A stretch of DNA of 64,000 nucleotides, from positions 2,206,001-2,270,000 of the forward strand of contig NZ_AP021888.1 of the NCBI RefSeq assembly GCF_011398155.1, given 5' to 3'. A program made the translations under genes and the position numbers. Origin of the DNA: Thiosulfativibrio zosterae. GTDB taxonomy: Bacteria > Pseudomonadota > Gammaproteobacteria > Thiomicrospirales > Thiomicrospiraceae. Of this stretch, positions 1-64,000 are shown piece by piece. Position 1 is the stretch's first letter. Each line of letters starts with the position of its first letter. The notes below the pieces were generated by a model. It searched no databases and was not told where the DNA came from. It saw only the letters and a list, made by a program, of their open reading frames with translations.

Positions 1-35
1 CGGCTAAAAAGCGTGGCATAGCGAGTTGCGCTCAT
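1..35 (-). CDS. comM: Start of ComM/YifB-like Mg-chelatase-family protein (partial)
   Basis: Only the first 11 codons are in the window, reading MSATRYATLFS from an ATG at 35 to the edge. The pattern A-T-L-F-S-R resembles the first strand of YifB/ComM proteins, and comM commonly follows ubiK (yqiC) in gammaproteobacteria, as it would here with a 24-base gap. ComM is a hexameric helicase that helps branch migration during natural transformation. The call depends mainly on gene order because so little sequence is visible. Confidence 0.4.
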   Translation of the reverse strand, partial: MSATRYATLFS

Positions 36-59
36 GGTAAAAGACTCATGCTAACCAAA

Positions 60-317
60 TTAAGCGTCCGTTTTATTTAAATTGGATTCTAATTCAGCCA
101 CTTGCTTTTCTAAGGCTTCTAATTTTTGGCGTGTTTTAGCCAAAACCTGCGTTTGAATATCAAACTCTTCACGAGAAACCAAATCCATTTTTTGAAAAAC
201 ACTGGATAAGGTCATCTTCAGATTTTTTTGCATATTTTCAGGCACCTCACCCAAACCGGCGGGTAATACTTCTGTGACCTTATTCACTAAAGACTCTAAT
301 TGACTGGGATTTAACAT
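60..317 (-). CDS. ubiK: Ubiquinone biosynthesis accessory factor UbiK (BMFP family)
   Basis: An 85-residue protein beginning MLNPSQLESLV. UbiK (formerly YqiC) is a small membrane-associated coiled-coil protein that supports the UbiJ/UbiI-H-F ubiquinone hydroxylation complex under aerobic conditions. The sequence has the family layout: an amphipathic N-terminal helix, a short Gly/Pro-containing link (PAGLGEVPENM), then a charged heptad-like coiled coil (about residues 45-80) carrying the VSREEFD motif. The ATG at 317 is chosen over an upstream one (377) because it has a purine-rich site (AGAGAG) before it and matches the family length. It is probably co-transcribed with the comM start that follows. 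Confidence 0.88.
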   Translation of the reverse strand: MLNPSQLESLVNKVTEVLPAGLGEVPENMQKNLKMTLSSVFQKMDLVSREEFDIQTQVLAKTRQKLEALEKQVAELESNLNKTDA

Positions 318-455
318 AACAAACTCTCTTTTAATGACGATTATTTTTAACTCAAAAACTATACCCCTTTCACTCAAAGATATCCATAAATAGGCTATTG
401 TTTAGGATAAAAAAGCGGTAAAATCACAAACCAATGTTCAAATAAGGCGAATTGT

Positions 456-1508
456 ATGCTCCGCGATTTTAAGGATGCCCCAGAAAAGGCTAAGCGAATT
501 TTTATGATGCTCCAAGAACTCTTTGAAGAGCAGAACATCAATCCCCATCCGCTTAACTACTATATTTGGTATAGCTACTACAAAGGCGACAATCCTAAAT
601 TTCGCCAAGAAATGGATCGCGTTTTAAATGATCCCTTCGGTTATAACGACCGTATCGGCAAACGCCTGTATGAAGAATACCTTGAAGATCAAGACAATTC
701 TGACAACCAATTTGACAGTGCTTTCAAACGCCTAATTGGACTCATGATTCAAAAGATGAATCTATGGAGCGATCGTCTTGAAGAACACACTAAAGAATTA
801 GATGCCTGCGCAACCTCTTTATCAGGCGATCCTTTAAACGCCGAAGAGCTCAAAAAACTCACCAACTCGGTGCTTAGCACCGCCAATTCGATGCAACAAA
901 GCACCGCAGAATTTCAAAAAGAATTACTGGAAAGCACCAAAGAAGTTCAAGACCTGCGCCAGCAGTTGATTGAAGCGCGCGCTGAAATTATGCAGGACGA
1001 ATTGACACAAGTGGGTAATCGTAAGGCCTTTAATAATGCCATAGAAGAACTGACCACTGAAGCCATGCAGGCCCCGCAAACTTTGTGCTTAATCATGACA
1101 GACATTGACCACTTCAAGCGTTTTAATGATACTTTTGGGCATTTAGTCGGTGATAGCGTTCTGCGCTACTTTGCAAATGTCATGAAAAAAGGCAAACAAG
1201 AAAACGAAACCATTTGCCGTTATGGCGGAGAAGAGTTTGCCATCTTATTGGCTAACAGCAGCTTAGAAGCCGCCAAAGCCCGAGCAGAAGCGGTACGCAG
1301 TGGTATTGAGTCTGCCCAGCTGAAACGCGCCAACTCAGAGCAAACGCTAGGCAAAATAACTGCGTCTTTTGGAATTTCGGTTTACCAAGGGCCCAAAGAA
1401 AGTGTTGAAAGCTTTATTAAACGCGCCGACGATGCGCTGTATTTAGCAAAAGACCAAGGCAGAAACCAAGTTAAAACCGAGCTTGACATCCCCGTAAAAC
1501 CTGCTTAA
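456..1508 (+). CDS. Diguanylate cyclase, GGDEF domain with N-terminal helical sensor region
   Basis: A 350-residue soluble protein. Residues 1-175 are predicted mostly helical, without membrane segments, and end in a long coiled coil (about 130-175). The C-terminal half is a GGDEF domain: DELTQVGNRKAF opens it, DIDHFKRFND follows, and the active site is RYGGEEF with GGEEF near residues 257-261. It should make c-di-GMP from two GTP. The product-inhibition I-site (RxxD just before the active site) is absent; the matching positions read QENE. It stands alone between ubiK and a convergent SPOR gene. The input signal is unknown. Confidence 0.88.
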   Translation: MLRDFKDAPEKAKRIFMMLQELFEEQNINPHPLNYYIWYSYYKGDNPKFRQEMDRVLNDPFGYNDRIGKRLYEEYLEDQDNSDNQFDSAFKRLIGLMIQKMNLWSDRLEEHTKELDACATSLSGDPLNAEELKKLTNSVLSTANSMQQSTAEFQKELLESTKEVQDLRQQLIEARAEIMQDELTQVGNRKAFNNAIEELTTEAMQAPQTLCLIMTDIDHFKRFNDTFGHLVGDSVLRYFANVMKKGKQENETICRYGGEEFAILLANSSLEAAKARAEAVRSGIESAQLKRANSEQTLGKITASFGISVYQGPKESVESFIKRADDALYLAKDQGRNQVKTELDIPVKPA

Positions 1509-1575
1509 GCCAACTTACCAAGGTCAATCCACCTAACCTATTTAAATCGTTGTTAAAAAAGAATACCCACTCTGG

Positions 1576-2265
1576 TTAATTCTCTGATTTAGCAACGGTT
1601 TTAAGACTGCTCTTGACCAGCAGAGTATCCACTCCAAGACGATTCAACTCATTACGCTTTTTATTCAACTCCAGGCGGTCATCAAAAGGCCCCATCCGCA
1701 AACGGTAATACAGTTTTTTGCCTTGATAAATAGACACTTCCACGGCTTGCCCCATTCTGGCTAAACGCGCTTTTTCTTTTTGAGCCTGCTCTGCCGACCC
1801 AAAAGTGCCTGCTTGAATATAATAAGGCACTGGCAAGGTTACCGGAATGGGCTCCGCATCCACCAAAACCTCGGTTTCACTAAGACCATGATAAAAGCTA
1901 TATTCTAACGGCTGTGCGGTTTTAGCGGATGCAGTGGCGGGCGTAATCGCCACCACATTTAAAGGTTGTTGCGGGGAAGCTTCTTCAGGTTCAGCGACAA
2001 CTTCTTTTGCCTGAGCCACATCAGGGGTTTTGATCTCTTCAACACTGGCTTTCGCTTGCGCTTCTTGGCGTGTTCCAACCCCTTCTGTTGCGAAGTGATA
2101 GACCACAAAATACCCCAATACCAAACCCAGCGCCAAGAAAGTCGCTGCCACCCAGACCAAACGAACAGAAGAACCTGCAGAACTCTCTTCAGCCACCTGC
2201 TGAGATTTACGCTGATAAGGCTTTTTATGGCTGCCGCCATATCCATGACGCAAATCACCCGCCAT
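1576..2265 (-). CDS. SPOR-domain membrane protein
   Basis: A 229-residue FtsN-like protein. It has a basic cytoplasmic N-terminus (GGSHKKPYQRKSQQ), one membrane helix (VRLVWVAATFLALGLVLGYF, about residues 32-52), a Glu/Ala/Pro-rich periplasmic linker, and a C-terminal SPOR domain (from YYIQAGTFGS to the end). SPOR domains bind glycan strands stripped of stem peptides at the division septum. The ATG at 2265 overlaps the argS stop as TGATG, so translation is probably coupled; a longer reading frame to 2334 would invade argS and lacks a better start. The argS-SPOR order is common in gammaproteobacteria. Whether it is true FtsN or a paralogue cannot be decided here. Confidence 0.85.
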   Translation of the reverse strand: MAGDLRHGYGGSHKKPYQRKSQQVAEESSAGSSVRLVWVAATFLALGLVLGYFVVYHFATEGVGTRQEAQAKASVEEIKTPDVAQAKEVVAEPEEASPQQPLNVVAITPATASAKTAQPLEYSFYHGLSETEVLVDAEPIPVTLPVPYYIQAGTFGSAEQAQKEKARLARMGQAVEVSIYQGKKLYYRLRMGPFDDRLELNKKRNELNRLGVDTLLVKSSLKTVAKSEN

Positions 2266-4034
2266 CACATTTTCTCGGGCGCTGAGACCCCTAAAATGGC
2301 TAGGCCGTTTTTCAAAACTTGTTGTACCGCACAAATAAGCGTTAAACGCGCTGCCCGCAAGGGTGCTTCTTCTACAATAAATTGGCTGGCATTGTAATAG
2401 GCGTGTAAGCCTTGCGCTAAATCTTTGAGATAATAAGCAATTTGATGCGGTTCATAAGCCAAAGCAGCGCGCTCTATTTGCTCTGGATATTTAGACAACA
2501 ACATCGCCAAATCCGCTTCATGCGCCAGCGTTAGTTGATCCAAATGTGCCAAGCCCGCTAAGGCATCAACGGCATAACCTTTTTCTTTGGCTTGTTCTAA
2601 CACTCGGCTGATACGGGCATGCGCATATTGAATGTAATAAACAGGGTTATCGTTAGACTGAGATTTCGCCAAGTCTAAATCAAAGTCCATGTGTTGTTCG
2701 GAACGACGCTGTACATAAAAATAACGCGCTGCATCCTTACCCACTTCATCACGCAACTCACGCAATGTTACAAACTCTCCAGAACGCGTCGACATAGAGG
2801 CTTTTTCGCCACCACGATATAAAATGGCAAACTGCACCAACAGCACATTTAACGCATCGGCATTTACGCCCATGGCAGTCATCGCCGCTTTGACACGCGG
2901 CACATAACCATGGTGATCCGAACCCCAGATATCAATTAAGGTATCAAAACCGCGCTGTAACTTATTTAAATGATAAGCAATGTCTGAAGCAAAATAGGTT
3001 TTAACGCCATTATCACGCACCACAACGCGGTCTTTTTCATCGCCGTAATCGGTCGATCGGAACCAAAGCGCACCGTCTTTTTCATAAATTTTATCGGCTG
3101 CTTGCAGCTTTTCAATGGCGGCATCAATCACGCCAGAGTCCATTAAAGAACGCTCTGAAAACCAACCATCAAACTCCACCCCAAACTCACCAAGGTCTTG
3201 TTTAATGTCCTCTAAAATACTGTTCAAGGCCGCATCAAACACCACGCGATAATGAGCTTCACCCAACAGAGTTTTGGCATTGATAATCACATCATCTATG
3301 TGCTGTTCTTTGTCGCCAGTTTGCGTCGCGGCATCAAAATCTGCGGCAACACCCTCAAAGACTTGGGCCACTGGGCGCACAAAATCTTCGCCATATTCTT
3401 CAATCAAACCACTGGCAATGTCATAAACATAATCGCCTTTATACCCATTACTTGGGAACTTAAATTCCGCACCGCATAACGCCAAATAACGCAACCAAGT
3501 GGACGCCGCCAAAATGTCCATCTGACGACCTGCGTCATTGACATAATATTCGCGCGCAACTTCATATCCAGCTACTTTCAATAGGTTAGCAACACTGGCG
3601 CCATAAGCAGCACCACGACCATGCCCCACATGCAAAGGCCCTGTTGGGTTGGCTGACACATACTCCAGTAGGACTTTTTGTCCAGAACCTAGGGTTGATT
3701 GACCGAATAACGCTTGCGCAGACAAGACCTTTTCAACCACATCAAATTTGGCAGTGTCTTTAACAAAAAAGTTAATAAAACCAGGGCCAGCAATCTCGAT
3801 TTTTTCGATGTTGGCATCTTTTGGGAGGTGCGACAAAATCAGTTCCGCTACCTGGCGCGGGGGTTTGCCAACCAGCTTGGTCAACATCATGGCAAGGTTA
3901 GTCGCATAATCGCCGTTGGCTTTGTCTTTGGTATTATCAAGATTGATTGCCACCTGATAGTCTGCGGGCAAAACACCTTCGGCTTTGAGGGTTTGAATAA
4001 CGCCAGATAAATGGTCGGCAATTTGCTGCTTCAT
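2265..4034 (-). CDS. argS: Arginyl-tRNA synthetase
   Basis: A 589-residue class I aminoacyl-tRNA synthetase that charges tRNA-Arg. Visible signatures are the N-terminal Add-1 tRNA-binding domain (residues 1-100), the HIGH-type motif in PTGPLHVGHGRGAA (near residue 136), a KMSKS-like loop reading ASMSTRSGEF (near 413), and the C-terminal DALR anticodon-binding domain with YIQYAHARISRV. Length is normal for the family. It lies downstream of topA and upstream of the SPOR gene in the same direction; a palindromic terminator-like element separates it from topA, so it likely has its own promoter in the 215-base gap. Confidence 0.97.
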   Translation of the reverse strand: MKQQIADHLSGVIQTLKAEGVLPADYQVAINLDNTKDKANGDYATNLAMMLTKLVGKPPRQVAELILSHLPKDANIEKIEIAGPGFINFFVKDTAKFDVVEKVLSAQALFGQSTLGSGQKVLLEYVSANPTGPLHVGHGRGAAYGASVANLLKVAGYEVAREYYVNDAGRQMDILAASTWLRYLALCGAEFKFPSNGYKGDYVYDIASGLIEEYGEDFVRPVAQVFEGVAADFDAATQTGDKEQHIDDVIINAKTLLGEAHYRVVFDAALNSILEDIKQDLGEFGVEFDGWFSERSLMDSGVIDAAIEKLQAADKIYEKDGALWFRSTDYGDEKDRVVVRDNGVKTYFASDIAYHLNKLQRGFDTLIDIWGSDHHGYVPRVKAAMTAMGVNADALNVLLVQFAILYRGGEKASMSTRSGEFVTLRELRDEVGKDAARYFYVQRRSEQHMDFDLDLAKSQSNDNPVYYIQYAHARISRVLEQAKEKGYAVDALAGLAHLDQLTLAHEADLAMLLSKYPEQIERAALAYEPHQIAYYLKDLAQGLHAYYNASQFIVEEAPLRAARLTLICAVQQVLKNGLAILGVSAPEKM

Positions 4035-4162
4035 GCGAGAATCTCTTCAAAATTTTAAAAACGGTATTTTACTAGATGCGCCAAGGCAATAGGAACTTTT
4101 AAACAGCCAGAGATCGTCAGCGCCGACTTTCAGACAAACCTAAGAAATGGGTAGATTTGCCC

Positions 4163-4192
4163 CTAAAAATAACCAGGCCTGGTTATTTTTAG
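4163..4192. repeat. 30-bp perfect palindrome with CCAGGCCTGG core; terminator-like
   Basis: This is a perfect 30-bp palindrome centred on AACCAGGCCTGGTT (4171-4184), with A-rich then T-rich arms ending in TTATTTTTAG. It lies downstream of topA in the 215-base gap before argS. As RNA it could fold into a GC hairpin followed by U-rich sequence on either strand, so it may act as a bidirectional terminator. The same core recurs inside several coding genes in this window. Nothing else was recognised in this gap. Confidence 0.7.
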
Positions 4193-4249
4193 AGGCGATT
4201 TAGCGATATTTAGAGGCAGGATGCGTGCCGCCTAACGGCCGACAGCCTG

Positions 4250-6748
4250 CTAGGTGCTGGCTTTTTTGGCGGGCGCTTTTTTAGCTGCTGCCGGTTTTTT
4301 AGCCGGGGCTTTTTTGGCCGGAGTTTTTTTGACGGGTGCTTTTTCAGGCGTTGTTTCCGCTTTTTTCGCTGGCGCTTTTTTGGCGCCTGCTCGACCACGC
4401 TTTTTAGGCTCTGGCGCTTCTTCTAAGCGTTTTACACACTCTTCAAAAGTCAGCTCCATTGGGTCTTCGGTTTTGGCAATTTTGGCATTTTTCTTGGTGA
4501 CCGTGTCGGCAATATAAGGCCCCCAACGGCCTTTTAAAATTGACACATCGGACCCTGGGAAAACCCGCACAATCTTTTCAGCATCGGCAACGATTTTGGC
4601 CTCAATCAGCATTACCGACTCTTCCAGCGTAATCGCTAAAGGACTGTAACCCTTGATGGGCGCGTACACTTTTGGGCCATATTCCAAATAAGGTCCAAAA
4701 GGCCCTTGCTTGGCGATGATGTCTTGGCCTTTTTCTGCTTTAAAGAGCGTGCCATCGACCGCAGTGGCTTCAAAGGTTTCAGGCATTTGCCCCACCAAAC
4801 GCGGCAATTTAAACAGCTCTAAGGCTTCTTCTAGCTTGAGCGTATCCATTTTTTGGCCGGGCATCAAACTGGCAAACACCGGTTTCTCGTCATTCTCCCC
4901 ATCACCCAACTGCACATAAGGCCCGAAGCGGCCAATTTTGACAAACATGGGCTTGCCGGTTTTGGGGTCATTGCCTAAAGGGCGAGCTTGCCCGGCATCT
5001 TCTCGCGAGACATCTTCTGCGGCTAAAACTTTGGGGTGAAACTTTTGATAAAAATTATCTAACATCCCTTGCCAAGTGACCTTGCCCTTAGCAATTTCAT
5101 CAAACTCGCTTTCCACCTTGGCGGTAAAAGAGTAATCCAATATATCGCCAAAATGCGCCACTAAAAATTTGGTCACTATGCCCGCAATATCGGTTGGGAA
5201 GAGTTTATTTTTTTCTGTGCCAGCCATTTCGGTAAGGGTTTGAGTTTGCACACCCTGTGCATTTAATGTGAGTTGTCGATACTCACGCGGCGTACCTTCG
5301 CGGTCTTCTTTTACCACATAACCACGCTGTTGAACCGTATCAATGGTTGGCGCATAGGTGGATGGACGACCTATCCCCATTTCTTCTAGGGTGCGCACCA
5401 ATGCAGCTTCGTTGTATCTAGCAGGCGGACGCGAAAAACTTTGGCGCGATACCAGCTCACCCAAAGCTAAGGGCTGACCAATATGCATGGGGGGTAACAA
5501 ACCACCCTCTTCATCATCGGTATCCAAATTATAAACTTTCAAGAAACCGTCAAACACCACCACTTCGCCTTTGGCAGTCAACTTATCACCTGGTAAGGTA
5601 TCAATGGCAATATCCACCGTGGTACGCTTTAACTGTGCTTCTGCCATCTGTGAGGCAATAGCACGGCGCCAAATCAATTGATACAGGCGTTGTTCGTTGC
5701 GTTCGCCCATGACTTCAGACACGCCAAAATCGGTTGGACGAATCGCTTCATGCGCTTCTTGCGCATCGGCTTGTTTGGTTTTGTAACGACGCGTTAGGCT
5801 GTATTGAGGGCCATAATCTTGCGTAATCACCTGCTTGGCTTGCGCCAACGCAACTTCAGACAAGTTCACCGAGTCGGTTCTCATGTAGGTGATTTTTCCA
5901 GACTCATACAAACGCTGCGCAATCACCATGGTTTGCTTAACAGAGAAGCCTAATTTTGAAGAGGCTTCTTGCTGCAAGGTTGAGGTGGTAAAGGGGGCTT
6001 TAGGCGATTTTTTGGCGGGCTTTTCTTCTAAACTTTGCACCGTTAAACGGGCGCTAGAAGTTGCCTGTAAAAACGCCATGGCCTCAGCTTCTGAGTCGAA
6101 TGCGGCGGTGCGTTTCACCTGTAATTGACCACAGGGTTTGCCTTGGGCATCCAGTAAATCCAAAACACCTTGTAATCGATACACAAAGTCTGACTGGAAG
6201 GCTTCAATTTCAAGCTCACGCTCGACAATTAAACGCACCGCCACCGATTGAACTCGGCCCGCAGATAAACCAGTACGAATTTTTTTCCATAACACGGGTG
6301 ATAACTCAAACCCCACAATACGGTCTAATAAACGACGCGCTTGCTGGGCTTCCACCAAATCCATGTCCACGGTTCTGGGCGAAGCAATCGCCGCTTGAAT
6401 CGCAGGCTTGGTAATTTCATGAAACACAATTCGCTTGGTGGTTTTTACATCTAAGTTTAAGGCTTCCGCTAGGTGCCAAGCAATGGCTTCCCCTTCGCGG
6501 TCCTCGTCCGTTGCCAGCCAAACCGTGTCAGCTGCCTTGCTGAGTTTGCGTAATTCGGTGACGGTTTTCTTTTTATCGGGCGAAATCTCGTAGGTGGGTT
6601 CAAAGCCATTGGCTAAATCAATCCCCATTCCTTTCTTTTGAATATCTCGAATATGTCCATAACTGGAACGCACGGTAAAATCGGCACCCAAATATTTCTC
6701 GATGGTTTTGGCTTTCGCCGGCGATTCTACAATTACTAAATTTGTCAT
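4250..6748 (-). CDS. topA: DNA topoisomerase I (type IA) with Lys/Ala-rich tail
   Basis: About 832 residues from ATG 6748 (MTNLVIVESPAKAKTIEKYLG begins the protein); a TTG two codons earlier is possible. The enzyme relaxes negative supercoils. It has the TOPRIM fold (VIVESPAKAKTI, ATDEDREGEAIAWH), the catalytic Tyr in GKITYMRTDS (about residue 288), and topoisomerase C-terminal repeats built on GRFGPYV, GPFGPYLEYG and GRWGPYIAD. The four-cysteine zinc ribbons of E. coli TopA are absent; only two cysteines are visible, in GKPCGQL and FEECVKR. The last 55 residues are a repetitive KKAPAKK-type tail, like histone H1, that probably gives non-specific DNA binding. This C-terminus recalls mycobacterial and Helicobacter enzymes rather than enteric ones. 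Confidence 0.95.
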   Translation of the reverse strand: MTNLVIVESPAKAKTIEKYLGADFTVRSSYGHIRDIQKKGMGIDLANGFEPTYEISPDKKKTVTELRKLSKAADTVWLATDEDREGEAIAWHLAEALNLDVKTTKRIVFHEITKPAIQAAIASPRTVDMDLVEAQQARRLLDRIVGFELSPVLWKKIRTGLSAGRVQSVAVRLIVERELEIEAFQSDFVYRLQGVLDLLDAQGKPCGQLQVKRTAAFDSEAEAMAFLQATSSARLTVQSLEEKPAKKSPKAPFTTSTLQQEASSKLGFSVKQTMVIAQRLYESGKITYMRTDSVNLSEVALAQAKQVITQDYGPQYSLTRRYKTKQADAQEAHEAIRPTDFGVSEVMGERNEQRLYQLIWRRAIASQMAEAQLKRTTVDIAIDTLPGDKLTAKGEVVVFDGFLKVYNLDTDDEEGGLLPPMHIGQPLALGELVSRQSFSRPPARYNEAALVRTLEEMGIGRPSTYAPTIDTVQQRGYVVKEDREGTPREYRQLTLNAQGVQTQTLTEMAGTEKNKLFPTDIAGIVTKFLVAHFGDILDYSFTAKVESEFDEIAKGKVTWQGMLDNFYQKFHPKVLAAEDVSREDAGQARPLGNDPKTGKPMFVKIGRFGPYVQLGDGENDEKPVFASLMPGQKMDTLKLEEALELFKLPRLVGQMPETFEATAVDGTLFKAEKGQDIIAKQGPFGPYLEYGPKVYAPIKGYSPLAITLEESVMLIEAKIVADAEKIVRVFPGSDVSILKGRWGPYIADTVTKKNAKIAKTEDPMELTFEECVKRLEEAPEPKKRGRAGAKKAPAKKAETTPEKAPVKKTPAKKAPAKKPAAAKKAPAKKAST

Positions 6749-6899
6749 GACCAAAGGATCTCATAATTTTTTGATTCAACACATTTTAATGCGCTTGAAT
6801 ACAAAATCTGCAAGTGAAAAAACACTTTTATTTATGTGCAATTAGGGTTTATTATTCTATTTATGAAAGACTTTACAGTCTTCTAATCATTTTTACTAT

Positions 6900-7916
6900 A
6901 TGAAAGATTGCAAAAAAAAACGCCAAATTGCAATCATTTCTTTTACATTCACTCAAATAGACCTTTTAAAAGGTTTGCTTAAAGACGGGAAGCCCTTGAA
7001 ACATTACAACCTCTTATTGATCGATGATGACCTAATCAGCCTTGAATTAATGAGCACTTTCTTAGACACAGAAAACTTTCATTTATTTACAGCGCCCGAT
7101 GGTCAAGCCGCTTATGATTTAATCATGCAAAAATCGCCTGGATTTTTCAGCTGCATCGTGTCGGATGTTTCTATGCCCAACTTAGATGGGATTGGCTTGC
7201 TCAAGCGCATTAAAGAGGATGAAAACCGTAAAGTATTGCCCTTTATTCTGCAAACCTCAGACCGCAACCCTGAAAACATCAAAAAAACCTTAGAGCTGGG
7301 GGCTTTCTATTACCTCATCAAACCCATCACGCGCGAAACCCTAAAATCGGTTGTCAATGCCGCGCTGAAAGATTATGAAAACCACCTAGAAACGCACAAC
7401 ACCGTTCAGCACTTAATGCGCATTATGCCGCTGATGCAGGCGGCTACCTTTCATTACAAAACCTTGGACGAGGCCAAAAGCTTATCGAGCCTGTTAGCCT
7501 TAATGACCCACGACCCCAAAAATATTTCTATCGGTTTATTTGAAATTTTTGCCAATGCCGTTGAGCATGGAAACTTGGGTATTACCTACGATGAAAAAAC
7601 CGCGCTGATTAACCAAAATCAACTCAATGCCGATATTCAACGCCGTTTGTCTTTGCCAGAATACCGCGACAAGTTTGTCACAGTGAATGTCAGCATGGAA
7701 AACCACAAATTGCAGGTCACCGTCACCGACATGGGTAATGGGTTTGATTTTGAAAAATACCTAGAATTCTCGATAGACCGTATTATGGACAACCACGGAC
7801 GCGGCATCATGATGGCGAAAAGCTTAAGTTTTGATGAGTTGATTTACAGTAATGGCGGGCGCACCGTCAGCTGCTGGGTGCATCCGCCCGTTAATTCCGC
7901 TGAAAAGGTGGATTAA
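6900..7916 (+). CDS. Response regulator fused to an RsbW-like ATPase domain
   Basis: A 338-residue protein. An N-terminal receiver domain (about 35-155) has the acidic pocket LLIDDD and phospho-acceptor Asp89 in VSDVSMPNLDG, with the conserved Lys in LIKPIT. The C-terminal part (about 205-335) is a GHKL ATPase of the anti-sigma-factor kinase type: N-box EIFANAVEHGNLG, then TDMGNGFDF and GRGIMMAKSL. There is no histidine phosphotransfer motif, so it resembles partner-switching regulators rather than a sensor kinase. The first 33 residues (MKDCKKKRQ...) are not part of the receiver; a TTG at 6996 could be the real start. No anti-sigma antagonist gene is adjacent. The 145 bases before it show no clear promoter. 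Confidence 0.8.
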   Translation: MKDCKKKRQIAIISFTFTQIDLLKGLLKDGKPLKHYNLLLIDDDLISLELMSTFLDTENFHLFTAPDGQAAYDLIMQKSPGFFSCIVSDVSMPNLDGIGLLKRIKEDENRKVLPFILQTSDRNPENIKKTLELGAFYYLIKPITRETLKSVVNAALKDYENHLETHNTVQHLMRIMPLMQAATFHYKTLDEAKSLSSLLALMTHDPKNISIGLFEIFANAVEHGNLGITYDEKTALINQNQLNADIQRRLSLPEYRDKFVTVNVSMENHKLQVTVTDMGNGFDFEKYLEFSIDRIMDNHGRGIMMAKSLSFDELIYSNGGRTVSCWVHPPVNSAEKVD

Positions 7917-7924
7917 ACGCCCAA

Positions 7925-9046
7925 CTAACTCAAGCGGCGCCAGCGCCCAGCAGACAAGGCCTCAACCTCGCCTAACACCTCTAACTGCATCAGTTGGCTT
8001 TGTATCTCTGAAACCGGCATTTTACTTAAGACCACCAATTCATCCAACCCTATTGGGTCGTATTCAATCCAGTTGAGTACGGCTAAATTCGATTTAGGAT
8101 TCACCCTGGTTTTCTCAGAAAACTTGGCCGCTGCACTTGGCTCATTTTCGGTGATCGACAATTGCACCAAAGCCGCCAACTCCTCCAAAACATCTTGACC
8201 ACTTTCGACCAATTTAGCGCCTTGTTTAATCAGTTGATGACAACCTTTGGCGTGCGGATTATTAATGGCACCGGGCACGGCAAATACCTCTCGACCCTGC
8301 TCCATCGCCAAACGCGCGGTAATGAGCGAGCCACTTTGCAAAGCCGCTTCCACCACCAAAACGCCAGTACTCAAGCCCGAAATAATACGGTTACGCTGCG
8401 GAAAATGATGCGCCAAAGGGCCAGCCCCCAACGGATACTCCGACACCAAAACGCCCTGTTCGGCAATTTGGCGCGCTAACTGTCGATTGGAAGCAGGATA
8501 CACCCTGTCCAACCCTGTACCCACCACCGCCACCGTTGACCCCTGCCCCAATAAGCCACCTTGATGTGCCGCCGCATCGATTCCCGATGCCAAACCAGAG
8601 GTAATGGTTAAGCCCACAGAAGACAAATAGTGCGCAAAATCCTTAGCCGTTTCCACGCCCAAGCGTGACGCATGACGACTGCCCACCAACGCAATTTGCG
8701 GGTCTTTTAATAAGCCCAACTGCCCTTTCACATAGAGCAAAATGGGCGCGTCGATTAAGTCTTTGAGCAAATGCGGATAAGCTTCATCTCGCATGCCCAA
8801 TAAAGTGTGTTCGCTGGCTTGTTCTTGCCAAGCCAACGCAGCTTCAATAAGTGCTGGCAAACCGCTATCAAACAACTTTGCCGCTTGGATTTTGGTCAGC
8901 AATCCTGTGCCTTGCCAATCGCCTTCTTGGGCAGACCTTGCCTCTGCCAGCGACCCAAAGTAGCTTTCAATCTCTAGCAACTTTGCCGCTTTTAAACCCG
9001 CAAAATGGAACGGCAGCAGTGTTTCTATTTCAGACAGATGTGACAC
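7925..9046 (-). CDS. dprA: DNA-processing protein DprA
   Basis: A 373-residue DprA/Smf protein, which loads RecA on incoming single-stranded DNA during natural transformation. It begins at GTG 9046 with an N-terminal helical domain. The extended Rossmann fold follows: IALVGSRHASRLG, SGLASGIDAAAHQGG, VVGTGLDRVYPASN and FPQRNRIISGLSTG. The C-terminal winged helix (DPIGLDELVVLSKMPVSEI) is retained. Its start overlaps the divergent def promoter region. Together with comM and the comEA-like gene it suggests the organism is transformable. Confidence 0.95.
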   Translation of the reverse strand: MSHLSEIETLLPFHFAGLKAAKLLEIESYFGSLAEARSAQEGDWQGTGLLTKIQAAKLFDSGLPALIEAALAWQEQASEHTLLGMRDEAYPHLLKDLIDAPILLYVKGQLGLLKDPQIALVGSRHASRLGVETAKDFAHYLSSVGLTITSGLASGIDAAAHQGGLLGQGSTVAVVGTGLDRVYPASNRQLARQIAEQGVLVSEYPLGAGPLAHHFPQRNRIISGLSTGVLVVEAALQSGSLITARLAMEQGREVFAVPGAINNPHAKGCHQLIKQGAKLVESGQDVLEELAALVQLSITENEPSAAAKFSEKTRVNPKSNLAVLNWIEYDPIGLDELVVLSKMPVSEIQSQLMQLEVLGEVEALSAGRWRRLS

Positions 9047-9059
9047 AATTCGCTATAAT
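9031..9059 (+). promoter_or_regulatory. Likely sigma-70 promoter of def-fmt-rsmB
   Basis: A perfect TATAAT (9054-9059) lies 17 bases after CAGACA (9031-9036), which matches four of six positions of the -35 consensus. It is about 55 bases before the def start codon and overlaps the 5' end of the divergent dprA gene. Confidence 0.6.
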
Positions 9060-9114
9060 CCTAAGCTTATAAAATTTTTACCATTTGAAAAGTATAGCTG
9101 AGCCTTAGAAAAAT

Positions 9115-9627
9115 ATGGAAAAACTCGACATTGTTCTTTACCCAGACAGCGGCTTAAGAGAGGTTTGTAAACCCATTGCCGAAATGAACGACCGCATTGA
9201 CCGCCTAATTGACGATATGTTTTACACCATGTACGACGCCCCCGGCATTGGATTGGCTGCACCGCAAATTGCTGTGCAAGAACGCTTGATTGTGGTGGAT
9301 GTGTCTGAGAAAAAGAACGAGCCTCTGGCCTTATTAAACCCAGAAATCATTCGCTCGGCAGGCAAAATCACCTGGGAAGAAGGCTGTTTGTCTTTGCCCG
9401 GTATTTACGCCAATGTGAATCGCCCCTCCGACATCATTGTGCGCGGCATGAACCGTGATGGCAAAATGATTGAACTGGAAGCCAATGATTTGCTGGCAGT
9501 GTGCATTCAGCATGAAATTGATCATTTGAATGGTAAATTGTTTGTTGACCATTTATCAGGACTTAAGCGCATGCGTGCGCTGCAAAAATTTAAAAAACTG
9601 CAAGAAGAAGGCGACCTAGACGAATGA
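9115..9627 (+). CDS. def: Peptide deformylase
   Basis: A 170-residue metalloenzyme that removes the formyl group from nascent N-terminal methionine. All three family motifs are intact: GIGLAAPQ, EEGCLSLPG (metal-binding Cys) and QHEIDHLNG (two His ligands and catalytic Glu). Length is typical for type 1 deformylases. The stop overlaps the fmt start as ATGA, so the enzymes that remove and add the formyl group are translationally coupled. Confidence 0.98.
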   Translation: MEKLDIVLYPDSGLREVCKPIAEMNDRIDRLIDDMFYTMYDAPGIGLAAPQIAVQERLIVVDVSEKKNEPLALLNPEIIRSAGKITWEEGCLSLPGIYANVNRPSDIIVRGMNRDGKMIELEANDLLAVCIQHEIDHLNGKLFVDHLSGLKRMRALQKFKKLQEEGDLDE

Positions 9628-10577
9628 CCAGCCCCGCGCCCCTTAGAATTATTTTTGCCGGAACACCAGAGTTTTCGGTGGCGCCGTTGCAAGCACTACT
9701 CGACAGCCCACATGAAGTCATCGCGGTTTACACCCAACCCGACAGACCTGCTGGTCGTGGCCGTAAACTGACCGCCAGCCCGGTTAAAGCCTTGGCGCTG
9801 CAACACAACCTGCCAGTTTATCAACCAGAAACCCTGCGCGATGGGGCTGCCCAAGCAGAATTAGCAGCCCTCAATGCTGACCTAATGGTGGTGGTAGCTT
9901 ATGGTTTGATTTTGCCGAAAGTGGTTTTAGACATGCCCAAATATGGTTGCTTTAATATTCACGCTTCAATCCTGCCGCGTTGGCGCGGGGCGGCACCGAT
10001 ACAACGCGCCATTGAAGCTGGCGACCCTGAAACCGGTGTCACCATTATGCAAATGGATGTTGGCTTAGATACGGGCGATATGCTGTGCGTATTACCAACC
10101 GAAATCACCCCGCAAGACACTGCACAAACCTTACATGACCGTTTAAGTGTTTTGGGTTGCACAGCACTGCTCAAAACTTTAGAAGAGCTTCAAGCCGGCC
10201 AACTCACCCCCATCAAACAAGACGAAGACCTAGTGACCTATGCACACAAAATGAGCAAAGAAGAAGCCTTGCTTGATTGGACGCAGGATGCCACTACCCT
10301 TGTGCGCAAGATTCAAGCCTTCAATCCCTGGCCAGTTGCCTTTACCCAATATCAAGAACAACCCTTGCGCATTTGGCAGGCTGAAATCGTGCAAAACAGT
10401 GAAAAAACCCCACAAAAACAACCAGGCCTGGTCATTTCTGTGGCCAAAAATGGCATTGAGGTGGCTTGTGGAAACGGCAGTTTGCGCTTGTTAAGCGTGC
10501 AACCCACGGGGAAAAAAGCCATGCCGGCTTATGACTTTGCGCAAGCCCGTGCGCTCTTGAATGAACAACTCGGTTAA
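9624..10577 (+). CDS. fmt: Methionyl-tRNA formyltransferase
   Basis: A 317-residue enzyme that formylates initiator Met-tRNA using 10-formyl-tetrahydrofolate. The N-terminal hydrolase-like domain starts IIFAGTPEFSVAPL and carries the signature HASILPRWRGAAPIQ with catalytic Asn-His-Asp elements. The C-terminal OB-like domain follows from about residue 205. It overlaps def by four bases. A copy of the CCAGGCCTGG palindrome (10,421-10,432) lies in the C-terminal domain and encodes QKQPGL, in the same frame and with the same 19-base match as the copy in rmlC. Confidence 0.97.
   Translation: MTSPAPLRIIFAGTPEFSVAPLQALLDSPHEVIAVYTQPDRPAGRGRKLTASPVKALALQHNLPVYQPETLRDGAAQAELAALNADLMVVVAYGLILPKVVLDMPKYGCFNIHASILPRWRGAAPIQRAIEAGDPETGVTIMQMDVGLDTGDMLCVLPTEITPQDTAQTLHDRLSVLGCTALLKTLEELQAGQLTPIKQDEDLVTYAHKMSKEEALLDWTQDATTLVRKIQAFNPWPVAFTQYQEQPLRIWQAEIVQNSEKTPQKQPGLVISVAKNGIEVACGNGSLRLLSVQPTGKKAMPAYDFAQARALLNEQLG
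10421..10432. repeat. Dispersed palindrome ACCAGGCCTGGT inside fmt
   Basis: A 12-bp perfect palindrome in coding sequence. The 19 bases CAAAAACAACCAGGCCTGG are identical to the copy in rmlC near 62,408-62,426, and both are read in the frame K-Q-P-G-L. Confidence 0.85.
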
Positions 10578-10589
10578 ACACACTTAAAG

Positions 10590-11936
10590 ATGAATCACGC
10601 CAGCAACGCTCCCAAAACCAAATCCCAAAATCCGCGACTCGTTGCCCTCAGAATTTGTTTGGCAGTGGTGCAAAACGGTCGCTCCTTAAGCCAAGCGCTC
10701 GGCGAGGGTTTAGCGGTTTTAACCGATCGTCGCGATCGAGGGTTTGCACAAAACTTGGTACTGGGCACTTTGCGCTGGCAGCTGCGCTTAGAAGCGATTC
10801 GCGACCAATTACTCAGCAAGCCCCTCAAAGCCAAAGACGAAGATGTTAACCAATTGATTTTATTGGGTTTATATCAACTGATTTATTTAGACACGCCACA
10901 ACACGCCGCGGTGTCTGAAACCGTGGCGCTGACCGCTGCGCTCAAAAAACCTTGGGCCAAGGCGTTGTTGAATGGTCTATTGCGCAATTTTATTCGTGAC
11001 GCTGAAAGCCTTTTTGCAGCCGTGGATGTTAAGCCCGCTTTTGCCTATTCGCATCCGCAATGGTTTACCAAAAAAATTCGTGAAGCCTATCCCAATGATT
11101 GGCAATCCATCTTAACTGCCAACAATGAACCTGCGCCCTTAACGCTACGCATCAACCCTTTAGTTCAGTCACGAGAGTCGTTTTTAGCCAGCTTACACGC
11201 AGAACACCCAGAGTTAAATGCGCTAGCGCATCCCTTTAGTGCGCAAGGTATTTTGCTAGAACAGAGCACCGATGTCAGCCAACTGCCCTACTTTGAGCAA
11301 GGTGGATTCAGCGTGCAAGATGGCGCAGCACAACAAGCTGGTTATTTGCTTAACCCTCAAGCCGGTGAGCGCATTTTAGATGCCTGCGCCGCACCGGGTG
11401 GCAAAACCACACATTTGGGCGAGTTGTCTAATAATCAAGCCCGCATTTTTGCACTCGAAAAAGAACCCGAACGCTTGGAACGCCTCCAAGAAAATCTGGC
11501 GCGTCTTGGCATAACAGCCACGGCACAAACCGGAGATGCGTCTTTGCCAGACACTTGGTGGGATGGTGAATTGTTCGACAAAATCCTACTCGATGCGCCT
11601 TGTTCTGCCACAGGTATTATTCGGCGTCATCCGGATATTAAATGGCACCGCACCCCTGAAGACATTAGCGCCTTAACCCAACTGCAAGCCAATATTCTGG
11701 CGGCTCTTTGGCCATTGTTGAAACCTGGCGGTCAAATGCTGTATGCCACCTGCTCGGTGTTGCCTGACGAAAATACTGAACAAATGCAGTCTTTTTTAGC
11801 CAAAGAACCCAGTGCTTCGCAAGTTCCCATGACTCAAAATTGGGGCAGAGGCGATGCGCAACATCCTGGCAAACAAATTTTACCGGGCGAAGCCGGCATG
11901 GATGGGTTTTATTATTGTCTGCTGCAAAAGTCTTAA
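10590..11936 (+). CDS. rsmB: 16S rRNA m5C967 methyltransferase RsmB
   Basis: A 448-residue enzyme (also called Sun/Fmu). It has an N-terminal NusB-like RNA-binding domain (about 15-150) and a C-terminal class I methyltransferase. The SAM-binding motif is DACAAPGGKTTHL; the two catalytic cysteines are in LDAPCSATGIIRRHPDIKW (about residue 338) and YATCSVLPDEN (about 388). It starts 12 bases after fmt and keeps the classical def-fmt-rsmB order. Confidence 0.97.
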   Translation: MNHASNAPKTKSQNPRLVALRICLAVVQNGRSLSQALGEGLAVLTDRRDRGFAQNLVLGTLRWQLRLEAIRDQLLSKPLKAKDEDVNQLILLGLYQLIYLDTPQHAAVSETVALTAALKKPWAKALLNGLLRNFIRDAESLFAAVDVKPAFAYSHPQWFTKKIREAYPNDWQSILTANNEPAPLTLRINPLVQSRESFLASLHAEHPELNALAHPFSAQGILLEQSTDVSQLPYFEQGGFSVQDGAAQQAGYLLNPQAGERILDACAAPGGKTTHLGELSNNQARIFALEKEPERLERLQENLARLGITATAQTGDASLPDTWWDGELFDKILLDAPCSATGIIRRHPDIKWHRTPEDISALTQLQANILAALWPLLKPGGQMLYATCSVLPDENTEQMQSFLAKEPSASQVPMTQNWGRGDAQHPGKQILPGEAGMDGFYYCLLQKS

Positions 11937-11938
11937 GC

Positions 11939-12601
11939 ATGATGACCCCGCCCTCACGTTCGTTTTTAAATTGGCCACTGGGGTTACTGTTTTGGGTCTT
12001 GAGTCTGACACTTGGCTCTGTCAGCCATGCCAACAGCGACCTTTTTAACCTACCTGCTCCGTCCCCCAGTCCGCAAAAATTACTACAGGCCAAAGCGGTC
12101 ATCAATTATGTGTCGGATTATCAAGAAGACCAGCAATTGTTTATGGATGCGCAAGCCAATATCGAATTGTCTGCTGAAATGGCTGAAGCCCTGCTCCACG
12201 AAATACCGCTTAACTTTAAAACCGAAATTGTATTGTCTGAGAAATCTAATTTTTTAGGGCTGGCGCTGTTTAACAGCTTTAAAAACATTGAGTATGAAAC
12301 CGAGCTGCGCTACTTTGGCTACACCCAAACTTACATTTTGACCAATAAACGCAATAAACAAAACCGCACTTTCAAAACCTTAAAAGAAGCCCTTTATACC
12401 CTAAGTGTGCTCTATAACTTCCCCATTACTGAGTTATCCAGACTGCATCCCTCGAATGCTTATCAACTCAAATTACGGCTATCGCTCATGCCCGATAAAT
12501 TGCCCGCCCCCCTCATTTTAAAAGGCTATTTTAGCGACGCCTGGCAACTAGACACCCAATGGCATAAGATAGAGATACATTCCCCCTTGAGTTGGTATTA
12601 A
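11939..12601 (+). CDS. DUF4390 family exported protein
   Basis: A 220-residue protein starting at ATG 11939 (or 11942), two bases after rsmB stops. It has an N-terminal signal sequence (FLNWPLGLLFWVLSLTLGSVSHA). The rest is soluble and fits DUF4390: an N-terminal beta segment (AVINYVSDYQED, INYVS-type), ALLHEIPLNFKTEIVL, and a C-terminal region. DUF4390 genes typically sit between rsmB and the ntrYX pair, as here. The function is unknown; the position suggests a periplasmic partner of the NtrY sensor. A longer frame back to 11840 overlaps rsmB and is not preferred. Confidence 0.82.
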   Translation: MMTPPSRSFLNWPLGLLFWVLSLTLGSVSHANSDLFNLPAPSPSPQKLLQAKAVINYVSDYQEDQQLFMDAQANIELSAEMAEALLHEIPLNFKTEIVLSEKSNFLGLALFNSFKNIEYETELRYFGYTQTYILTNKRNKQNRTFKTLKEALYTLSVLYNFPITELSRLHPSNAYQLKLRLSLMPDKLPAPLILKGYFSDAWQLDTQWHKIEIHSPLSWY

Positions 12602-12654
12602 GGGTTACAAAATCAGTTAAGTTCAAAAAATAACAAGATAAAGCAAGGCAAAAC

Positions 12655-14829
12655 ATGGCAGGCTCACTGAACAAGCGACAATTTATCAAACAGTATGGCT
12701 GGCTCTTAGCCTTGTCGAGTATTCTGCTGATGTTGTTGGTGGTGATGAGCCATATTCTACAAAATGCCTCTGAATTTGCCGAGTTTTATACCTGGTTATT
12801 GTTGCTGTCTTTTGTTGGGGTCGCCACCTTAACGGGCTTTTTAATCAAAACCCTCTACCAGCTGTATCTGCAACAAAAAGAAAATGTTCCGGGTATTAAA
12901 CTCACCATCAAACTGACCAGTATTTTGTCTTTGGTGGTGGGTATTCCAATTGCCATTATCTATTATTTTGCGGTCAGTTTTATTCATCAAGGCATCGACC
13001 AGTGGTTTGATGTTAAAACCGAACAAGCCTTGCGCAGTGCGGTTGAACTGGTTAAATCGACTCAGGACGATCAAGTCCGAAACCACCTAAACAATGTTTT
13101 TAGCCAAGCGATTTCTTTAACGCCGGCACTCATTTCAGATCCCATCTCAGCGATAGATAAACTACGCAGTCAACTCAATGCCCAAGAGGCCTCGCTTTAC
13201 AGCAAAAATGGTCAGCTGGTTGCCTACAGCACCTTGTTTTCAGTTAATATTTTACCCTCGCAACCGTCTAAATCTTTATTCCAACAATTACGCCAACAGC
13301 GCACCTATGCCGCTTTAGAAGTGTCGCCTGGCGTAGAAAAAGCGCATCAAGTGATTCGAATTCTGGTCCCCATTAATGACAATCAAATGCAGGTGGAATA
13401 TACCTTACAGGTGATTTTTCCCATCCAAGACAATATCACACGCTTGGCTAATGAAGTGCGCATTGCGTCTGGGCAATATCAAGAACTGTCCTATCTAAAA
13501 GGCCCGTTAAAAACCAGTTTCATTCTCATCTTATCCATGGTGTTATTGCTCACTTTGGTGACCGCCGTGTTGTTTACCATTCAAACCATTCAAAACATGG
13601 CGCATCCCATTCGCGTTTTGGCCAAAGGAACCCAAGCCGTTATGGATGGCGACTATACCGTGGCCATGCCCATTGAAACCCAAGATGAATTTGGGCAACT
13701 GATTCAATCTTTCAATAAAATGACGCAGCAGATTGCCAAAGCGCGAAATGACATTAAATTTGGGCATCAACAAACAGAAGTCCAAAAACTCTATCTGCAA
13801 ACCATCATTAAAACCCTCAAAAGTGGCGTACTCACCTTTAATGCCAACCGTCACTTTAAAACCGCTAATGATGCGGCCAATGATATACTCAATGTCAATT
13901 TTCATAAACACCTAGGGAAACCCTTGCAAGAGGTTTTACTGCTGCCAGAGTTCGAGCACCTCCATCCTGTTTATGAGCAAATTTTTGAATTTTTTAAACA
14001 ACAACCCAACTGGAATCATCAACTCACTTTTGACTGTATTCAGGGGCAAAAAATTCTATTGATACACGGCTCAACCCTACCCAGCCTAGACCAAGATGCC
14101 GGCGGTTATGTTGTGGTGATAGAAGACATCACCCAAATCGTGCAGGCGCAATTGCATGCTGCTTGGAGTGATGTGGCGCAACGCTTGGCACATGAAATCA
14201 AAAATCCGTTGACGCCCATTCAATTATCCGCCGAACGCCTTAATTACAAATTGAGCAGCAAGCTCGAAGGCGATGACAAAGACTTACTCAGTCGCATGAC
14301 CCACACCATTACAGAACAGGTGGATGCCATGAAAAATTTGGTGCAAGCCTTTACCGAATATGCCGACACCCCAGAAATTAACCTGCGTAAAATGAACATT
14401 AACACCCTCATTGAAGACATTGTTGGCATGTACCGTGACCCGCAAGCCAACTGGTATATTACCTGCGAATTGGATGAAACTTTTCCAACCATCCAAGCGG
14501 ATTCTGCAAAATTACGCCAACTGTTACACAATTTAGTGAAAAACGCACTTGAAGCCTGTGAAAATCAAACCGACACTCTAATTACCATCAGCACCCTTAA
14601 CCAACCCAAAGAACACCAGCTATTGCTGAGCATTTGCGATAATGGACCGGGCATTCCGGCGGAAGCCAAAAACTGGATTTTTGAACCCTATGCCACTAAT
14701 AAACCCAAAGGGACTGGCTTAGGTCTTGCCATCGTCAAGAAAATTGTCGATGAACATCAAGGCACCATTCGTGTAGAAACTGCACCGACTGGCGGCACTT
14801 GTTTTATAATCACGCTCAAAACCCCTTAA
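12655..14829 (+). CDS. ntrY: NtrY-type sensor histidine kinase
   Basis: A 724-residue membrane kinase. Three membrane helices lie near the N-terminus (about residues 15-115), followed by a periplasmic region and a fourth helix (FILILSMVLLLTLVTAVLFT, about 285-305). A HAMP domain (HPIRVLAKGTQAVMDGDY), a PAS domain (about 370-485), and the kinase core follow. Phosphate acceptor His513 is in AHEIKNPLTPIQLSAERL, the N-box is NLVKNALEACE, and the ATP lid is GTGLGLAIVKKIVDEHQG. NtrY usually senses nitrogen or redox state and signals to NtrX, encoded 25 bases downstream. Confidence 0.92.
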   Translation: MAGSLNKRQFIKQYGWLLALSSILLMLLVVMSHILQNASEFAEFYTWLLLLSFVGVATLTGFLIKTLYQLYLQQKENVPGIKLTIKLTSILSLVVGIPIAIIYYFAVSFIHQGIDQWFDVKTEQALRSAVELVKSTQDDQVRNHLNNVFSQAISLTPALISDPISAIDKLRSQLNAQEASLYSKNGQLVAYSTLFSVNILPSQPSKSLFQQLRQQRTYAALEVSPGVEKAHQVIRILVPINDNQMQVEYTLQVIFPIQDNITRLANEVRIASGQYQELSYLKGPLKTSFILILSMVLLLTLVTAVLFTIQTIQNMAHPIRVLAKGTQAVMDGDYTVAMPIETQDEFGQLIQSFNKMTQQIAKARNDIKFGHQQTEVQKLYLQTIIKTLKSGVLTFNANRHFKTANDAANDILNVNFHKHLGKPLQEVLLLPEFEHLHPVYEQIFEFFKQQPNWNHQLTFDCIQGQKILLIHGSTLPSLDQDAGGYVVVIEDITQIVQAQLHAAWSDVAQRLAHEIKNPLTPIQLSAERLNYKLSSKLEGDDKDLLSRMTHTITEQVDAMKNLVQAFTEYADTPEINLRKMNINTLIEDIVGMYRDPQANWYITCELDETFPTIQADSAKLRQLLHNLVKNALEACENQTDTLITISTLNQPKEHQLLLSICDNGPGIPAEAKNWIFEPYATNKPKGTGLGLAIVKKIVDEHQGTIRVETAPTGGTCFIITLKTP

Positions 14830-14854
14830 GCGCGCAATCCACAAGAGAGCACTG

Positions 14855-16216
14855 ATGAAGCCAGGCAAAATTCTGATCATTGACGATGAAAAAGACATTC
14901 GTAACCTGATGCAAGAAATCTTTGAAGAAGAAGGTTATCAGGTGCATCTAGCGGCCAATGGACAACAGGCTCGCCAAGCTTGGCAAGAGCATCCTGCAGA
15001 CCTGATTTTTTTAGATATTTGGATGCCTGATGTCGACGGCGTGAGCTTACTCAAAGAAATGCGTGATAGCGGGATATTAACGCATTCCAGCGTGATTATG
15101 ATGTCGGGTCACGGCACCATCGAAACCGCCATCGAAGCCACCAAACTGGGGGCCTACGACTTCTTAGAAAAACCCCTTTCACTCGGCAAACTGCTGGTCA
15201 CCGCCGAACGCGCCCTGCAACACCTGCAACTAGACCAAGAAAACAAACACCTCAAACAAAAACTTCCCGAACAACTGTTACCCATCGGTAAAAGCAAGGT
15301 GGTGCAAAACCTGCGCGATACCATCGAGCGCCTAAGTAAGTTCACCATGCCATTACTCATCACCGGTGAGTCTGGGGTCGGAAAACACCACATTGCCGAA
15401 GCGATTCATAAAATCAGCGAGCGCAAAACGCGTCGTTTTTATAAATTGAACGCCTTAGATTTTGATGAGCAAGAGCGTTTTATTCTGGGTGAAAAAACGC
15501 CTGAGGGCAAAATCCAACAAGGTGAGCTGGCTTTGGTGGATGGCGGAACCCTAATGATTTCCGATATTGAAACCCTTAGCGAGCGTGGCCAGCAGTTTTT
15601 GTTTCAACTCCTCACCCAAAAATCTTACTTCAGATTGCAATGTGACCATCCGAGTCCTTTAGATGTCAGAGTCATTGCCTTATCTAAGACAGGGTTGGAT
15701 GATGTAGTTTCTGAAGGGGAATTTCGTGAGGATCTGGCGCAAAAATTGTCGGTGATGCCCATTTTTATTCCTGCTTTGCGCCAGCACACTGAAGATGTGC
15801 CAGAATTGGTTGAGTATTTTTTAGATTATTTTTTAACCCATGAAGGACTCAACTATCGAGAGTTTCCGTTATCGGTTAAAAATATCCTGCGTCAATATAG
15901 CTGGCCGGGCAATTTTAGAGAACTTAAAAACCTGATACAACGCCTGCTGATTATGGGCACCGGCATGGTAAATGAAGCAGAAATCAAACAAGCGCTCGAA
16001 AATGCCAAGCCCCATGAAACCACGCCAGCCAATATTGTGGATACTTCGCTGAACCTTAAGCAAGCCAAAGAGCATTTTGAGGCCGCTTATCTGGGGCAAT
16101 TATTACGAGAAACCGGCGGCAATGTGACAGAAACCGCTCGGCGTTCTGGTGTGGAACGCACCAATCTCTATCGCAAATTAAAAAGCTTGGGGTTAGATCC
16201 TAAAAACCCCAAATAA
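14855..16216 (+). CDS. ntrX: NtrX-type response regulator with degenerate AAA+ domain
   Basis: A 453-residue regulator. The receiver domain is intact with Asp54 in LIFLDIWMPDVDG. The AAA+ domain keeps Walker A (GESGVGKHHIAEAI) but lacks the GAFTGA loop used to contact sigma-54; the matching stretch reads LGEKTPEGKIQQGEL. Walker B is also altered: GGTLMISDIETL instead of the GGTLFLDEI pattern. A Fis-type helix-turn-helix closes the protein (GGNVTETARRSGVERTNLYR). It should still bind DNA but may not activate sigma-54 promoters. It is co-transcribed with ntrY. Confidence 0.9.
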   Translation: MKPGKILIIDDEKDIRNLMQEIFEEEGYQVHLAANGQQARQAWQEHPADLIFLDIWMPDVDGVSLLKEMRDSGILTHSSVIMMSGHGTIETAIEATKLGAYDFLEKPLSLGKLLVTAERALQHLQLDQENKHLKQKLPEQLLPIGKSKVVQNLRDTIERLSKFTMPLLITGESGVGKHHIAEAIHKISERKTRRFYKLNALDFDEQERFILGEKTPEGKIQQGELALVDGGTLMISDIETLSERGQQFLFQLLTQKSYFRLQCDHPSPLDVRVIALSKTGLDDVVSEGEFREDLAQKLSVMPIFIPALRQHTEDVPELVEYFLDYFLTHEGLNYREFPLSVKNILRQYSWPGNFRELKNLIQRLLIMGTGMVNEAEIKQALENAKPHETTPANIVDTSLNLKQAKEHFEAAYLGQLLRETGGNVTETARRSGVERTNLYRKLKSLGLDPKNPK

Positions 16217-16269
16217 GAACCAAATAAAACCTTGATATCAAGTAAAAATAGCTGTTTTAAAGGCAAACT

Positions 16270-17667
16270 ATGAACATTATCATTCTCGGCGCAGGTCAAG
16301 TCGGCACATCTATCGCAGAATTGTTGGCCATTGAAAACAACGATGTCACAGTGGTTGACTTAGACAACACCAGCTTACAAAAGCTGCAAGACCGTTTAGA
16401 CATACGCACCATCTTAGGTCATGCCTCTGACCCTGATGTTTTAGAGCGCGCCGGTTTGGAATATGCCGATATGTTGATAGCCGCCACCCAAAACGATGAC
16501 ACCAACATAGTCGCCTGCCAGCTGGCGCACATTATGCATAAAACCCCCACCAAAATTGCCCGCGTGCGTTCCAAGAGCTACTTAAATCACCCTGAATTGT
16601 TTGACCGAAATCTCAACAGCAATGCCATTCCCATCAATGTCCTCATCAGCCCCGAAGTACTGATTAAAGACTACATTATGCAGCTCATTGAATATCCAGG
16701 CGCTTTGCAGGTGGTGGACTTTGCAGAAGGCAAAGTGCGTTTGGTCGCGATTCGTGCTCACGCCGGTGGACTTTTGGTTGGCAAGAAAATTTCAGAAATC
16801 AAAAACTACCTGCCCTTTAATGTCAAAACTCGCATTGTGGCCATTTATCGACATGACGAGGTGGTTTTACCTAACGGTGAAGCCATGATTCGCGCCGGTG
16901 ATGAAGTGTTCTTTTTGGCCAAATCAACCGACATTCAGCCCATTGTGCAAGAACTGCGCCGCCAAAAAATGAAACCCTCTCGCAATATCATGATTGCCGG
17001 TGGCGGTAATATTGGGTTTAATCTGGCTAAAGATTTGGAACAACTTCACAATGTTAAAATCATTGACCGCAACATTCATCAAGCGCGGTACTTGGCAGAA
17101 TCTTTAGAAAATAGCATCGTTATTCAGGGCGATGTGTCTGACAAAAACTTGCTGATTGAAGAAAATATTGATGAGATCGACTTGTTTGTGGCCATTACGA
17201 ATTCTGACGAAGCCAACATCATTTCAGGGATGCTCGCCAAAAAACTCGGCGTGCACCGCGTCATTGCGCTGGTAAATAACCAGTCCTATGTGGAATTAAT
17301 TCAACTCAACTCAATTGATGTCGCCATCTCGGCCGACCAAATTACCACCAGCAATCTTTTACACTATATGCGCCAAGGCGATACCGTTAAAGCCTTTACC
17401 CTGCGCCGTGGCGCGGCAGAAGCCATGGAAGTGATCGTGCATGGCAGTGAAAATTCCTCACAACTCATTGGCAAAAAAATTGGCGAAATTGAGTGGCCAA
17501 CCAGCATGACGCTAGGCTGTATTATTCGTGAAGAAGAAGTGCTGATGGCACATCGTGATTTGACCATTGAAGCTGAAGATCATGTGATTTTATTCATCAA
17601 TGACCGAGAACAGGTCAGCGAAGTTGCCAAACTCTTCAGCCCAGAAGAAAAACGCAGTTGGTTTTAA
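16270..17667 (+). CDS. trkA: Trk potassium uptake regulatory protein TrkA
   Basis: A 465-residue peripheral membrane protein that gates the TrkH channel in response to nucleotides. It has two RCK modules, each with a Rossmann NAD-binding domain (IIILGAGQVGTSIAELL at residue 3; IMIAGGGNIGFNLAKDLE near 240) and a TrkA-C domain. Length matches the two-module family. trkH follows 36 bases later. Confidence 0.96.
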   Translation: MNIIILGAGQVGTSIAELLAIENNDVTVVDLDNTSLQKLQDRLDIRTILGHASDPDVLERAGLEYADMLIAATQNDDTNIVACQLAHIMHKTPTKIARVRSKSYLNHPELFDRNLNSNAIPINVLISPEVLIKDYIMQLIEYPGALQVVDFAEGKVRLVAIRAHAGGLLVGKKISEIKNYLPFNVKTRIVAIYRHDEVVLPNGEAMIRAGDEVFFLAKSTDIQPIVQELRRQKMKPSRNIMIAGGGNIGFNLAKDLEQLHNVKIIDRNIHQARYLAESLENSIVIQGDVSDKNLLIEENIDEIDLFVAITNSDEANIISGMLAKKLGVHRVIALVNNQSYVELIQLNSIDVAISADQITTSNLLHYMRQGDTVKAFTLRRGAAEAMEVIVHGSENSSQLIGKKIGEIEWPTSMTLGCIIREEEVLMAHRDLTIEAEDHVILFINDREQVSEVAKLFSPEEKRSWF

Positions 17668-17703
17668 TCCATCCATGTATTCCATCTAAAGGTTCTTTAA
17701 TTT

Positions 17704-19155
17704 ATGCATGCCAGTATTATTTTTAAAGTGTTGGGCATACTCTTGATGGTGTTTAGCATCACCTTGATACCGCCTATTGCCATAGCCGCTTATTATCAAG
17801 ATGGCGATACCATGGTGTTTGTCTCTACATTTTTTTGGCTATTGGTCGTGGGATTGTTCTTATGGTATCCCCTGCGTAAAGACAAACATGATTTAAAAAT
17901 TCGAGATGGTTTTGTCATAGTGGTGATGTTTTGGACCGTACTGGGCTTTGTTGGGGCTATCCCCATGTACTTTGCGGAAGCCACCGAAATCAGCATTACC
18001 GATGCTATTTTTGAATCTTTCTCAGGGCTCACCACCACGGGCGCGACCATTTTTAGCCATCTAGATAACCTGCCGCATGGTTTGCTGTGGTATCGCCAAC
18101 AACTGCAATGGTTAGGCGGTATGGGGATTATCGTTTTAGCGGTTGCCATTTTGCCTATGCTTGGAATCGGGGGAATGCAGCTTTACAAAGCCGAATCTCC
18201 CGGCCCGGTTAAAGACTCCAAACTGGCGCCTCGTATTTCTGAGACTGCAAAAGCGCTTTGGTACATTTATTTAGGCCTCACCTTAGCCTGTGCGCTGGCT
18301 TATAAAATGGCGGGCATGAATTGGTTTGATGCCTTCTCACACAGCTTTTCAACCGTGGCAATTGGCGGTTTTTCAACCCATGATGCCAGCATTGGTTATT
18401 TCAACAACAGCAACATTGAAATGGTTGCCATGTTCTTTATGTTTTTTGCGGGCATCAACTTTGCCCTACACTTTACCGCATTCCGCAAAGTCGACATCAG
18501 CCCTTATCGATTTGACCCAGAAGTTCGCGCCTATGCCACCATTTTATTAGCGGGCGGCTTGATTACCTCGCTCTATTTATACTCGCATGAAATTTATCTC
18601 GACATGTCAGACGCTCTAAGATATGGCTTTTTCCAAACACTTTCTTTTGGCACAACCACGGGGTTTGCCAATACCGACTTTAGCGTTTGGCCAGCTTTTA
18701 TTCCTGTCATGCTCATTATGATGAGCTTCATCGGTGGCTCTGCAGGCTCAACCGCTGGTGGTATGAAAGTTATTCGAGTGATTTTGCTGTTTAAACAAGG
18801 CGCGCGTGAAATCAAAAGCTTATTGCACCCTAATGCTTTAATGCCCGTTAAACTCAACGGCAAGGTCATTCCCGAAAAAGTCATGACCGCCGTTTGGGGA
18901 TTCTTCTCCCTCTATATCGTGCTGTTTGTTTTTATTCTGCTATTACTGATGGCGCTAGGAGTTGACCAAGTCACGGCCTTCTCAGCGGTGGCCGCCATGA
19001 TCAACAACCTTGGCCCAGGACTTGGCGAAGTATCTGCCAACTATGCCACCTTGTCTGACCCCGTTAAATGGGTGCTCACCTTCACCATGCTACTTGGGCG
19101 TTTGGAGTTGTTTACCCTACTGGTTTTATTTACCCGTGCCTTCTGGAAAATTTAA
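17704..19155 (+). CDS. trkH: Trk potassium channel subunit TrkH
   Basis: A 483-residue polytopic membrane protein that forms the K+ translocating subunit of Trk. Many hydrophobic helices and four pore-loop-like segments are visible, for example SGLTTTGATIFSHLDNLP, STVAIGGFSTHDASIGY, LSFGTTTGFANTDFS and MINNLGPGLGEVS. The conserved pore Gly residues are kept. The stop codon directly abuts the ATG of the next gene. Confidence 0.96.
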   Translation: MHASIIFKVLGILLMVFSITLIPPIAIAAYYQDGDTMVFVSTFFWLLVVGLFLWYPLRKDKHDLKIRDGFVIVVMFWTVLGFVGAIPMYFAEATEISITDAIFESFSGLTTTGATIFSHLDNLPHGLLWYRQQLQWLGGMGIIVLAVAILPMLGIGGMQLYKAESPGPVKDSKLAPRISETAKALWYIYLGLTLACALAYKMAGMNWFDAFSHSFSTVAIGGFSTHDASIGYFNNSNIEMVAMFFMFFAGINFALHFTAFRKVDISPYRFDPEVRAYATILLAGGLITSLYLYSHEIYLDMSDALRYGFFQTLSFGTTTGFANTDFSVWPAFIPVMLIMMSFIGGSAGSTAGGMKVIRVILLFKQGAREIKSLLHPNALMPVKLNGKVIPEKVMTAVWGFFSLYIVLFVFILLLLMALGVDQVTAFSAVAAMINNLGPGLGEVSANYATLSDPVKWVLTFTMLLGRLELFTLLVLFTRAFWKI

Positions 19156-19755
19156 ATGACGCAGTCGCTGGCCCAAAAGTGGGATGACAAATACGCCAAC
19201 CTAGACCCTAAACGCCCCGTTTTACCCTGCTGGCTGTTAAAACATCACTCTCGACGCTTGCCTCTAAAAGGCAAAGCATTAGATCTGGCGTGTGGTTTGG
19301 GAGGCAATGCACGCTTTATGGCGCAGTGTGGGCTGAGTGTTGAGGCCTGGGATATTTCGGACAATGCCTTAACCATTTTGAATAACTGGGCGGCGATTAA
19401 TCGTCTAAAAATCAAACCCATGTTGTGCGACTTTGAGCAAATGTTGTTTCCATATCAGCAGTTTGATGTCATAGTGGTGAGTCGCTACCTCAATCGAGAG
19501 TTGTTTGCACAAATAGAAACCGCACTCAAACCCGGTGGCATGTTGTTCTATCAAACCTTTTTGAGCCCAGTGCAAGAAAACGCCCCACAAAACCCGAAAT
19601 TTTACCTAAAACCCACCGAATTTAACCAGGCCTGGTCAAATTTAACCACCGAAATCTACGGTGAAGGCTGGTTAAAAGACACTCCAGACACTGAAGATGC
19701 AAGCATAAGCCAACATCGTTATGCGTGGTATGTAGGCAAAAAAGCATTACTTTAG
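19156..19755 (+). CDS. Class I SAM-dependent methyltransferase
   Basis: A 199-residue protein with a class I methyltransferase fold: motif I LDLACGLGGNARFMA, an acidic strand end (EAWDISDNAL), and motif IV near FDVIVVSRYLN. It resembles TehB/UbiE-like small methyltransferases; the substrate is unknown. It starts on the base after the trkH stop, so it is in the trkAH operon. The CCAGGCCTGG palindrome (19,625-19,636) codes for EFNQAWSN, almost the same peptide that the palindrome produces in trmA (EFNQAWLN). Confidence 0.85.
   Translation: MTQSLAQKWDDKYANLDPKRPVLPCWLLKHHSRRLPLKGKALDLACGLGGNARFMAQCGLSVEAWDISDNALTILNNWAAINRLKIKPMLCDFEQMLFPYQQFDVIVVSRYLNRELFAQIETALKPGGMLFYQTFLSPVQENAPQNPKFYLKPTEFNQAWSNLTTEIYGEGWLKDTPDTEDASISQHRYAWYVGKKALL
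19625..19636. repeat. Dispersed palindrome ACCAGGCCTGGT inside methyltransferase gene
   Basis: A 12-bp perfect palindrome; the flanks AATTTA and CAAATT extend it imperfectly. It is read as F-N-Q-A-W, the same frame as the copy in trmA. Confidence 0.85.
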
Positions 19756-20153
19756 TGGAGCAATCCTATTAAGCCATCTTGCAAATAAGCTGAAAAAGCA
19801 CGATCCCTAGAAACCAGCGTCAATTGATTTTGTATCGCCGTGTGAATAATCATTCTGTCAAAAGGATCGTTGTGATATTTTGGCATTTGATGAATACTTG
19901 AGGCTATTTCGGCGTCTAAAGCCAGCACTTCTAAGCCCAACTTATTCGCCCAACCTGGCAACTCTTCTGGCAAAACCCCTGAAAAGCTAATTTTACCCAA
20001 ACCATATTTCAATGAAAGTTCCCAAAAACTAACGCTAGAAATATAGACAGAATGTTGACGGTTTTGAATCAAAGATAGGGTTGCAGGAGAAATTTTTTCA
20101 GGGCTAAAAAGTAACCATAAGAAGATATGGGAATCAATCAATAACTTCATCAT
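19752..20153 (-). CDS. PIN-domain ribonuclease toxin (VapC-like)
   Basis: About 133 residues from ATG 20153, which overlaps the antitoxin stop as TGATG; a GTG at 20156 is also possible. The PIN fold is shown by the first acidic residue in LLIDSHIFLW, the second conserved acid in SFWELSLKYGLGK, and the last pair in HNDPFDRMII and LVSRDRAF. It belongs to the Sll0205-like PIN group. Such enzymes cut RNA unless held by an antitoxin. The gene is convergent with, and just overlaps, the methyltransferase gene. Confidence 0.88.
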   Translation of the reverse strand: MMKLLIDSHIFLWLLFSPEKISPATLSLIQNRQHSVYISSVSFWELSLKYGLGKISFSGVLPEELPGWANKLGLEVLALDAEIASSIHQMPKYHNDPFDRMIIHTAIQNQLTLVSRDRAFSAYLQDGLIGLLH

Positions 20154-20398
20154 CACAGACCTAAAAAGGCTTCTTCTGTTATTTCAAAATCATCTGATAG
20201 TGCATAATTTGCCTTTCCTTGCAAAAGGCCAAGCGGTCTATCGGGCTTGTCCAATAAACTCGAATCATAAGGTATCAACATGGCAACTTTTTTGTGCTGT
20301 TTACCATACTCTATAACAACGCCTTCACCAGTTGCTTGAAGCCTTTCTAAGATGCTTGAAAACTCTGCTTTTAACTGCCCTACCTGTATGGACTGCAT
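20153..20398 (-). CDS. Phd/YefM-type antitoxin
   Basis: An 81-residue protein (MQSIQVGQLKAEFSSILERL...) with the Phd/YefM N-terminal DNA-binding fold and a C-terminal tail (DDFEITEEAFLGL) that would wrap the toxin. It is upstream of and overlaps the PIN gene, the usual order for this family. A Shine-Dalgarno-like AGAGAGG precedes it. Tandem 8-bp repeats in its promoter region may be its own operator. Confidence 0.85.
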   Translation of the reverse strand: MQSIQVGQLKAEFSSILERLQATGEGVVIEYGKQHKKVAMLIPYDSSLLDKPDRPLGLLQGKANYALSDDFEITEEAFLGL

Positions 20399-20442
20399 AA
20401 CCTATTTCCTCTCTGTTGCAATAGAGGTTTAGTATTGAAGAA

Positions 20443-20458
20443 ACTTGTCAACTTGTCA
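20443..20458 (-). promoter_or_regulatory. Tandem ACTTGTCA repeat, likely promoter/operator of the antitoxin gene
   Basis: Two abutting copies of ACTTGTCA. On the minus strand they read TTGACAAGTTGACAAGT, giving two overlapping -35 hexamers; TACTAA about 11-19 bases further on could be the -10. The tandem layout would suit autoregulation by the Phd-like antitoxin. Confidence 0.4.
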
Positions 20459-20475
20459 AGAAAGACTTAAAAGCC

Positions 20476-22167
20476 TTATTGAAGGTTAAAAACCTTAGCA
20501 ACCCCACGCCCTCGATAGTCGGAAGCCCCATTGAGTTGGCCGTTTTGTTGCACAATCAATTGAATATCCCCCAAATAATCATTCTTTTTCAATTGATAGC
20601 CCATCAGCGTTAGGCTCTCTTCATCCTCCGGCTTCAAACTGGGATTGAAATAAATCACATCCTTCGGCAACAACTGATGATGCACTCTGGGTGCATCGAC
20701 CGCTTGCTGGGCGGTCATTTTTTCATCGACCACATTCACGATGGTTTGAAAAACCGAGGTAATAATCGATGAACCACCCGGCGTACCCAAGACCATTTCG
20801 ACTTGTTTGCCTTGCATGACTATCGTTGGGCTCATAGAGGATAACATTCTCTTTTCGGGGGCAATTTCATTAGCCGACCCGCCGACCACGCCAAAAATAT
20901 TGGCCACACCGGGTTTGGTGCTGAAATCGTCCATTTCGTTATTCATTAAAAAACCAGCACCTTCAATGACCACGCCTGAACCAAAGGGCATATTTAAAGT
21001 GGTGGTGTTAGCCACGGCATTGCCTTGGGCATCAATAATTGAGAAATGAGTCGTTTCTGCGGATTCTATTTTTCCGGGTTGAATGGCTTCGGTTTCAGAA
21101 ATACCATCCAATAACACATTTTGAGCGCGTGATTTCAAATAGTCATCAGACAAAAGTGACTCACTGGGCACTTTGATAAAGTCCGGATCGCCTAAATAAT
21201 GTGCTCTATCGGCATAGACGCGTTTTTCTAACTCGGCATAAAAATGGGTTTTTAGGGCAAAATCCGTCATTCCAGAATAACTAGACTTGACCAACGCTCT
21301 ATCCAATTGTGGTTTTAGCACACTTTTCATTTTGAGTAACTGCACCAAGGCGATACCACCAGAGCTCGGTGGTGGCGCAGAAATGATTTGGCGCCCTTGC
21401 CAATGACCAACAATAGGTTCACGCCATACGGGTTGATAGGCTTTTAAATCTTCTAATGAAATCAATCCTTGATGTTTAACCATTTGACTGGCAATCATCT
21501 TAGCTGTTTCACCCTGATAAAATTCATCGGCGCCGTCTTTTGCCAAGCGCTGTAAGGTTGCCGCCAAAAGAGGCTGCTTTTTAATTGTGCCCGCTTTCAA
21601 ATCTCCAAAATAGGATTCAAAATTAAGTTCATCCGTGGACTTATTGGCCACCCAAGTTTGATACCAGTCAGCCGTATTGGCAAGCCCTCGTGGAACCTTA
21701 AAGCCCTTTTCCGCTAAGTCGATTGCGGGTTGTAGTAGTTTAGCCCAAGGCTTTTTGCCAAATTTTTGATGCGCCGCCCACATGCCTGCAACTGTTCCCG
21801 GTACACCAGAGGCTTGATAGCCAACCAAAGAGCGATGCGGAATCACCTGTTTATTGGCATCTAAATACAGATCTCGGAAAGCACCTTTAGGCGCTTTTTC
21901 TCGGTAATCTAAAAAGTAAGGTTTCTGCTTAACGACCAGCGTCATAAAACCGCCACCGCCTAAATTGCCAGCTTCAGGATAGGTCACCGCCAACACAAAA
22001 GAGGCCGCAACCGCAGCATCAACCGCATTACCCCCAGATTTTAAAACCTGTTCGGCAACCTTAGCACTAAACGCATCAGGCATTGCAACTGCAGCCTGTT
22101 TGGCATTAATATCCTTAAGAAAAAAAACTAACAAAAGCGGCAAAAAGATTTTTAAGATGGTTTTCAT
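20476..22167 (-). CDS. ggt: Gamma-glutamyltransferase
   Basis: A 563-residue exported enzyme from ATG 22167; a frame extends to 22254 but the signal peptide (KIFLPLLLVFFLKDINA) begins just after the 22167 start. It hydrolyses gamma-glutamyl bonds, mainly of glutathione, in the periplasm. Signatures are AAVAASFVLAVTYPEAGNLGGGGF, the nucleophile Thr in SAETTHFSIID (about residue 372, new N-terminus of the small subunit), MNNEMDDFS and GTPGGSSIITSV. The proenzyme should self-cleave. It lies between two toxin-antitoxin pairs. Confidence 0.95.
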   Translation of the reverse strand: MKTILKIFLPLLLVFFLKDINAKQAAVAMPDAFSAKVAEQVLKSGGNAVDAAVAASFVLAVTYPEAGNLGGGGFMTLVVKQKPYFLDYREKAPKGAFRDLYLDANKQVIPHRSLVGYQASGVPGTVAGMWAAHQKFGKKPWAKLLQPAIDLAEKGFKVPRGLANTADWYQTWVANKSTDELNFESYFGDLKAGTIKKQPLLAATLQRLAKDGADEFYQGETAKMIASQMVKHQGLISLEDLKAYQPVWREPIVGHWQGRQIISAPPPSSGGIALVQLLKMKSVLKPQLDRALVKSSYSGMTDFALKTHFYAELEKRVYADRAHYLGDPDFIKVPSESLLSDDYLKSRAQNVLLDGISETEAIQPGKIESAETTHFSIIDAQGNAVANTTTLNMPFGSGVVIEGAGFLMNNEMDDFSTKPGVANIFGVVGGSANEIAPEKRMLSSMSPTIVMQGKQVEMVLGTPGGSSIITSVFQTIVNVVDEKMTAQQAVDAPRVHHQLLPKDVIYFNPSLKPEDEESLTLMGYQLKKNDYLGDIQLIVQQNGQLNGASDYRGRGVAKVFNLQ

Positions 22168-22276
22168 AATCTGACTCTTGGCGTTAAAAATTATTCTTTT
22201 AGAGTAATGACTTAAACCCTTCAAAAGTTTAATATCATATACAATATCACTCAATATTAATTTACGGTTCTATTAC

Positions 22277-22708
22277 ATGCGCATTGTCTGCGATACTAAT
22301 GTCATTCTATCAGCTTTAACTTCCAATCTAGGCGCTTCACATCGTCTTGTTAGATGGTTGTTTGAACAAAACTCAACGATTAACTGTCTTTCAGTCCCAA
22401 TGGTTTTGGAGTTAGAGGATGTTTTATTGAGGCCAGAAAATCGAAGTCGTATGCGCCAATTTAAAGAATCAGATTTAAAAGCGTTTGTAGATGACATTTG
22501 CCATGTTTCCAAGCCAATAGAAATCTATTATCTATGGCGCCCTATTCTAAAAGATGTTAAAGACGATATGGTTCTGGAGTTAGCGGTCAACGCAAATGCT
22601 GATTATTTGGTGACATTCAATACTAAAGATTTTCAGAAAGTAAGTGAACAATTTAACTTTAAACTAACAACCCCAAAACAATTTTTAACTGAAATAGGAG
22701 TAATTTGA
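22277..22708 (+). CDS. PIN-family toxin of a toxin-antitoxin pair
   Basis: A 143-residue protein of the 'toxin component, PIN family' group (COG1569). The first catalytic acid is in IVCDTNVILSAL, the second in VLELEDVLLRPE, and the last acids are in KDVKDDMVLELAV and LVTFNTKDF. The companion antitoxin gene lies downstream with a one-base TGATG overlap, the reverse of the usual toxin-second order but normal for this subgroup. No strong ribosome binding site precedes it. Confidence 0.85.
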   Translation: MRIVCDTNVILSALTSNLGASHRLVRWLFEQNSTINCLSVPMVLELEDVLLRPENRSRMRQFKESDLKAFVDDICHVSKPIEIYYLWRPILKDVKDDMVLELAVNANADYLVTFNTKDFQKVSEQFNFKLTTPKQFLTEIGVI

Positions 22709-22935
22709 TGAACTTTGCACTGCGAATTCCTGACTACTATAAAACGGAAATTGAACAACTCAAAGGCGATGTATCGATAAATCAATTTATTATCAACGCA
22801 TTGGGTGAAAAAATTTCAGCACTCAAAACAGAAGAATATTTAAAAGCCAGAGCCTTAAAAGGTTCAAAGGATCATGCTTTGCATATGCTAGACGCAGTTA
22901 ACAATACCCCCGTCCATCCACTTGACGAACTTTAG
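22708..22935 (+). CDS. Ribbon-helix-helix-type antitoxin
   Basis: A 75-residue protein (MNFALRIPDYYKTEIEQL...). The opening beta strand FALRIPD and helix SINQFIINALGEKI form an Arc/HicB-like ribbon-helix-helix DNA-binding domain. An AGGAG site 7 bases before ATG 22708 decides this start over a TTG one codon earlier. It follows the PIN toxin gene and probably both neutralises it and represses the pair. It ends 6 bases before the convergent acyltransferase gene. Confidence 0.8.
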   Translation: MNFALRIPDYYKTEIEQLKGDVSINQFIINALGEKISALKTEEYLKARALKGSKDHALHMLDAVNNTPVHPLDEL

Positions 22936-22941
22936 TTTTAT

Positions 22942-23862
22942 TTAAGGATGTTTTTTATAAATATCCTCCACACCCGCTGGCGGATGACGATAGCGTTTGT
23001 AGCTCCATAGATATTGACTGGGATCAATGGCAACACAGGCTTCAACCCCTCTATTCAGGGCTTCTGTGGCTAACACTTCATCACCACAGCGAATTGCGTC
23101 TTCGGCGGGGAAAACATGCAAATCAAACCCTTTGCCATCTGCTAGACGCTGACCGACAATAAATAACACATCGCATTGCGCCTTAGCGGCGAGCTTGGAA
23201 ACCAGTGTCATGGTGCGAGCAGGATGATTAAAAAATGGCACATGAATCCCGCCGCTATCACCGGGATCTTGGTCAGGCAAAATGCCGACCATTTTATTGT
23301 CTTTGAGGGCTTTAAACATCATCTTCACGCCACGCATATCGGTAGGCGCAGGCGTTCCACCTGAACGGGCACGCACTTCTGAAATATAATCTTCTACGCC
23401 TTTATTATCGGGGGGCTGATACAAAAATGTTAGATCGTAGGTTTGCGTGAGATATAAAGAGGTGATCTCCCAACAGCCAAAGTGCGGTGACAACATAATC
23501 ACCCCTTTATTCTTGGCAAAGGCTTGGGCAATCAGTTCTTCACCATGCACCTGTTTGATTAAAGGAAAAACCGCTTCGATTGGCCAGCCCCAAACGGCGC
23601 CCAATTCAGCAAAACTTTTCACATTTTCTTGTAAAGTCTGCAGTGCTAATTGGCGGTGTTCTTTGGCGGATAGTTGAGGATAAGCCGTTTTTAAATTAGT
23701 CCGAATCACATCGCGATTGTAATTGGGAAACCATGACAGCAATCGCCCCAATGCCGAACCAATTCGCTGTTGATTGGCTAGAGAAAAACGCGATAAAAAC
23801 CCAATCAATGTTTTAAAGGCTTTACCCAGCCAGAGGCGCTCTTTGCGTGAATCAGTCATCAT
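22942..23862 (-). CDS. Lipid A biosynthesis acyltransferase (LpxL/HtrB-like)
   Basis: A 306-residue inner-membrane-associated enzyme that adds a secondary fatty acid to lipid A. The catalytic HX4E motif is present as SPHFGCWE, with the partner motifs LPDQDPGDSGGIHVPFF and ALNRGVEACVAIDPSQYLW. The ATG at 23862 (or 23859) lies 8-11 bases inside the end of ttcA, so the two are co-translated. Which chain and position it acylates cannot be told. A distant homologue at 57,332 lacks the catalytic acid. Confidence 0.92.
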   Translation of the reverse strand: MMTDSRKERLWLGKAFKTLIGFLSRFSLANQQRIGSALGRLLSWFPNYNRDVIRTNLKTAYPQLSAKEHRQLALQTLQENVKSFAELGAVWGWPIEAVFPLIKQVHGEELIAQAFAKNKGVIMLSPHFGCWEITSLYLTQTYDLTFLYQPPDNKGVEDYISEVRARSGGTPAPTDMRGVKMMFKALKDNKMVGILPDQDPGDSGGIHVPFFNHPARTMTLVSKLAAKAQCDVLFIVGQRLADGKGFDLHVFPAEDAIRCGDEVLATEALNRGVEACVAIDPSQYLWSYKRYRHPPAGVEDIYKKHP

Positions 23863-24715
23863 TCACCTCATGCAAAGCGGCTTCACCTTCGTGATTATCA
23901 TCGGCAATCAAAAGCTGCATGGCGCGCCATAGATTGGCATATAAATGTGCATTGCGTTGTTCTTGTGCCAACAGTAATTCTTTAAAATAGGCTCGGTCTT
24001 GCGGTTTGCTGTAACAAGCTGGGCAATTATCGGGAATTACCGGTAAATTCGCCGTTTTGGCAAACTCACGAGTTTGATTCTCTCGCACCCGAACCAGTGG
24101 GCGAATAATGCGCACATCTTTTTCGTTATTGAGGTAATGCGCTTTCATGGTGCGTAATTCGCCTGCATTAAAGGCCGACATGATAAAGCTTTCGGCCAAA
24201 TCATCTAAATGCTGCGCCAAAGCCAAAACGTTATAACCTTCACGACGACAGACCGTATAAAGTTTTCCACGCTTGTGGCGCGCGCAAAAACTGCAAAAAC
24301 TATCGCCTTTCATATGCGCATTAGCCAAAGCCACCAAATCTTCGGATTCGTAAAAATAAGGAACGCCTAACTTTTCAACCCAAGCTTTCAACGGCGATGG
24401 ATCAAACCCCGGAATTTCAGGGTCAATGGTGCAGGCTGCTAGCTCAAACTTTACAGGGGCATGGCGTTGAATGTGTTTAAGCACCACCAACAGTGCCAAA
24501 GAATCTTTGCCACCCGATAAACCCAGCAACACTCGGTCGCCGTCTTTGAGCATTTTGTACTGCGCCATGGCGCGTCCAACCAATTTTAAGATGGATTTGG
24601 GGGGGATAATCCAATCTTGCGTGCGTTGTTGTTTGGTCAGTTTGTTTGACTCATCCGTCTGGGGCGAATCGGGGTTTAAATCAGTCATAGCAGCTTCCGT
24701 CACAAATATTGACAT
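23852..24715 (-). CDS. ttcA: tRNA 2-thiocytidine(32) synthetase TtcA
   Basis: A 287-residue enzyme that thiolates C32 in some tRNAs. It has the PP-loop LGLSGGKDSLALLVVL for ATP and the two CxxC pairs expected for the iron-sulfur cluster: CSFCARHKRGKLY and CPACYSKPQDRAYF. ATG 24715 has an AGGG site 7 bases upstream; the in-frame ATG at 24688 (MTDLNPDS) is an alternative. It overlaps the acyltransferase gene. Confidence 0.94.
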   Translation of the reverse strand: MSIFVTEAAMTDLNPDSPQTDESNKLTKQQRTQDWIIPPKSILKLVGRAMAQYKMLKDGDRVLLGLSGGKDSLALLVVLKHIQRHAPVKFELAACTIDPEIPGFDPSPLKAWVEKLGVPYFYESEDLVALANAHMKGDSFCSFCARHKRGKLYTVCRREGYNVLALAQHLDDLAESFIMSAFNAGELRTMKAHYLNNEKDVRIIRPLVRVRENQTREFAKTANLPVIPDNCPACYSKPQDRAYFKELLLAQEQRNAHLYANLWRAMQLLIADDNHEGEAALHEVNDD

Positions 24716-24807
24716 ATTTTACCCTAATCAATGCTGAGTGTGCCGCTGTGCCTAAAAAGTCTGCTAAGATTCTCTAAAACTTCCGTAAAAAATTGATTAG
24801 GAAAACC

Positions 24808-25773
24808 ATGCTGCAACGCTTTTTAAATATCTTCGCACTGCTTTTTATCACCTCTATGGCCCAAGCTAAGGTCGCTCAAGTGATTGAAACCCTCAAACTC
24901 CCCAATCTTGACATCCCCAATGAAGATATCAGTGGCATAGTGATTCAACCCAATTTTATGGCTTTGGTCAGTGATGAAGGTAATGCTTTGCAAATTTTGA
25001 AAAAAACAGGATCGCGCTGGGTCGCTAAGACCCCCATTGAGTTAAGCGCTAGTAAAGATGAAATTGACTTAGAAGGACTGACTTACCAAGCCCCCTATTT
25101 ATATGCGATAGGTTCGCATAGCGCCAAACGGCCGCGCATTAAAGACGAGGCATCGGTTGAAAAAAATCTGAAACGCTTAGCAGAAGTGTTGCCAGAAAGG
25201 AGTCGTCAGCAATTGTTTAGGATAGAACTTGATACTCAGCTGAATGCCAAAAATATAGAAGCCATTTCCATTGAATCTATCATTCAAGATCACCCTATTC
25301 TCAGTCGATTCATCCCCATCCCCAGCAAAGAAAATGGTATTGATATTGAAGGGTTGAGTATTGATGCAGAGGGTCGTTTATTAATTGGCTTTCGGGGTCC
25401 TGTGATTAGAGGGAATTTAGCGCCCGTTTTGCAGCTTCAACTGAAAAAGAAACGCTTTGATATTAAAGACAGCGAGGTATTTTGGCTAAACCTGAATGGT
25501 CGAGGCATTCGGGGATTGAGTCAAGTTGCCAATCAAGATCGCTGGTTAGTGCTTGCAGGCGATGTGGGCGACTTGGAAACACCTTATGAGGTATATCTTT
25601 GGACAGGCGACCATCAATTAAATGCCATGCAATCGCTCTGCGAGTTACCGAAAAGCCGCGGGAAACCAGAAGGTATTCAATGGACTAAACAACATGGCAA
25701 GGTCTGGGAGTTTGTGATCGTGCAAGATGGCTTAAAAAATGGCGAAGCACAGCAATTTAGCTGTAGAGAATAG
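24808..25773 (+). CDS. DUF3616 exported protein
   Basis: A 321-residue protein from ATG 24808, chosen for the AGGA six bases upstream. A signal peptide (FLNIFALLFITSMAQA) is followed by a beta-propeller-like domain of the DUF3616 type, with repeats such as IDLEGLTYQAPYLYAIGSHS, GIDIEGLSIDAEGRLLIGFRGP and LKNGEAQQFSC. The recurrent 'DxEGL' motifs suggest phytase-like propeller blades and perhaps calcium binding. Function is unknown. It is a single gene, convergent with the Uma2 gene. Confidence 0.7.
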   Translation: MLQRFLNIFALLFITSMAQAKVAQVIETLKLPNLDIPNEDISGIVIQPNFMALVSDEGNALQILKKTGSRWVAKTPIELSASKDEIDLEGLTYQAPYLYAIGSHSAKRPRIKDEASVEKNLKRLAEVLPERSRQQLFRIELDTQLNAKNIEAISIESIIQDHPILSRFIPIPSKENGIDIEGLSIDAEGRLLIGFRGPVIRGNLAPVLQLQLKKKRFDIKDSEVFWLNLNGRGIRGLSQVANQDRWLVLAGDVGDLETPYEVYLWTGDHQLNAMQSLCELPKSRGKPEGIQWTKQHGKVWEFVIVQDGLKNGEAQQFSCRE

Positions 25774-25783
25774 TCATCAATTA

Positions 25784-26320
25784 TTAGGGCAGCTTGCGCC
25801 AGACTTGGCTAAAATCAACGGCAAGCTTGCAACCTTTCACCTCAAATTCATACGTTTGAAGTACAAAATCCCCTGCCTTAATAAAGCGCCCTTCTTTTAA
25901 CACATACACCTTGGCGACTTGGTGTTCTGGATAAGCCAACACATAAGTTTTCACACCTTCTTTCTGATAAAGCTCAAACTTAATTTGTTCATCGCGTTTA
26001 GCCGAGGTTGCTGAGACAACCTCAACAATTAACTCTGGAGTTTGCGTGAGTTTTTCGCCTTGAATATCGCAGGCAATCAAAATATCAGGGCGAACTACCG
26101 TGTCTTCTGCAATTTGCCAATCCACTTCGCTCAAAACCTCACATTGCAGACATTGCTTTAATCCATCAAATAATTGAGCCGCAATAGACTGCTCAAGTCG
26201 TTGATGCGAAATACTTGGACTTGGAGACATGGCATAGGGCGCACCTTGAATGAGCTCCCAATCCCCATCCCAAGCGGCATAATCACGAATGGTATAATGT
26301 TCTAAATAGGCTAACGACAT
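25784..26320 (-). CDS. Uma2 family (DUF820) putative endonuclease
   Basis: A 178-residue protein. The ATG at 26320 is preceded by GGGGGG, so the longer frame to 26404 is not used. It has the PD-(D/E)XK nuclease-like fold of the Uma2/DUF820 family: DGDWELIQGAPYAMSPSP, then VVRPDILIACD, PELIVEVVSATSAKRDEQIKFELYQ and VKTYVLAYPEHQ. Family members are widely duplicated and linked to transposons in cyanobacteria; no activity is proven. A paralogue lies at 27,486-28,025. Confidence 0.85.
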   Translation of the reverse strand: MSLAYLEHYTIRDYAAWDGDWELIQGAPYAMSPSPSISHQRLEQSIAAQLFDGLKQCLQCEVLSEVDWQIAEDTVVRPDILIACDIQGEKLTQTPELIVEVVSATSAKRDEQIKFELYQKEGVKTYVLAYPEHQVAKVYVLKEGRFIKAGDFVLQTYEFEVKGCKLAVDFSQVWRKLP

Positions 26321-26407
26321 TTTGCCCCCCTGCAAGAATGAATTCTTTTTAATACAATAACATAAGCGCCTTCGCAAAAAAAGCTTGTCCAACAAGAGAG
26401 ACAAAAA

Positions 26408-26425
26408 AGCCAGCTAACGCTGGCT
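26408..26425 (-). terminator. Rho-independent terminator of the comEA-like gene
   Basis: On the minus strand the stem AGCCAGC-GTTA-GCTGGCT is followed directly by TTTTTT (26,408-26,403). It lies 22 bases after the stop of the 87-residue gene. Confidence 0.85.
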
Positions 26426-26446
26426 GATTTAAAAACGCTAAAAAAA

Positions 26447-26710
26447 TCAGTGCTGATCTTCTAATAAAATATCCGCCAAGTTTTTCTCAACCGTTTTTTC
26501 ACCTATGCCTTTAACCTGCGTTAAATCTTGCGCCGATTTAAACGCACCATGCGCATCACGATAAGCGACGATTGCCTGCGCCTTAGTCAAGCCTATTCCC
26601 GTTAAGGATTTTGATATTTCTTCTGCACTGGCATGATTCACATTCACAGGTGAAGCCATGACTATAAATGTAGAAAACAGCAACCCAAATCCAATTAAGA
26701 TACTTTTCAT
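26447..26710 (-). CDS. ComEA-like helix-hairpin-helix protein
   Basis: An 87-residue protein with a signal peptide (ILIGFGLLFSTFIVMAS) and two helix-hairpin-helix motifs: LTGIGLTKAQAIVAYRDAHG and LTQVKGIGEKTVEKNLADIL. This is the architecture of ComEA, the periplasmic DNA receptor that ratchets incoming DNA during transformation. It is monocistronic, with a clear terminator downstream. Together with dprA and comM it supports competence. Confidence 0.88.
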   Translation of the reverse strand: MKSILIGFGLLFSTFIVMASPVNVNHASAEEISKSLTGIGLTKAQAIVAYRDAHGAFKSAQDLTQVKGIGEKTVEKNLADILLEDQH

Positions 26711-26823
26711 AAGGACTCCTTAAAGCCAACTCTGCAAAATTGCAGAATTAATTCTAATACAGCCCGATTAAAAAAACTAATTTAATTACAAATTATTTTA
26801 CAACAACAAATCATTATTAAATT

Positions 26824-27477
26824 TCATCCCAAATAGTCACAACTACGCTGCAAGCGGGTCAAGATTTTTTGCAGCTCTTCGCGCCAAGCGGTAGATAACG
26901 CAGGATGTTGTATGGCTTGATTTAATAATTGAATATCACGACCTGATTTTGAATGATATTTAGCCAAAAACAGCTCAGAAATAACCAGGCATGATTGTTT
27001 TTGATTTGGAAAATGAATGATTTCATCGTTTTGTTGAATCACACCTGTTTGGATGACTCGACAATAAAACCCCACTCGGCCACTCTCAGCATAGATTTTC
27101 AGCAAGTCTTTGCGGCCGGTTAAAGCATCCAACTTCCAACAAGGACTTCGAGGTTGACTCACCTCTAAAATAACCTCACCAATCTGCAACCGGTCGCCAA
27201 CACACACTTGGGTTTCATCTAAACCTTCTAAGGTTATGTTTTCACCCAAATAACCAAAGGGGTCTTGAACGTTAAATAAAGCATAGTTTTGAGCAGGCAA
27301 AACCATAACCGCTTTATCTAAACCACCGTGATTTTTTAAATCACACTGAGTGTCGCCAACAAAACCAGTTTCTGTTAATTCTGCAGTGGCAACACTTTGC
27401 TTATGAATTGCCGAAGCTGTTTCGCCTCGCCAATCATAGGTGCGCGCCTGACCGATATTAAGGGATAGAACTTTCAT
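26824..27477 (-). CDS. MOSC-domain protein (YiiM-like)
   Basis: A 217-residue protein from ATG 27477, chosen because TTAGG is 7 bases upstream. It has the MOSC beta-barrel features: GFVGDTQCDLKNHGGLDKAVMVLP, FGYLGENITLEGLDE, VCVGDRLQIGEVILEVSQPR and the conserved Cys in SPCWKLDALTGRKDLL. This pattern fits YiiM, a molybdenum-cofactor-dependent reductase that detoxifies N-hydroxylated bases; the exact substrate is unproven. The upstream Uma2 gene ends 8 bases before its start. Confidence 0.85.
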   Translation of the reverse strand: MKVLSLNIGQARTYDWRGETASAIHKQSVATAELTETGFVGDTQCDLKNHGGLDKAVMVLPAQNYALFNVQDPFGYLGENITLEGLDETQVCVGDRLQIGEVILEVSQPRSPCWKLDALTGRKDLLKIYAESGRVGFYCRVIQTGVIQQNDEIIHFPNQKQSCLVISELFLAKYHSKSGRDIQLLNQAIQHPALSTAWREELQKILTRLQRSCDYLG

Positions 27478-27485
27478 TTTGAAAC

Positions 27486-28025
27486 CTAACAACACTTCGA
27501 AAAATCAATTTTTAATATACATTCCGCCAAATCAAACTCAAAAATCTCACGCGTAGTTTCTTTCACCAAGTGATAACGGCCGTTTAGTAATTGGTAAATT
27601 TCTGCCAAATCCGTTGCAGGATCCACCATCACATAATAAGAAACACCTTGCTCTTGATAAATATGAAACTTTTCATTGCGATCTTTGCGCTTTGTTGAGG
27701 GAGATAGCACCTCAAAGATGATAGCGGGCGTGCGAATAATGAAATGATCATCTGCCTGCAAATGACACACAACGGCGTTGTCAGGACAAAGAACGGTTTC
27801 ATTATCAATTTTCCAATCCGTCGCCAACACTGCTTGGCAATCAGCACAGCCCTCTAACCTCAAAGGAAGTTGGGCGTGAATTTTGCCACTTTTATGTTGA
27901 TGCTCCAAAACCGGCGAAGGACTCATGGCATAAGGATGCCCCTCAATCAACTCCCAACGGCCTTTCCACTGCAAATAATCAACATAAGTATAAGTAGGTA
28001 AATCTTCAAGTTTAATATAGGCCAT
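27486..28025 (-). CDS. Uma2 family (DUF820) putative endonuclease, second copy
   Basis: A 179-residue paralogue of the protein at 25,784. It shares KGRWELIEGHPYAMSPSP, DNAVVCHLQADDHF, PAIIFEVLSPSTKRKDRNEKFHIYQ and VSYYVMVDPATD. Its AGGAG sits 6 bases before ATG 28025. The two copies have diverged considerably, so this is not a recent duplication. The three-copy repeat cluster begins 26 bases upstream of the start. Confidence 0.85.
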   Translation of the reverse strand: MAYIKLEDLPTYTYVDYLQWKGRWELIEGHPYAMSPSPVLEHQHKSGKIHAQLPLRLEGCADCQAVLATDWKIDNETVLCPDNAVVCHLQADDHFIIRTPAIIFEVLSPSTKRKDRNEKFHIYQEQGVSYYVMVDPATDLAEIYQLLNGRYHLVKETTREIFEFDLAECILKIDFSKCC

Positions 28026-28050
28026 CATCTACTCCTATAATTACGAATCT

Positions 28051-28320
28051 TACAAAGCGCGGTACGCAGGCTTTAGCCTGCTTTAGATTGTGCAGTTAGC
28101 TTTTGAAGGCTAAAGCCTTCGCCCCAATTCTTCAAGCACTATACAAAGCCCGGGGCGCAGGCTTTAGCCTACTGGAATTTTACGGATTGTTTTTGAAGGC
28201 TAAAGCCTTCGCCCCAATTTTCCGAGCACTATACAAAGCCCGGGGCGCGGGCTTTAGCCTGCTGGAGTTTTACAGATTTTTTTGAAGGCTAAAGCCTTCG
28301 CCCCGTTTTTCACTGCACTG
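28051..28320. repeat. Three tandem ~90-bp units carrying GGCTTTAGCC dyads
   Basis: Units lie at about 28,051-28,141, 28,142-28,231 and 28,232-28,320. Each starts TACAAAGC, carries GCAGGCTTTAGCCTGC (or a variant) near its left, then GAAGGCTAAAGCCTTCGCCCC near its right. The outer parts GGGGCGCAGGCTTTAGCC and GGCTAAAGCCTTCGCCCC are inverted repeats of each other, so each unit can fold into one long hairpin with inner hairpins. It looks like a REP/MITE-type mobile palindrome that has been tandemly amplified. This fills the 330 bases between the Uma2 and TauE/SafE genes. A short open frame across it is a repeat artefact. Confidence 0.85.
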
Positions 28321-28357
28321 ACACTGACTATTTAAAAACGAGTCATACGAACGATTA

Positions 28358-29125
28358 CTAGAATAACCCAGGTAAGTTTTTATACAAAATAAATGCGCCC
28401 ATTAACAACAAGAAAACCGCAAAGCCCTTTTTAAGATGCTCTTGATTCACACGGGAACTGATTTTGTGACCCAACCAACCACCGAGTACGCCAATGACTG
28501 AGAAAATGCCGATAATATGCCAATCGATTGTTAAGTTTAATGCCTCTAGCACACTTAAATAACCGATAAAACCCGCAAAAGACTTAATGGCAATAATCAC
28601 CAAACTGGTACCCACGGCCAAACGCATCGACAAACCGCCCAACAAAACTAAAGCAGGAATAATCAAAAATCCACCACCTACGCCCACCAAACCGGTTATC
28701 GCACCAACCAACAAGCCATCGATGGCAATTTTATAAATAGCGCGTTCCTCATGTTCCTCTTCGTCCTCTTTGAGTTTGACGGGCTTATACATTAAATAAG
28801 CAGCTGTGACTAACAACACGGCAAACACCAGCATTTGTAATGCGTCAGATACAAAATGCGCCAACCAGGCACCCAAAACTGCACCCGCCATACCAGGCAC
28901 ACCAAATATCACCACCGTGCGCCATTTCACCAGTTTCTGGCGTGCGTAAGGAATGACAGAGAACAAACTGATGACGCCAACTATCATCAACGAACCCGCA
29001 ATGGCGAGTTTGGTTTCTTGTCCCACCAAATAAGTTAAAACCGGTACTGTCAAAATCGACCCGCCCGACCCGAGCAGCCCAAGGGTAATTCCGATAACGA
29101 GCGCCCCTATCCAAGCTAAAATCAT
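28358..29125 (-). CDS. TauE/SafE family (TSUP) membrane transporter
   Basis: A 255-residue membrane protein with about eight hydrophobic helices. It shows the two family repeats with Gly-rich motifs: [20 protein letters not shown] near the start and [20 protein letters not shown] near residue 140. Members export or import sulfite, sulfonates or thiosulfate-like anions; the substrate is unknown here. The start overlaps the trmA stop as ATGA. Confidence 0.92.
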
Positions 29126-30237
29126 AAAGTTTTCCTTCTTAAATAAACGCCACTTTCGATATGGTGCGTGTAGGGGAATTGATCAAATAATGCCGAAGCC
29201 ACCAATTCATGTGTTTGTTGAATAGATTGTAAATCAAAAGCGAGGGTGTCTGGGTTACAAGAAATATAAATAATATGATCAAACTCACAAACCATCTTGC
29301 GCGTTAAATCATCCAAACCCGAACGCGGTGGATCGACAAAAATGGTTCCAAAATCATAACTAGCTAAGTCAATGTCTTTTAAACGGTTATAAGACTCGCC
29401 TTGCAAAGCGGCAGACACATCCTCGGCCGCCATTTTAAGCACCGTTAAATTACTGATTTGATTGGCTTCGATATTCCATTGCGCCGAAGCAACTGAAGTT
29501 TTAGAAATTTCCGTCGCTAGCACACGATTAAAACACTCCGCTAGAGCAATTGAAAAGTGTCCATTGCCACAGTAGAGTTCAATCAAATCTCGCTTAGGCG
29601 TATCCGCTGAAATGTTGAATGCCATTTGCCGAGCCCATGACAACATCTTTTGTGCGACTCCAGCATTCGGCTGGGTAAAACTGTTTTCAATTTGCTGATA
29701 AACAAAAGCTTTACCATCCACCTGCAAGCGCTCCACCACAAAATCGCTATCTAGACAAATCTTCTCTTTACGAGCGCGCCCAATCAGCTGAGTTATATTC
29801 AGCTTTTCTTTGAGTTCTTGCGCTGAATTTAACCAGGCCTGGTTAAATTCAGGGTCTTTTTGCAATGATTTTCGATAAATCAAAGACACCATCATCTCAC
29901 CGCTGAGCGTGGCCAAAAAGTCCACCTCAAACAACTTCAATTTCAACACAGGGTCTGCCATGATTTCAGCCATTAATTTGGGCATTAAATCATTAATCGA
30001 CTGCAACACCATCGGACAATCCTTAATAACCACACGCTGCTTGGTATCCGTATCAAACATAATGTAATCCGCCAAGTCACCCTCATGCCAAATACTAAAC
30101 TCGGTACGAGCACGATAATGGGCAGGTTCAGACTCGAAAACATTAAAACAACTTAAAGATGGTACAAGACGCTTCAAGCGTTGAGCTTTTTCTTCTAGCT
30201 GAAAAGAATAAGCATCGGGATTTACTTGGCAAAGCAT
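29122..30237 (-). CDS. trmA: tRNA (uracil-54-C5)-methyltransferase TrmA
   Basis: A 371-residue SAM-dependent enzyme making ribothymidine-54 in tRNA. Features are [16 protein letters not shown] (SAM-binding), [11 protein letters not shown], and the nucleophile Cys in [15 protein letters not shown]; the general base Glu lies in [12 protein letters not shown]. Length suits TrmA rather than RlmC/D. A 30-bp perfect palindrome with the CCAGGCCTGG core (29,823-29,852) lies in the reading frame and encodes EFNQAWLN. A gap of 97 bases separates it from the secretion operon. Confidence 0.95.
29823..29852. repeat. 30-bp perfect palindrome inside trmA (CCAGGCCTGG core)
   Basis: Centred on AACCAGGCCTGGTT (29,831-29,844), with symmetric outer arms CTGAATTT and AAATTCAG. 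It has the same length and the same 14-bp core as the palindrome after topA, but different arms. It is translated within trmA without disrupting it. Confidence 0.9.
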
Positions 30238-30290
30238 AAATAACCTTTAGCAATACAAACTGAATGTAAAAAATAAGCCATAAATAAAAC

Positions 30291-30315
30291 AAAAAAGGCT
30301 AGAAAACTAGCCTTT
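30291..30315 (-). terminator. Terminator of the type I secretion operon
   Basis: On the minus strand: AAAGGCTAG-TTTT-CTAGCCTTT followed by TTT. A 9-bp stem with a 4-base loop and a T-run lies 20 bases after the stop of the HlyD gene. Confidence 0.88.
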
Positions 30316-30334
30316 AATATGGGTCTATAAGTGA

Positions 30335-31762
30335 TTAATCTTCATTAAAAGACCGGGCAATCATGTCCGTAAAGGGTTTCATCAGATAACCCAATAGCGT
30401 TCTATCCCCCACCTTAATCATGGCTTCAACAGGCATCCCAGAACGCATATACATACCATCTTTTTCCATTTGTTTGATTCCCTTAGGGGTAATCAAAACT
30501 TTAGCTTCGAAATATTCCATACCACTTTTTGGATCAACAAATTTATCAGGAGATACATTAATCACTTGCCCCTCAACCACATGTGTTATTTGTGTGTTGA
30601 AAGCTGAAAAACGAACATGGGTAATCAAACCGACCTTAACTTTATCGATATCTATGGGAGAAACCCTTACTTTTGCTGCATATCCTTCATTTTGTGGAAC
30701 GACTTCCATAATTGTTTCACCAGGGCGAACTACCGAGCCGACCGTGACAATTTGCAAGCCTTGTACTTTGCCATCTGCAGGAGAAACAATGTCAACTCGA
30801 TTAAGCTTGTCTTGTAAAACTTGTTTACGATAAGACAAATCTACTTTTTGAGCGAGCGTTTTGGAAAGCTCGTCTGCAACCTCTTTACTAAAATTTTGGG
30901 TTGCTAAGATTTTTTGATAAGTATTCTCAGTAATTTGCACTTTTAGACGGGCTATTTCAGAAACATTCTGATCATATTCACCTTGCAACTGCGCTAACTG
31001 TCTTTTCATTTCTTGTAAACGAATTTTATCTGTGAACTGCTCTTTATAGAGCGCTTCCCAATCAATTAATTCAGCTTTATAAGAATCAATACGATTTTGC
31101 AGAGAATTCAAATACTCCGATAACCCACTAATCTGTTGTTTGAGGGCATTAATTCTTTCTGAATAAATGGATAACTCACCCGCTTTTGCCTCTTTTCTCG
31201 CTTTAAAGACAGCTTCTTGGGAGTTTTGTATTTGTAGTATAGAGGGTAAGTTGCTTCTAGCTTGCATTTCATCTACCCACTGGATTTTATCTAAGCCCAT
31301 TTGCTCAGCACGCAATCTTGATTCAGCCCCATAAGACTCATCTAATTGGCTTTGAATCATCGATAACTCAGCTTGTGCTTGGGTAGGCGACAGTTTGAGT
31401 AAGGTTTGCCCCTTAACAACCAAATCACCCTCTTTCACCAATATTTCGGCAACTAAACCGCCTTCAAGGTGCTGAACCGATTTATTACTGGATTCGACGA
31501 CGACTTCACCTGCAGCAACGGCAGCATTATCAATTTTTGCAATGGCAGACCAACCACCAAAAATCACAAACACGATAATCAGTGAGATCCAACCTAAGCG
31601 TGCAAAACGCTTATCATCAACATCTATTTGAATCTGCTCAGACGGCTTAGCATGTTTAAAAGCATCAATGTCTTTTTTAACAACTGACTGTCCATCAATT
31701 ACTTCATGTTTTTGCAAACTGGATTTTTCTTTTACCAGCGTTGTTTGTTTATCTTGATTCAC
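30335..31762 (-). CDS. HlyD-family type I secretion adaptor (PrtE/SapE-like)
   Basis: A 475-residue membrane fusion protein. A cytoplasmic N-terminus is followed by one membrane helix (LGWISLIIVFVIFGGWSAIA, about residues 53-73), a lipoyl-like half-motif (HLEGGLVAEILVKEGDLV), a long periplasmic coiled coil (about 120-300), the second lipoyl half (VDIVSPADGKVQGLQIVTVG) and a beta-barrel ending GMPVEAMIKVGDRTLLGYLM. It links the ABC exporter to the TolC channel. It is 14 bases downstream of the ABC gene, and last in the operon. Confidence 0.94.
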   Translation of the reverse strand: MNQDKQTTLVKEKSSLQKHEVIDGQSVVKKDIDAFKHAKPSEQIQIDVDDKRFARLGWISLIIVFVIFGGWSAIAKIDNAAVAAGEVVVESSNKSVQHLEGGLVAEILVKEGDLVVKGQTLLKLSPTQAQAELSMIQSQLDESYGAESRLRAEQMGLDKIQWVDEMQARSNLPSILQIQNSQEAVFKARKEAKAGELSIYSERINALKQQISGLSEYLNSLQNRIDSYKAELIDWEALYKEQFTDKIRLQEMKRQLAQLQGEYDQNVSEIARLKVQITENTYQKILATQNFSKEVADELSKTLAQKVDLSYRKQVLQDKLNRVDIVSPADGKVQGLQIVTVGSVVRPGETIMEVVPQNEGYAAKVRVSPIDIDKVKVGLITHVRFSAFNTQITHVVEGQVINVSPDKFVDPKSGMEYFEAKVLITPKGIKQMEKDGMYMRSGMPVEAMIKVGDRTLLGYLMKPFTDMIARSFNED

Positions 31763-31776
31763 TTATTTATCCAACC

Positions 31777-33480
31777 TTAAGACTTATCGGCAATTGAAAG
31801 CTCGCCACTTTGTAGCGCCATCAAAACATCATCTCTTTTGCCAAAGCCTCTCACCATTCCATTGGCCATTAACAATATTTTATCGACATGCTTGAGTATC
31901 GGCTTGCGATGAGAAATAACAATAACGGTTGCATTTGCTTGCTTTAATTGCTCCAAAGCGACCGATAAGGCTTGTTCACCCTGATCATCTAAGTTTGAAT
32001 TAGGCTCATCCAAAATGACTAACTTGGGAGAATCATACAAAGCACGCGCCAATCCTACTCTTTGTCTTTGACCACCCGAAAGACTCCCAGAATTGCCGGC
32101 TATAAAAGTATCGTAACCATTCGGAAGCCTTAAAATCATTTCGTGCACACCTGCCATTTTGGCAGCTGCCACTACTTTTTCTGGATCTAAATGATTAAAG
32201 CGCGCAATATTTTCACTAATGGTGCCGTTAAATAATTCAATATCTTGTGGCAAGTAACCAATGTGCCGGCCTAACTCATCTTTATTCCAAGCATGAACAT
32301 CAGCGCCATCTAAACGAACTTTACCACCCATTAAAGGCCAAACACCCAATAAGGCTCTTGCTACAGAAGACTTTCCAGCTGCACTAGGCCCTATAATAGC
32401 CAAACTTTCTCCGGGGTTTAACGCAAATGTAACCCCTCTTACAACTGGAATCCCGCTTCCTGGAGGAGTGACAACAATATTTTCACAGCTCATCGCCCCC
32501 ACAGGATCGGGAAGCGTCATATTGCGCTGTTGGCTTGGATAATCTGCAAACATTTTATTTAATCGCTCGTAAGCTGAACGAGCCGCCCCAAAACTCTTCC
32601 AGGTACCAATCATTAAGTCTAATGGTGCTAATGCTCGCCCCAGAATGATTGAACCAGCAATCATCATCCCTGGTGTTACCTGATCGGTAATGGCTAAATA
32701 AGCTCCAAGCCCTAGAATTAATGACTGAAACATTAGTCGAGAGGTTTTAGAAATATTGGCGATGACTCCTGCCTTGTCACTTGCATTACTTTGTTTACTT
32801 AAGAAACTTAAATGCTTTTGCAACCAGCGTTCGCGCAAGTTATTTTCCATTCCCATTGCAGAAACAACTTCTGCATTACGAATGCAAGCGCCCGCATATT
32901 GACTTGACACAATACTTTCGTTGCTGGCCTCACTCAGGATTTTCTTAGTAGAAACCTCATTCCAGTAAGCCAAACCAAATAAAAATAAAGCTGCAAAAAT
33001 TGCAAAAACGCCAAAGTAAACATGAAATAAAAATAAAATAGCGATATAAATCGGTAACCAAGGCGCATCAAAAAAAGCAAAAGGACCATTACCTGTCATA
33101 AACTGACGAATACTGGTCATATCACTGATTGGTTGCGGACCACCTTGACCAGGTTCTTTAATCGATTTTTTAAACATTGAAGCAAACAGGTCTGCATTCA
33201 AATCTTGGTCGAGCCTGTTACCCACTCTCACTAAAATTCTAGAACGAATAAACTCTAAAAACCCCATAGTAATAAATAACACAACCACAATCAGGGTTAA
33301 CATGATCAGAGTGTTTTCACTTCTTGAAGTTACAACTCTGTCATAGACTTGCAACATGTACAAAGGAGGAACCAGCATTAATAAATTAATAAAAAAACTA
33401 AATACGCCAACTGAATAAAAAGCTTTTTTAACATTAAACAGGGCTTTTTCTAACTCTGTTTTCTCATGGATATTTTTCAT
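31777..33480 (-). CDS. Type I secretion ABC exporter (PrtD/SapD-like)
   Basis: A 567-residue half-transporter with an N-terminal six-helix membrane domain and a C-terminal ATPase. Walker A is IIGPSAAGKSSVARALLG (about residues 362-379), the signature is LSGGQRQRVGLARAL (about 465), and Walker B is LVILDEPNSNLD. There is no C39 peptidase or C39-like domain, which fits exporters of proteases and S-layer proteins (PrtD, RsaD, SapD), whose substrates carry uncleaved C-terminal signals. The S-layer proteins encoded upstream are the likely cargo. Confidence 0.94.
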   Translation of the reverse strand: MKNIHEKTELEKALFNVKKAFYSVGVFSFFINLLMLVPPLYMLQVYDRVVTSRSENTLIMLTLIVVVLFITMGFLEFIRSRILVRVGNRLDQDLNADLFASMFKKSIKEPGQGGPQPISDMTSIRQFMTGNGPFAFFDAPWLPIYIAILFLFHVYFGVFAIFAALFLFGLAYWNEVSTKKILSEASNESIVSSQYAGACIRNAEVVSAMGMENNLRERWLQKHLSFLSKQSNASDKAGVIANISKTSRLMFQSLILGLGAYLAITDQVTPGMMIAGSIILGRALAPLDLMIGTWKSFGAARSAYERLNKMFADYPSQQRNMTLPDPVGAMSCENIVVTPPGSGIPVVRGVTFALNPGESLAIIGPSAAGKSSVARALLGVWPLMGGKVRLDGADVHAWNKDELGRHIGYLPQDIELFNGTISENIARFNHLDPEKVVAAAKMAGVHEMILRLPNGYDTFIAGNSGSLSGGQRQRVGLARALYDSPKLVILDEPNSNLDDQGEQALSVALEQLKQANATVIVISHRKPILKHVDKILLMANGMVRGFGKRDDVLMALQSGELSIADKS

Positions 33481-33559
33481 ATTTTTCCTAAACAGCCCTC
33501 AAAATAATCGAGCGCCAAACACATTAAAACTTTTACGATACTATTTGAATAGGGGCAAA

Positions 33560-34888
33560 TCAGGGATTTAAAAGGTCAGGTGTAAAATCTTTTTGCAAAT
33601 ATTGCGACAAATGCTCTTCATCAAGCTTTCCTAGTAAAAACAAGAGTTCAAACTGCCCTCTTAGATTACCGTAGATTTCATTAACCATTCTTCTTTCGGT
33701 GTCATATATACGAGTTTTAGCATCTAAAATATCGAAAACGCCCCGCAAACCATAAGACAAGCCCTTTTCAGCAGAATCTAAATACAACTTATTAGAGGTC
33801 ACACTTTTATCTAATGCGTCAATATTAGCAACTGAACTCATTAAACCTGTAACCACTTCATTAATTTGAACATTCAACATTTTTTCGGCATCTTGCAACG
33901 CTAACTGCTGACTCAATATTTTTTGATTAGAGGCTCTAACCTTAGAATTGGTAGACCCGCCCTCATAAAGTGGCCAAGTCATTTCTAACTGTATTTTTTT
34001 ATTATCCCTAAAGGTTGACTCATAACTATCGGTATTATCAATAGCAGCCCTTAAGTTAACTTCAGGATAATAACTAGACTTTTCCAAGTTAGAATCTTGT
34101 TTAGCAAGCTGCACATTATATCGAGCAATTCTTAAATTTAAGGAGGCATCCTTAGCTAAATCGCTCCAATTCGAAAACTCTACCCACTTGCGGGCTCTTT
34201 GCCACAAAGTTTCATCAATAATTACTGACTGAATCGTTTTACCACCCAACAATCTTTCTAATTTTTTTCGATTTTGCAATTCTGTTGATTCAGCACCTTT
34301 TAGACTAGCCAAAATATCATCTTGCTTTGCTTGAGCCTCCAACACATCCATCTTGGTGGCTAAACCTCTTTCCAACATCGCTTCAAGGCCTACAAACTTA
34401 ACTTTATGATCCTCTAATTCAGCTCGATAAGTCTCTACTAAGCGTTGTGATTTAGCTAAATCTAAAAACGCATAAGTCATATCCAGTAAAGTTTTTTGAG
34501 TTTCAAACTGGTAATTAATCTTTGAATAATCAGCAAAAGTTGATTGGCGTGAAATATACTCGAATTTTCTATCAGAAAAAATGGGTTGAACAATCTGAAC
34601 ACCATAGCGATTAAATGTATCACTGGTGTTAGGTGTATAGGTTGTTGAATATTCGCCTGCGCCATAAACACCTGAAATAGAAACAGAAGGGTAAACACCT
34701 GCCCAAGCCTGATTTAATGACTCTTGATCTGCCACCATTTGCGCTTTTCTAGATGACAATAAATCGTTATTTTCAAGAGTCATCTCAAATGCTTTATCAA
34801 TACTTAAATTAAGTTTAGGTTCGATAGCTTCTGCAAAAGCAGGCGTCAACAGCTTCAAAACCATGAAAATTAGAAAGTTTTTTTTCAT
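33560..34888 (-). CDS. TolC-family outer membrane secretion channel
   Basis: A 442-residue protein from ATG 34888 (AGAGAA upstream), with a signal peptide ending near LLTPAFAEA. It shows TolC duplication: long alpha-helical stretches and strands, for example SVSISGVYGAG, RYGVQIVQPIF, EVNLRAAIDNTDS and LEMTWPLYEGGSTN. It should form the trimeric outer membrane exit of the secretion system. It is first of the three export genes and lies 60 bases after SapC. Confidence 0.92.
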   Translation of the reverse strand: MKKNFLIFMVLKLLTPAFAEAIEPKLNLSIDKAFEMTLENNDLLSSRKAQMVADQESLNQAWAGVYPSVSISGVYGAGEYSTTYTPNTSDTFNRYGVQIVQPIFSDRKFEYISRQSTFADYSKINYQFETQKTLLDMTYAFLDLAKSQRLVETYRAELEDHKVKFVGLEAMLERGLATKMDVLEAQAKQDDILASLKGAESTELQNRKKLERLLGGKTIQSVIIDETLWQRARKWVEFSNWSDLAKDASLNLRIARYNVQLAKQDSNLEKSSYYPEVNLRAAIDNTDSYESTFRDNKKIQLEMTWPLYEGGSTNSKVRASNQKILSQQLALQDAEKMLNVQINEVVTGLMSSVANIDALDKSVTSNKLYLDSAEKGLSYGLRGVFDILDAKTRIYDTERRMVNEIYGNLRGQFELLFLLGKLDEEHLSQYLQKDFTPDLLNP

Positions 34889-34948
34889 TAAAGTTGTTTC
34901 TCTTTTAATCATTTTAATAAAGAATTGAATTCAAATGATTGCTAATAT

Positions 34949-35731
34949 TTAAAACTTAAGACCATCATCATCTTCACCAAATAATTTATCCAAGTCTATA
35001 TCCATAGGCTTTTGGTGCATCTTATTAAAATACTCATATCGCTGAGAAAAATCTTTTAATCTTATTTGGCTAAATAATTGAGCGTAAGCTAAGCTTAAAG
35101 CTCCTGAAGTATTTAAATCCACAAGCACTTGAGCATCTAATTCCCTAAGCTTTAACTCGTCAATTTTAAATAAACCGTTAACTGACTGAGCTTTATCAGA
35201 TTCATTCGACGGCTTTAATTGAATATCCCAAGGAACAATAACCTGAGAATCAGATAATTTATTAACCAATTCCTGCGTTATTTTTTGATTCTGACTGCGA
35301 GAATTATGGAAGTTTAATATCGACTGCAACTCATCAGAAAGCTCATCAGCTTGCATGAAAGGAGTATCACCGGGTAAAAGTTCAGCATGAAAGTTCTCAG
35401 AACTCTCATCAACACACAGAATTAATTGATCCCCTTGAGGAATCAACAAAAAAGGGTAACCTCTATAAGAAGATGGTACATAAGGTGCCATCCATTGTCC
35501 GGCTTTATTAACAAACAGATTCACTCCTGCTTGCAAGGATTGAACAACAACCAATTGATATTGCCCGTCAGCATTTTGGGTAAATGCTAAAGGATAATAG
35601 GGCAATAGATGCATTAGCTCAGCCAACAATACTGGAGTTACGGCATCTACTTGAGCAAATGAATAATTGCTAAATTTTTTCCATCCAGCATTTTTATGCT
35701 TTTCTTTACTTACAGCGACCCAAGTTGCCAT
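34949..35731 (-). CDS. SapC family protein
   Basis: A 260-residue cytoplasmic-looking protein matching SapC: LMHLLPYYPLAFTQ near the N-terminus, YVPSSYRGYPFLLIPQGDQLILCVDE, then a C-terminal region with FKIDELKLRELD. In Campylobacter fetus, sapC opens the sapCDEF operon that exports the S-layer protein; here it likewise precedes the TolC, ABC and HlyD genes. Its molecular role is not established. A start at ATG 35731 fits the family. Confidence 0.85.
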   Translation of the reverse strand: MATWVAVSKEKHKNAGWKKFSNYSFAQVDAVTPVLLAELMHLLPYYPLAFTQNADGQYQLVVVQSLQAGVNLFVNKAGQWMAPYVPSSYRGYPFLLIPQGDQLILCVDESSENFHAELLPGDTPFMQADELSDELQSILNFHNSRSQNQKITQELVNKLSDSQVIVPWDIQLKPSNESDKAQSVNGLFKIDELKLRELDAQVLVDLNTSGALSLAYAQLFSQIRLKDFSQRYEYFNKMHQKPMDIDLDKLFGEDDDGLKF

Positions 35732-35869
35732 CTAAACTCCCTAATCAATTTCAAATTAACTAGTTATCTTAACAAATTAAGCAGCCCAACGCACTTCAAA
35801 AGAAGACTTAACTACATAAAGCAATAGTGAAATAAATTTTCAATTATCGGCATATTGCTGATTCATTAT

Positions 35870-36694
35870 TTACTCAATTGATCTTTCTAAATTTAGTTGA
35901 GCAGAAACTAAAGCTAAGGCCTGATTAAATAATTCACCCTCAGAGTCCAATAGATCACTAGCTTCACTTAACGCCCCAGAAGATTCATGCTGCACTTTCA
36001 CTTCCGTAAAAATTTCATCATTTTTAACAACTTGATTAATTGCGTCACTTAAATCTTGTGAGATTAACTGAGCAGGCTCAATAAGTGCCTGTAAAGGGGC
36101 GGTATCAAAACCAAAGAGCCAAGCATTTCGCTTTATTTGCAGTTCATCATTCCCTGCATCTCTTAATAAATTTCCTTGCCCGTCAATCAGTCTCAAACCT
36201 TGGCTAGTAACCTTGCCATCCCCATCAAACTGCTGTTGCAAAACAAAATTTCCACTTTGCGCAACTTTACCACTACCAACCTTATCCACATTATAAGCAT
36301 CAAGGTTATAAGAATAACCAACGTTATACATCTCACCCGTCGCTTTTCTAGCCATTGATACTGGGTCGTCGCTAGCCATAATAGCCGACCAATTTCGTGT
36401 ATCTACATTTGAACCGACTACACCATAAAGAATTTCACTGGCATCTGCAGCGTTTAATCCAGTTGCATCCATAAAATGTTTCATATCAGGGCGATAAACC
36501 TTAGCTGTCAATGCATCCGTTACTAAAGATGTACTTGCGTCAACTTGCGACAAAACATCTTTTGTAGCTAGTGATTTCGTCTCTACATCAAGTAAATCAT
36601 TAAAGCTACCTGCTCCGATATCATTATCATCATTGCCTTTCGATACAGGCAGTGTATTAAAAGCAAACATTGATGAATTAACAAGCTCAACCAT
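35870..36694 (-). CDS. Hypothetical protein of the S-layer locus
   Basis: A 274-residue protein that I do not recognise. It has no signal peptide, no membrane segment and no cysteine, and is acidic and Asp/Ser/Asn-rich. A central part (about 130-190) reads like a beta-rich domain (SYNLDAYNVDKVGSGKV, GLRLIDGQGNLLRDAGNDEL), and the C-terminus is helical (LFNQALALVSAQLNLE). Same direction as SapC, 138 bases upstream of it. Lack of cysteine and acidity are traits of type I substrates, so it could be exported or could be a cytoplasmic partner of the S-layer protein; neither is proven. Confidence 0.65.
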   Translation of the reverse strand: MVELVNSSMFAFNTLPVSKGNDDNDIGAGSFNDLLDVETKSLATKDVLSQVDASTSLVTDALTAKVYRPDMKHFMDATGLNAADASEILYGVVGSNVDTRNWSAIMASDDPVSMARKATGEMYNVGYSYNLDAYNVDKVGSGKVAQSGNFVLQQQFDGDGKVTSQGLRLIDGQGNLLRDAGNDELQIKRNAWLFGFDTAPLQALIEPAQLISQDLSDAINQVVKNDEIFTEVKVQHESSGALSEASDLLDSEGELFNQALALVSAQLNLERSIE

Positions 36695-36897
36695 GGTAAA
36701 CCCCTCTTAAATTATCTATAAAGATAAGCAACTACAATGCCAAGCAAGAATGAAAAAAAACATCATATCCCTGGTTTTAGCACCTGTGCTTTAAAGTAAG
36801 CTTTACCAAAACATAATGGATTACTACTTGTAATTTCAGAGATCGGAAGAGCCAATAAATCAAGCCCTGCAAACCAACCAATTCACTGCAATATTAT

Positions 36898-37131
36898 TTA
36901 CTTAGATTTTGCTGCTGTCTTTTTGGCTACAGGTTTTGTTGAAGGTGTTGCCTCTACCTCTGTTGCTAAGGCATTTACATAGGCATTACGGGCTGTCTGA
37001 TAGATGGCTGCTTTTGAATTAAGCCTTGCCAGTTCTGCATCAACGGCTTGAATATTAGCTAGTTGCTGCTTGGCTGTGTCTGATAAATCTTCTAGGTTAT
37101 AGTCTTTTTCGTTGATTTTGATTGCGTTCAT
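36898..37131 (-). CDS. Small coiled-coil protein, DUF6447-like
   Basis: A 77-residue protein. It starts MNAIKINEKDYNLEDLSDTA, has a helical middle (QQLANIQAVDAELARLNSKA, IYQTARNAYVNAL) and a basic Lys/Ala/Pro tail (KPVAKKTAAKSK). This pattern resembles DUF6447, a small family of unknown function; I am not certain of the match. It lies between the REP transposase and the hypothetical gene of the S-layer locus. It is preceded by AAAGGAATTAATA, giving a good AGGA ribosome binding site. Confidence 0.6.
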   Translation of the reverse strand: MNAIKINEKDYNLEDLSDTAKQQLANIQAVDAELARLNSKAAIYQTARNAYVNALATEVEATPSTKPVAKKTAAKSK

Positions 37132-37233
37132 TATTAATTCCTTTAGTTTTCAGGTACCTTAGTTATAAATTTTAAAACATCCAATATTTAATAGTACCTA
37201 TATCTAATTATTCAACCCTAACAAGCAAATTCT

Positions 37234-38307
37234 TTATCCATACATCATTTTTGCCACACCACTGCCTTTTTGATATTTGACTTGTTGATGCGCCTGGTGT
37301 CTTTGGAGCGATTTGATGTCCCCTATGGCTGCGCCAAAACTTTTGAGTAGTTTTCCTTGGCAGATGACATTGATGATTTCTGGTGTGAGTTTGTATTTCT
37401 GCATGAGAGGGTTAGGTTTTTGCGTACTGGATAGAAAGCCTTTTTTGTAGGGATGTAGAGCTTGTCCTAGGTAGTTCACAAATTCTATATAGTCTGGTTT
37501 GGCAAAGGGAATTTGTTGGTTGTTTAAAGCGTTAGCGTCAAAAGCCATCAAACTGGCTCTAGGAATTTGGTCTAGGCGCTGCAGAAAGGCGTTTTCGAGT
37601 TTTTGCTGTTGATTAATGACTTCACAAGGTTTTTCTTGTGTAACCAGTGCCGGTTCTGGAAAGTCTTCGGTGTTTTTAATTCTGCGTTGTATTGTTGTAA
37701 AGTCTGAATCTTCTAAGGATAGTGCAATATTGGCTCTGACAGGATTCAGGTCAACATAGGCCATGACCGACAAAAGGGCTTTTTCGTCTAACAAAGCTTG
37801 GCTTTTAAAACGCCCTTCCCAAAAATGTCCGGTGACTTGGTCTTCCTTATTTGCCATTCTGGCAATTGATTCGTTGAGCACTCGCATAAACCATGAGATG
37901 TCATAAAGTCGTTTGCGATAAATATCAGCCATATCATTAACTTGCTTAACAATCGCCTCATCAGCAGTTTCGGGGGATTGCAAATATTGTTGTACAGTTA
38001 TATTGCTGGCAAACAGTTGTGTCCAGGCTTGTAGAACTTCTAAATTCGACCAGGCCTGGGCTTTTTCTTGATTTACTCTAGCCACTAAATGATAGTGATT
38101 GTTCATAATGGCATAGGCCGCTATGTCTATAGCAAAAACATTGGCTAATTGCATAATGCGTTGTTCTATCCAAGCTCTGCGATGTTCGTAATTTTGACCT
38201 GATATCGAGTCAACTCCGCATAAGTAGGCTCTGCGAACACAGCGATTGACTAGGTGATACCAAGGCGTTTGACTTAGGTCGATTTGCGATTCACGGGCTT
38301 TAGTCAT
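37234..38307 (-). CDS. REP-associated tyrosine transposase (IS200-like Y1 family)
   Basis: A 357-residue protein with the Y1/HUH transposase fold: WYHLVNRCVRRAYLCG at the start, IAAYAIMNNHYHLVARV (HYH metal site) near residue 70, HFWEGRFKSQALLDEKALLS, and MAYVDLNPVRANIA. Such RAYT proteins nick and move REP palindromes. The 3' third is not part of the core domain. Its own upstream region holds four GTGGGTGTCC motifs and a 63-bp direct repeat, likely substrate sites. A copy of the CCAGGCCTGG palindrome is inside the gene. It appears intact. Confidence 0.88.
   Translation of the reverse strand: MTKARESQIDLSQTPWYHLVNRCVRRAYLCGVDSISGQNYEHRRAWIEQRIMQLANVFAIDIAAYAIMNNHYHLVARVNQEKAQAWSNLEVLQAWTQLFASNITVQQYLQSPETADEAIVKQVNDMADIYRKRLYDISWFMRVLNESIARMANKEDQVTGHFWEGRFKSQALLDEKALLSVMAYVDLNPVRANIALSLEDSDFTTIQRRIKNTEDFPEPALVTQEKPCEVINQQQKLENAFLQRLDQIPRASLMAFDANALNNQQIPFAKPDYIEFVNYLGQALHPYKKGFLSSTQKPNPLMQKYKLTPEIINVICQGKLLKSFGAAIGDIKSLQRHQAHQQVKYQKGSGVAKMMYG
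38050..38059. repeat. Dispersed palindrome CCAGGCCTGG inside the RAYT gene
   Basis: A 10-bp perfect palindrome; minus-strand reading gives AQAWSNLE, close to the EFNQAWSN of the methyltransferase copy. Confidence 0.8.
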
Positions 38308-38321
38308 GACGGATACCTATT

Positions 38322-38504
38322 TATTGATTATGTTTAGTTTAGCAGAATATGGAGTGAGTTGAAAACAAAGTGGGTGTCCTTTAGTTTTATTGATTAAGTT
38401 TAGTTTAGCAGAAAATGGAGTGAGATGAAAACAAAGTGGGTGTCCTTTAGATAGTTTTAAATAAAGTGGGTGTCCTTTTGTATTAAAAAACTAAGTGGGT
38501 GTCC
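38322..38504. repeat. RAYT-associated direct repeat and GTGGGTGTCC motifs
   Basis: A 63-bp unit at 38,322-38,384 is repeated at 38,388-38,450 with three mismatches. Each ends in AAAGTGGGTGTCCTTTAG. Two more GTGGGTGTCC motifs follow at 38,466 and 38,495, so there are four in 135 bases (38,370, 38,436, 38,466, 38,495). This is just upstream of the transposase start. Together with the terminator at 38,539-38,573 it fills the 313-base gap to the truncated S-layer gene. Confidence 0.85.
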
Positions 38505-38538
38505 TTTTGTTTACTTTTGTTATAAGTATCCTTTCAAC

Positions 38539-38573
38539 AAAAAGCCCCACCAACTTCGAAGAGAAAGTGAGGC
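38539..38573 (-). terminator. Terminator after the truncated S-layer copy
   Basis: On the minus strand AGCCTCAC pairs with GTGGGGCT (one G-T pair) across an inner loop containing TTCGAA, followed by TTTTTG. A second, T-less hairpin (AAAGCCC-GA-GGGCTTT on plus, 38,584-38,599) lies between it and the stop codon. Confidence 0.75.
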
Positions 38574-38620
38574 TGAAATTTCCAAAGCCCGAGGGCTTTA
38601 AGAAAAGATAGAAGCAGGAA

Positions 38621-41141
38621 TTAAACTATATCACCAAATGCCATATCAGTAACACCTGTCATTTGAATAACAGAAGTATATCCAATGCCATCAGCGTCAT
38701 AAACAAGGTAACCATCAGAACCAACAACACCAAAGTAGTATTTTACTGTACCATTCAGCGCAGTATCTGCAGCAGTTAACAATGCGTCAAGACTTGCAGC
38801 AGCAGTCAATTGCTCAGTATAGTTTCCAACTAATCCTGCAGTTGTAAAGTCTAAAGTATCACTAGTAGTTACGAAATCAGTGATAATGTCAGTAACAGCA
38901 CCAGCAGAAGTATCAATATCAGTATCAACATCACTAAATACAAATACGTCAGCACCAGCAGCGCCTGTCATTGTATCAACACCAGTTCCACCTGTTACAG
39001 TATCAACACCAGCACCACCAGTAAAGGTATCATTACCAGCTCCAAGCACATATGTACCAGCAGTAGCAGCAGCTTTGACAACGTCAGCACCTGCACCAGT
39101 AGTTACAGAGATAGCACCAGTTGATGTTCCAGTTACAGCAGACAAGTCAATTGTTTTTGCAGCAGTTGAAGCCAATGCAGATACACCACCAGAAATTGTA
39201 ATTGTATCTGTCTGTGTATTATTTGCAGCCGTCATTGTAACAACATCCGCACCCTGTGAAAGAGTAATTGTTGTAGCTGTAGCATTTGCAGCAGTATCAA
39301 CGTTTGTAAGTGTTAACTTCATTGAGTTTGTGCCAGTAAGACCAGTTCCATCAATAGTTACAGCACCAGTAAGAGCTGAGGCAGTTACATCGAGAACACC
39401 ACTATTTGCTGTTGCTAATGCATTAGCAAAACCACCGACGGAAAATGTTAATGCAGTAGCAGAACCAATTACAACTTTTTCGATTGCAGTAACATTTGTA
39501 AAGCTGTTATCAGCCAAAGTCAATGTTGCTGCATCTGTAAGAGTCATAGTGTCTGTACCTTCACCACCATTGATAGTTGCTACAGCCATAACTGCTTGAG
39601 TAGCAGAAATGGCATCGTCACCTGCACCAGCATTAACTGTTTGCAATCCACCCGCACCAGCAGCATTCATAGTAACGATATCACGTGTTCCTGTACCAGT
39701 TACAACCACGGTACCAGTTTGTCCACCGATAACGATATCAGCACCAGCTGTATTAGCAGAGGCGTCAACAGTTGTAACTTTTGTTGCATTGGCAGAAAGA
39801 TTTATTTTTGCAGCATTTGCACCAGCAAGTGTTACTTTTGTAAGATCAGTTGTAGCCGTACCAAGAGCCAAGCTTGTGTAATCTGTACCTGCAGTCAATG
39901 CAGTCGTACCTGCAGCATTGTATAGTGAAGTTCCACCACTGCTTACAGTGAAGTTAGCTGTTTCAAAACCTGTAATGTTAAGACCAGTTGCATCTAATTC
40001 AGTTGCTGCAGTTGCTGATTTAACTGTAAGATTCAATACATCTGATGTACCTGTAGCTGTTGTCAACGCGTACTGAAGAGCACCTGTTTGATCAGCAGTC
40101 ATTGTTACCGCAGCAGCTTGGGCAGCACTCATACCTGTAAAGCCAGCACCATCACCTGCAGTAATCAACGATGTAACACCAGAAATACCATCAGCAGCGA
40201 TTGCAGCAGTTGTTGCATTTGATAGTACTTCAAAACCAGTGTATGAACCACGCAATGCAGAAGAAGCAACGTCAGCAGTAGCAGCAACTACTAGTGTATC
40301 AGCTGTACCAGCACCAGCATCAATAATACCAGCAGCAGGAGCAGCAAGAGTTGCTGTAGTTACTGTATCATTTCCAGTAGAACCTTTAAATGAAGTCGTC
40401 ACTGTATCAAGTGTCATTGTAAGACCACCTGTGTTAGTAGAAGCATCAACAGTTTTGAATGTACCAGCATTACCAACGTTAACCGCACCAGCACCTGTTA
40501 CTGTTAAAGCAGCAGTTGCAGCATAGTCAGCTGCCAAAGTTGCTGTAAATGCAGTAGTAGCGTTTACTGTCAATGAAGTAATGTTAGCACCAGTTACGTT
40601 CAAGTCAACAGTACCAAGAGTATTTGCAACACCAGTAGAATTGATAGTTGCAGTTGTAGCATTACCTGCAGAAGCATTAGTAACGTTAGTACCAGCTTTC
40701 GTGCCACCAGAAACATTAAGAGTTACTGCATCAGTAGCTGTTGCATAACCAAAAGTAACTGTACCATTAGCAGTAGTACCATTACCGATAACACCGATAG
40801 ATGCACCCGTTGCAAGATTAGTTACGGTAACTGCACCAGCACCAGTGTTAGCATTAACTGCAGTTGCACCAACAGCACCAGAAGCATCAACTGTTGCAGT
40901 AACACCAGCAGCTGCAGCACGAACATTGATTGTCTCAATTCCAGTAATTACTGCAGCATTAAGAGCTGTTGCATCAGTAGCAGTAACAACTAAATTTAAT
41001 GTATCAGTACCTGCTCCACCATTAATAATGTCTGCAGCATTTAAAGTTTCATCCGTTCCACCGTTAGAAGCGATAGCTGTAAATGTATCATTAGCAGATG
41101 AACCCGTGAATGCAGTACCTTGGTCAACACCTGTAGTAAGC
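38621..41141 (-). pseudogene. RTX-like S-layer protein gene lacking its 5' end (silent copy or remnant)
   Basis: The frame is open from 41,182 to the stop at 38,621, but no ATG, GTG or TTG is in frame before 40,603. From 41,141 on, the translation aligns with the middle of the intact S-layer protein (both contain NGGAG-DTLN/DGGAG-DTLN, ATGAS, FGYAT, DAVTLNV, ATINSTG), so the DUF4214-like N-terminal part and start are missing. The C-terminal part carries hemolysin-type nonapeptides (GGAGVDTVTGGTGVDTMTGAAGAD) and ends VTDMAFGDIV, quite unlike the other copy. It has no cysteine. Translation from TTG 40,603 would give 660 residues, but this looks like a promoterless cassette. The homology stops exactly where element DNA begins. 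Confidence 0.75.
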
Positions 41142-41152
41142 GACCAAATAAT

Positions 41153-41208
41153 AGATACTGTAAGTATCTGATTTTTAAAGAACTAACTTGTAGATACTAT
41201 TAGTATCT
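41153..41208. promoter_or_regulatory. Two GATACT-N3-AGTATC operators left of the XRE gene
   Basis: AGATACTGTAAGTATCT (41,153-41,169) and AGATACTATTAGTATCT (41,192-41,208), 39 bases apart centre to centre. They match the two operators on the other side of the XRE gene and are probably bound by the same repressor. This pair sits between the XRE stop and the broken S-layer frame. Confidence 0.8.
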
Positions 41209-41298
41209 GGTAATTTCTTGTTTTTTTCTACAAAATTAAATCGTTTCAATTACGGAAAACAAATATTATACTTATATTTCAACAACTTAGTTAAAATA

Positions 41299-41769
41299 CT
41301 ATTCTTTTACTTTTCTGTCACTTCGTCTTTTAGAAGTTTTAAGCATTGATAGATATGATTTTATAAAGACACTTGGGCTGATTGACAATTGATATTCAGA
41401 ACCTGATATGGAAATGGTCAAACCCTCTGAGTTCAGATAACCAATAATCCGCTCTGTCATCTCTGAATTAGGCTTTGTTTCAAATGTCTCTAACCGAGCT
41501 ATCGTTGGCTTACTGAGTCCTACGTTTTTAGCAAATTCCTGCTGAGACTGATTTAGCAAATTTCTACAAGATTTTGTCATCAAACCAAAAGACACTTCTT
41601 CAGCAAATCTTTTACTGGCATCTGAATCTGGGAAACTACCATACTGGCTAATACCGTTTAAAAAACGCTCAACATCCTGCTCCAGAGCCTCATCTGAAGG
41701 AATTTCCTGACTTCTTAAATGCTCTACAAAATCAAAAAACTCTTGATAACCATCATAAATGCTTGACAT
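41299..41769 (-). CDS. XRE-family repressor of the integrative element
   Basis: A 156-residue protein. An acidic helical N-terminus (about 1-60) is followed by a Cro/C1-type helix-turn-helix: NQSQQEFAKNVGLSKPTIARLETF (about residues 75-100), and a short C-terminal extension ending in basic residues. It diverges from the integrase, and the 107-base gap between them holds two operators, so autoregulation and control of int are likely. It resembles phage/ICE repressors but has no known close name. Confidence 0.82.
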   Translation of the reverse strand: MSSIYDGYQEFFDFVEHLRSQEIPSDEALEQDVERFLNGISQYGSFPDSDASKRFAEEVSFGLMTKSCRNLLNQSQQEFAKNVGLSKPTIARLETFETKPNSEMTERIIGYLNSEGLTISISGSEYQLSISPSVFIKSYLSMLKTSKRRSDRKVKE

Positions 41770-41785
41770 TCAAAATCCAATATTA

Positions 41786-41816
41786 GATACTATGAGTATC
41801 AGATACTTTCAGTATC
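41786..41816. promoter_or_regulatory. Two GATACT-N3-AGTATC operators between XRE and integrase
   Basis: GATACTATGAGTATC (41,786-41,800) and GATACTTTCAGTATC (41,802-41,816), 16 bases apart centre to centre. Same dyad as the left pair. They lie in the divergent promoter region of the repressor and int. Confidence 0.85.
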
Positions 41817-41876
41817 CGAAAAACGCAGTGCAAATGCATAATCAATAATTCAACCAATAATTTAAAGGAACACAAC

Positions 41877-43079
41877 ATGCCTAAACAACTACTTAGTCAG
41901 GCTTTCGTGGATAAAGCCAAATGTCCTAAAGGACAAACTAAAGTCGATTACTTCGATACAAAAGTTAACGGCTTATTGCTCAAAGTATTAACTTCAGGAA
42001 AAACAAATTACTACCTAAGATACCAAAACTCATATGGTAGATGGACAGAAAATAGACTCTCACAAGTTGACGCATCTGCTCTCAACCTCAACGATGCCAG
42101 ACAACTTGCTAAACAATATCTGTCTCAAATCACACTTGGTCACAACCCTTTTGAAGACAAGGTTAAAAAGACCAGCGTCATCACATTCCAAGAGCTGATT
42201 GATAACTACTACCTTCCCCACATTAAGGGATACAAAAGAAGTTGGGATACCGATGTCAGCTTATTAAAGAACCATATTCTACCAGCTCTTAAGGATAAGC
42301 ATTTAGATGAAATTAAACGCAATGACATGGTTTCTATTTTTACCAAACATCGCAGCACTCACAAGCCCGGCTCTACGAATCGAATCATTATTCTTTGTCG
42401 TTACATCTTCAACTGCGCCATAAAGTGGGAAATTGAAGGTGCTGGACAAAACCCAACTTCAGGCATCGACTTGTATCAAGAAAATAACAAATTAGAACGA
42501 TACTTGTCTAGTGATGAAGCTAAACGGTTATTTGAAGAACTCGATAAGTCTCAGGCGAAAATGTTAAAGCCGATTATCACCATGCTTCTGCTGACTGGTG
42601 CACGTAAAAATGAGGTGCTACAAGCTAAATGGGAAGACTTCGATTTTGAACGCAGATTGTGGCGCATCGAGAAGAATAAGACGGGTACAACTCGTCATGT
42701 TCCACTTAATGATGGTGCAATTCAACTACTTCAATCCATGACAAAGCATGATAGTTCTGAGTATGCCTTCCCTAACCCAGATACTGGAAAACCTTATACA
42801 CAAATCTTCCATGCATGGAATACGGTTAGGAAGCGAGCTGGTTTAGATGAACTACGAATCCATGACCTGCGGCATTCATTTGCCAGCTTTCTAGTCAACA
42901 GTGGACGATCACTGTATGAAGTGCAAAAGATACTCGGTCACACTCAAATCAAGACAACACAAAGGTATGCACATTTAGCAAACGATACATTAGTAGATGC
43001 TTCGAATGCAGCGTTCAAGGCATTACCCTTGATTCAACTTCAGAAACTACCAGAGGTGCCAATGGTCACAATGCAATGA
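41877..43079 (+). CDS. int: Tyrosine recombinase/integrase
   Basis: A 400-residue site-specific recombinase. It has an N-terminal Arm DNA-binding domain (DUF4102-like, residues 1-80: TKVDYFDTKVNGLLLKVL), a SAM-like core-binding domain (about 100-190), and the catalytic domain with Arg243 (TGARKNEVL), His329 and Arg332 (HDLRHSFASFL), His355 (ILGHTQIKTTQ) and Tyr364 (QRYAHLAND). All six catalytic positions look intact. It probably moved this element; the attachment core was not identified. AAAGGAACAC before the ATG is its ribosome site. Confidence 0.93.
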   Translation: MPKQLLSQAFVDKAKCPKGQTKVDYFDTKVNGLLLKVLTSGKTNYYLRYQNSYGRWTENRLSQVDASALNLNDARQLAKQYLSQITLGHNPFEDKVKKTSVITFQELIDNYYLPHIKGYKRSWDTDVSLLKNHILPALKDKHLDEIKRNDMVSIFTKHRSTHKPGSTNRIIILCRYIFNCAIKWEIEGAGQNPTSGIDLYQENNKLERYLSSDEAKRLFEELDKSQAKMLKPIITMLLLTGARKNEVLQAKWEDFDFERRLWRIEKNKTGTTRHVPLNDGAIQLLQSMTKHDSSEYAFPNPDTGKPYTQIFHAWNTVRKRAGLDELRIHDLRHSFASFLVNSGRSLYEVQKILGHTQIKTTQRYAHLANDTLVDASNAAFKALPLIQLQKLPEVPMVTMQ

Positions 43080-43133
43080 CAAATATTAATAGCAAAAAGT
43101 GCCTATAAAAGTTCCCGCTCTTATAGACACTTG

Positions 43134-43219
43134 AACCTTCCAGAGTTAAACGGTAGATTCAATTTAACAATAAACATTTTACCGCACTCTAAAACGAAAG
43201 AATAGCTCTCTGGAAGGTT
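43134..43219. repeat. 12-bp inverted repeat AACCTTCCAGAG / CTCTGGAAGGTT
   Basis: Perfect arms at 43,134-43,145 and 43,208-43,219, separated by 62 bases, in the 172-base gap between int and the split gene. A smaller dyad AGTGCCTATAA/TTATAGACACT (about 43,099-43,132) is just before it. It could be a terminator for int, a protein site, or a large RNA hairpin before the next gene. Confidence 0.7.
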
Positions 43220-43251
43220 TTAATTAACTTTCAGTTAAAAAGGTAATAATA

Positions 43252-43918
43252 ATGACAAACGTTAAATACGGCTTAAATGAGCGACTTTTAAAGGTACTCA
43301 GAGTACTAAAGTCAGACAAGACCACATCACAAACATCTTACACTGAACTGGCTAGACTCGCTCAACTGAGCCGACAAACAATTAATAAACATCAAACAGC
43401 CATACAACACTACCTAAGTGATGCACCACCACCATCAAACCTTGATTTGATGTATGTCAGAAGGCGGCAAAAAGAAACCTATGTTGAATATGCTACAGCT
43501 CATCTTAAACTCGGTGATGAACTATTCCCTGCAATATTGGGGGCGATTGCTGGCTACCAACTTAGACATGAGGTCAAGTTGATTTCACATTTAAACAAGA
43601 TTGATGCAATCATTGAACTAGGAAAAGCCTTTGTCCAAGTTGCCAACCAAGTACAGATTAAGAAAGATAACTCTGGGATAGTCATAAACAGCCAAAACAA
43701 AGCCGTTAAACATTTACTGAACTCCGGAACTAAAGTGGCTTTTGTGGACAAACTATTTAGTCGCAGCAAAAGTTACAGCTCTGCTAGATACTCAAAGAAG
43801 TGGAAACTCACTAAACTGGGACAAGAAACTATTCAAGAGATAGTTAAGTTAGCACTCCATGAAATTAGAAGAATAAATGCAGACCTATGTTCTCAACTTA
43901 CAGTTAGTCCGCTACATA
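43252..43918 (+). pseudogene. 5' half of element gene split by IS256 (HTH N-terminal region)
   Basis: Residues 1-222 of a gene that continues at 45,244. The N-terminus has a helix-turn-helix-like segment (SYTELARLAQLSRQTINKHQ, about 28-48). The rest is basic and mixed alpha/beta and I do not recognise it. The track to 43,932 ends in IS-derived codons (RACK). Removing the insertion and one copy of the 8-bp target duplication joins codon 222 (His) in frame to the Met at 45,243-45,245, giving one 521-residue protein. The original gene was therefore interrupted recently, without other damage. Confidence 0.85.
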
Positions 43919-43946
43919 GAGCCTGTAAATAATTCTGTGTAAACGC
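43919..43946 (+). repeat. Left terminal inverted repeat of the IS256 element
   Basis: 28 bases beginning GAGCCTGTAAAT; the 43,911-43,918 target duplication GCTACATA directly precedes it. Confidence 0.9.
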
Positions 43947-43954
43947 CCATTTGG

Positions 43955-45172
43955 TTACACCCGCCCTTTAAGGCGGTCTTCATGCAAAATCATAAACTGA
44001 TTCATCGCAGCATTCCAGTCACGAATCGGCATTGTCCATTTTTTTGATGCCGATTCAATCGCCAAAAATACAATTTTAAATGCCGAATTATCATGCCCAA
44101 AAATCTTGCGATTATTCACCGCTTTGCGAATCACAGAGTTTAGTGACTCTATGGCATTAGTGGTGTAGATCGCTTTGCGTATCGATTCTGGATATAAAAA
44201 CAAGGTTGAGACATTATCCCAGTGAGTTCGCCAGGATTTGCTGATACTGGGAAATTTTGCATCCCATTTTTGTTCAAATCGCTCCAATGCCATTAAAGCA
44301 CCTGCTTCAGTGACGGATTGGTAAATGTCTTTTAAATCAGTGGCAACCAGTTTGCGTTCTTTATAGCCGACATACTTGAGTGAGTTACGCACCATATGGA
44401 CAATACAAAGCTGTATATCTGTTTTAGGGTAGACAGCATTAATCGCTTCAGGAAATCCTGTTAGGCCATCAACCGATGCGATGAGAATGTCTTTCACGCC
44501 GCGGGCGTGAAGGTCATTTAAAACATTTAACCAAAACTTGGAAGATTCATTTTCTGATAACCAAAGCCCCAAACATTCTTTTCTACCTTCTAGGTTAATG
44601 CCCAGCGCTACATACATGGTTTTGCGCAACACTTGTTTGTCTTGGCGGATTTTGAGCACTATGCCGTCAAGGTAGATAATCGGGTAGATTTCATCGAGGG
44701 GTCGTTCTTGCCATTGGGTAACTTTCTCGAGTACAGATTCGGTGACTTTAGAAATGAGGGTGGGTGAAACATCAGCACCGTACATTTCTTTAAAGGCATC
44801 AACGATGTCTCGGGTACTCATACCTTTAGCGTAAAGGCTAAGAATCTGGTCATCCATATGGGTGAGTCGTGTAGCGCCTTTTTTAACGATGACGGGTTCA
44901 AAGGTACTGTTACGGTCTCTAGGGACGGACAGTTCAACTTCACCATGATCACCTTTAAGGATTTTGCTGGTGTAGCCGTTACGGCTGTTAGTTGAATCGG
45001 AAACTTGGTTTTTTGAGTAGCCTAAATGTTCTTCCATCTCAGCGCCAAGGGCTGCTTCAACAGTCATCTTAACCAGCATGGATGAAAGGTTGGATAGGTC
45101 TTCTTGTGTTTTAACAGACTTGGCAAGTTCTTTGGCCAATTCTTGGAGTTTTTTGTGGTCTAAGTTGCTCAT
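43955..45172 (-). CDS. IS256-family transposase
   Basis: A 405-residue DDE transposase (Transposase_mut). The catalytic Asp is in YLDGIVLKIRQDKQV, the second in ASVDGLTGFPEAINAVYP, and the Glu is in AIESLNSVIRKAVNNRKIF. The signature region DIQLCIVHMVRNSLKYV is kept. The frame is intact and within both inverted repeats, so it is probably functional. Confidence 0.95.
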   Translation of the reverse strand: MSNLDHKKLQELAKELAKSVKTQEDLSNLSSMLVKMTVEAALGAEMEEHLGYSKNQVSDSTNSRNGYTSKILKGDHGEVELSVPRDRNSTFEPVIVKKGATRLTHMDDQILSLYAKGMSTRDIVDAFKEMYGADVSPTLISKVTESVLEKVTQWQERPLDEIYPIIYLDGIVLKIRQDKQVLRKTMYVALGINLEGRKECLGLWLSENESSKFWLNVLNDLHARGVKDILIASVDGLTGFPEAINAVYPKTDIQLCIVHMVRNSLKYVGYKERKLVATDLKDIYQSVTEAGALMALERFEQKWDAKFPSISKSWRTHWDNVSTLFLYPESIRKAIYTTNAIESLNSVIRKAVNNRKIFGHDNSAFKIVFLAIESASKKWTMPIRDWNAAMNQFMILHEDRLKGRV

Positions 45173-45207
45173 AGCTTTTTTCCTTTTTTGAGGATTTTAA
45201 TCTATGA

Positions 45208-45235
45208 GCGTTTACACAGTTTGATTTACAGGCTC
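45208..45235 (-). repeat. Right terminal inverted repeat of the IS256 element
   Basis: 28 bases ending ATTTACAGGCTC, followed directly by the second GCTACATA copy (45,236-45,243). Confidence 0.9.
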
Positions 45236-45243
45236 GCTACATA

Positions 45244-46142
45244 TGCACCCCACCATATGTAGTCGAGCAAGCGTAAACCTAAAAGAACAGTTTAAATCTT
45301 TATTCAGCGTTTCCAGTTCTAATATTACATCACCTTACCAGACCAGTGTTTCCATTGATATGCTAGATGAGTTGAGCATTCCTTCTCTATTTGCTTTACT
45401 GAGCCATGCCAGCCCTTCTTATATTGATGCTGGTCAGCTTTTAGTTTCAACTCGGCATCTTGCTTCTACAGATGAATCCGATGGTCGAAGTTATAACGTC
45501 TTCACGAGACTCAGTAGTTCGGAACGCAAGCTTTTAGGATATTACAACTATGATATTAGCAGCTGTTTGCAGATTGTTAGCTTTGGCTTGCTTTACCGTT
45601 ACAGCTCTAACCCTGAATTATTTAGTGATTATTGTCTGGTGTTCAATTATGCATGGGATACCGACTTCAAGCGTAGTTTTAGACAGCAGATTTCTAATGA
45701 CATCGTTATTGATGAATCTGATGTGAAGAAGGAACTCACTGCATTTGCTAATGGTAAGCGTAACAGTCACCTTGAACATCCAATGCTTGAAATGTTCCAG
45801 CAACAATCCGATAGATTACGTAGAGAAGTATTGGCATTAATCTTCACCTATGAACCTGATGTCTTTGCAATAGCATTGAGTCAATCGCGCAAAGACCTAC
45901 CTGACAATGTGAACTGGATAGATATCGAAGCACCAGAAGAACCTGCTCTTGCTTATGCCAAGTCCAGTGTCTTTTTCTTTGTCTGGACGTATTACGAGAA
46001 GCAAATCAGAGATGCAATGTTAAGCTTAGTTGATGATGGCATACCCCTGCATGATGCTATTTATAGCAGGCGGATAGTTTCACCAGACACCTTTGAGAAA
46101 GCCATTTTTGATCAGACAGGTTTTGAGGTCAAGATTGCTTAA
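45244..46142 (+). pseudogene. 3' half of split element gene; possible palm-domain polymerase
   Basis: The 299 residues after the insertion. By eye three segments fit the order and spacing of family A/T7-type palm motifs: GYYNYDISSCLQIVSFGLLY (motif A, D-x-S), DRLRREVLALIFTYEPDVF (O-helix-like, compare T7 KRSVMTLAYG), and GIPLHDAIYSRR (motif C, HD), with about 30 residues to the end. No exonuclease domain is present. The motif B Tyr-Gly is replaced by Phe-Thr in that alignment. I infer a divergent nucleotidyl polymerase joined to an N-terminal HTH, but it could be an unrelated protein. Intact copies elsewhere would decide. Confidence 0.6.
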
Positions 46143-46158
46143 CACCTCAGGGGGGGGT

Positions 46159-46174
46159 TGCTCTTTAACAATTT
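46159..46174 (+). promoter_or_regulatory. rRNA-type boxA antitermination site
   Basis: TGCTCTTTAACAATTT is the boxA of rRNA leaders and spacers, the NusB-NusE binding site. It is 17 bases after the stop of the split gene, just after a run of eight G. No rRNA gene follows. It would let transcription read through the following 330 bases of hairpin-rich DNA. Confidence 0.65.
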
Positions 46175-46375
46175 GGATAGTTGGTAAGTAATGTGAGAAT
46201 AACAAATTTTTGAACTTTATCGCTAATGGATTAAATGTATGTTTGTGTACGTTCTTCAAAACTTAATTCATAAAGTTATCTGTATGTTTTGGCATGAAAA
46301 TCATGAAGTACTTTCAACAAGCGCAGTCTGTTGAATGTGCTGAATGATTCGACAACCGAAGGGCGTCAGCTTGTA

Positions 46376-46489
46376 GTTTTCAGTAAATAGACTCTATTAT
46401 TTTTCCAAAGTCCATTTACAGAAAACCCCTCGCTCCAGGAGGATTGAGGGGCTAACTGCATCCCTAACCGAAGCTAGGGATTGGTTTTT
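46376..46489 (+). ncRNA. Run of three hairpins, candidate structured RNA or element end
   Basis: Hairpin 1: GTTTTCAGTAAATAGACT (46,376-46,393) with AGTCCATTTACAGAAAAC (46,409-46,426), 16 of 18 pairing. Hairpin 2: CCCCTC (46,426-46,431) with GAGGGG (46,446-46,451), which on the minus strand is followed by TTTTC and probably terminates the S-layer gene. Hairpin 3: ATCCCTA (46,460-46,466) with TAGGGAT (46,475-46,481), then TGGTTTTT, a plus-strand terminator. No coding frame is seen between 46,143 and 46,533. Confidence 0.5.
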
Positions 46490-46533
46490 GCTTTACACCT
46501 TTTGCCGAAGCTTGAAGTGTATCTCCAAGGAGA

Positions 46534-49500
46534 TTATGCCAAATCAATTAAACCAGCAGTAGTTGCATTAGTTGCAGAGATTGAAGTAGCTACAACACCA
46601 ACCAATTCAACAACAGTATCGTTTGTTCCCTGCTGGAAAACGATAGTTGCATCAGTAGTACCGTCACTATTACTGTCATAAGCAAATGCAACTGTATCGC
46701 CAGCTGTAGTGATATTTGTTGCTAAATAAGTCAAGACAGTTGATAAATTAGATTCATTTACTGTAAGTGCAGTTGCAAAAGTATCAACATCATCAAAAGT
46801 GATAATACCACTTGTTATAGCATGAGATTTAATTGAACCGCTATCCGTACCATTTGTACCAGCCGTGTTAGCTGTAACAGTAGGAGTGCCATTTAAATCC
46901 AATGTATCAGCAAATTTAGCAGCAGTACCTAAATCAAAACCAGTAATTTTATCACGTGATGCAGCCAATGAATCTCCATCAGCGATTACAAAAGTGAAAT
47001 TACCTAAACCTGAACCCGCATTATCATGAACAGCAGTAATTGTATCTGCACCAGTACCAGCGTTAATCGTAACTGCATTTGTACCTGTAACAGCTAGTAA
47101 TGTTCCAGTAGTAACTGAAATCGTATCATTACCACCACCCGTTACAACATTAATTGCACCAGCCGCACCAGCCGCACCAACCCATGAAGTTGCCGTCAAA
47201 GTAACTGTGTCAGCCCCTGAGCCTGTTGTAATTGATGAATTATCAGCAGTTGATGCACCATCACCAGCAGTAGTTGCAACTATTGTTGCAGCACCAGTAA
47301 ATGAAGATAAATCGATAGTTTGGGTTGCACCGTTTGCAGTTGTACCAGTTGTCAAAGTCACACCAGAAGCTTTGAAGTTGTTATCAAAGAAACCACCAGA
47401 TGTTACAGATAACGATGTAATGTTAGTCAAAGTTACTTTCTCTACACCTGTAACGTACTGAAACTGAGCGTCAGCAAATGTAGCATCAGCTGTATCAAAT
47501 GATAATGTATCAGTGCCTTCACCACCCTCAATTTTTAAAGAGGCTAACGCATTGTTTGTGTTATTAATCGCCGTCAAGCTTGTTGAAATTGCATCATCTC
47601 CAGCACCTGCATTGTAGCTGACAAACTCACCTTGAACACCAGCAATGGCTGCAAGAGCAGTTTCGATTGTGTCACCGTTTGCAGTTGTTGTTACAGAAGA
47701 ACCTTTAATCAATTCACCTTCAACTTTCATAGCTGCTGTACCTGAAAGTGTATTTGCTACAGTTACAGCCTTGGATGTGTTATCAAGGATGACATTTGCC
47801 GCAAATGCACCAGCAATATTTAAAGAAGTTAAATCAGTTGCCGCTGCAAAACTAACTACTGTCGCTTCAGCATTTGTCTCATCAACATTACCAGAAGAAA
47901 CAGTTACATTCATAGTTTCAAAACCATTTACAGTTAAAGCTGCTAAATCAGCTGCTGTTGTAGCAGTTGCATGTTTAGTTTCAATACTTAGAACATCAGA
48001 AGTACCTGTTGCTGTTGTTAAAGCATAAGTTGTACCACCAGCTTGAACAGCCGTGTTTGTAATTGCTGCTGCTTGTGTAGCATTCATTGCAGTAAAACCA
48101 CCCTGAATACCACTTGAAATCAATGAAGTTACTCCTGTAAAACCATCTGCAGCAATCGCACCCGTAGTAGCATTATTTAATGTTTCAAAGCTTGTAAAAA
48201 CAGCTCTTTCAGCTGAAGTATCCACATCGTTTGCGTGAGCTACGACTAAAGTATCAGTTCCTTCACCACCATTAACAACACCAGCAGCCGTTCCAGCTAA
48301 TCCAGCATTGCTTGTTGTTGTAACAACATCATTTCCTGCGCCGAAAGTGGCAGTTTTCACGCCAGCAGCCAATGTAATGGTATCTACACCAGCACCACCT
48401 TTATAATCTTCAGTACCAGTTCCTAAGGTTGCTTTAACACCACCCGCTGTTAAACCAGATGCATCAATTGTCTTAATCGTATTGTCCAAAGCCGCAGTCA
48501 ATTCAACCGTGGTTGCCGCACCTGAAATTGTAACTGCACCGTCAGTACCTACTTGGTCTGTAGCCTGAGACAATAAATCAGCCTTAAGATTTGTTGTTGC
48601 ATTAATTGTTACTGATGTTAATGTTGCGTTTGCAATATCAACTGTACCCAGGATATTTGCAGCACCAGTAGAATTAATTGTTGCTGTTGTTGCAGTCCCT
48701 GTATTAGACACTGTGGTTCCTACTTTAGTTCCACCTGCTACATTTAGAGTCACTGCATCAGTACCAGTTGCATAACCAAATGTAATAGCACCGTTTGTTA
48801 CTGTACCATTACCAGTTACTGTCATTGATGCACCAGTAGCTAGGTTAGTTACTGTTACAGCACCAGCACCAGCATTTGCATTAACACCAGTTAATCCAGC
48901 AATTGAAGAAGCATCTAATGTAGACGTCGTACCAGCTGTTGCTGCACGGATATTAACAACTTCAATATTAGTTATTTGGGCACCATCAGTTACGTCAGTA
49001 TTAGCAGCCGTTGTTGTGATGTTTAATGTGTCTATACCTGCACCACCATCAATAATATCAGCGGCAGTTAAAGTGTCAGTAGCAGCAGCAGCAGTTGCTT
49101 GAGACAAACCTGAGAATGTATCGTTGTTTGCTGTACCAGTTATGTTGTCCGCACCTGTAGTAAGCGTGAAAGTCTGACCAGAAGCAGCACCAGCAGTTGT
49201 AGAAATTACAGCTGCCATTGCAGCGGCAGTTGAAACATCAGTTGTTGAAGTTACACCAGAAACAACAGAAGCTAAAACACCTAAATCAGTACCAGTAGCT
49301 GCTTGAGTTACTGTGTAGTATTCTGCAACAGCTGCTTTGTTGGCTAAAGTTGCTTTTGCAGTTGCGAAAGCTGTGTCAGTTGTTGTGTCAAGAAACTGTT
49401 GAGCTGCTGCAAATAAAGAACCTGCAGAAGCACCAGCATTTAGATTAGCCAAGAAGTAGTCATAAGCTGCTTGACCCGCTGGAGTTGTTGTATCACTTAA

Positions 49501-49734
49501 TGCAAACGCAGCTGCCATTTTAGTAGCAACTTCTGCATTTGTTAAGTATGAAGGATAGAAAGAAGCTGACTGATAAGCAGCCGTGTTAGTTAAAGCGGTT
49601 GTGAACGCTGTTAAGTTACCACCAACGGCTTCATAAATTGAAGTCAATGCGGTCATGTATCCCGCTGGTGCGATTCCGAAAACTGATACCGTTGCTTTAA
49701 TGATATCTAGTCTTTGTGCTGCTGTAATTGCCAT
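46534..49734 (-). CDS. S-layer/RTX-like surface protein
   Basis: A 1,066-residue protein, very rich in Ala, Thr, Gly and Val and apparently without cysteine. The N-terminal 210 residues (MAITAAQRLDIIKATVSVFG...) form a helical region resembling the LPS-anchoring domain of RsaA-type S-layer proteins. The rest is beta-rich with calcium-binding RTX-like motifs (GGAGIDTLNI, GGEGTDTLVV, GAGADTVT-type repeats). It has no signal peptide, so the type I system at 30,335-34,888 should export it by a C-terminal signal (end: TTAGLIDLA). It has an AGGAG site and an upstream cAMP-receptor site. Its middle is homologous to the truncated copy at 38,621, while C-termini differ. Confidence 0.85.
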   Translation of the reverse strand: MAITAAQRLDIIKATVSVFGIAPAGYMTALTSIYEAVGGNLTAFTTALTNTAAYQSASFYPSYLTNAEVATKMAAAFALSDTTTPAGQAAYDYFLANLNAGASAGSLFAAAQQFLDTTTDTAFATAKATLANKAAVAEYYTVTQAATGTDLGVLASVVSGVTSTTDVSTAAAMAAVISTTAGAASGQTFTLTTGADNITGTANNDTFSGLSQATAAAATDTLTAADIIDGGAGIDTLNITTTAANTDVTDGAQITNIEVVNIRAATAGTTSTLDASSIAGLTGVNANAGAGAVTVTNLATGASMTVTGNGTVTNGAITFGYATGTDAVTLNVAGGTKVGTTVSNTGTATTATINSTGAANILGTVDIANATLTSVTINATTNLKADLLSQATDQVGTDGAVTISGAATTVELTAALDNTIKTIDASGLTAGGVKATLGTGTEDYKGGAGVDTITLAAGVKTATFGAGNDVVTTTSNAGLAGTAAGVVNGGEGTDTLVVAHANDVDTSAERAVFTSFETLNNATTGAIAADGFTGVTSLISSGIQGGFTAMNATQAAAITNTAVQAGGTTYALTTATGTSDVLSIETKHATATTAADLAALTVNGFETMNVTVSSGNVDETNAEATVVSFAAATDLTSLNIAGAFAANVILDNTSKAVTVANTLSGTAAMKVEGELIKGSSVTTTANGDTIETALAAIAGVQGEFVSYNAGAGDDAISTSLTAINNTNNALASLKIEGGEGTDTLSFDTADATFADAQFQYVTGVEKVTLTNITSLSVTSGGFFDNNFKASGVTLTTGTTANGATQTIDLSSFTGAATIVATTAGDGASTADNSSITTGSGADTVTLTATSWVGAAGAAGAINVVTGGGNDTISVTTGTLLAVTGTNAVTINAGTGADTITAVHDNAGSGLGNFTFVIADGDSLAASRDKITGFDLGTAAKFADTLDLNGTPTVTANTAGTNGTDSGSIKSHAITSGIITFDDVDTFATALTVNESNLSTVLTYLATNITTAGDTVAFAYDSNSDGTTDATIVFQQGTNDTVVELVGVVATSISATNATTAGLIDLA

Positions 49735-49764
49735 TGTAATATTCTCCTATTACGTTTTTTAAAT

Positions 49765-49784
49765 AAATATTATCGATAATATTT
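49765..49784. repeat. 20-bp perfect palindrome in the S-layer 5' UTR
   Basis: AAATATTATCGATAATATTT, centred on ATCGAT, lies 31-50 bases before the S-layer ATG and near the AGGAG site. In mRNA it could form an AU-rich 5' stem; as DNA it could bind a dimeric regulator. Confidence 0.65.
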
Positions 49785-49864
49785 TGCCTTGTCACACTTT
49801 CTTAAAAGAATGCATTCCAAAGTTAGCCTGCTATTCTATTAGCCTTTTATGACATTGCAACTAA

Positions 49865-49906
49865 ATTCTAGCAAATTGCATCATTTATTTTGTGACACAA
49901 GTCACA
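49865..49906 (-). promoter_or_regulatory. CRP site and -10 box of the S-layer gene
   Basis: TGTGACTTGTGTCACA (49,906-49,891 on the minus strand) is a perfect TGTGA-N6-TCACA CRP site. Twenty bases later TAGAAT (49,870-49,865) is a good -10 box. The site centre would be near -40.5, the position of class II CRP-activated promoters, and no recognisable -35 hexamer is present. The start site would be about 124 bases before the ATG. A CRP-family gene and an adenylate cyclase lie 3-4 kb away. Confidence 0.7.
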
Positions 49907-49916
49907 GTTTAAAAAA

Positions 49917-50975
49917 TTACCAGCTTTTTAATAGGCCTAATTCAAAATCCAGCGTATGCCATTCAAACATTGCCAAACTACTTTTTTGCTCTAAGTAACT
50001 GACTCGCGCATAAGATTTAAAATCACCCAAAAATTTTGTTTTGAAGCTTTTCTCTAATAACGCCATACCCTTTAAAACAACTAACTCTCTAACTGCATTA
50101 TTTTTTATCAGCGGACTATATGCTTGTGAGTCTTTTTGAAAGCGCAATCCCACACCCAAAAACGCATTAACACCCTCACTTACTGAGCGCCCTTTGATTA
50201 AATTAAACTCTAATGCATCATAACGCCCACCCGCTCTAATTTGTTGAGGAAAGCTAGAAATAGCAGCCGCTTGTACTTTTAATGTATTATCTAAGAAAGC
50301 GCTTACTTCTATATTTAATTGATTGTCATTGAAGATTGTTGCGTTTCGGTAACTATTTTCTGCCAAAACAACCCCAAAGCTAATTTTCTTACTGAGCGTT
50401 TTTTTGTAAAAAAGTTTTAAGGTATTTTGCTCAATCCCAAATAAAGTTTGCTTAGACACTGACAACCCTGCTAAATCAACTTTATTAATAACCGAATCAA
50501 TACCAATAAAATAACTCTCCTGTTCTGCCACCATGGCATACTCTTGTCGTGAAACACTCATTGCCAAACTATATTGATTGTTATAGATTAAATTGACACT
50601 TATATCCACACCTCCAAAAACTGAAGACTTGGGCTTGCTTTGATTTAAAAAACTCAGCGTTCCTTCGGGCAAGGTAATTTCAAATGCATTTAAGTTTGAA
50701 AGACGACTGGGATTGGTTGAAAAGCCCAAACTTGTGAGCGAACGACCGTTTGCCTGCCACTTACTTTGAGCTATTGGCGATTCACACTCAGACATTAATA
50801 TGGAATAGGCTAATTGGAAATAACGATTATCTGGATTATTTAAAAGCTTCAATTCGATTTGATCAAATTGTGATTGCAACTGCGGTGTTGGACAAGTTGC
50901 TAAAGAGATATTGGCATACACAAACAATAGCAAGCTTAGCCAAGGCTTTCTAAAAGGCAAAGCTATTATTAACAA
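49917..50975 (-). CDS. Exported protein, probable outer membrane beta-barrel
   Basis: A 352-residue protein of unknown family. A signal peptide (PWLSLLLFVYANISLA) is followed by a short cysteine-bearing helical segment (ATCPTPQLQSQFDQIE, SECESP) and then about ten alternating hydrophobic/polar strands such as SVFGGVDISVNLIYNN, YSLAMSVSRQEYAM and FLGVGLRFQKDSQ. It ends TLDFELGLLKSW; a terminal aromatic is usual for outer membrane barrels. It lies between the FecR-domain gene and the S-layer gene. A role in S-layer or FecR-linked signalling is possible but inferred from position. Confidence 0.65.
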   Translation of the reverse strand: MLIIALPFRKPWLSLLLFVYANISLATCPTPQLQSQFDQIELKLLNNPDNRYFQLAYSILMSECESPIAQSKWQANGRSLTSLGFSTNPSRLSNLNAFEITLPEGTLSFLNQSKPKSSVFGGVDISVNLIYNNQYSLAMSVSRQEYAMVAEQESYFIGIDSVINKVDLAGLSVSKQTLFGIEQNTLKLFYKKTLSKKISFGVVLAENSYRNATIFNDNQLNIEVSAFLDNTLKVQAAAISSFPQQIRAGGRYDALEFNLIKGRSVSEGVNAFLGVGLRFQKDSQAYSPLIKNNAVRELVVLKGMALLEKSFKTKFLGDFKSYARVSYLEQKSSLAMFEWHTLDFELGLLKSW

Positions 50976-51065
50976 ACCTTTGCCCTTTGCAGAATGAATC
51001 GATAAAAATAGGTTGTCACAAGCATTAATCTATCTATAAACACTCTTAGCAACCAACTTTAAAAA

Positions 51066-52514
51066 TTAAGGCACAACAGAATTGGACTGCCAAAGCGTTT
51101 GCACCTTAAGCAATCCATCTTGAGACTGCTGATTTAAAATATACCCTACAGCCTGACCATCATTAGAAATAGCACCATTAACAGTGACACCCATCTGATT
51201 TTTTAATGCAAAAATACCATCGTCTCGAGCCATAGTGGATTCTATTGACTGACTGTTAAAAGCTCCGCCGGGCATCAGCATATCTAAGCGCGTTTGAAAA
51301 AGCCTACTGTCAAAGTTTATTTTTAAAGCACCCCCTAACACACCAACAACTTTTGCATCACCCTGTGTATACAAAAAGCCCTCAGCAGCCTTTAAACCAT
51401 AATTAACAACGCCAGGCATGGGCAAATACTCACCCTGATTACGCCACAATACCGTTTGGTTATCACCAACCGTAACAGAACGCCCTTCTCTTGCTGAGTC
51501 TATTGGCACATTTAACCCTTTAGCATCATTTGTCCAATAACTAAAGACCAATGGAATATCTTGCGAAACCGAAACAGGAACAGAGCTCACTGATGAGCTT
51601 TCTTTAAAATACTGCAAGGATTTTGTTAAAAACTTTTCAACCAACAAGGGCGAGTCTGCCAAAATGGTCGCCACATCTGTAACAGCAACATCCGTAACAG
51701 GTGAAGCTGCAGATGATGACTGCGAACTTTGCTCCAAATCCTGACCAGCTAAAGCTTGTAATTGCTTTAATGACTTTTGAGCGACCACATCTGGCAAGTT
51801 ATCCAAAGGAACCTTAAGCGGCAAGACACCAGGAGTGACTCTTAAGGCATAGGGATCAAGTGCGCTCAACACAGACGACAAAGAGGTAGTGCATACACCC
51901 AAACCATTTGCGGTGCAATCACCTCCGAAAGGTGAAGCCACAACAGCACCCTCTAAAACACGCACCAAGCTTTCTTGCAGTGTTGAGGAAACCACAAAGT
52001 CTGTACCTTTAACACCTATCGCGGCTACTGGCGTATTGAGTCTAAAAGTTTCTGGCGCCAATTTGGCTGCATCACCATCCACAACCCTTACTTCACCTTG
52101 CTTTAAAGTAAGTTTCATACAACCTTTTGACTGTTGTTGCACTTGATAACAGACTATTTCAAGCTGGCTTTGTGGTCGCAAAGAAATTCGAGCATTATCT
52201 TTCATCTTTAAGTGCACAAAAGTACCTTGCTGAGTTTGAAGCGAATCACCTTCTAGAATATCTGCTTTCATTTTTAGAGGCAGAGCTTGGTTATTACGAA
52301 TCAAAACGGCATCTTTACCCGTCATTAACATGACTTGCCCAATGACTTGCATATTTGAAGAATTTACTGAACCCTCCAGAGCCAATGATTGCGCGGAAAT
52401 CATCAACAAACCACTGACCAACACCATGGATTTTGCAACTTTTTGATTCAAATAAGATTTTAACCATCCAAGCCAGGAAAGTTTACAAAGCTGTAAAGAC
52501 CTAAAACTTAACAT
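51066..52514 (-). CDS. FecR-domain exported protein
   Basis: A 482-residue protein from ATG 52514, which has GGGGAG 6 bases upstream. An N-terminal hydrophobic segment (SMVLVSGLLMISAQSLA) is likely a signal peptide or anchor. A FecR domain follows: DAVLIRNNQALPLKMKADIL, GDSLQTQQGTFVHLKMKDNA, ISLRPQSQLEIVCY and LNTPVAAIGVKGTDFVV. The rest is Ser/Val-rich and may sit in the periplasm. FecR domains usually pair with CHASE2-adenylate cyclases in gamma- and betaproteobacteria; one is encoded 935 bases away. Confidence 0.85.
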   Translation of the reverse strand: MLSFRSLQLCKLSWLGWLKSYLNQKVAKSMVLVSGLLMISAQSLALEGSVNSSNMQVIGQVMLMTGKDAVLIRNNQALPLKMKADILEGDSLQTQQGTFVHLKMKDNARISLRPQSQLEIVCYQVQQQSKGCMKLTLKQGEVRVVDGDAAKLAPETFRLNTPVAAIGVKGTDFVVSSTLQESLVRVLEGAVVASPFGGDCTANGLGVCTTSLSSVLSALDPYALRVTPGVLPLKVPLDNLPDVVAQKSLKQLQALAGQDLEQSSQSSSAASPVTDVAVTDVATILADSPLLVEKFLTKSLQYFKESSSVSSVPVSVSQDIPLVFSYWTNDAKGLNVPIDSAREGRSVTVGDNQTVLWRNQGEYLPMPGVVNYGLKAAEGFLYTQGDAKVVGVLGGALKINFDSRLFQTRLDMLMPGGAFNSQSIESTMARDDGIFALKNQMGVTVNGAISNDGQAVGYILNQQSQDGLLKVQTLWQSNSVVP

Positions 52515-52704
52515 AAAGCTCCCCTTAATTAATGAAGATTGAAACAAAATCTATGATTGAAAAAAGTTTAAACAGTTACATTCAAGGTAACTATCCGTTT
52601 ATAAATAATAACATTATTGACACTTACATATAGATGAAAACTGAAGTTATCCAGAAAACAAACGCTTTAAAAACCCAGCTTTAGACTGAAATAATAACTT
52701 AACC

Positions 52705-53406
52705 TTAGTCAAAAACAATATTTTCAATAAACAATTCAAGCGCGCTTGCATCTATAACCCAGTCATGAGTGTTTAACTTGCTAGCAATTTGATTTTTTTG
52801 TAGTTCTGACAAGGCCCTACTCACAGTTTCTCGACTGGTATTACAGATAGATGCCAAAGCTGAATGCTTGGGCAAATTATTGATATGCATCTCGCCCTCT
52901 ACCTCTGTGGCAATAGACATTAAATAACGATAAACCCTAACTTTTGCATTTGGTATTGCAATAATGGCACGGACATTATTATCTTTTCTGATGATTGAAA
53001 CCAATCCCCTCATCACCCTTAAAGCAACAATCGGTTCGTGAGTAAACAATTCAAGTGCATGCTTGTGACTAAGGTAGAGCAACTCAGAGTCTTTTTCAGC
53101 CATAATGGATGCAGAACGCGGCTCGTCATCTAAAACAGCCATTTCGCCAACATGCCAACCTGGCCGAATAACGGCCAAACCGATTAATTGACCTTCTGGC
53201 GTGTAATCCAAAACCTGCAGAGAACCATTTAATAAAAAATACAACTCTGAAGACTCCGCTCCCTTATGGAAAAGATACTCCCCCTTAGAAAGGCTTAACA
53301 CTTTAATCTTAGGAATTATTGCCTCAAGCGCGGCATCTGACAAACCCGCTAACAAATTTATCTGCTTAAGCAAAGATAGCGTAACATGTGTATTATTAAG
53401 TTTCAT
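52705..53406 (-). CDS. CRP/FNR-family transcription regulator
   Basis: A 233-residue regulator from ATG 53406. The N-terminal cNMP-binding domain has FHKGAESSELYFLLNGSLQV and the phosphate-binding cassette GEMAVLDDEPRSASIMAE, which keeps Glu and Arg for cAMP. The C-terminal winged helix has SICNTSRETVSRALSELQ; the recognition residues R-E-T-V-x-R are the same as in E. coli CRP (SRETVGR), which bind TGTGA half-sites. No FNR-type N-terminal cysteines. It diverges from the cyclase gene, a probable source of its ligand. Confidence 0.9.
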   Translation of the reverse strand: MKLNNTHVTLSLLKQINLLAGLSDAALEAIIPKIKVLSLSKGEYLFHKGAESSELYFLLNGSLQVLDYTPEGQLIGLAVIRPGWHVGEMAVLDDEPRSASIMAEKDSELLYLSHKHALELFTHEPIVALRVMRGLVSIIRKDNNVRAIIAIPNAKVRVYRYLMSIATEVEGEMHINNLPKHSALASICNTSRETVSRALSELQKNQIASKLNTHDWVIDASALELFIENIVFD

Positions 53407-53448
53407 ATTGTGCTCTACTCGTACAAATAAATTAAAAAACTCACTACA

Positions 53449-55197
53449 ATGCATTTTAAACTCAATAACAAAACAAACATTATTATTCTTACCCTCATCC
53501 TTCTCTATTGCGGGAGTGTTTACTTTTTATTGAAAAATGACATTTTTAAACAAGCCGATCGATTAATATTAGATAAATTTACAGAACTTAAAGCAATCAA
53601 CCCAGCCCCTCAAGACATCATTATTATTGACATAGATGACCAAACCTTAGACACCTTTGGAGAATGGCCTTGGAGCAGAGAGTTGTTTGCAACCTTCTTA
53701 GAGAAGATCGCAGCTCAAAACCCAAAGCAAATAGGCTTGGACATCGTCTTTCCTAACGAAAAATCAGCTTTAGGCGATAGCCAATTAAGCCAAATCATAC
53801 AAACCAATCATATTTGTTTGGCTACCGCGTTTGATTACAACACTGAGAATAAGAGCAAAGAAATAGGCCAAATCAAAAAACTTTATCCCTACTCGCCAAT
53901 TTATATCGAAGCAAATGGTGTTATTGGTAATTTTGAAAACCTGACTCAAAAATCAAAATGCCTTGGACATATTAGCCCAATTATTGATAGCGACGGCAAG
54001 ATTCGAAGAATACCTACCTGGGTTAACTTCCACTCAATATCGACCCCCAACCTTGCTCTGGCAATGGCATTAAGTCAAAAACTTATAATACCCAAAAGTC
54101 GCTTTAATAAGACAACCGAAACAATTCCTTTTAACAGAGAAATTTCTTCTTGGATTGTCGTTCCTGCGCAAGCCATTTTATATGAACAAATCCCTAGCCA
54201 TATTTTTGAAAACAAATGGATACTCATTGGCTCTAGTGCCTTAGGTTTGGGCGATAGAGTCTCCACACCCATTAATCCGTGGTTACCGGGGGTTATTATT
54301 CACGCAGAACTTCTGGCAAATTTTTTGGAGCCCGAGAAATCCGAATGGAATGTTTCTCACTATCTACCGGTTGCCCTCACGATTACCATGGGTTTAATCA
54401 TACTTTTTTCTTTTCTTTCAAACAACTCGATCTCGGGAATAACCATTGCTTTGTTTAGCATCGCTGCCTGGCTTTATTTTTCTTGGCTAGCTTGGATAAA
54501 TGGCACAAATATAAACCCCTCGCTTGTTCCCATAAACTTGATTTTGCTTCTCGCATTTTTAATACCTTACCAATGGTTTAAAGCCAATCAACAAAATTCT
54601 TTGATAACTGACTTATTTAAGGATTATCTTGCCCCAAACCTTGTTGACAAGCTCATTTCTAACCCAGAAAACAGCCTTACACCTCAAAAAAGGGTTATTA
54701 CCGTTTTATTCGCTGACATAGAGGGCTTTACAGCCATAAGCCAAAACAACTCACCCCAACTAACAGCCGATCTTGCCCAAAAAGCTTTAATGGTAATGAC
54801 CGATTGCGCTCAGAAATACGATGCCACAATTGACAAATATATTGGAGATGAGCTTATGGCTTTTTGGAACGCTCCTTTTGAACAACCCAACCATGCAGAC
54901 CTAGCAATTAAAACTGCGCTAGAAATTTTGCAACAGATAGAGGTCTTTAACCAAAACAATCCTGGATTCCCTACTTTAAAAATGCGAATAGGCATTAGCA
55001 CTGGTGAAGTAATTGTGGGAAACCTTGGCACCCCTTTTAGAAGCTCCTACACCGCCATTGGCTATACAGTCAACAAAGCACACGAACTGGTTGATAAAAG
55101 CAAGCTATTGAATACGCAAATTTTAATTTGCAAAAATACTTATTTACAAGCCTCAAAACCATTACTAAACAACATTATTTGCCATGAGCAGCCCTAA
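53449..55197 (+). CDS. CHASE2-domain class III adenylate cyclase
   Basis: A 582-residue membrane protein. A first membrane helix (IIILTLILLYCGSVYFLL) precedes a periplasmic CHASE2 sensor domain (about 30-290, with IIIIDIDDQTLDTFGEWPW and QIGLDIVFPNE). Three membrane helices follow (about 300-375), then a class III cyclase domain: VLFADIEGFTAIS (metal Asp near 424), KYIGDELMAFWNAP, ISTGEVIVGNLGT and SYTAIGYTVNKAHEL. It should make cAMP from ATP in response to a periplasmic signal. Divergent from the CRP gene (43-base gap). Confidence 0.92.
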   Translation: MHFKLNNKTNIIILTLILLYCGSVYFLLKNDIFKQADRLILDKFTELKAINPAPQDIIIIDIDDQTLDTFGEWPWSRELFATFLEKIAAQNPKQIGLDIVFPNEKSALGDSQLSQIIQTNHICLATAFDYNTENKSKEIGQIKKLYPYSPIYIEANGVIGNFENLTQKSKCLGHISPIIDSDGKIRRIPTWVNFHSISTPNLALAMALSQKLIIPKSRFNKTTETIPFNREISSWIVVPAQAILYEQIPSHIFENKWILIGSSALGLGDRVSTPINPWLPGVIIHAELLANFLEPEKSEWNVSHYLPVALTITMGLIILFSFLSNNSISGITIALFSIAAWLYFSWLAWINGTNINPSLVPINLILLLAFLIPYQWFKANQQNSLITDLFKDYLAPNLVDKLISNPENSLTPQKRVITVLFADIEGFTAISQNNSPQLTADLAQKALMVMTDCAQKYDATIDKYIGDELMAFWNAPFEQPNHADLAIKTALEILQQIEVFNQNNPGFPTLKMRIGISTGEVIVGNLGTPFRSSYTAIGYTVNKAHELVDKSKLLNTQILICKNTYLQASKPLLNNIICHEQP

Positions 55198-55282
55198 ATC
55201 AATTTGTTTGCGATTAAAAGGTATTTGAATTTAACAGGATATTAACTTAAAATTCAAAATTGATTTGCTCAGGGTGATTAGA

Positions 55283-56095
55283 TTGTTCTTACATGATTTT
55301 ATAAAAAAAATATTAAGCTTAAAAAACAGCGCTCTAATACTAAAACAATTCACACAACGAGAAATCAGAGCAAAGTACCAAAATACGGTTCTCGGTACGG
55401 GCTGGATATTTGTAATGCCTTTGCTTTTGCTTGCCGTTTTCACCTTTGTATTTAACGGCATATTCCAAATGAAATGGCCACATGATGAATCACAAGGCCC
55501 CCTCAATTTTGCACTATTTGTTTTTGTTGGTTTGATCATTCACCAAACGTTTGCAGAAGTTCTTTCGCGCTCACCCACACTGTTTACTTCACAAACAAAT
55601 CTTATTACAAAAGTAGTGTTTCCCTTGTGGGCATTACCAGCAAGTATCGTTTTAAGCGCCATGTACCATTTATTTTTAACAATGCTACTCTTTGCCATCA
55701 TACTATTATTTTTAAGCACACCTTTTCTAACCTGGCTTGTTGTTCCAATTTTAATATTACCTTTTATCATTGCTTCATTGGGCCTGTCATTACTAATAAC
55801 AAGCCTAGGGGTTTACCTTAGAGATCTTGGCCAAATCATGGGACTACTTGTAACTTTATTGATGTTCTTAACTCCTATTTTTTATCCTTTATCTGCAGTT
55901 AAAGGCAGTGCTGGATTTTGGTTAAGCTTGAATCCCATGGCTGTTTTAATTGAAGCCTTACGCTCTGCCATTTTACTGAATGAATGGCCACCCTTATCGA
56001 GCCATGTTTATTTATGGGCTTTCTCCTTAGCGTCTCTTTTAGTGGGAACTTTTGTCTATTTAAAACTAAAACGAGGGTTTGCTGATGTCCTCTAA
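55283..56095 (+). CDS. wzm: O-antigen ABC exporter permease Wzm
   Basis: About 270 residues, no ATG near the start. TTG at 55,283 is preferred because AGGG lies 8 bases before it; a TTG at 55,265 is possible. The ABC-2 permease has QREIRAKYQNTVLGTGWIF before the first helix, six hydrophobic helices, and SLGVYLRDLGQIMGLLVTLL in the loop. It should move undecaprenyl-linked O-polysaccharide across the inner membrane. Its end overlaps the ATP-binding partner by 11 bases. Confidence 0.9.
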   Translation: MFLHDFIKKILSLKNSALILKQFTQREIRAKYQNTVLGTGWIFVMPLLLLAVFTFVFNGIFQMKWPHDESQGPLNFALFVFVGLIIHQTFAEVLSRSPTLFTSQTNLITKVVFPLWALPASIVLSAMYHLFLTMLLFAIILLFLSTPFLTWLVVPILILPFIIASLGLSLLITSLGVYLRDLGQIMGLLVTLLMFLTPIFYPLSAVKGSAGFWLSLNPMAVLIEALRSAILLNEWPPLSSHVYLWAFSLASLLVGTFVYLKLKRGFADVL

Positions 56096-57335
56096 CAATT
56101 TAAACATAGCTGTTGAGGCTTTATCAGTTTCGAAAGACTTTAAGCTTTACTCGAACCCTGGCGATAGGTTTTTAGAGTTTTTATTCCCATCTAAATCAAG
56201 GCACAAAACCTTTAGTGCATTAGACAATATCAATTTTACCCTTCAAAAAGGTGAGTCAATTGGCATTATAGGACGAAATGGTGCTGGAAAATCAACCCTT
56301 CTGCAGCTGATTTGTGGCACACTTTACCCGTCTAAAGGTACCGTTAAAATTAAAGGACGCATCGCGGCTTTATTGGAACTTGGCGCTGGCTTTAATCCGG
56401 AGTTTACTGGCAGAGAAAACATTTGGATGAATGCTGCAATCCTTGGAATGTCTCACGATGAAATAAAGTCAAAGTTTGATGAAATTGTTGCGTTTTCTGA
56501 AATTGAATATGCTATTGACAACCCTGTCAAAACCTATTCCAGCGGCATGTTTTTACGCCTAGCTTTCTCGGTTGCAGTCCATGTATCTCCTGATATTTTG
56601 GTCATTGATGAAGCGCTTAGTGTAGGGGATGGCGCTTTTGCAAAAAAATCTTTTGATAAGATCATGCAATTGAAAGCTGAGGGTTGTACGCTTTTATTTT
56701 GTTCACATGCGCTTTACCAAATTGAAGCTCTATGCCAAAAAGCAATTTGGATAAAGTCAGGTAAAATAGAATGCATAGGTGAAACCAAAGACGTTACATC
56801 TGCATATCAATCTTGGCTAGATTTGGAGTCTGTAAAATCCGAGGGAAATGCTCCAAAACATCCTTTACAGGTTTCTCCTGAATCCACTGATTCTCCAAGA
56901 ATATTGAATATCACTTTACTCAAAAATGGCAAAGAAACCAATAAATTAGAAAAGGATATCACTGTATTCAACAATAACCTTGATACGCTTGAGCTTGTTT
57001 CTAAAATTAAATTTTCTTCTAAGGCGCCAGCACCGACTCTAGGATTTGTTATAGAAACGCCTGCGGGCGTGCAAGTCTGTAGTTTTATCTCTCATGTAGA
57101 CTCAATTACCATTCCTAAAACAGCTGAAGAAATTCATTTGAAAATTCCTAACTTACCGCTTTTAAAAGGAGTTTATAGCATCGATGCCTTCCTGCTTTGC
57201 GAAAAAGGCATTCATGTTTACGAACATCTTCGCAGGGTTGCTGAATTCCAAGTAAAACAGACACACCTAGAAGTTGGCTTAGTTCAACTTGCTCATCATT
57301 GGGAACTTCACATCAATAATGAGACACTGAATTGA
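56085..57335 (+). CDS. wzt: O-antigen ABC exporter ATPase Wzt with C-terminal binding domain
   Basis: A 416-residue protein from ATG 56,085 (GAGGG site). The ATPase (about 1-245) has Walker A IGRNGAGKSTLLQLICG, the YSSGMFLRLAFSVA signature, Walker B PDILVIDEALSVGD and the family FNPEFTGRENIWMNA. A C-terminal beta domain (about 280-416) is like the Wzt carbohydrate-binding domain that recognises capped O-antigen ends. Stop overlaps the next start (TTGA). Confidence 0.93.
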   Translation: MSSNNLNIAVEALSVSKDFKLYSNPGDRFLEFLFPSKSRHKTFSALDNINFTLQKGESIGIIGRNGAGKSTLLQLICGTLYPSKGTVKIKGRIAALLELGAGFNPEFTGRENIWMNAAILGMSHDEIKSKFDEIVAFSEIEYAIDNPVKTYSSGMFLRLAFSVAVHVSPDILVIDEALSVGDGAFAKKSFDKIMQLKAEGCTLLFCSHALYQIEALCQKAIWIKSGKIECIGETKDVTSAYQSWLDLESVKSEGNAPKHPLQVSPESTDSPRILNITLLKNGKETNKLEKDITVFNNNLDTLELVSKIKFSSKAPAPTLGFVIETPAGVQVCSFISHVDSITIPKTAEEIHLKIPNLPLLKGVYSIDAFLLCEKGIHVYEHLRRVAEFQVKQTHLEVGLVQLAHHWELHINNETLN

Positions 57336-58228
57336 AATTAAATTCTTTCGTTAGGGCGCTAAAACTAAGAGCTATACTGCCTGCATTAAAATTTCTACCT
57401 AAAAACTGGGCTTATCCCATTGCATCTTACATTGGCTACAAACTTTTCTTTATTTTCGAAAAAGAATGGGTAAACCAATACAGAGAAGGGATACAAAACT
57501 TTTACGCTGTTGATTTTAAAACCGCCGTTAATTGGACTAAGCTACACTTTCAAATGTTAGCTCGGGAAGAAATGGACAGTTTTTTTTACCCCAAAATTAA
57601 AGTCTTAGACGATTTTAAACACATCTCTTATGACGCTAACTTTGAGAATGACCTAAAAGAATTTAAAGAAGATCCTAATGGAAAAATTATTATTATGAGT
57701 CATTTTGGTAGACCTTTATCTTCAATAGGCTATCTTGGGCTTCATACAAATAATGTTGGCATGCTCAGCCAAGCCGTTGACCAAACTAACCCGCATTTGG
57801 ACCCAACCACCCGAACATACTTAAACTACAAAATGCAAAATGTAGCAAGAATTAGTGGCGGCCAATGGTTTAAGACTAATCAAAATCCGATATTGATGTA
57901 CAAAGCTCTAAAAAATAAAGAAAGTATTGTTATTATGTTTGACATTCCTGAAGGCGACATTTCACGACAAATAAGACCTCGCTTTGAAAAAGGCTTTCTA
58001 AAAGTTGCCCCAGGCATCGTACGTCTTGCAAGAAAGACTCATGCGAATCTCTATTATGCAGAAAATATCGACAATGGTAACTCAACCATATGCAGAGTTA
58101 TTAAACTCAGTAACGAACCTGAAACTGCCCTATCGGAAGCTGCGGAACAACTATCAAAAACACTAAGGGATAAGCCGTGGCTATGGTGGCAATGGAACAT
58201 AATAAACATACTCTGGGAGAAAGAATGA
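57332..58228 (+). CDS. LpxL-like acyltransferase homologue without catalytic acid
   Basis: A 298-residue homologue of lipid A acyltransferases (same fold and partner motifs: IIIMSHFGRPLSSIGYLGL, ESIVIMFDIPEGDISRQIRP, WLWWQWNI). The HX4(D/E) catalytic site reads HFGRPL; the acidic residue is missing, unlike HFGCWE in the enzyme at 22,942. Translation starts at TTG 57,332, overlapping the wzt stop. Its place in an O-antigen operon suggests a role in modifying or sensing the lipid or sugar carrier rather than lipid A acylation. It may be inactive as an acyltransferase. Confidence 0.75.
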   Translation: MKLNSFVRALKLRAILPALKFLPKNWAYPIASYIGYKLFFIFEKEWVNQYREGIQNFYAVDFKTAVNWTKLHFQMLAREEMDSFFYPKIKVLDDFKHISYDANFENDLKEFKEDPNGKIIIMSHFGRPLSSIGYLGLHTNNVGMLSQAVDQTNPHLDPTTRTYLNYKMQNVARISGGQWFKTNQNPILMYKALKNKESIVIMFDIPEGDISRQIRPRFEKGFLKVAPGIVRLARKTHANLYYAENIDNGNSTICRVIKLSNEPETALSEAAEQLSKTLRDKPWLWWQWNIINILWEKE

Positions 58229-60969
58229 CTCATATTGACAAACAAAACTGCTGGTCATTAATCAACCCTAGCCATCTAAACTTCCCCTATTCTTGGGTGG
58301 GGCATACGCCGTTTGCCATGTGGTTGATTTGCAAGCTTGGTCCTAATATTTTTGTAGAGTTAGGCACACATTCTGGAAACTCTTATTTTGCCATATGTGA
58401 GTCGATAAAAGCCCATGCGTTAAAAACCCAATGCTATGCCATTGATACATGGCAAGGTGACCCGCACGCCAATTTTTACAGTGAAGATATATTTACTTCT
58501 GTCAACTCACATAACACAGAACACTATGCTTCATTTTCCAACCTAATGAGAATGACTTTTGATGAAGCTTTAGGTACATTTGAAAATAATCAAATTGATA
58601 TTTTACACATTGATGGTCTTCACACTTATGATGCTGTTAAGCATGATTACACTTCATGGCTTTGTAAAATGAAAAGCAATGGCGTGATTCTTTTTCATGA
58701 TATTACGGTTAGGGAAAATGACTTTGGCGTTTTTAAGCTTTGGGAAGAACTTAAAAATCAATACCCCTATCATTTCGAATTTCATCACTCGAATGGTTTA
58801 GGCGTTCTTTTTCTTGAAAAACCTTCAGACCCTGAAATTCTGACGCTTCTTAACAACCAAAATAAGACATTGATACAGCAATTTGAGATATCTGGTATTC
58901 AACAAACCTTTATGGCTAACCTTAATAGCCTCAATACCTTGCTAAAGGATAACCCAAGTGAACGCTTGTCATTAGAAAGAGAGTTCAACACGCTTGTGCA
59001 TAAATATAATCAACTCTTATCAGAAACACAGACTGCGTTAATTGAATTGCGAGTTGATGAAATTCAAAACCAGTTAAATCGCATATTAAACTCAACATCT
59101 TGGAAACTCACTCTACCTATAAGACTGGCCAGTGAATTACTTAGAAAAATGGCTCGAATCCTAAAAAAAAATTTAATGCTAATCAAGAAAGCGAATGATT
59201 TTAGAAATCAACATGGCTTCAAAGCACTTTTAAGAAGAATTTACCAACAAATCAACTTGAGAAACCATCAAGTTGATTACAATCTCTGGTTCAAGCGAGA
59301 CTTAGAGATTAGGTTGGAAAACATAAAAAACACTCCTGACCAAAACATATTGAACCCAACTTTATTCTCAATTATCATGCCCGTTTACAACTCGGACATT
59401 GGCCTTTTAGAAGCCGCAATCAAATCAGTGCAGTCTCAAATTTACACCCATTGGGAATTGTGTATCTGTAACGATGCTTCTACAAATGAAGACATCAAGC
59501 CTTTTCTGGATAGCCTTAGTGCGGCAGATTCAAGAATTAAAGTTTATCACGCTACATCAAATGGCCATATTAGCAAAGCATCAAACCTTGCTATAGAGCA
59601 AGCTACTGGTAACTTTTTAGTTTTGCTTGACCATGATGACCTCCTGACAATCGATGCCTTGTTTTGGGTTAATCAAGCTCTGATAGACAATCCCACAGCA
59701 AAATTGATCTATTCTGATGAAGATAAAATTCATTTAGACGAAACCCTTTCAGACCCATACTTCAAAACAGATTGGAACTTTGAATTAATTTTAGGACAAA
59801 ATTACTTTTCCCATTTAGGTGTGTATGAAACCGCTCTGGTTAAGTCAATTAATGGTTTCAGGGAGGGGTTTGAGGGCGCACAAGATTACGACTTACTTTT
59901 ACGCTGCGCTGAAAAAGTAAAACCGAGTGACATTATTCATATTCCAAAAGTACTTTATCATTGGCGTGTTGTGCCTGGAAGCACATCTATTAATATTGCG
60001 GAAAAGCCTTATGCAATTAACGCAGCAAAACAAGCCATCAAAGAATTTGCACAAAACAATCATTTAATAGGTGAGGTTGAAGTATTTAACTCAGGACTCT
60101 ATAGACTTATCGAAAAAAATCCTATCGTACAACCCTCTGTGACATTGATTATTCCAACTTATAACGGTTTTAAACTGATCAAAAACTGTATTGAAAGTAT
60201 TCTCAATAAAACTACCTATCAAAACTTCAGCATTCTTATTATTGATAACCGTTCAGACGAACCACAAACTTTAAATTATCTTAAACAAATTCAATCAAGA
60301 CACCCTAAAATTAAAGTTGTTAGAGATGAGAGTCCATTTAATTATTCTGCTATCAATAACCGCGCCGTTGACTTAGCCAACAGTGAGTATGTATTGTTGT
60401 TAAATAATGATACGCAGGTTATATCTAATAACTGGCTTACTGAAATGATGCGCATGGCTTGCCGACCTGGCGTTGGTGTTGTTGGCGCGAAACTGCTCTA
60501 CCCAGACAACAGAGTACAACATGCAGGCGTTATATTAGGACTGGGAGGTATTGCTGGACATGCATTCCATCTAAAAGAAAAAACTGATCCGGGCTATTTT
60601 GGCCTTGCTACTCTACCAAGGGTAGTAACGGCTGTCACGGGAGCTTGCTTACTTGTTAAAAAAAGTATTTATAAAGAAGTTGAGGGTTTAGATGAAACGC
60701 ACTTAACTGTCGCTTTTAATGATGTTGATTTTTGCTTAAAAGTCATGAGTAAAGGTTACAGAAATGTATGGACACCTTTTGCTGAACTGTATCATTTTGA
60801 ATCTATTACCAGGGGCTTAGATACTACACCTGAAAAACAAGCCCGTTTTGAATCTGAAATTCAATATATGGCCAACACTTGGCCAAACATTATTGCAAAA
60901 GATCCTTTTTACAATATTAACTTGAGTTTAAACCTTCAAAATGCCTATACCTTGAAGCATTTTGACTAA
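58225..60969 (+). CDS. Methyltransferase-coiled coil-double glycosyltransferase fusion
   Basis: A 914-residue protein starting at ATG 58,225 (overlap ATGA). Residues 1-200 are a class I methyltransferase (FVELGTHSGNSYFAICESI, IDILHIDGLHTYDAVKHDY, MTF24-like). About 220-385 is a helical, coiled-coil linker. Two GT2 domains follow: one from SIIMPVYNSDIGLLEAA (DxD-like LLDHDDLLT, acceptor site ERYS-like EGAQDYDLL) and one from VTLIIPTYNGFKLIKNC (LLLNNDTQV). WsaE-type proteins combine these activities to extend and cap O-polysaccharide. The methyl cap may be the signal read by the Wzt C-terminal domain. Confidence 0.85.
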   Translation: MTHIDKQNCWSLINPSHLNFPYSWVGHTPFAMWLICKLGPNIFVELGTHSGNSYFAICESIKAHALKTQCYAIDTWQGDPHANFYSEDIFTSVNSHNTEHYASFSNLMRMTFDEALGTFENNQIDILHIDGLHTYDAVKHDYTSWLCKMKSNGVILFHDITVRENDFGVFKLWEELKNQYPYHFEFHHSNGLGVLFLEKPSDPEILTLLNNQNKTLIQQFEISGIQQTFMANLNSLNTLLKDNPSERLSLEREFNTLVHKYNQLLSETQTALIELRVDEIQNQLNRILNSTSWKLTLPIRLASELLRKMARILKKNLMLIKKANDFRNQHGFKALLRRIYQQINLRNHQVDYNLWFKRDLEIRLENIKNTPDQNILNPTLFSIIMPVYNSDIGLLEAAIKSVQSQIYTHWELCICNDASTNEDIKPFLDSLSAADSRIKVYHATSNGHISKASNLAIEQATGNFLVLLDHDDLLTIDALFWVNQALIDNPTAKLIYSDEDKIHLDETLSDPYFKTDWNFELILGQNYFSHLGVYETALVKSINGFREGFEGAQDYDLLLRCAEKVKPSDIIHIPKVLYHWRVVPGSTSINIAEKPYAINAAKQAIKEFAQNNHLIGEVEVFNSGLYRLIEKNPIVQPSVTLIIPTYNGFKLIKNCIESILNKTTYQNFSILIIDNRSDEPQTLNYLKQIQSRHPKIKVVRDESPFNYSAINNRAVDLANSEYVLLLNNDTQVISNNWLTEMMRMACRPGVGVVGAKLLYPDNRVQHAGVILGLGGIAGHAFHLKEKTDPGYFGLATLPRVVTAVTGACLLVKKSIYKEVEGLDETHLTVAFNDVDFCLKVMSKGYRNVWTPFAELYHFESITRGLDTTPEKQARFESEIQYMANTWPNIIAKDPFYNINLSLNLQNAYTLKHFD

Positions 60970-61015
60970 CTTGAGTTATTTCCATTTTTAAAACAAACCA
61001 TAAGTTGAGCAAGCA

Positions 61016-61897
61016 ATGAAAGGCATAATTTTAGCTGGAGGATCCGGCACTAGACTTTATCCAATTACCAAAGGGGTTTCTAAGCAGTTAGTGCCCATTT
61101 ATGATAAGCCAATGGTTTATTATCCTTTGTCGGTATTGATGTTGGCCGGCATTAAAGAAGTTTTAATTATTACAACACCTGAGGATCAGGCAAGCTTTAA
61201 GCGACTTTTAGGGGATGGTTCTGAATTGGGTATGCGTTTTGAGTATATCGTTCAGCCATCGCCTGATGGCCTTGCCCAAGCTTTCATTTTAGGTAAAGAT
61301 TTTATCGGCAGTGATGATGCCTGCCTTATCCTAGGTGATAATATCTATTATGGTCACGACTTGCCTAATATGCTTGAATCAGCCGTTCAAAATGCTCAAC
61401 AAAACAAAGCTACGGTGTTTGGTTACCATGTTTCAGACCCAGAAAGGTATGGCGTTGCAGAATTCGATCATAAAGGTACCGTTATTAGCTTAGAAGAAAA
61501 ACCTACCCATCCCAAATCTAACTATGCCGTTACAGGCTTATACTTCTACCCCAATGATGTGGTTCAAAAAGCTTCAGAGGTAAAGCCTTCTCATCGTGGT
61601 GAATTGGAAATTACGACCGTTAATCAAATGTATCTAGGAGAAGGTCGCTTAAAACTAGAAACTATGGGTAGAGGTTATGCCTGGTTAGATACGGGAACTC
61701 ACGAGTCTTTGTTAGAAGCCTCAGCTTTTATAGAAACCATTGAAAAACGCCAAGGCCTTAAAGTAGCCTGTTTAGAGGAAATCGCTTATGAAATGGGCTA
61801 TATCAATAAAGAGCAATTGATTGAATTGGCGCAACCGCTTAAAAAGAATCAATATGGTCAATACTTACTCAAAAGAGCCGAGGAAGGAGTCCTCTAA
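61016..61897 (+). CDS. rmlA: Glucose-1-phosphate thymidylyltransferase
   Basis: A 293-residue enzyme (also rfbA) that makes dTDP-glucose from glucose-1-phosphate and dTTP, first step of dTDP-L-rhamnose synthesis. The nucleotide site [19 protein letters not shown], the metal-binding [10 protein letters not shown] and the sugar site [19 protein letters not shown] are intact. Normal length. Runs directly into rmlC (no gap). Confidence 0.97.
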
Positions 61898-62473
61898 ATG
61901 CAGTTTATTCCTCAAGCGATTCCAGATGTGATTTTAATTCAACCTAAAGTGCACGGTGACCATCGTGGATATTTTGTCGAAACTTTTCGTCAAGATAAGT
62001 TTGAAGCAGCCCTTGGGTATCAGGTCAATTTCTGCCAAGACAATGAATCTAAATCGACTAAAGGAGTATTACGCGGACTGCACTTTCAATTGCCACCTTT
62101 TGCTCAAAGCAAACTTGTGCGTGTAATTGAAGGTGAAGTGTTGGATGTGGCGGTGGATATTCGTCAAAACAGCCCAACCTTTGGTCAGCATGTAGCGGTA
62201 TTGCTTAATGACAGTAACAAACACCAACTGTTTATTCCCAGAGGATTTGCCCACGGCTTTCTCGTGTTAAGTGAGTCAGCAACTTTTGCCTACAAGGTGG
62301 ATAACTATTATTCACCTGAGTGCGATCGAGGACTGGCTTTTGATGATCCTGAACTTAAGATTGACTGGCAACTGCCAAAAGCGCTGTTACAACTCTCCGA
62401 AAAAGACCAAAAACAACCAGGCCTGGGGGATTTAGGTACTTGCTTTGAATTTGGTGTGGATTATTATGCTTAA
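61898..62473 (+). CDS. rmlC: dTDP-4-dehydrorhamnose 3,5-epimerase
   Basis: A 191-residue cupin enzyme (also rfbC). Signature residues are GVLRGLHFQLPPFAQSKLVRV (catalytic His), IPRGFAHGFLVLSE and FAYKVDNYYSPECDRGLAFDD. It starts on the base after the rmlA stop. The CCAGGCCTGG palindrome near the 3' end encodes QKQPGL, with the flanking bases identical to the copy in fmt. Confidence 0.97.
   Translation: MQFIPQAIPDVILIQPKVHGDHRGYFVETFRQDKFEAALGYQVNFCQDNESKSTKGVLRGLHFQLPPFAQSKLVRVIEGEVLDVAVDIRQNSPTFGQHVAVLLNDSNKHQLFIPRGFAHGFLVLSESATFAYKVDNYYSPECDRGLAFDDPELKIDWQLPKALLQLSEKDQKQPGLGDLGTCFEFGVDYYA
62417..62426. repeat. Dispersed palindrome CCAGGCCTGG inside rmlC
   Basis: The 19 bases up to 62,426 (from 62,408) are identical to those in fmt (10,412-10,430), although the two genes are unrelated. 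Confidence 0.8.
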
Positions 62474-63338
62474 GAAAATTCTAGTCACTGGCGCAAACGG
62501 TCAGTTGGGGCAAAGCATACAAAAAATAGCAGGGCAATATCCAGATTACCAATTTACCTTTGTTGCGAGAGATGAACTTGATTTAAGTCAGGCGCAAAGT
62601 ATTGCAAGTTTTTTTCAGGACAGATCTTTTGATGTCATTATCAATTGTGCGGCCTATACCGCCGTTGATAGAGCAGAATCTGAGCCAGAATTAGCCAATT
62701 CAATCAATCATCAAGCACTAGAGCAACTGGCTAAAATCTGCAAACAACATAATGCCATGATGATTCACGTCAGTACGGATTATGTGTTCAATGGCACAAA
62801 CCATAAGCCTTATATTGAAACGGATCTCGTTGACCCTCAAGGCGTTTATGGGTTAACGAAGTTAAAAGGCGAGCAAGCCATGCAGACCATTCAGCCCAAA
62901 GGCGCGATTATTCGTACCAGCTGGGTTTATTCTGAGTTTGGCAATAATTTTGTTAAAACCATGCTGCGACTAGGCAAGGAGCGTGAGGCCTTGGGTGTTA
63001 TTTTCGATCAGGTTGGGAGCCCTACCTATGCTGGGGATTTGGCACAAGCTGTTTTGACGCTTGCTAACCAGCCTGAAAAGCTCACACAAACGCCGATTTA
63101 TCATTACAGTAACGAGGGAGTTTGCAGTTGGTATGACTTCGCGAAGACCATTTTTGAAATGGCCCAAGTGCAGGTTAAAGTGACCCCTATAGAAACAAAA
63201 GACTATCCAACACCAGCCAAACGCCCCCACTACAGTTTAATGAACAAAGCGAAAATCAAGCAGCATTTTGGTTTCGACATTCCTTATTGGCAAGACTCAC
63301 TTAAAATATGTTTAAAAGAACTTGAGAAACAAGCATGA
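62466..63338 (+). CDS. rmlD: dTDP-4-dehydrorhamnose reductase
   Basis: A 290-residue SDR-family enzyme (also rfbD), last step of dTDP-L-rhamnose synthesis. ATG 62,466 lies 8 bases inside the end of rmlC; an upstream start at 62,445 is less likely. NAD(P) site [14 protein letters not shown], the catalytic YxxxK in [15 protein letters not shown] and the STDYVFNG loop are present. Confidence 0.96.
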
Positions 63339-64000
63339 CAAAACCATCAAACAAAAAAATTCTAGTGACTGGCGGTGCCGGTTTTATCGGTTCAGCCGTG
63401 GTACGCCATTTAATCAATGACACCGAACATTCCGTTGTGAATGTTGATAAGTTGACTTATGCGGGCAATTTAGAATCTCTAAAAACCGTTTCCCAAAACG
63501 CGCGTTACGCTTTTGAACAGGTGGATATTTGTGATGCGGCAGAATTAAAACGCGTTTTTAATACCCACCAGCCAGATATCGTAATGCATTTAGCTGCGGA
63601 ATCTCATGTAGATCGTTCAATAGATGGCCCAGGTGAATTTATTCAGACAAATATCGTTGGCACTTACACTCTACTTGAGCAAGCAAGGGCCTATTGGAAT
63701 ACGCTTGATGGGGGCAAAAAAGCCAACTTCAAGTTTCACCACATATCAACCGATGAAGTCTATGGGGATCTTCCGCACCCTGAAGAAGTGCCTGATATAG
63801 AAAAAGACAGTCTACCCCTGTTTACCGAAAAAACACCCTACGCTCCCAGCTCGCCTTATTCAGCCTCTAAGGCAGGATCTGATCATTTAGTGCGCGCTTG
63901 GCAAAGAACTTATAAATTGCCCACGCTGGTGACCAATTGCTCAAATAATTATGGCCCTTATCATTTTCCAGAAAAACTGATACCTCTCGTCATCTTAAAT
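63335..64000 (+). CDS. rmlB: dTDP-glucose 4,6-dehydratase (partial, runs off window)
   Basis: The first 222 codons. ATG 63,335 overlaps the rmlD stop as ATGA. NAD site [19 protein letters not shown], the [14 protein letters not shown] block, [10 protein letters not shown], and YxxxK in [17 protein letters not shown] identify RmlB (also rfbB). The gene order A-C-D-B and the overlaps make one operon with the glycosyltransferase genes. The 3' end is outside the window. Confidence 0.96.

Follow-up and report, generated by a model that had tools for sequence, protein, structure and literature searches.

A gene lying directly behind an integrase gene in Thiosulfativibrio zosterae (contig NZ_AP021888.1) is interrupted by an insertion sequence, and its product carries polymerase-like motifs. 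What does this gene encode, and does the product copy the mobile element in which it lies? The whole stretch of DNA that was analysed (64,000 nucleotides, positions 2,206,001 to 2,270,000 of the contig) is called the window, and the coordinates below are those of the window. A first-pass annotation had proposed that an IS256 insertion split one 521-residue gene. The features of the split gene are as follows.

43252–43918, plus strand: 5' portion of the interrupted gene, 222 codons for the N-terminal helical/HTH domain, matching the N-terminal part of intact homologues
43911–43918, plus strand: left copy of the 8-bp target-site duplication, GCTACATA
43919–45235, no strand assigned: IS256-family insertion sequence, 1317 bp, three copies in the genome
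43955–45172, minus strand: IS256-family (Mutator) transposase, 405 aa (Transposase_mut, Pfam E 3.8e-112)
45236–45243, plus strand: right copy of the 8-bp target-site duplication, GCTACATA
45236–46142, plus strand: 3' portion of the interrupted gene, holding the whole family A-type polymerase domain according to the AlphaFold model and VIA-align matches

As found, the upstream open frame has 226 codons (43252–43932), and the downstream frame of 299 aa starts with the ATG at 45243 (45243–46142). When the insertion sequence and one GCTACATA copy are removed, a single open frame of 521 codons runs from 43252 to 46142. An uninterrupted homologue of 516 aa aligns over the junction and both pieces, with 52% identity across the C-terminal piece. 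The joined frame is thus a genuine gene rather than a chance product, and the proposed split is borne out by the footprint of the insertion sequence, the open joined frame and this homologue. The insertion sequence has 32-nt terminal inverted repeats (88% complementary), and its transposase is encoded on the strand opposite to the polymerase gene. With the Mutator-type transposase, the 8-bp target duplication and the terminal inverted repeats of the IS256 family, it is an ordinary copy with no notable difference. The two further copies in the genome are 100% and 96% identical to it; since one is 100% identical, the insertion is recent. The insertion site is located in the linker that joins the N-terminal and polymerase domains, a stretch of low confidence (residues 213–244) in the model of the intact homologue L007. 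The window copy is broken by this recent insertion, and the full-length protein is lost. The 299-aa piece holds the complete polymerase domain behind its own ATG, and may persist as a residual separate product.

Homologues were searched in 94 relatives, in 398 genomes of the phylum and 369 of the class, in 247 genomes of the family of the Thalassotalea locus and 200 of the order of the Campylobacterales locus, and in one scan across GTDB species genomes. All genome searches gave eight loci in total, the window included, which is a small host range. The other seven loci are as follows.

L007: MAG JN10.006, intact homologue
L008: Thalassotalea loyana
L009: Opacimonas viscosa
L010: Glaciecola MAG
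L011: Glaciecola sp. HTCC2999
L012: a MAG, gene frame-disrupted
L013: Campylobacterales MAG, 32% identical

The intact homologues of this polymerase family have 487–528 aa, and are from marine Gammaproteobacteria and one Campylobacterales MAG. Two further matches near E 0.005 (L005 and L006) contain internal stops and were set aside. No relative of the polymerase gene was detected in plasmid searches or viral contig searches; one phage search gave a single chance-level match (E 0.6), and another gave none. Among the closest three homologues, dN is about 0.2 while synonymous change (dS) is saturated, indicating that the intact homologues are under purifying selection.

No usable match to the polymerase family came from profile searches of Pfam, PHROGs, NCBIfam, PADLOC and the sequences of the PDB. 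The DNA Pol A and T7 RNAP families of Pfam (PF00476 and PF00940) did not match the polymerase gene, and PF00476 matched polA alone in the host genome. The hhalign comparison of the polymerase family with PolA and phage RNAP profiles was below significance. Because sequence profiles reach no known polymerase, the link to known polymerases rests on the fold and the motifs. The intact L007 homologue was modelled by AlphaFold from ten aligned sequences (pLDDT 80, pTM 0.72), and the 299-aa piece of the window was modelled alone from 9 sequences, using the C-terminal parts of the relatives (pLDDT 77.8, pTM 0.74). In the Foldseek search of the PDB, two entries for Bacillus DNA polymerase I and one for T7 DNA polymerase take the first three ranks for the L007 model, with marginal E values of 0.027–0.094, and the first four ranks for the window model are family A polymerases, with weaker E values of 0.14–0.63. 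According to VIA-align, 49 of the 50 matches listed for the L007 model are family A DNA polymerases (Z up to 10.2), and the remaining one is a mitochondrial T7-type RNA polymerase; about 245 residues are aligned, within the C-terminal 300. All 50 matches listed for the window model are family A polymerases (Z 8.8–10.1), covering about 250 of the 299 residues. The uncharacterised phage proteins A0A6J5NAK1 and A0A6J5NHK2, which are of similar length, were matched in BFVD at E 9e-6 with most of the length aligned.

From the two models and the conserved Asp pair of motifs A and C, the C-terminal part is almost certainly a family A-type polymerase domain. The palm fold expected by the first-pass annotation was thus recovered by structure prediction. 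The annotation also read a helix-turn-helix in the N-terminal part. The N-terminal 211 residues of the L007 model are mainly helices with a few short strands, and Pfam HTH models match at E about 0.02, below the cut-off. The sequence matches and the predicted helices weakly favour a helix-turn-helix there.

The positions of the candidate catalytic residues are as follows.

45486–45488, plus strand: Arg of GRxY ahead of motif A, candidate template-contacting residue, identical in five aligned sequences
45552–45554, plus strand: catalytic Asp of motif A (NYDISS), on a predicted strand, identical in every covering homologue
45726–45728, plus strand: Lys of motif B (VKKELTAFANG), in a predicted helix of the fingers; VK is identical in every covering homologue
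46053–46055, plus strand: catalytic Asp of motif C (LHDAIY), at a beta-hairpin turn; HDA is identical in every covering homologue

Three palm motifs had been picked out by eye, and two of them hold: YDISSCLQ is motif A and PLHDAIYS is motif C, and their Asp pair is conserved wherever the motifs are present. The third, RREVLALIF, falls in a helix that comes after the fingers, about 90 residues past the motif A Asp, and the spacing of VK(x7)NG fits better. VKKELTAFANG is most likely motif B, the O-helix equivalent, in the window gene. The position occupied by Tyr in motif B of Pol I and T7 RNA polymerase is Asn in the polymerase family. The Lys is conserved within VKxxLTAYANG, the Arg at K-4 (RxxxK) is absent, and [KR]xxxR is present in the helix preceding the motif B helix. 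The Arg of [G/S]RxY is invariant in every homologue covering that stretch, and the region has low confidence in the L007 model (residues 286–295). The motif B Lys follows the motif A Asp at a distance of 63 residues in five members (58 in the window, 48 in L013), and the motif C Asp follows the motif B Lys at 107–111 residues. The distance between the two Asp residues is 159–172 in the polymerase family, as against 176 in the host PolA. These spacings would place the polymerase nearer to DNA Pol I and T7 DNA polymerase than to T7 RNA polymerase. The motif A residue ahead of [LI]Q is always small (DISSCLQ, DISGGLQ), as in RNA polymerases; since T7 RNA polymerase has a small residue there, the sugar specificity cannot be read from the sequence.

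The gene lies in an element with the following further features.

41154–41168, no strand assigned: operator palindrome no. 1, GATACTNNNAGTATC, at the left edge beside a truncated RTX-like gene
41193–41207, no strand assigned: operator palindrome no. 2, same pattern
41299–41769, minus strand: HTH_3 repressor, 156 aa (Pfam HTH_3, E 4.6e-6), divergent from the integrase
41786–41800, no strand assigned: operator palindrome no. 3, in the promoter region of repressor and integrase
41802–41816, no strand assigned: operator palindrome no. 4, same pattern
41877–43079, plus strand: tyrosine integrase, 400 aa (Phage_integrase, E 5.5e-36)
43097–43219, plus strand: two adjacent hairpins with 12–13-bp stems, between the integrase and polymerase genes

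The GATACTNNNAGTATC pattern occurs just four times in the 2.65-Mb genome, all inside the element, and a reversed control pattern does not occur. One pair is located between the repressor and the integrase, and the other at the far end of the repressor. From this placement, the four palindromes are very probably the operators of the repressor. The hairpin region folds as RNA at -39.5 kcal/mol (z -4.7; none of 200 shuffles is equally stable) and has no match in Rfam; the pair is a possible terminator/attenuator or replication site. No direct repeats of at least 12 bases were found between 40901–41900 and 46101–46600. A 13-base match further right resembles shared RTX repeat sequence, and was rejected as the element end. 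In the search for a helicase or SSB gene beside the window gene, the plus strand to 46481 had no ORF of at least 50 aa.

Bounds of the element are available for two intact relatives, L008 and L011. In L007–L010 the integrase gene sits just past a tRNA-Ser gene, and in L011 a tRNA-Ser-like 3' part lies ahead of the integrase. A 90-nt direct repeat of tRNA-Ser (96% identical, 7790–7879 and 13089–13178) bounds 5.4 kb in L008, and a tRNA-Ser remnant near 13400–13475, downstream of the element, gives about 5.4 kb in L011. The elements at tRNA-Ser in these two genomes are thus about 5.4 kb. A right-end sequence of about 160–200 bp is common to L009, L011 and L018, and the two genomes concerned carry no copies elsewhere. 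The polymerase gene comes directly after a tyrosine integrase gene in the window and in L007–L011, the place where the annotation had suggested looking for intact homologues. In L013 the integrase is upstream with two genes intervening, and in L012 no upstream integrase was found. The window integrase shares 22–24% identity with the integrases of the tRNA-Ser elements, and the L013 integrase is about 24–26% identical, over part of the length, to both. Because identity between the groups is this low (22–26%), three dissimilar integrase groups partner one polymerase family. The genes downstream of the polymerase gene vary between loci. Those of L008 have no Pfam helicase or SSB match, and the first ORF of at least 50 aa downstream in L011 does not appear before 11181. 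PADLOC gave nothing convincing, with one REase_II match at E 0.023. With its own operators in the window and intact elements elsewhere, the element of integrase, repressor and polymerase is real.

The closest known kind is TV-Pol, which the polymerase family matches in architecture and neighbours and partly in motifs. TV-Pols are family A relatives of 400–600 aa in transposons and viruses and were proposed to be primase-polymerases; some have an all-helical domain at the N terminus and lie beside a lambda-type integrase, and one was placed in Microcystis phage LMM01 (Iyer, Abhiman and Aravind 2008, PMC2579912). Further TV-Pol traits are genes for an integrase, resolvase or transposase nearby, a fingers HTH with RxxxK, and an Arg on a beta-hairpin that contacts the template, for which the GRxY Arg is the candidate here. 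The polymerase family is likewise stand-alone (487–528 aa) with no nuclease domain, has a minimal family A palm with two Asp residues and a mainly helical N-terminal domain, as in the TV-Pol subset, and lies beside an integrase in a mobile element (window, L007–L011). It differs in having no adjoining D5 helicase and no canonical RxxxK at the motif B Lys. The pairing of an integrase with an adjoining family A-type polymerase has already been described for TV-Pol elements (PMC2579912), so the element is less remarkable than the annotation held. The local copy, moreover, is broken. MAP_030 (L051, 22746–24266), beside transposase genes, is a candidate for the LMM01 TV-Pol. It shares R.Y...NYD[V], VK(x7)NG and HD with the polymerase family, and likewise has no Arg at K-4; the hhalign comparison of the two is below significance (E 0.23). 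In the 373 ORFs of 200 aa or longer from the sequences gathered for the analysis, the composite motif occurs only in the polymerase family and LMM01-type genes, and it occurs in none of 200,000 shuffles of MAP_030; in both counts the pattern had been written after both sequences were seen. This candidate gave a single chance match in proteobacterial genomes, and only close Microcystis phage copies in viral contigs.

By analogy with TV-Pols and from the models, the gene probably encodes a TV-Pol-like primase-polymerase that replicates a small integrative element. The polymerase of the intact relatives is very likely to be catalytically active, and the balance leans towards its priming or replicating the element. 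In the proposed mechanism, the N-terminal helical, HTH-containing region would bind DNA, and the C-terminal thumb-fingers-palm domain would polymerise. The repressor would silence the integrase, probably along with the polymerase gene that follows, through the four element-specific operators. On induction, the integrase would excise the element as a circle, the N-terminal part would recruit the polymerase to the element, where DNA synthesis would be started or extended, and the element would integrate again. Against a replication role, no neighbouring helicase or SSB was recognised in L008 or the window element, unlike in CcPol systems. It is rather doubtful that the integrase and one family A-type primase-polymerase suffice to excise, copy and re-integrate the tRNA-Ser element of about 5 kb with no helicase or SSB. 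If they do, the element would parallel pipolins with a family A enzyme, and would be a self-synthesising element of very small size whose polymerase has three dissimilar integrase groups as partners.

Instead of replicating the element, the protein could be a single-subunit T7-like RNA polymerase that transcribes the element genes from its own promoters. The small motif A residue that precedes [LI]Q is as in DGSCSGIQ of T7 RNA polymerase and the Glu steric gate is absent, the N-terminal domain could bind a promoter, and one mitochondrial enzyme of this type is among the VIA-align matches listed. All the other matches listed are family A DNA polymerases, however, and Asn replaces the motif B Tyr. 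The motif residues of T7 RNA polymerase, published as D537, K631 and D812, give spacings of 94 and 181, far above the 48–63 and 107–111 observed here. An element of 5.4 kb with 3–4 genes hardly needs its own transcriptase. With no profile support by hhalign and the unlike motif spacing, assignment to the T7 RNA polymerase type was rejected, and we regard this reading as improbable.

Mobile elements often carry polymerase-like cargo genes, and an integrated element is inherited without a polymerase of its own. The protein could thus be a cargo, defence or regulatory protein with a family A-derived fold and no part in replication, in agreement with the failure to find a helicase or origin. Such a protein is unlikely, though slightly less so than the transcriptase, when the gene immediately follows the integrase in the window and in five of the relatives while later genes vary, when PADLOC detects no convincing defence gene, and when the neighbourhood is that described for TV-Pol elements (PMC2579912). 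The altered fingers, with Asn for Tyr and the Arg missing at K-4, would also suit a catalytically dead family A-derived DNA-binding protein acting as an initiator or excision factor, and some PolA-SSB relatives have little beyond an RRM, itself possibly vestigial and inactive (PMC10061031). Both catalytic Asp residues, the Lys and the GRxY Arg are nevertheless invariant in the covering homologues, and conservation is higher in the polymerase domain than in the N-terminal one (dN 0.16 against 0.30 between L009 and L011). A dead enzyme is therefore highly improbable.

The TV-Pol-like primase-polymerase is thus the reading that we carry forward. A primase-polymerase role of TV-Pols was put forward from sequence in 2008, and CcPol of SCCmec, a TV-Pol according to Iyer, was the only one biochemically characterised to the knowledge of the authors of a 2020 paper (PMC7581432). 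The intact marine homologues, some of them in named strains (Thalassotalea, Glaciecola, Opacimonas), make solo priming or replication of an integrative element testable, in small tRNA-Ser elements with no recognised helicase or SSB. The window copy, a casualty of the recent insertion, is of lesser importance.

Compared with other small integrative elements, PICMI are marine islands of about 6 kb with an integrase, a regulator and a replication enzyme, as here; they carry a DUF3987/DUF5906 primase and AlpA and are integrated next to fis, and a family A polymerase is not among the listed genes (PMC10803314). Pipolins (piPolB elements) have their own polymerase, a tyrosine recombinase and att direct repeats at a tRNA gene, whereas their polymerase is of family B and the fold here matches family A; they carry varied cargo (PMC7385651), and the elements of L008 and L011 measure about 5.4 kb. 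CcPol alone extends primers, and with MP it primes de novo (PMC7581432, PMC10061031), the primers being made via the family A active site (PMC7581432). The CcPol-MP and PolA-SSB systems likewise place a family A polymerase having the catalytic Asp pair and a site-specific recombinase together on one integrative element. The recombinase is mostly a large serine enzyme there and a tyrosine enzyme here, the hosts are Bacillota there and Gammaproteobacteria or Campylobacterales here, and the OB-fold SSB and helicase genes of those systems were not found beside the polymerase gene. The polymerase family is most likely a further member of the known, thinly studied TV-Pol-like kind.

To the left of the element, an RTX/S-layer-like gene is located at window positions 38621-41150 on the minus strand. 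Its product lacks approximately the first 188 residues present in the paralogue at 46534-49734, and the two products are 44% identical from residue 189 onward. In the IMG/VR contig L050 (985-2410), the integrase is 49% identical to the window integrase, and the gene order is the same as in the window, with the integrase, the HTH gene and the RTX-like gene located together. The RTX-like gene of L050 seems to be likewise truncated at its 5' end. RTX-like genes may be an insertion target of the integrase type common to the window and L050. Two other genes of the window are as follows.

37234-38307, minus strand: protein of the IS200-like Y1 transposase type (357 aa; PF01797, E 3.9e-5)
51066-52547, minus strand: FecR-domain protein, close to the RTX-like genes (PF04773, E 2.2e-15)

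Between the integrase and polymerase genes, two hairpins with strong folding (z -4.7) are located at window positions 43097-43219. The corresponding gap in the relatives examined is approximately 30-55 bases, far shorter than that of the window, and thus the hairpin pair is absent from these relatives.

In L018 (1318-1623 and 1945-2141), a genome of the Glaciecola HTCC2999 type, the polymerase gene is present a second time as a piece truncated at its 5' end. This piece, the last approximately 40 codons of the gene, forms an in-frame fusion with the beginning of a secreted host protein. Downstream of the fusion are an integrase-like fragment and the right-end sequence of the element. In Thalassotalea loyana (L008, 10827-11561) and Opacimonas viscosa (L009, 10942-11670), convergent minus-strand genes are located 3' of the polymerase gene. 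Their products (242-244 aa) are homologous to each other, and no Pfam family was found for them.

In Microcystis phage LMM01, MAP_030 (L051, 22746-24266) is annotated as hypothetical. The product contains the family A-type motifs NYDVV, VKTAVLAVING and QHDG, and MAP_030 is a candidate for the TV-Pol of this phage.
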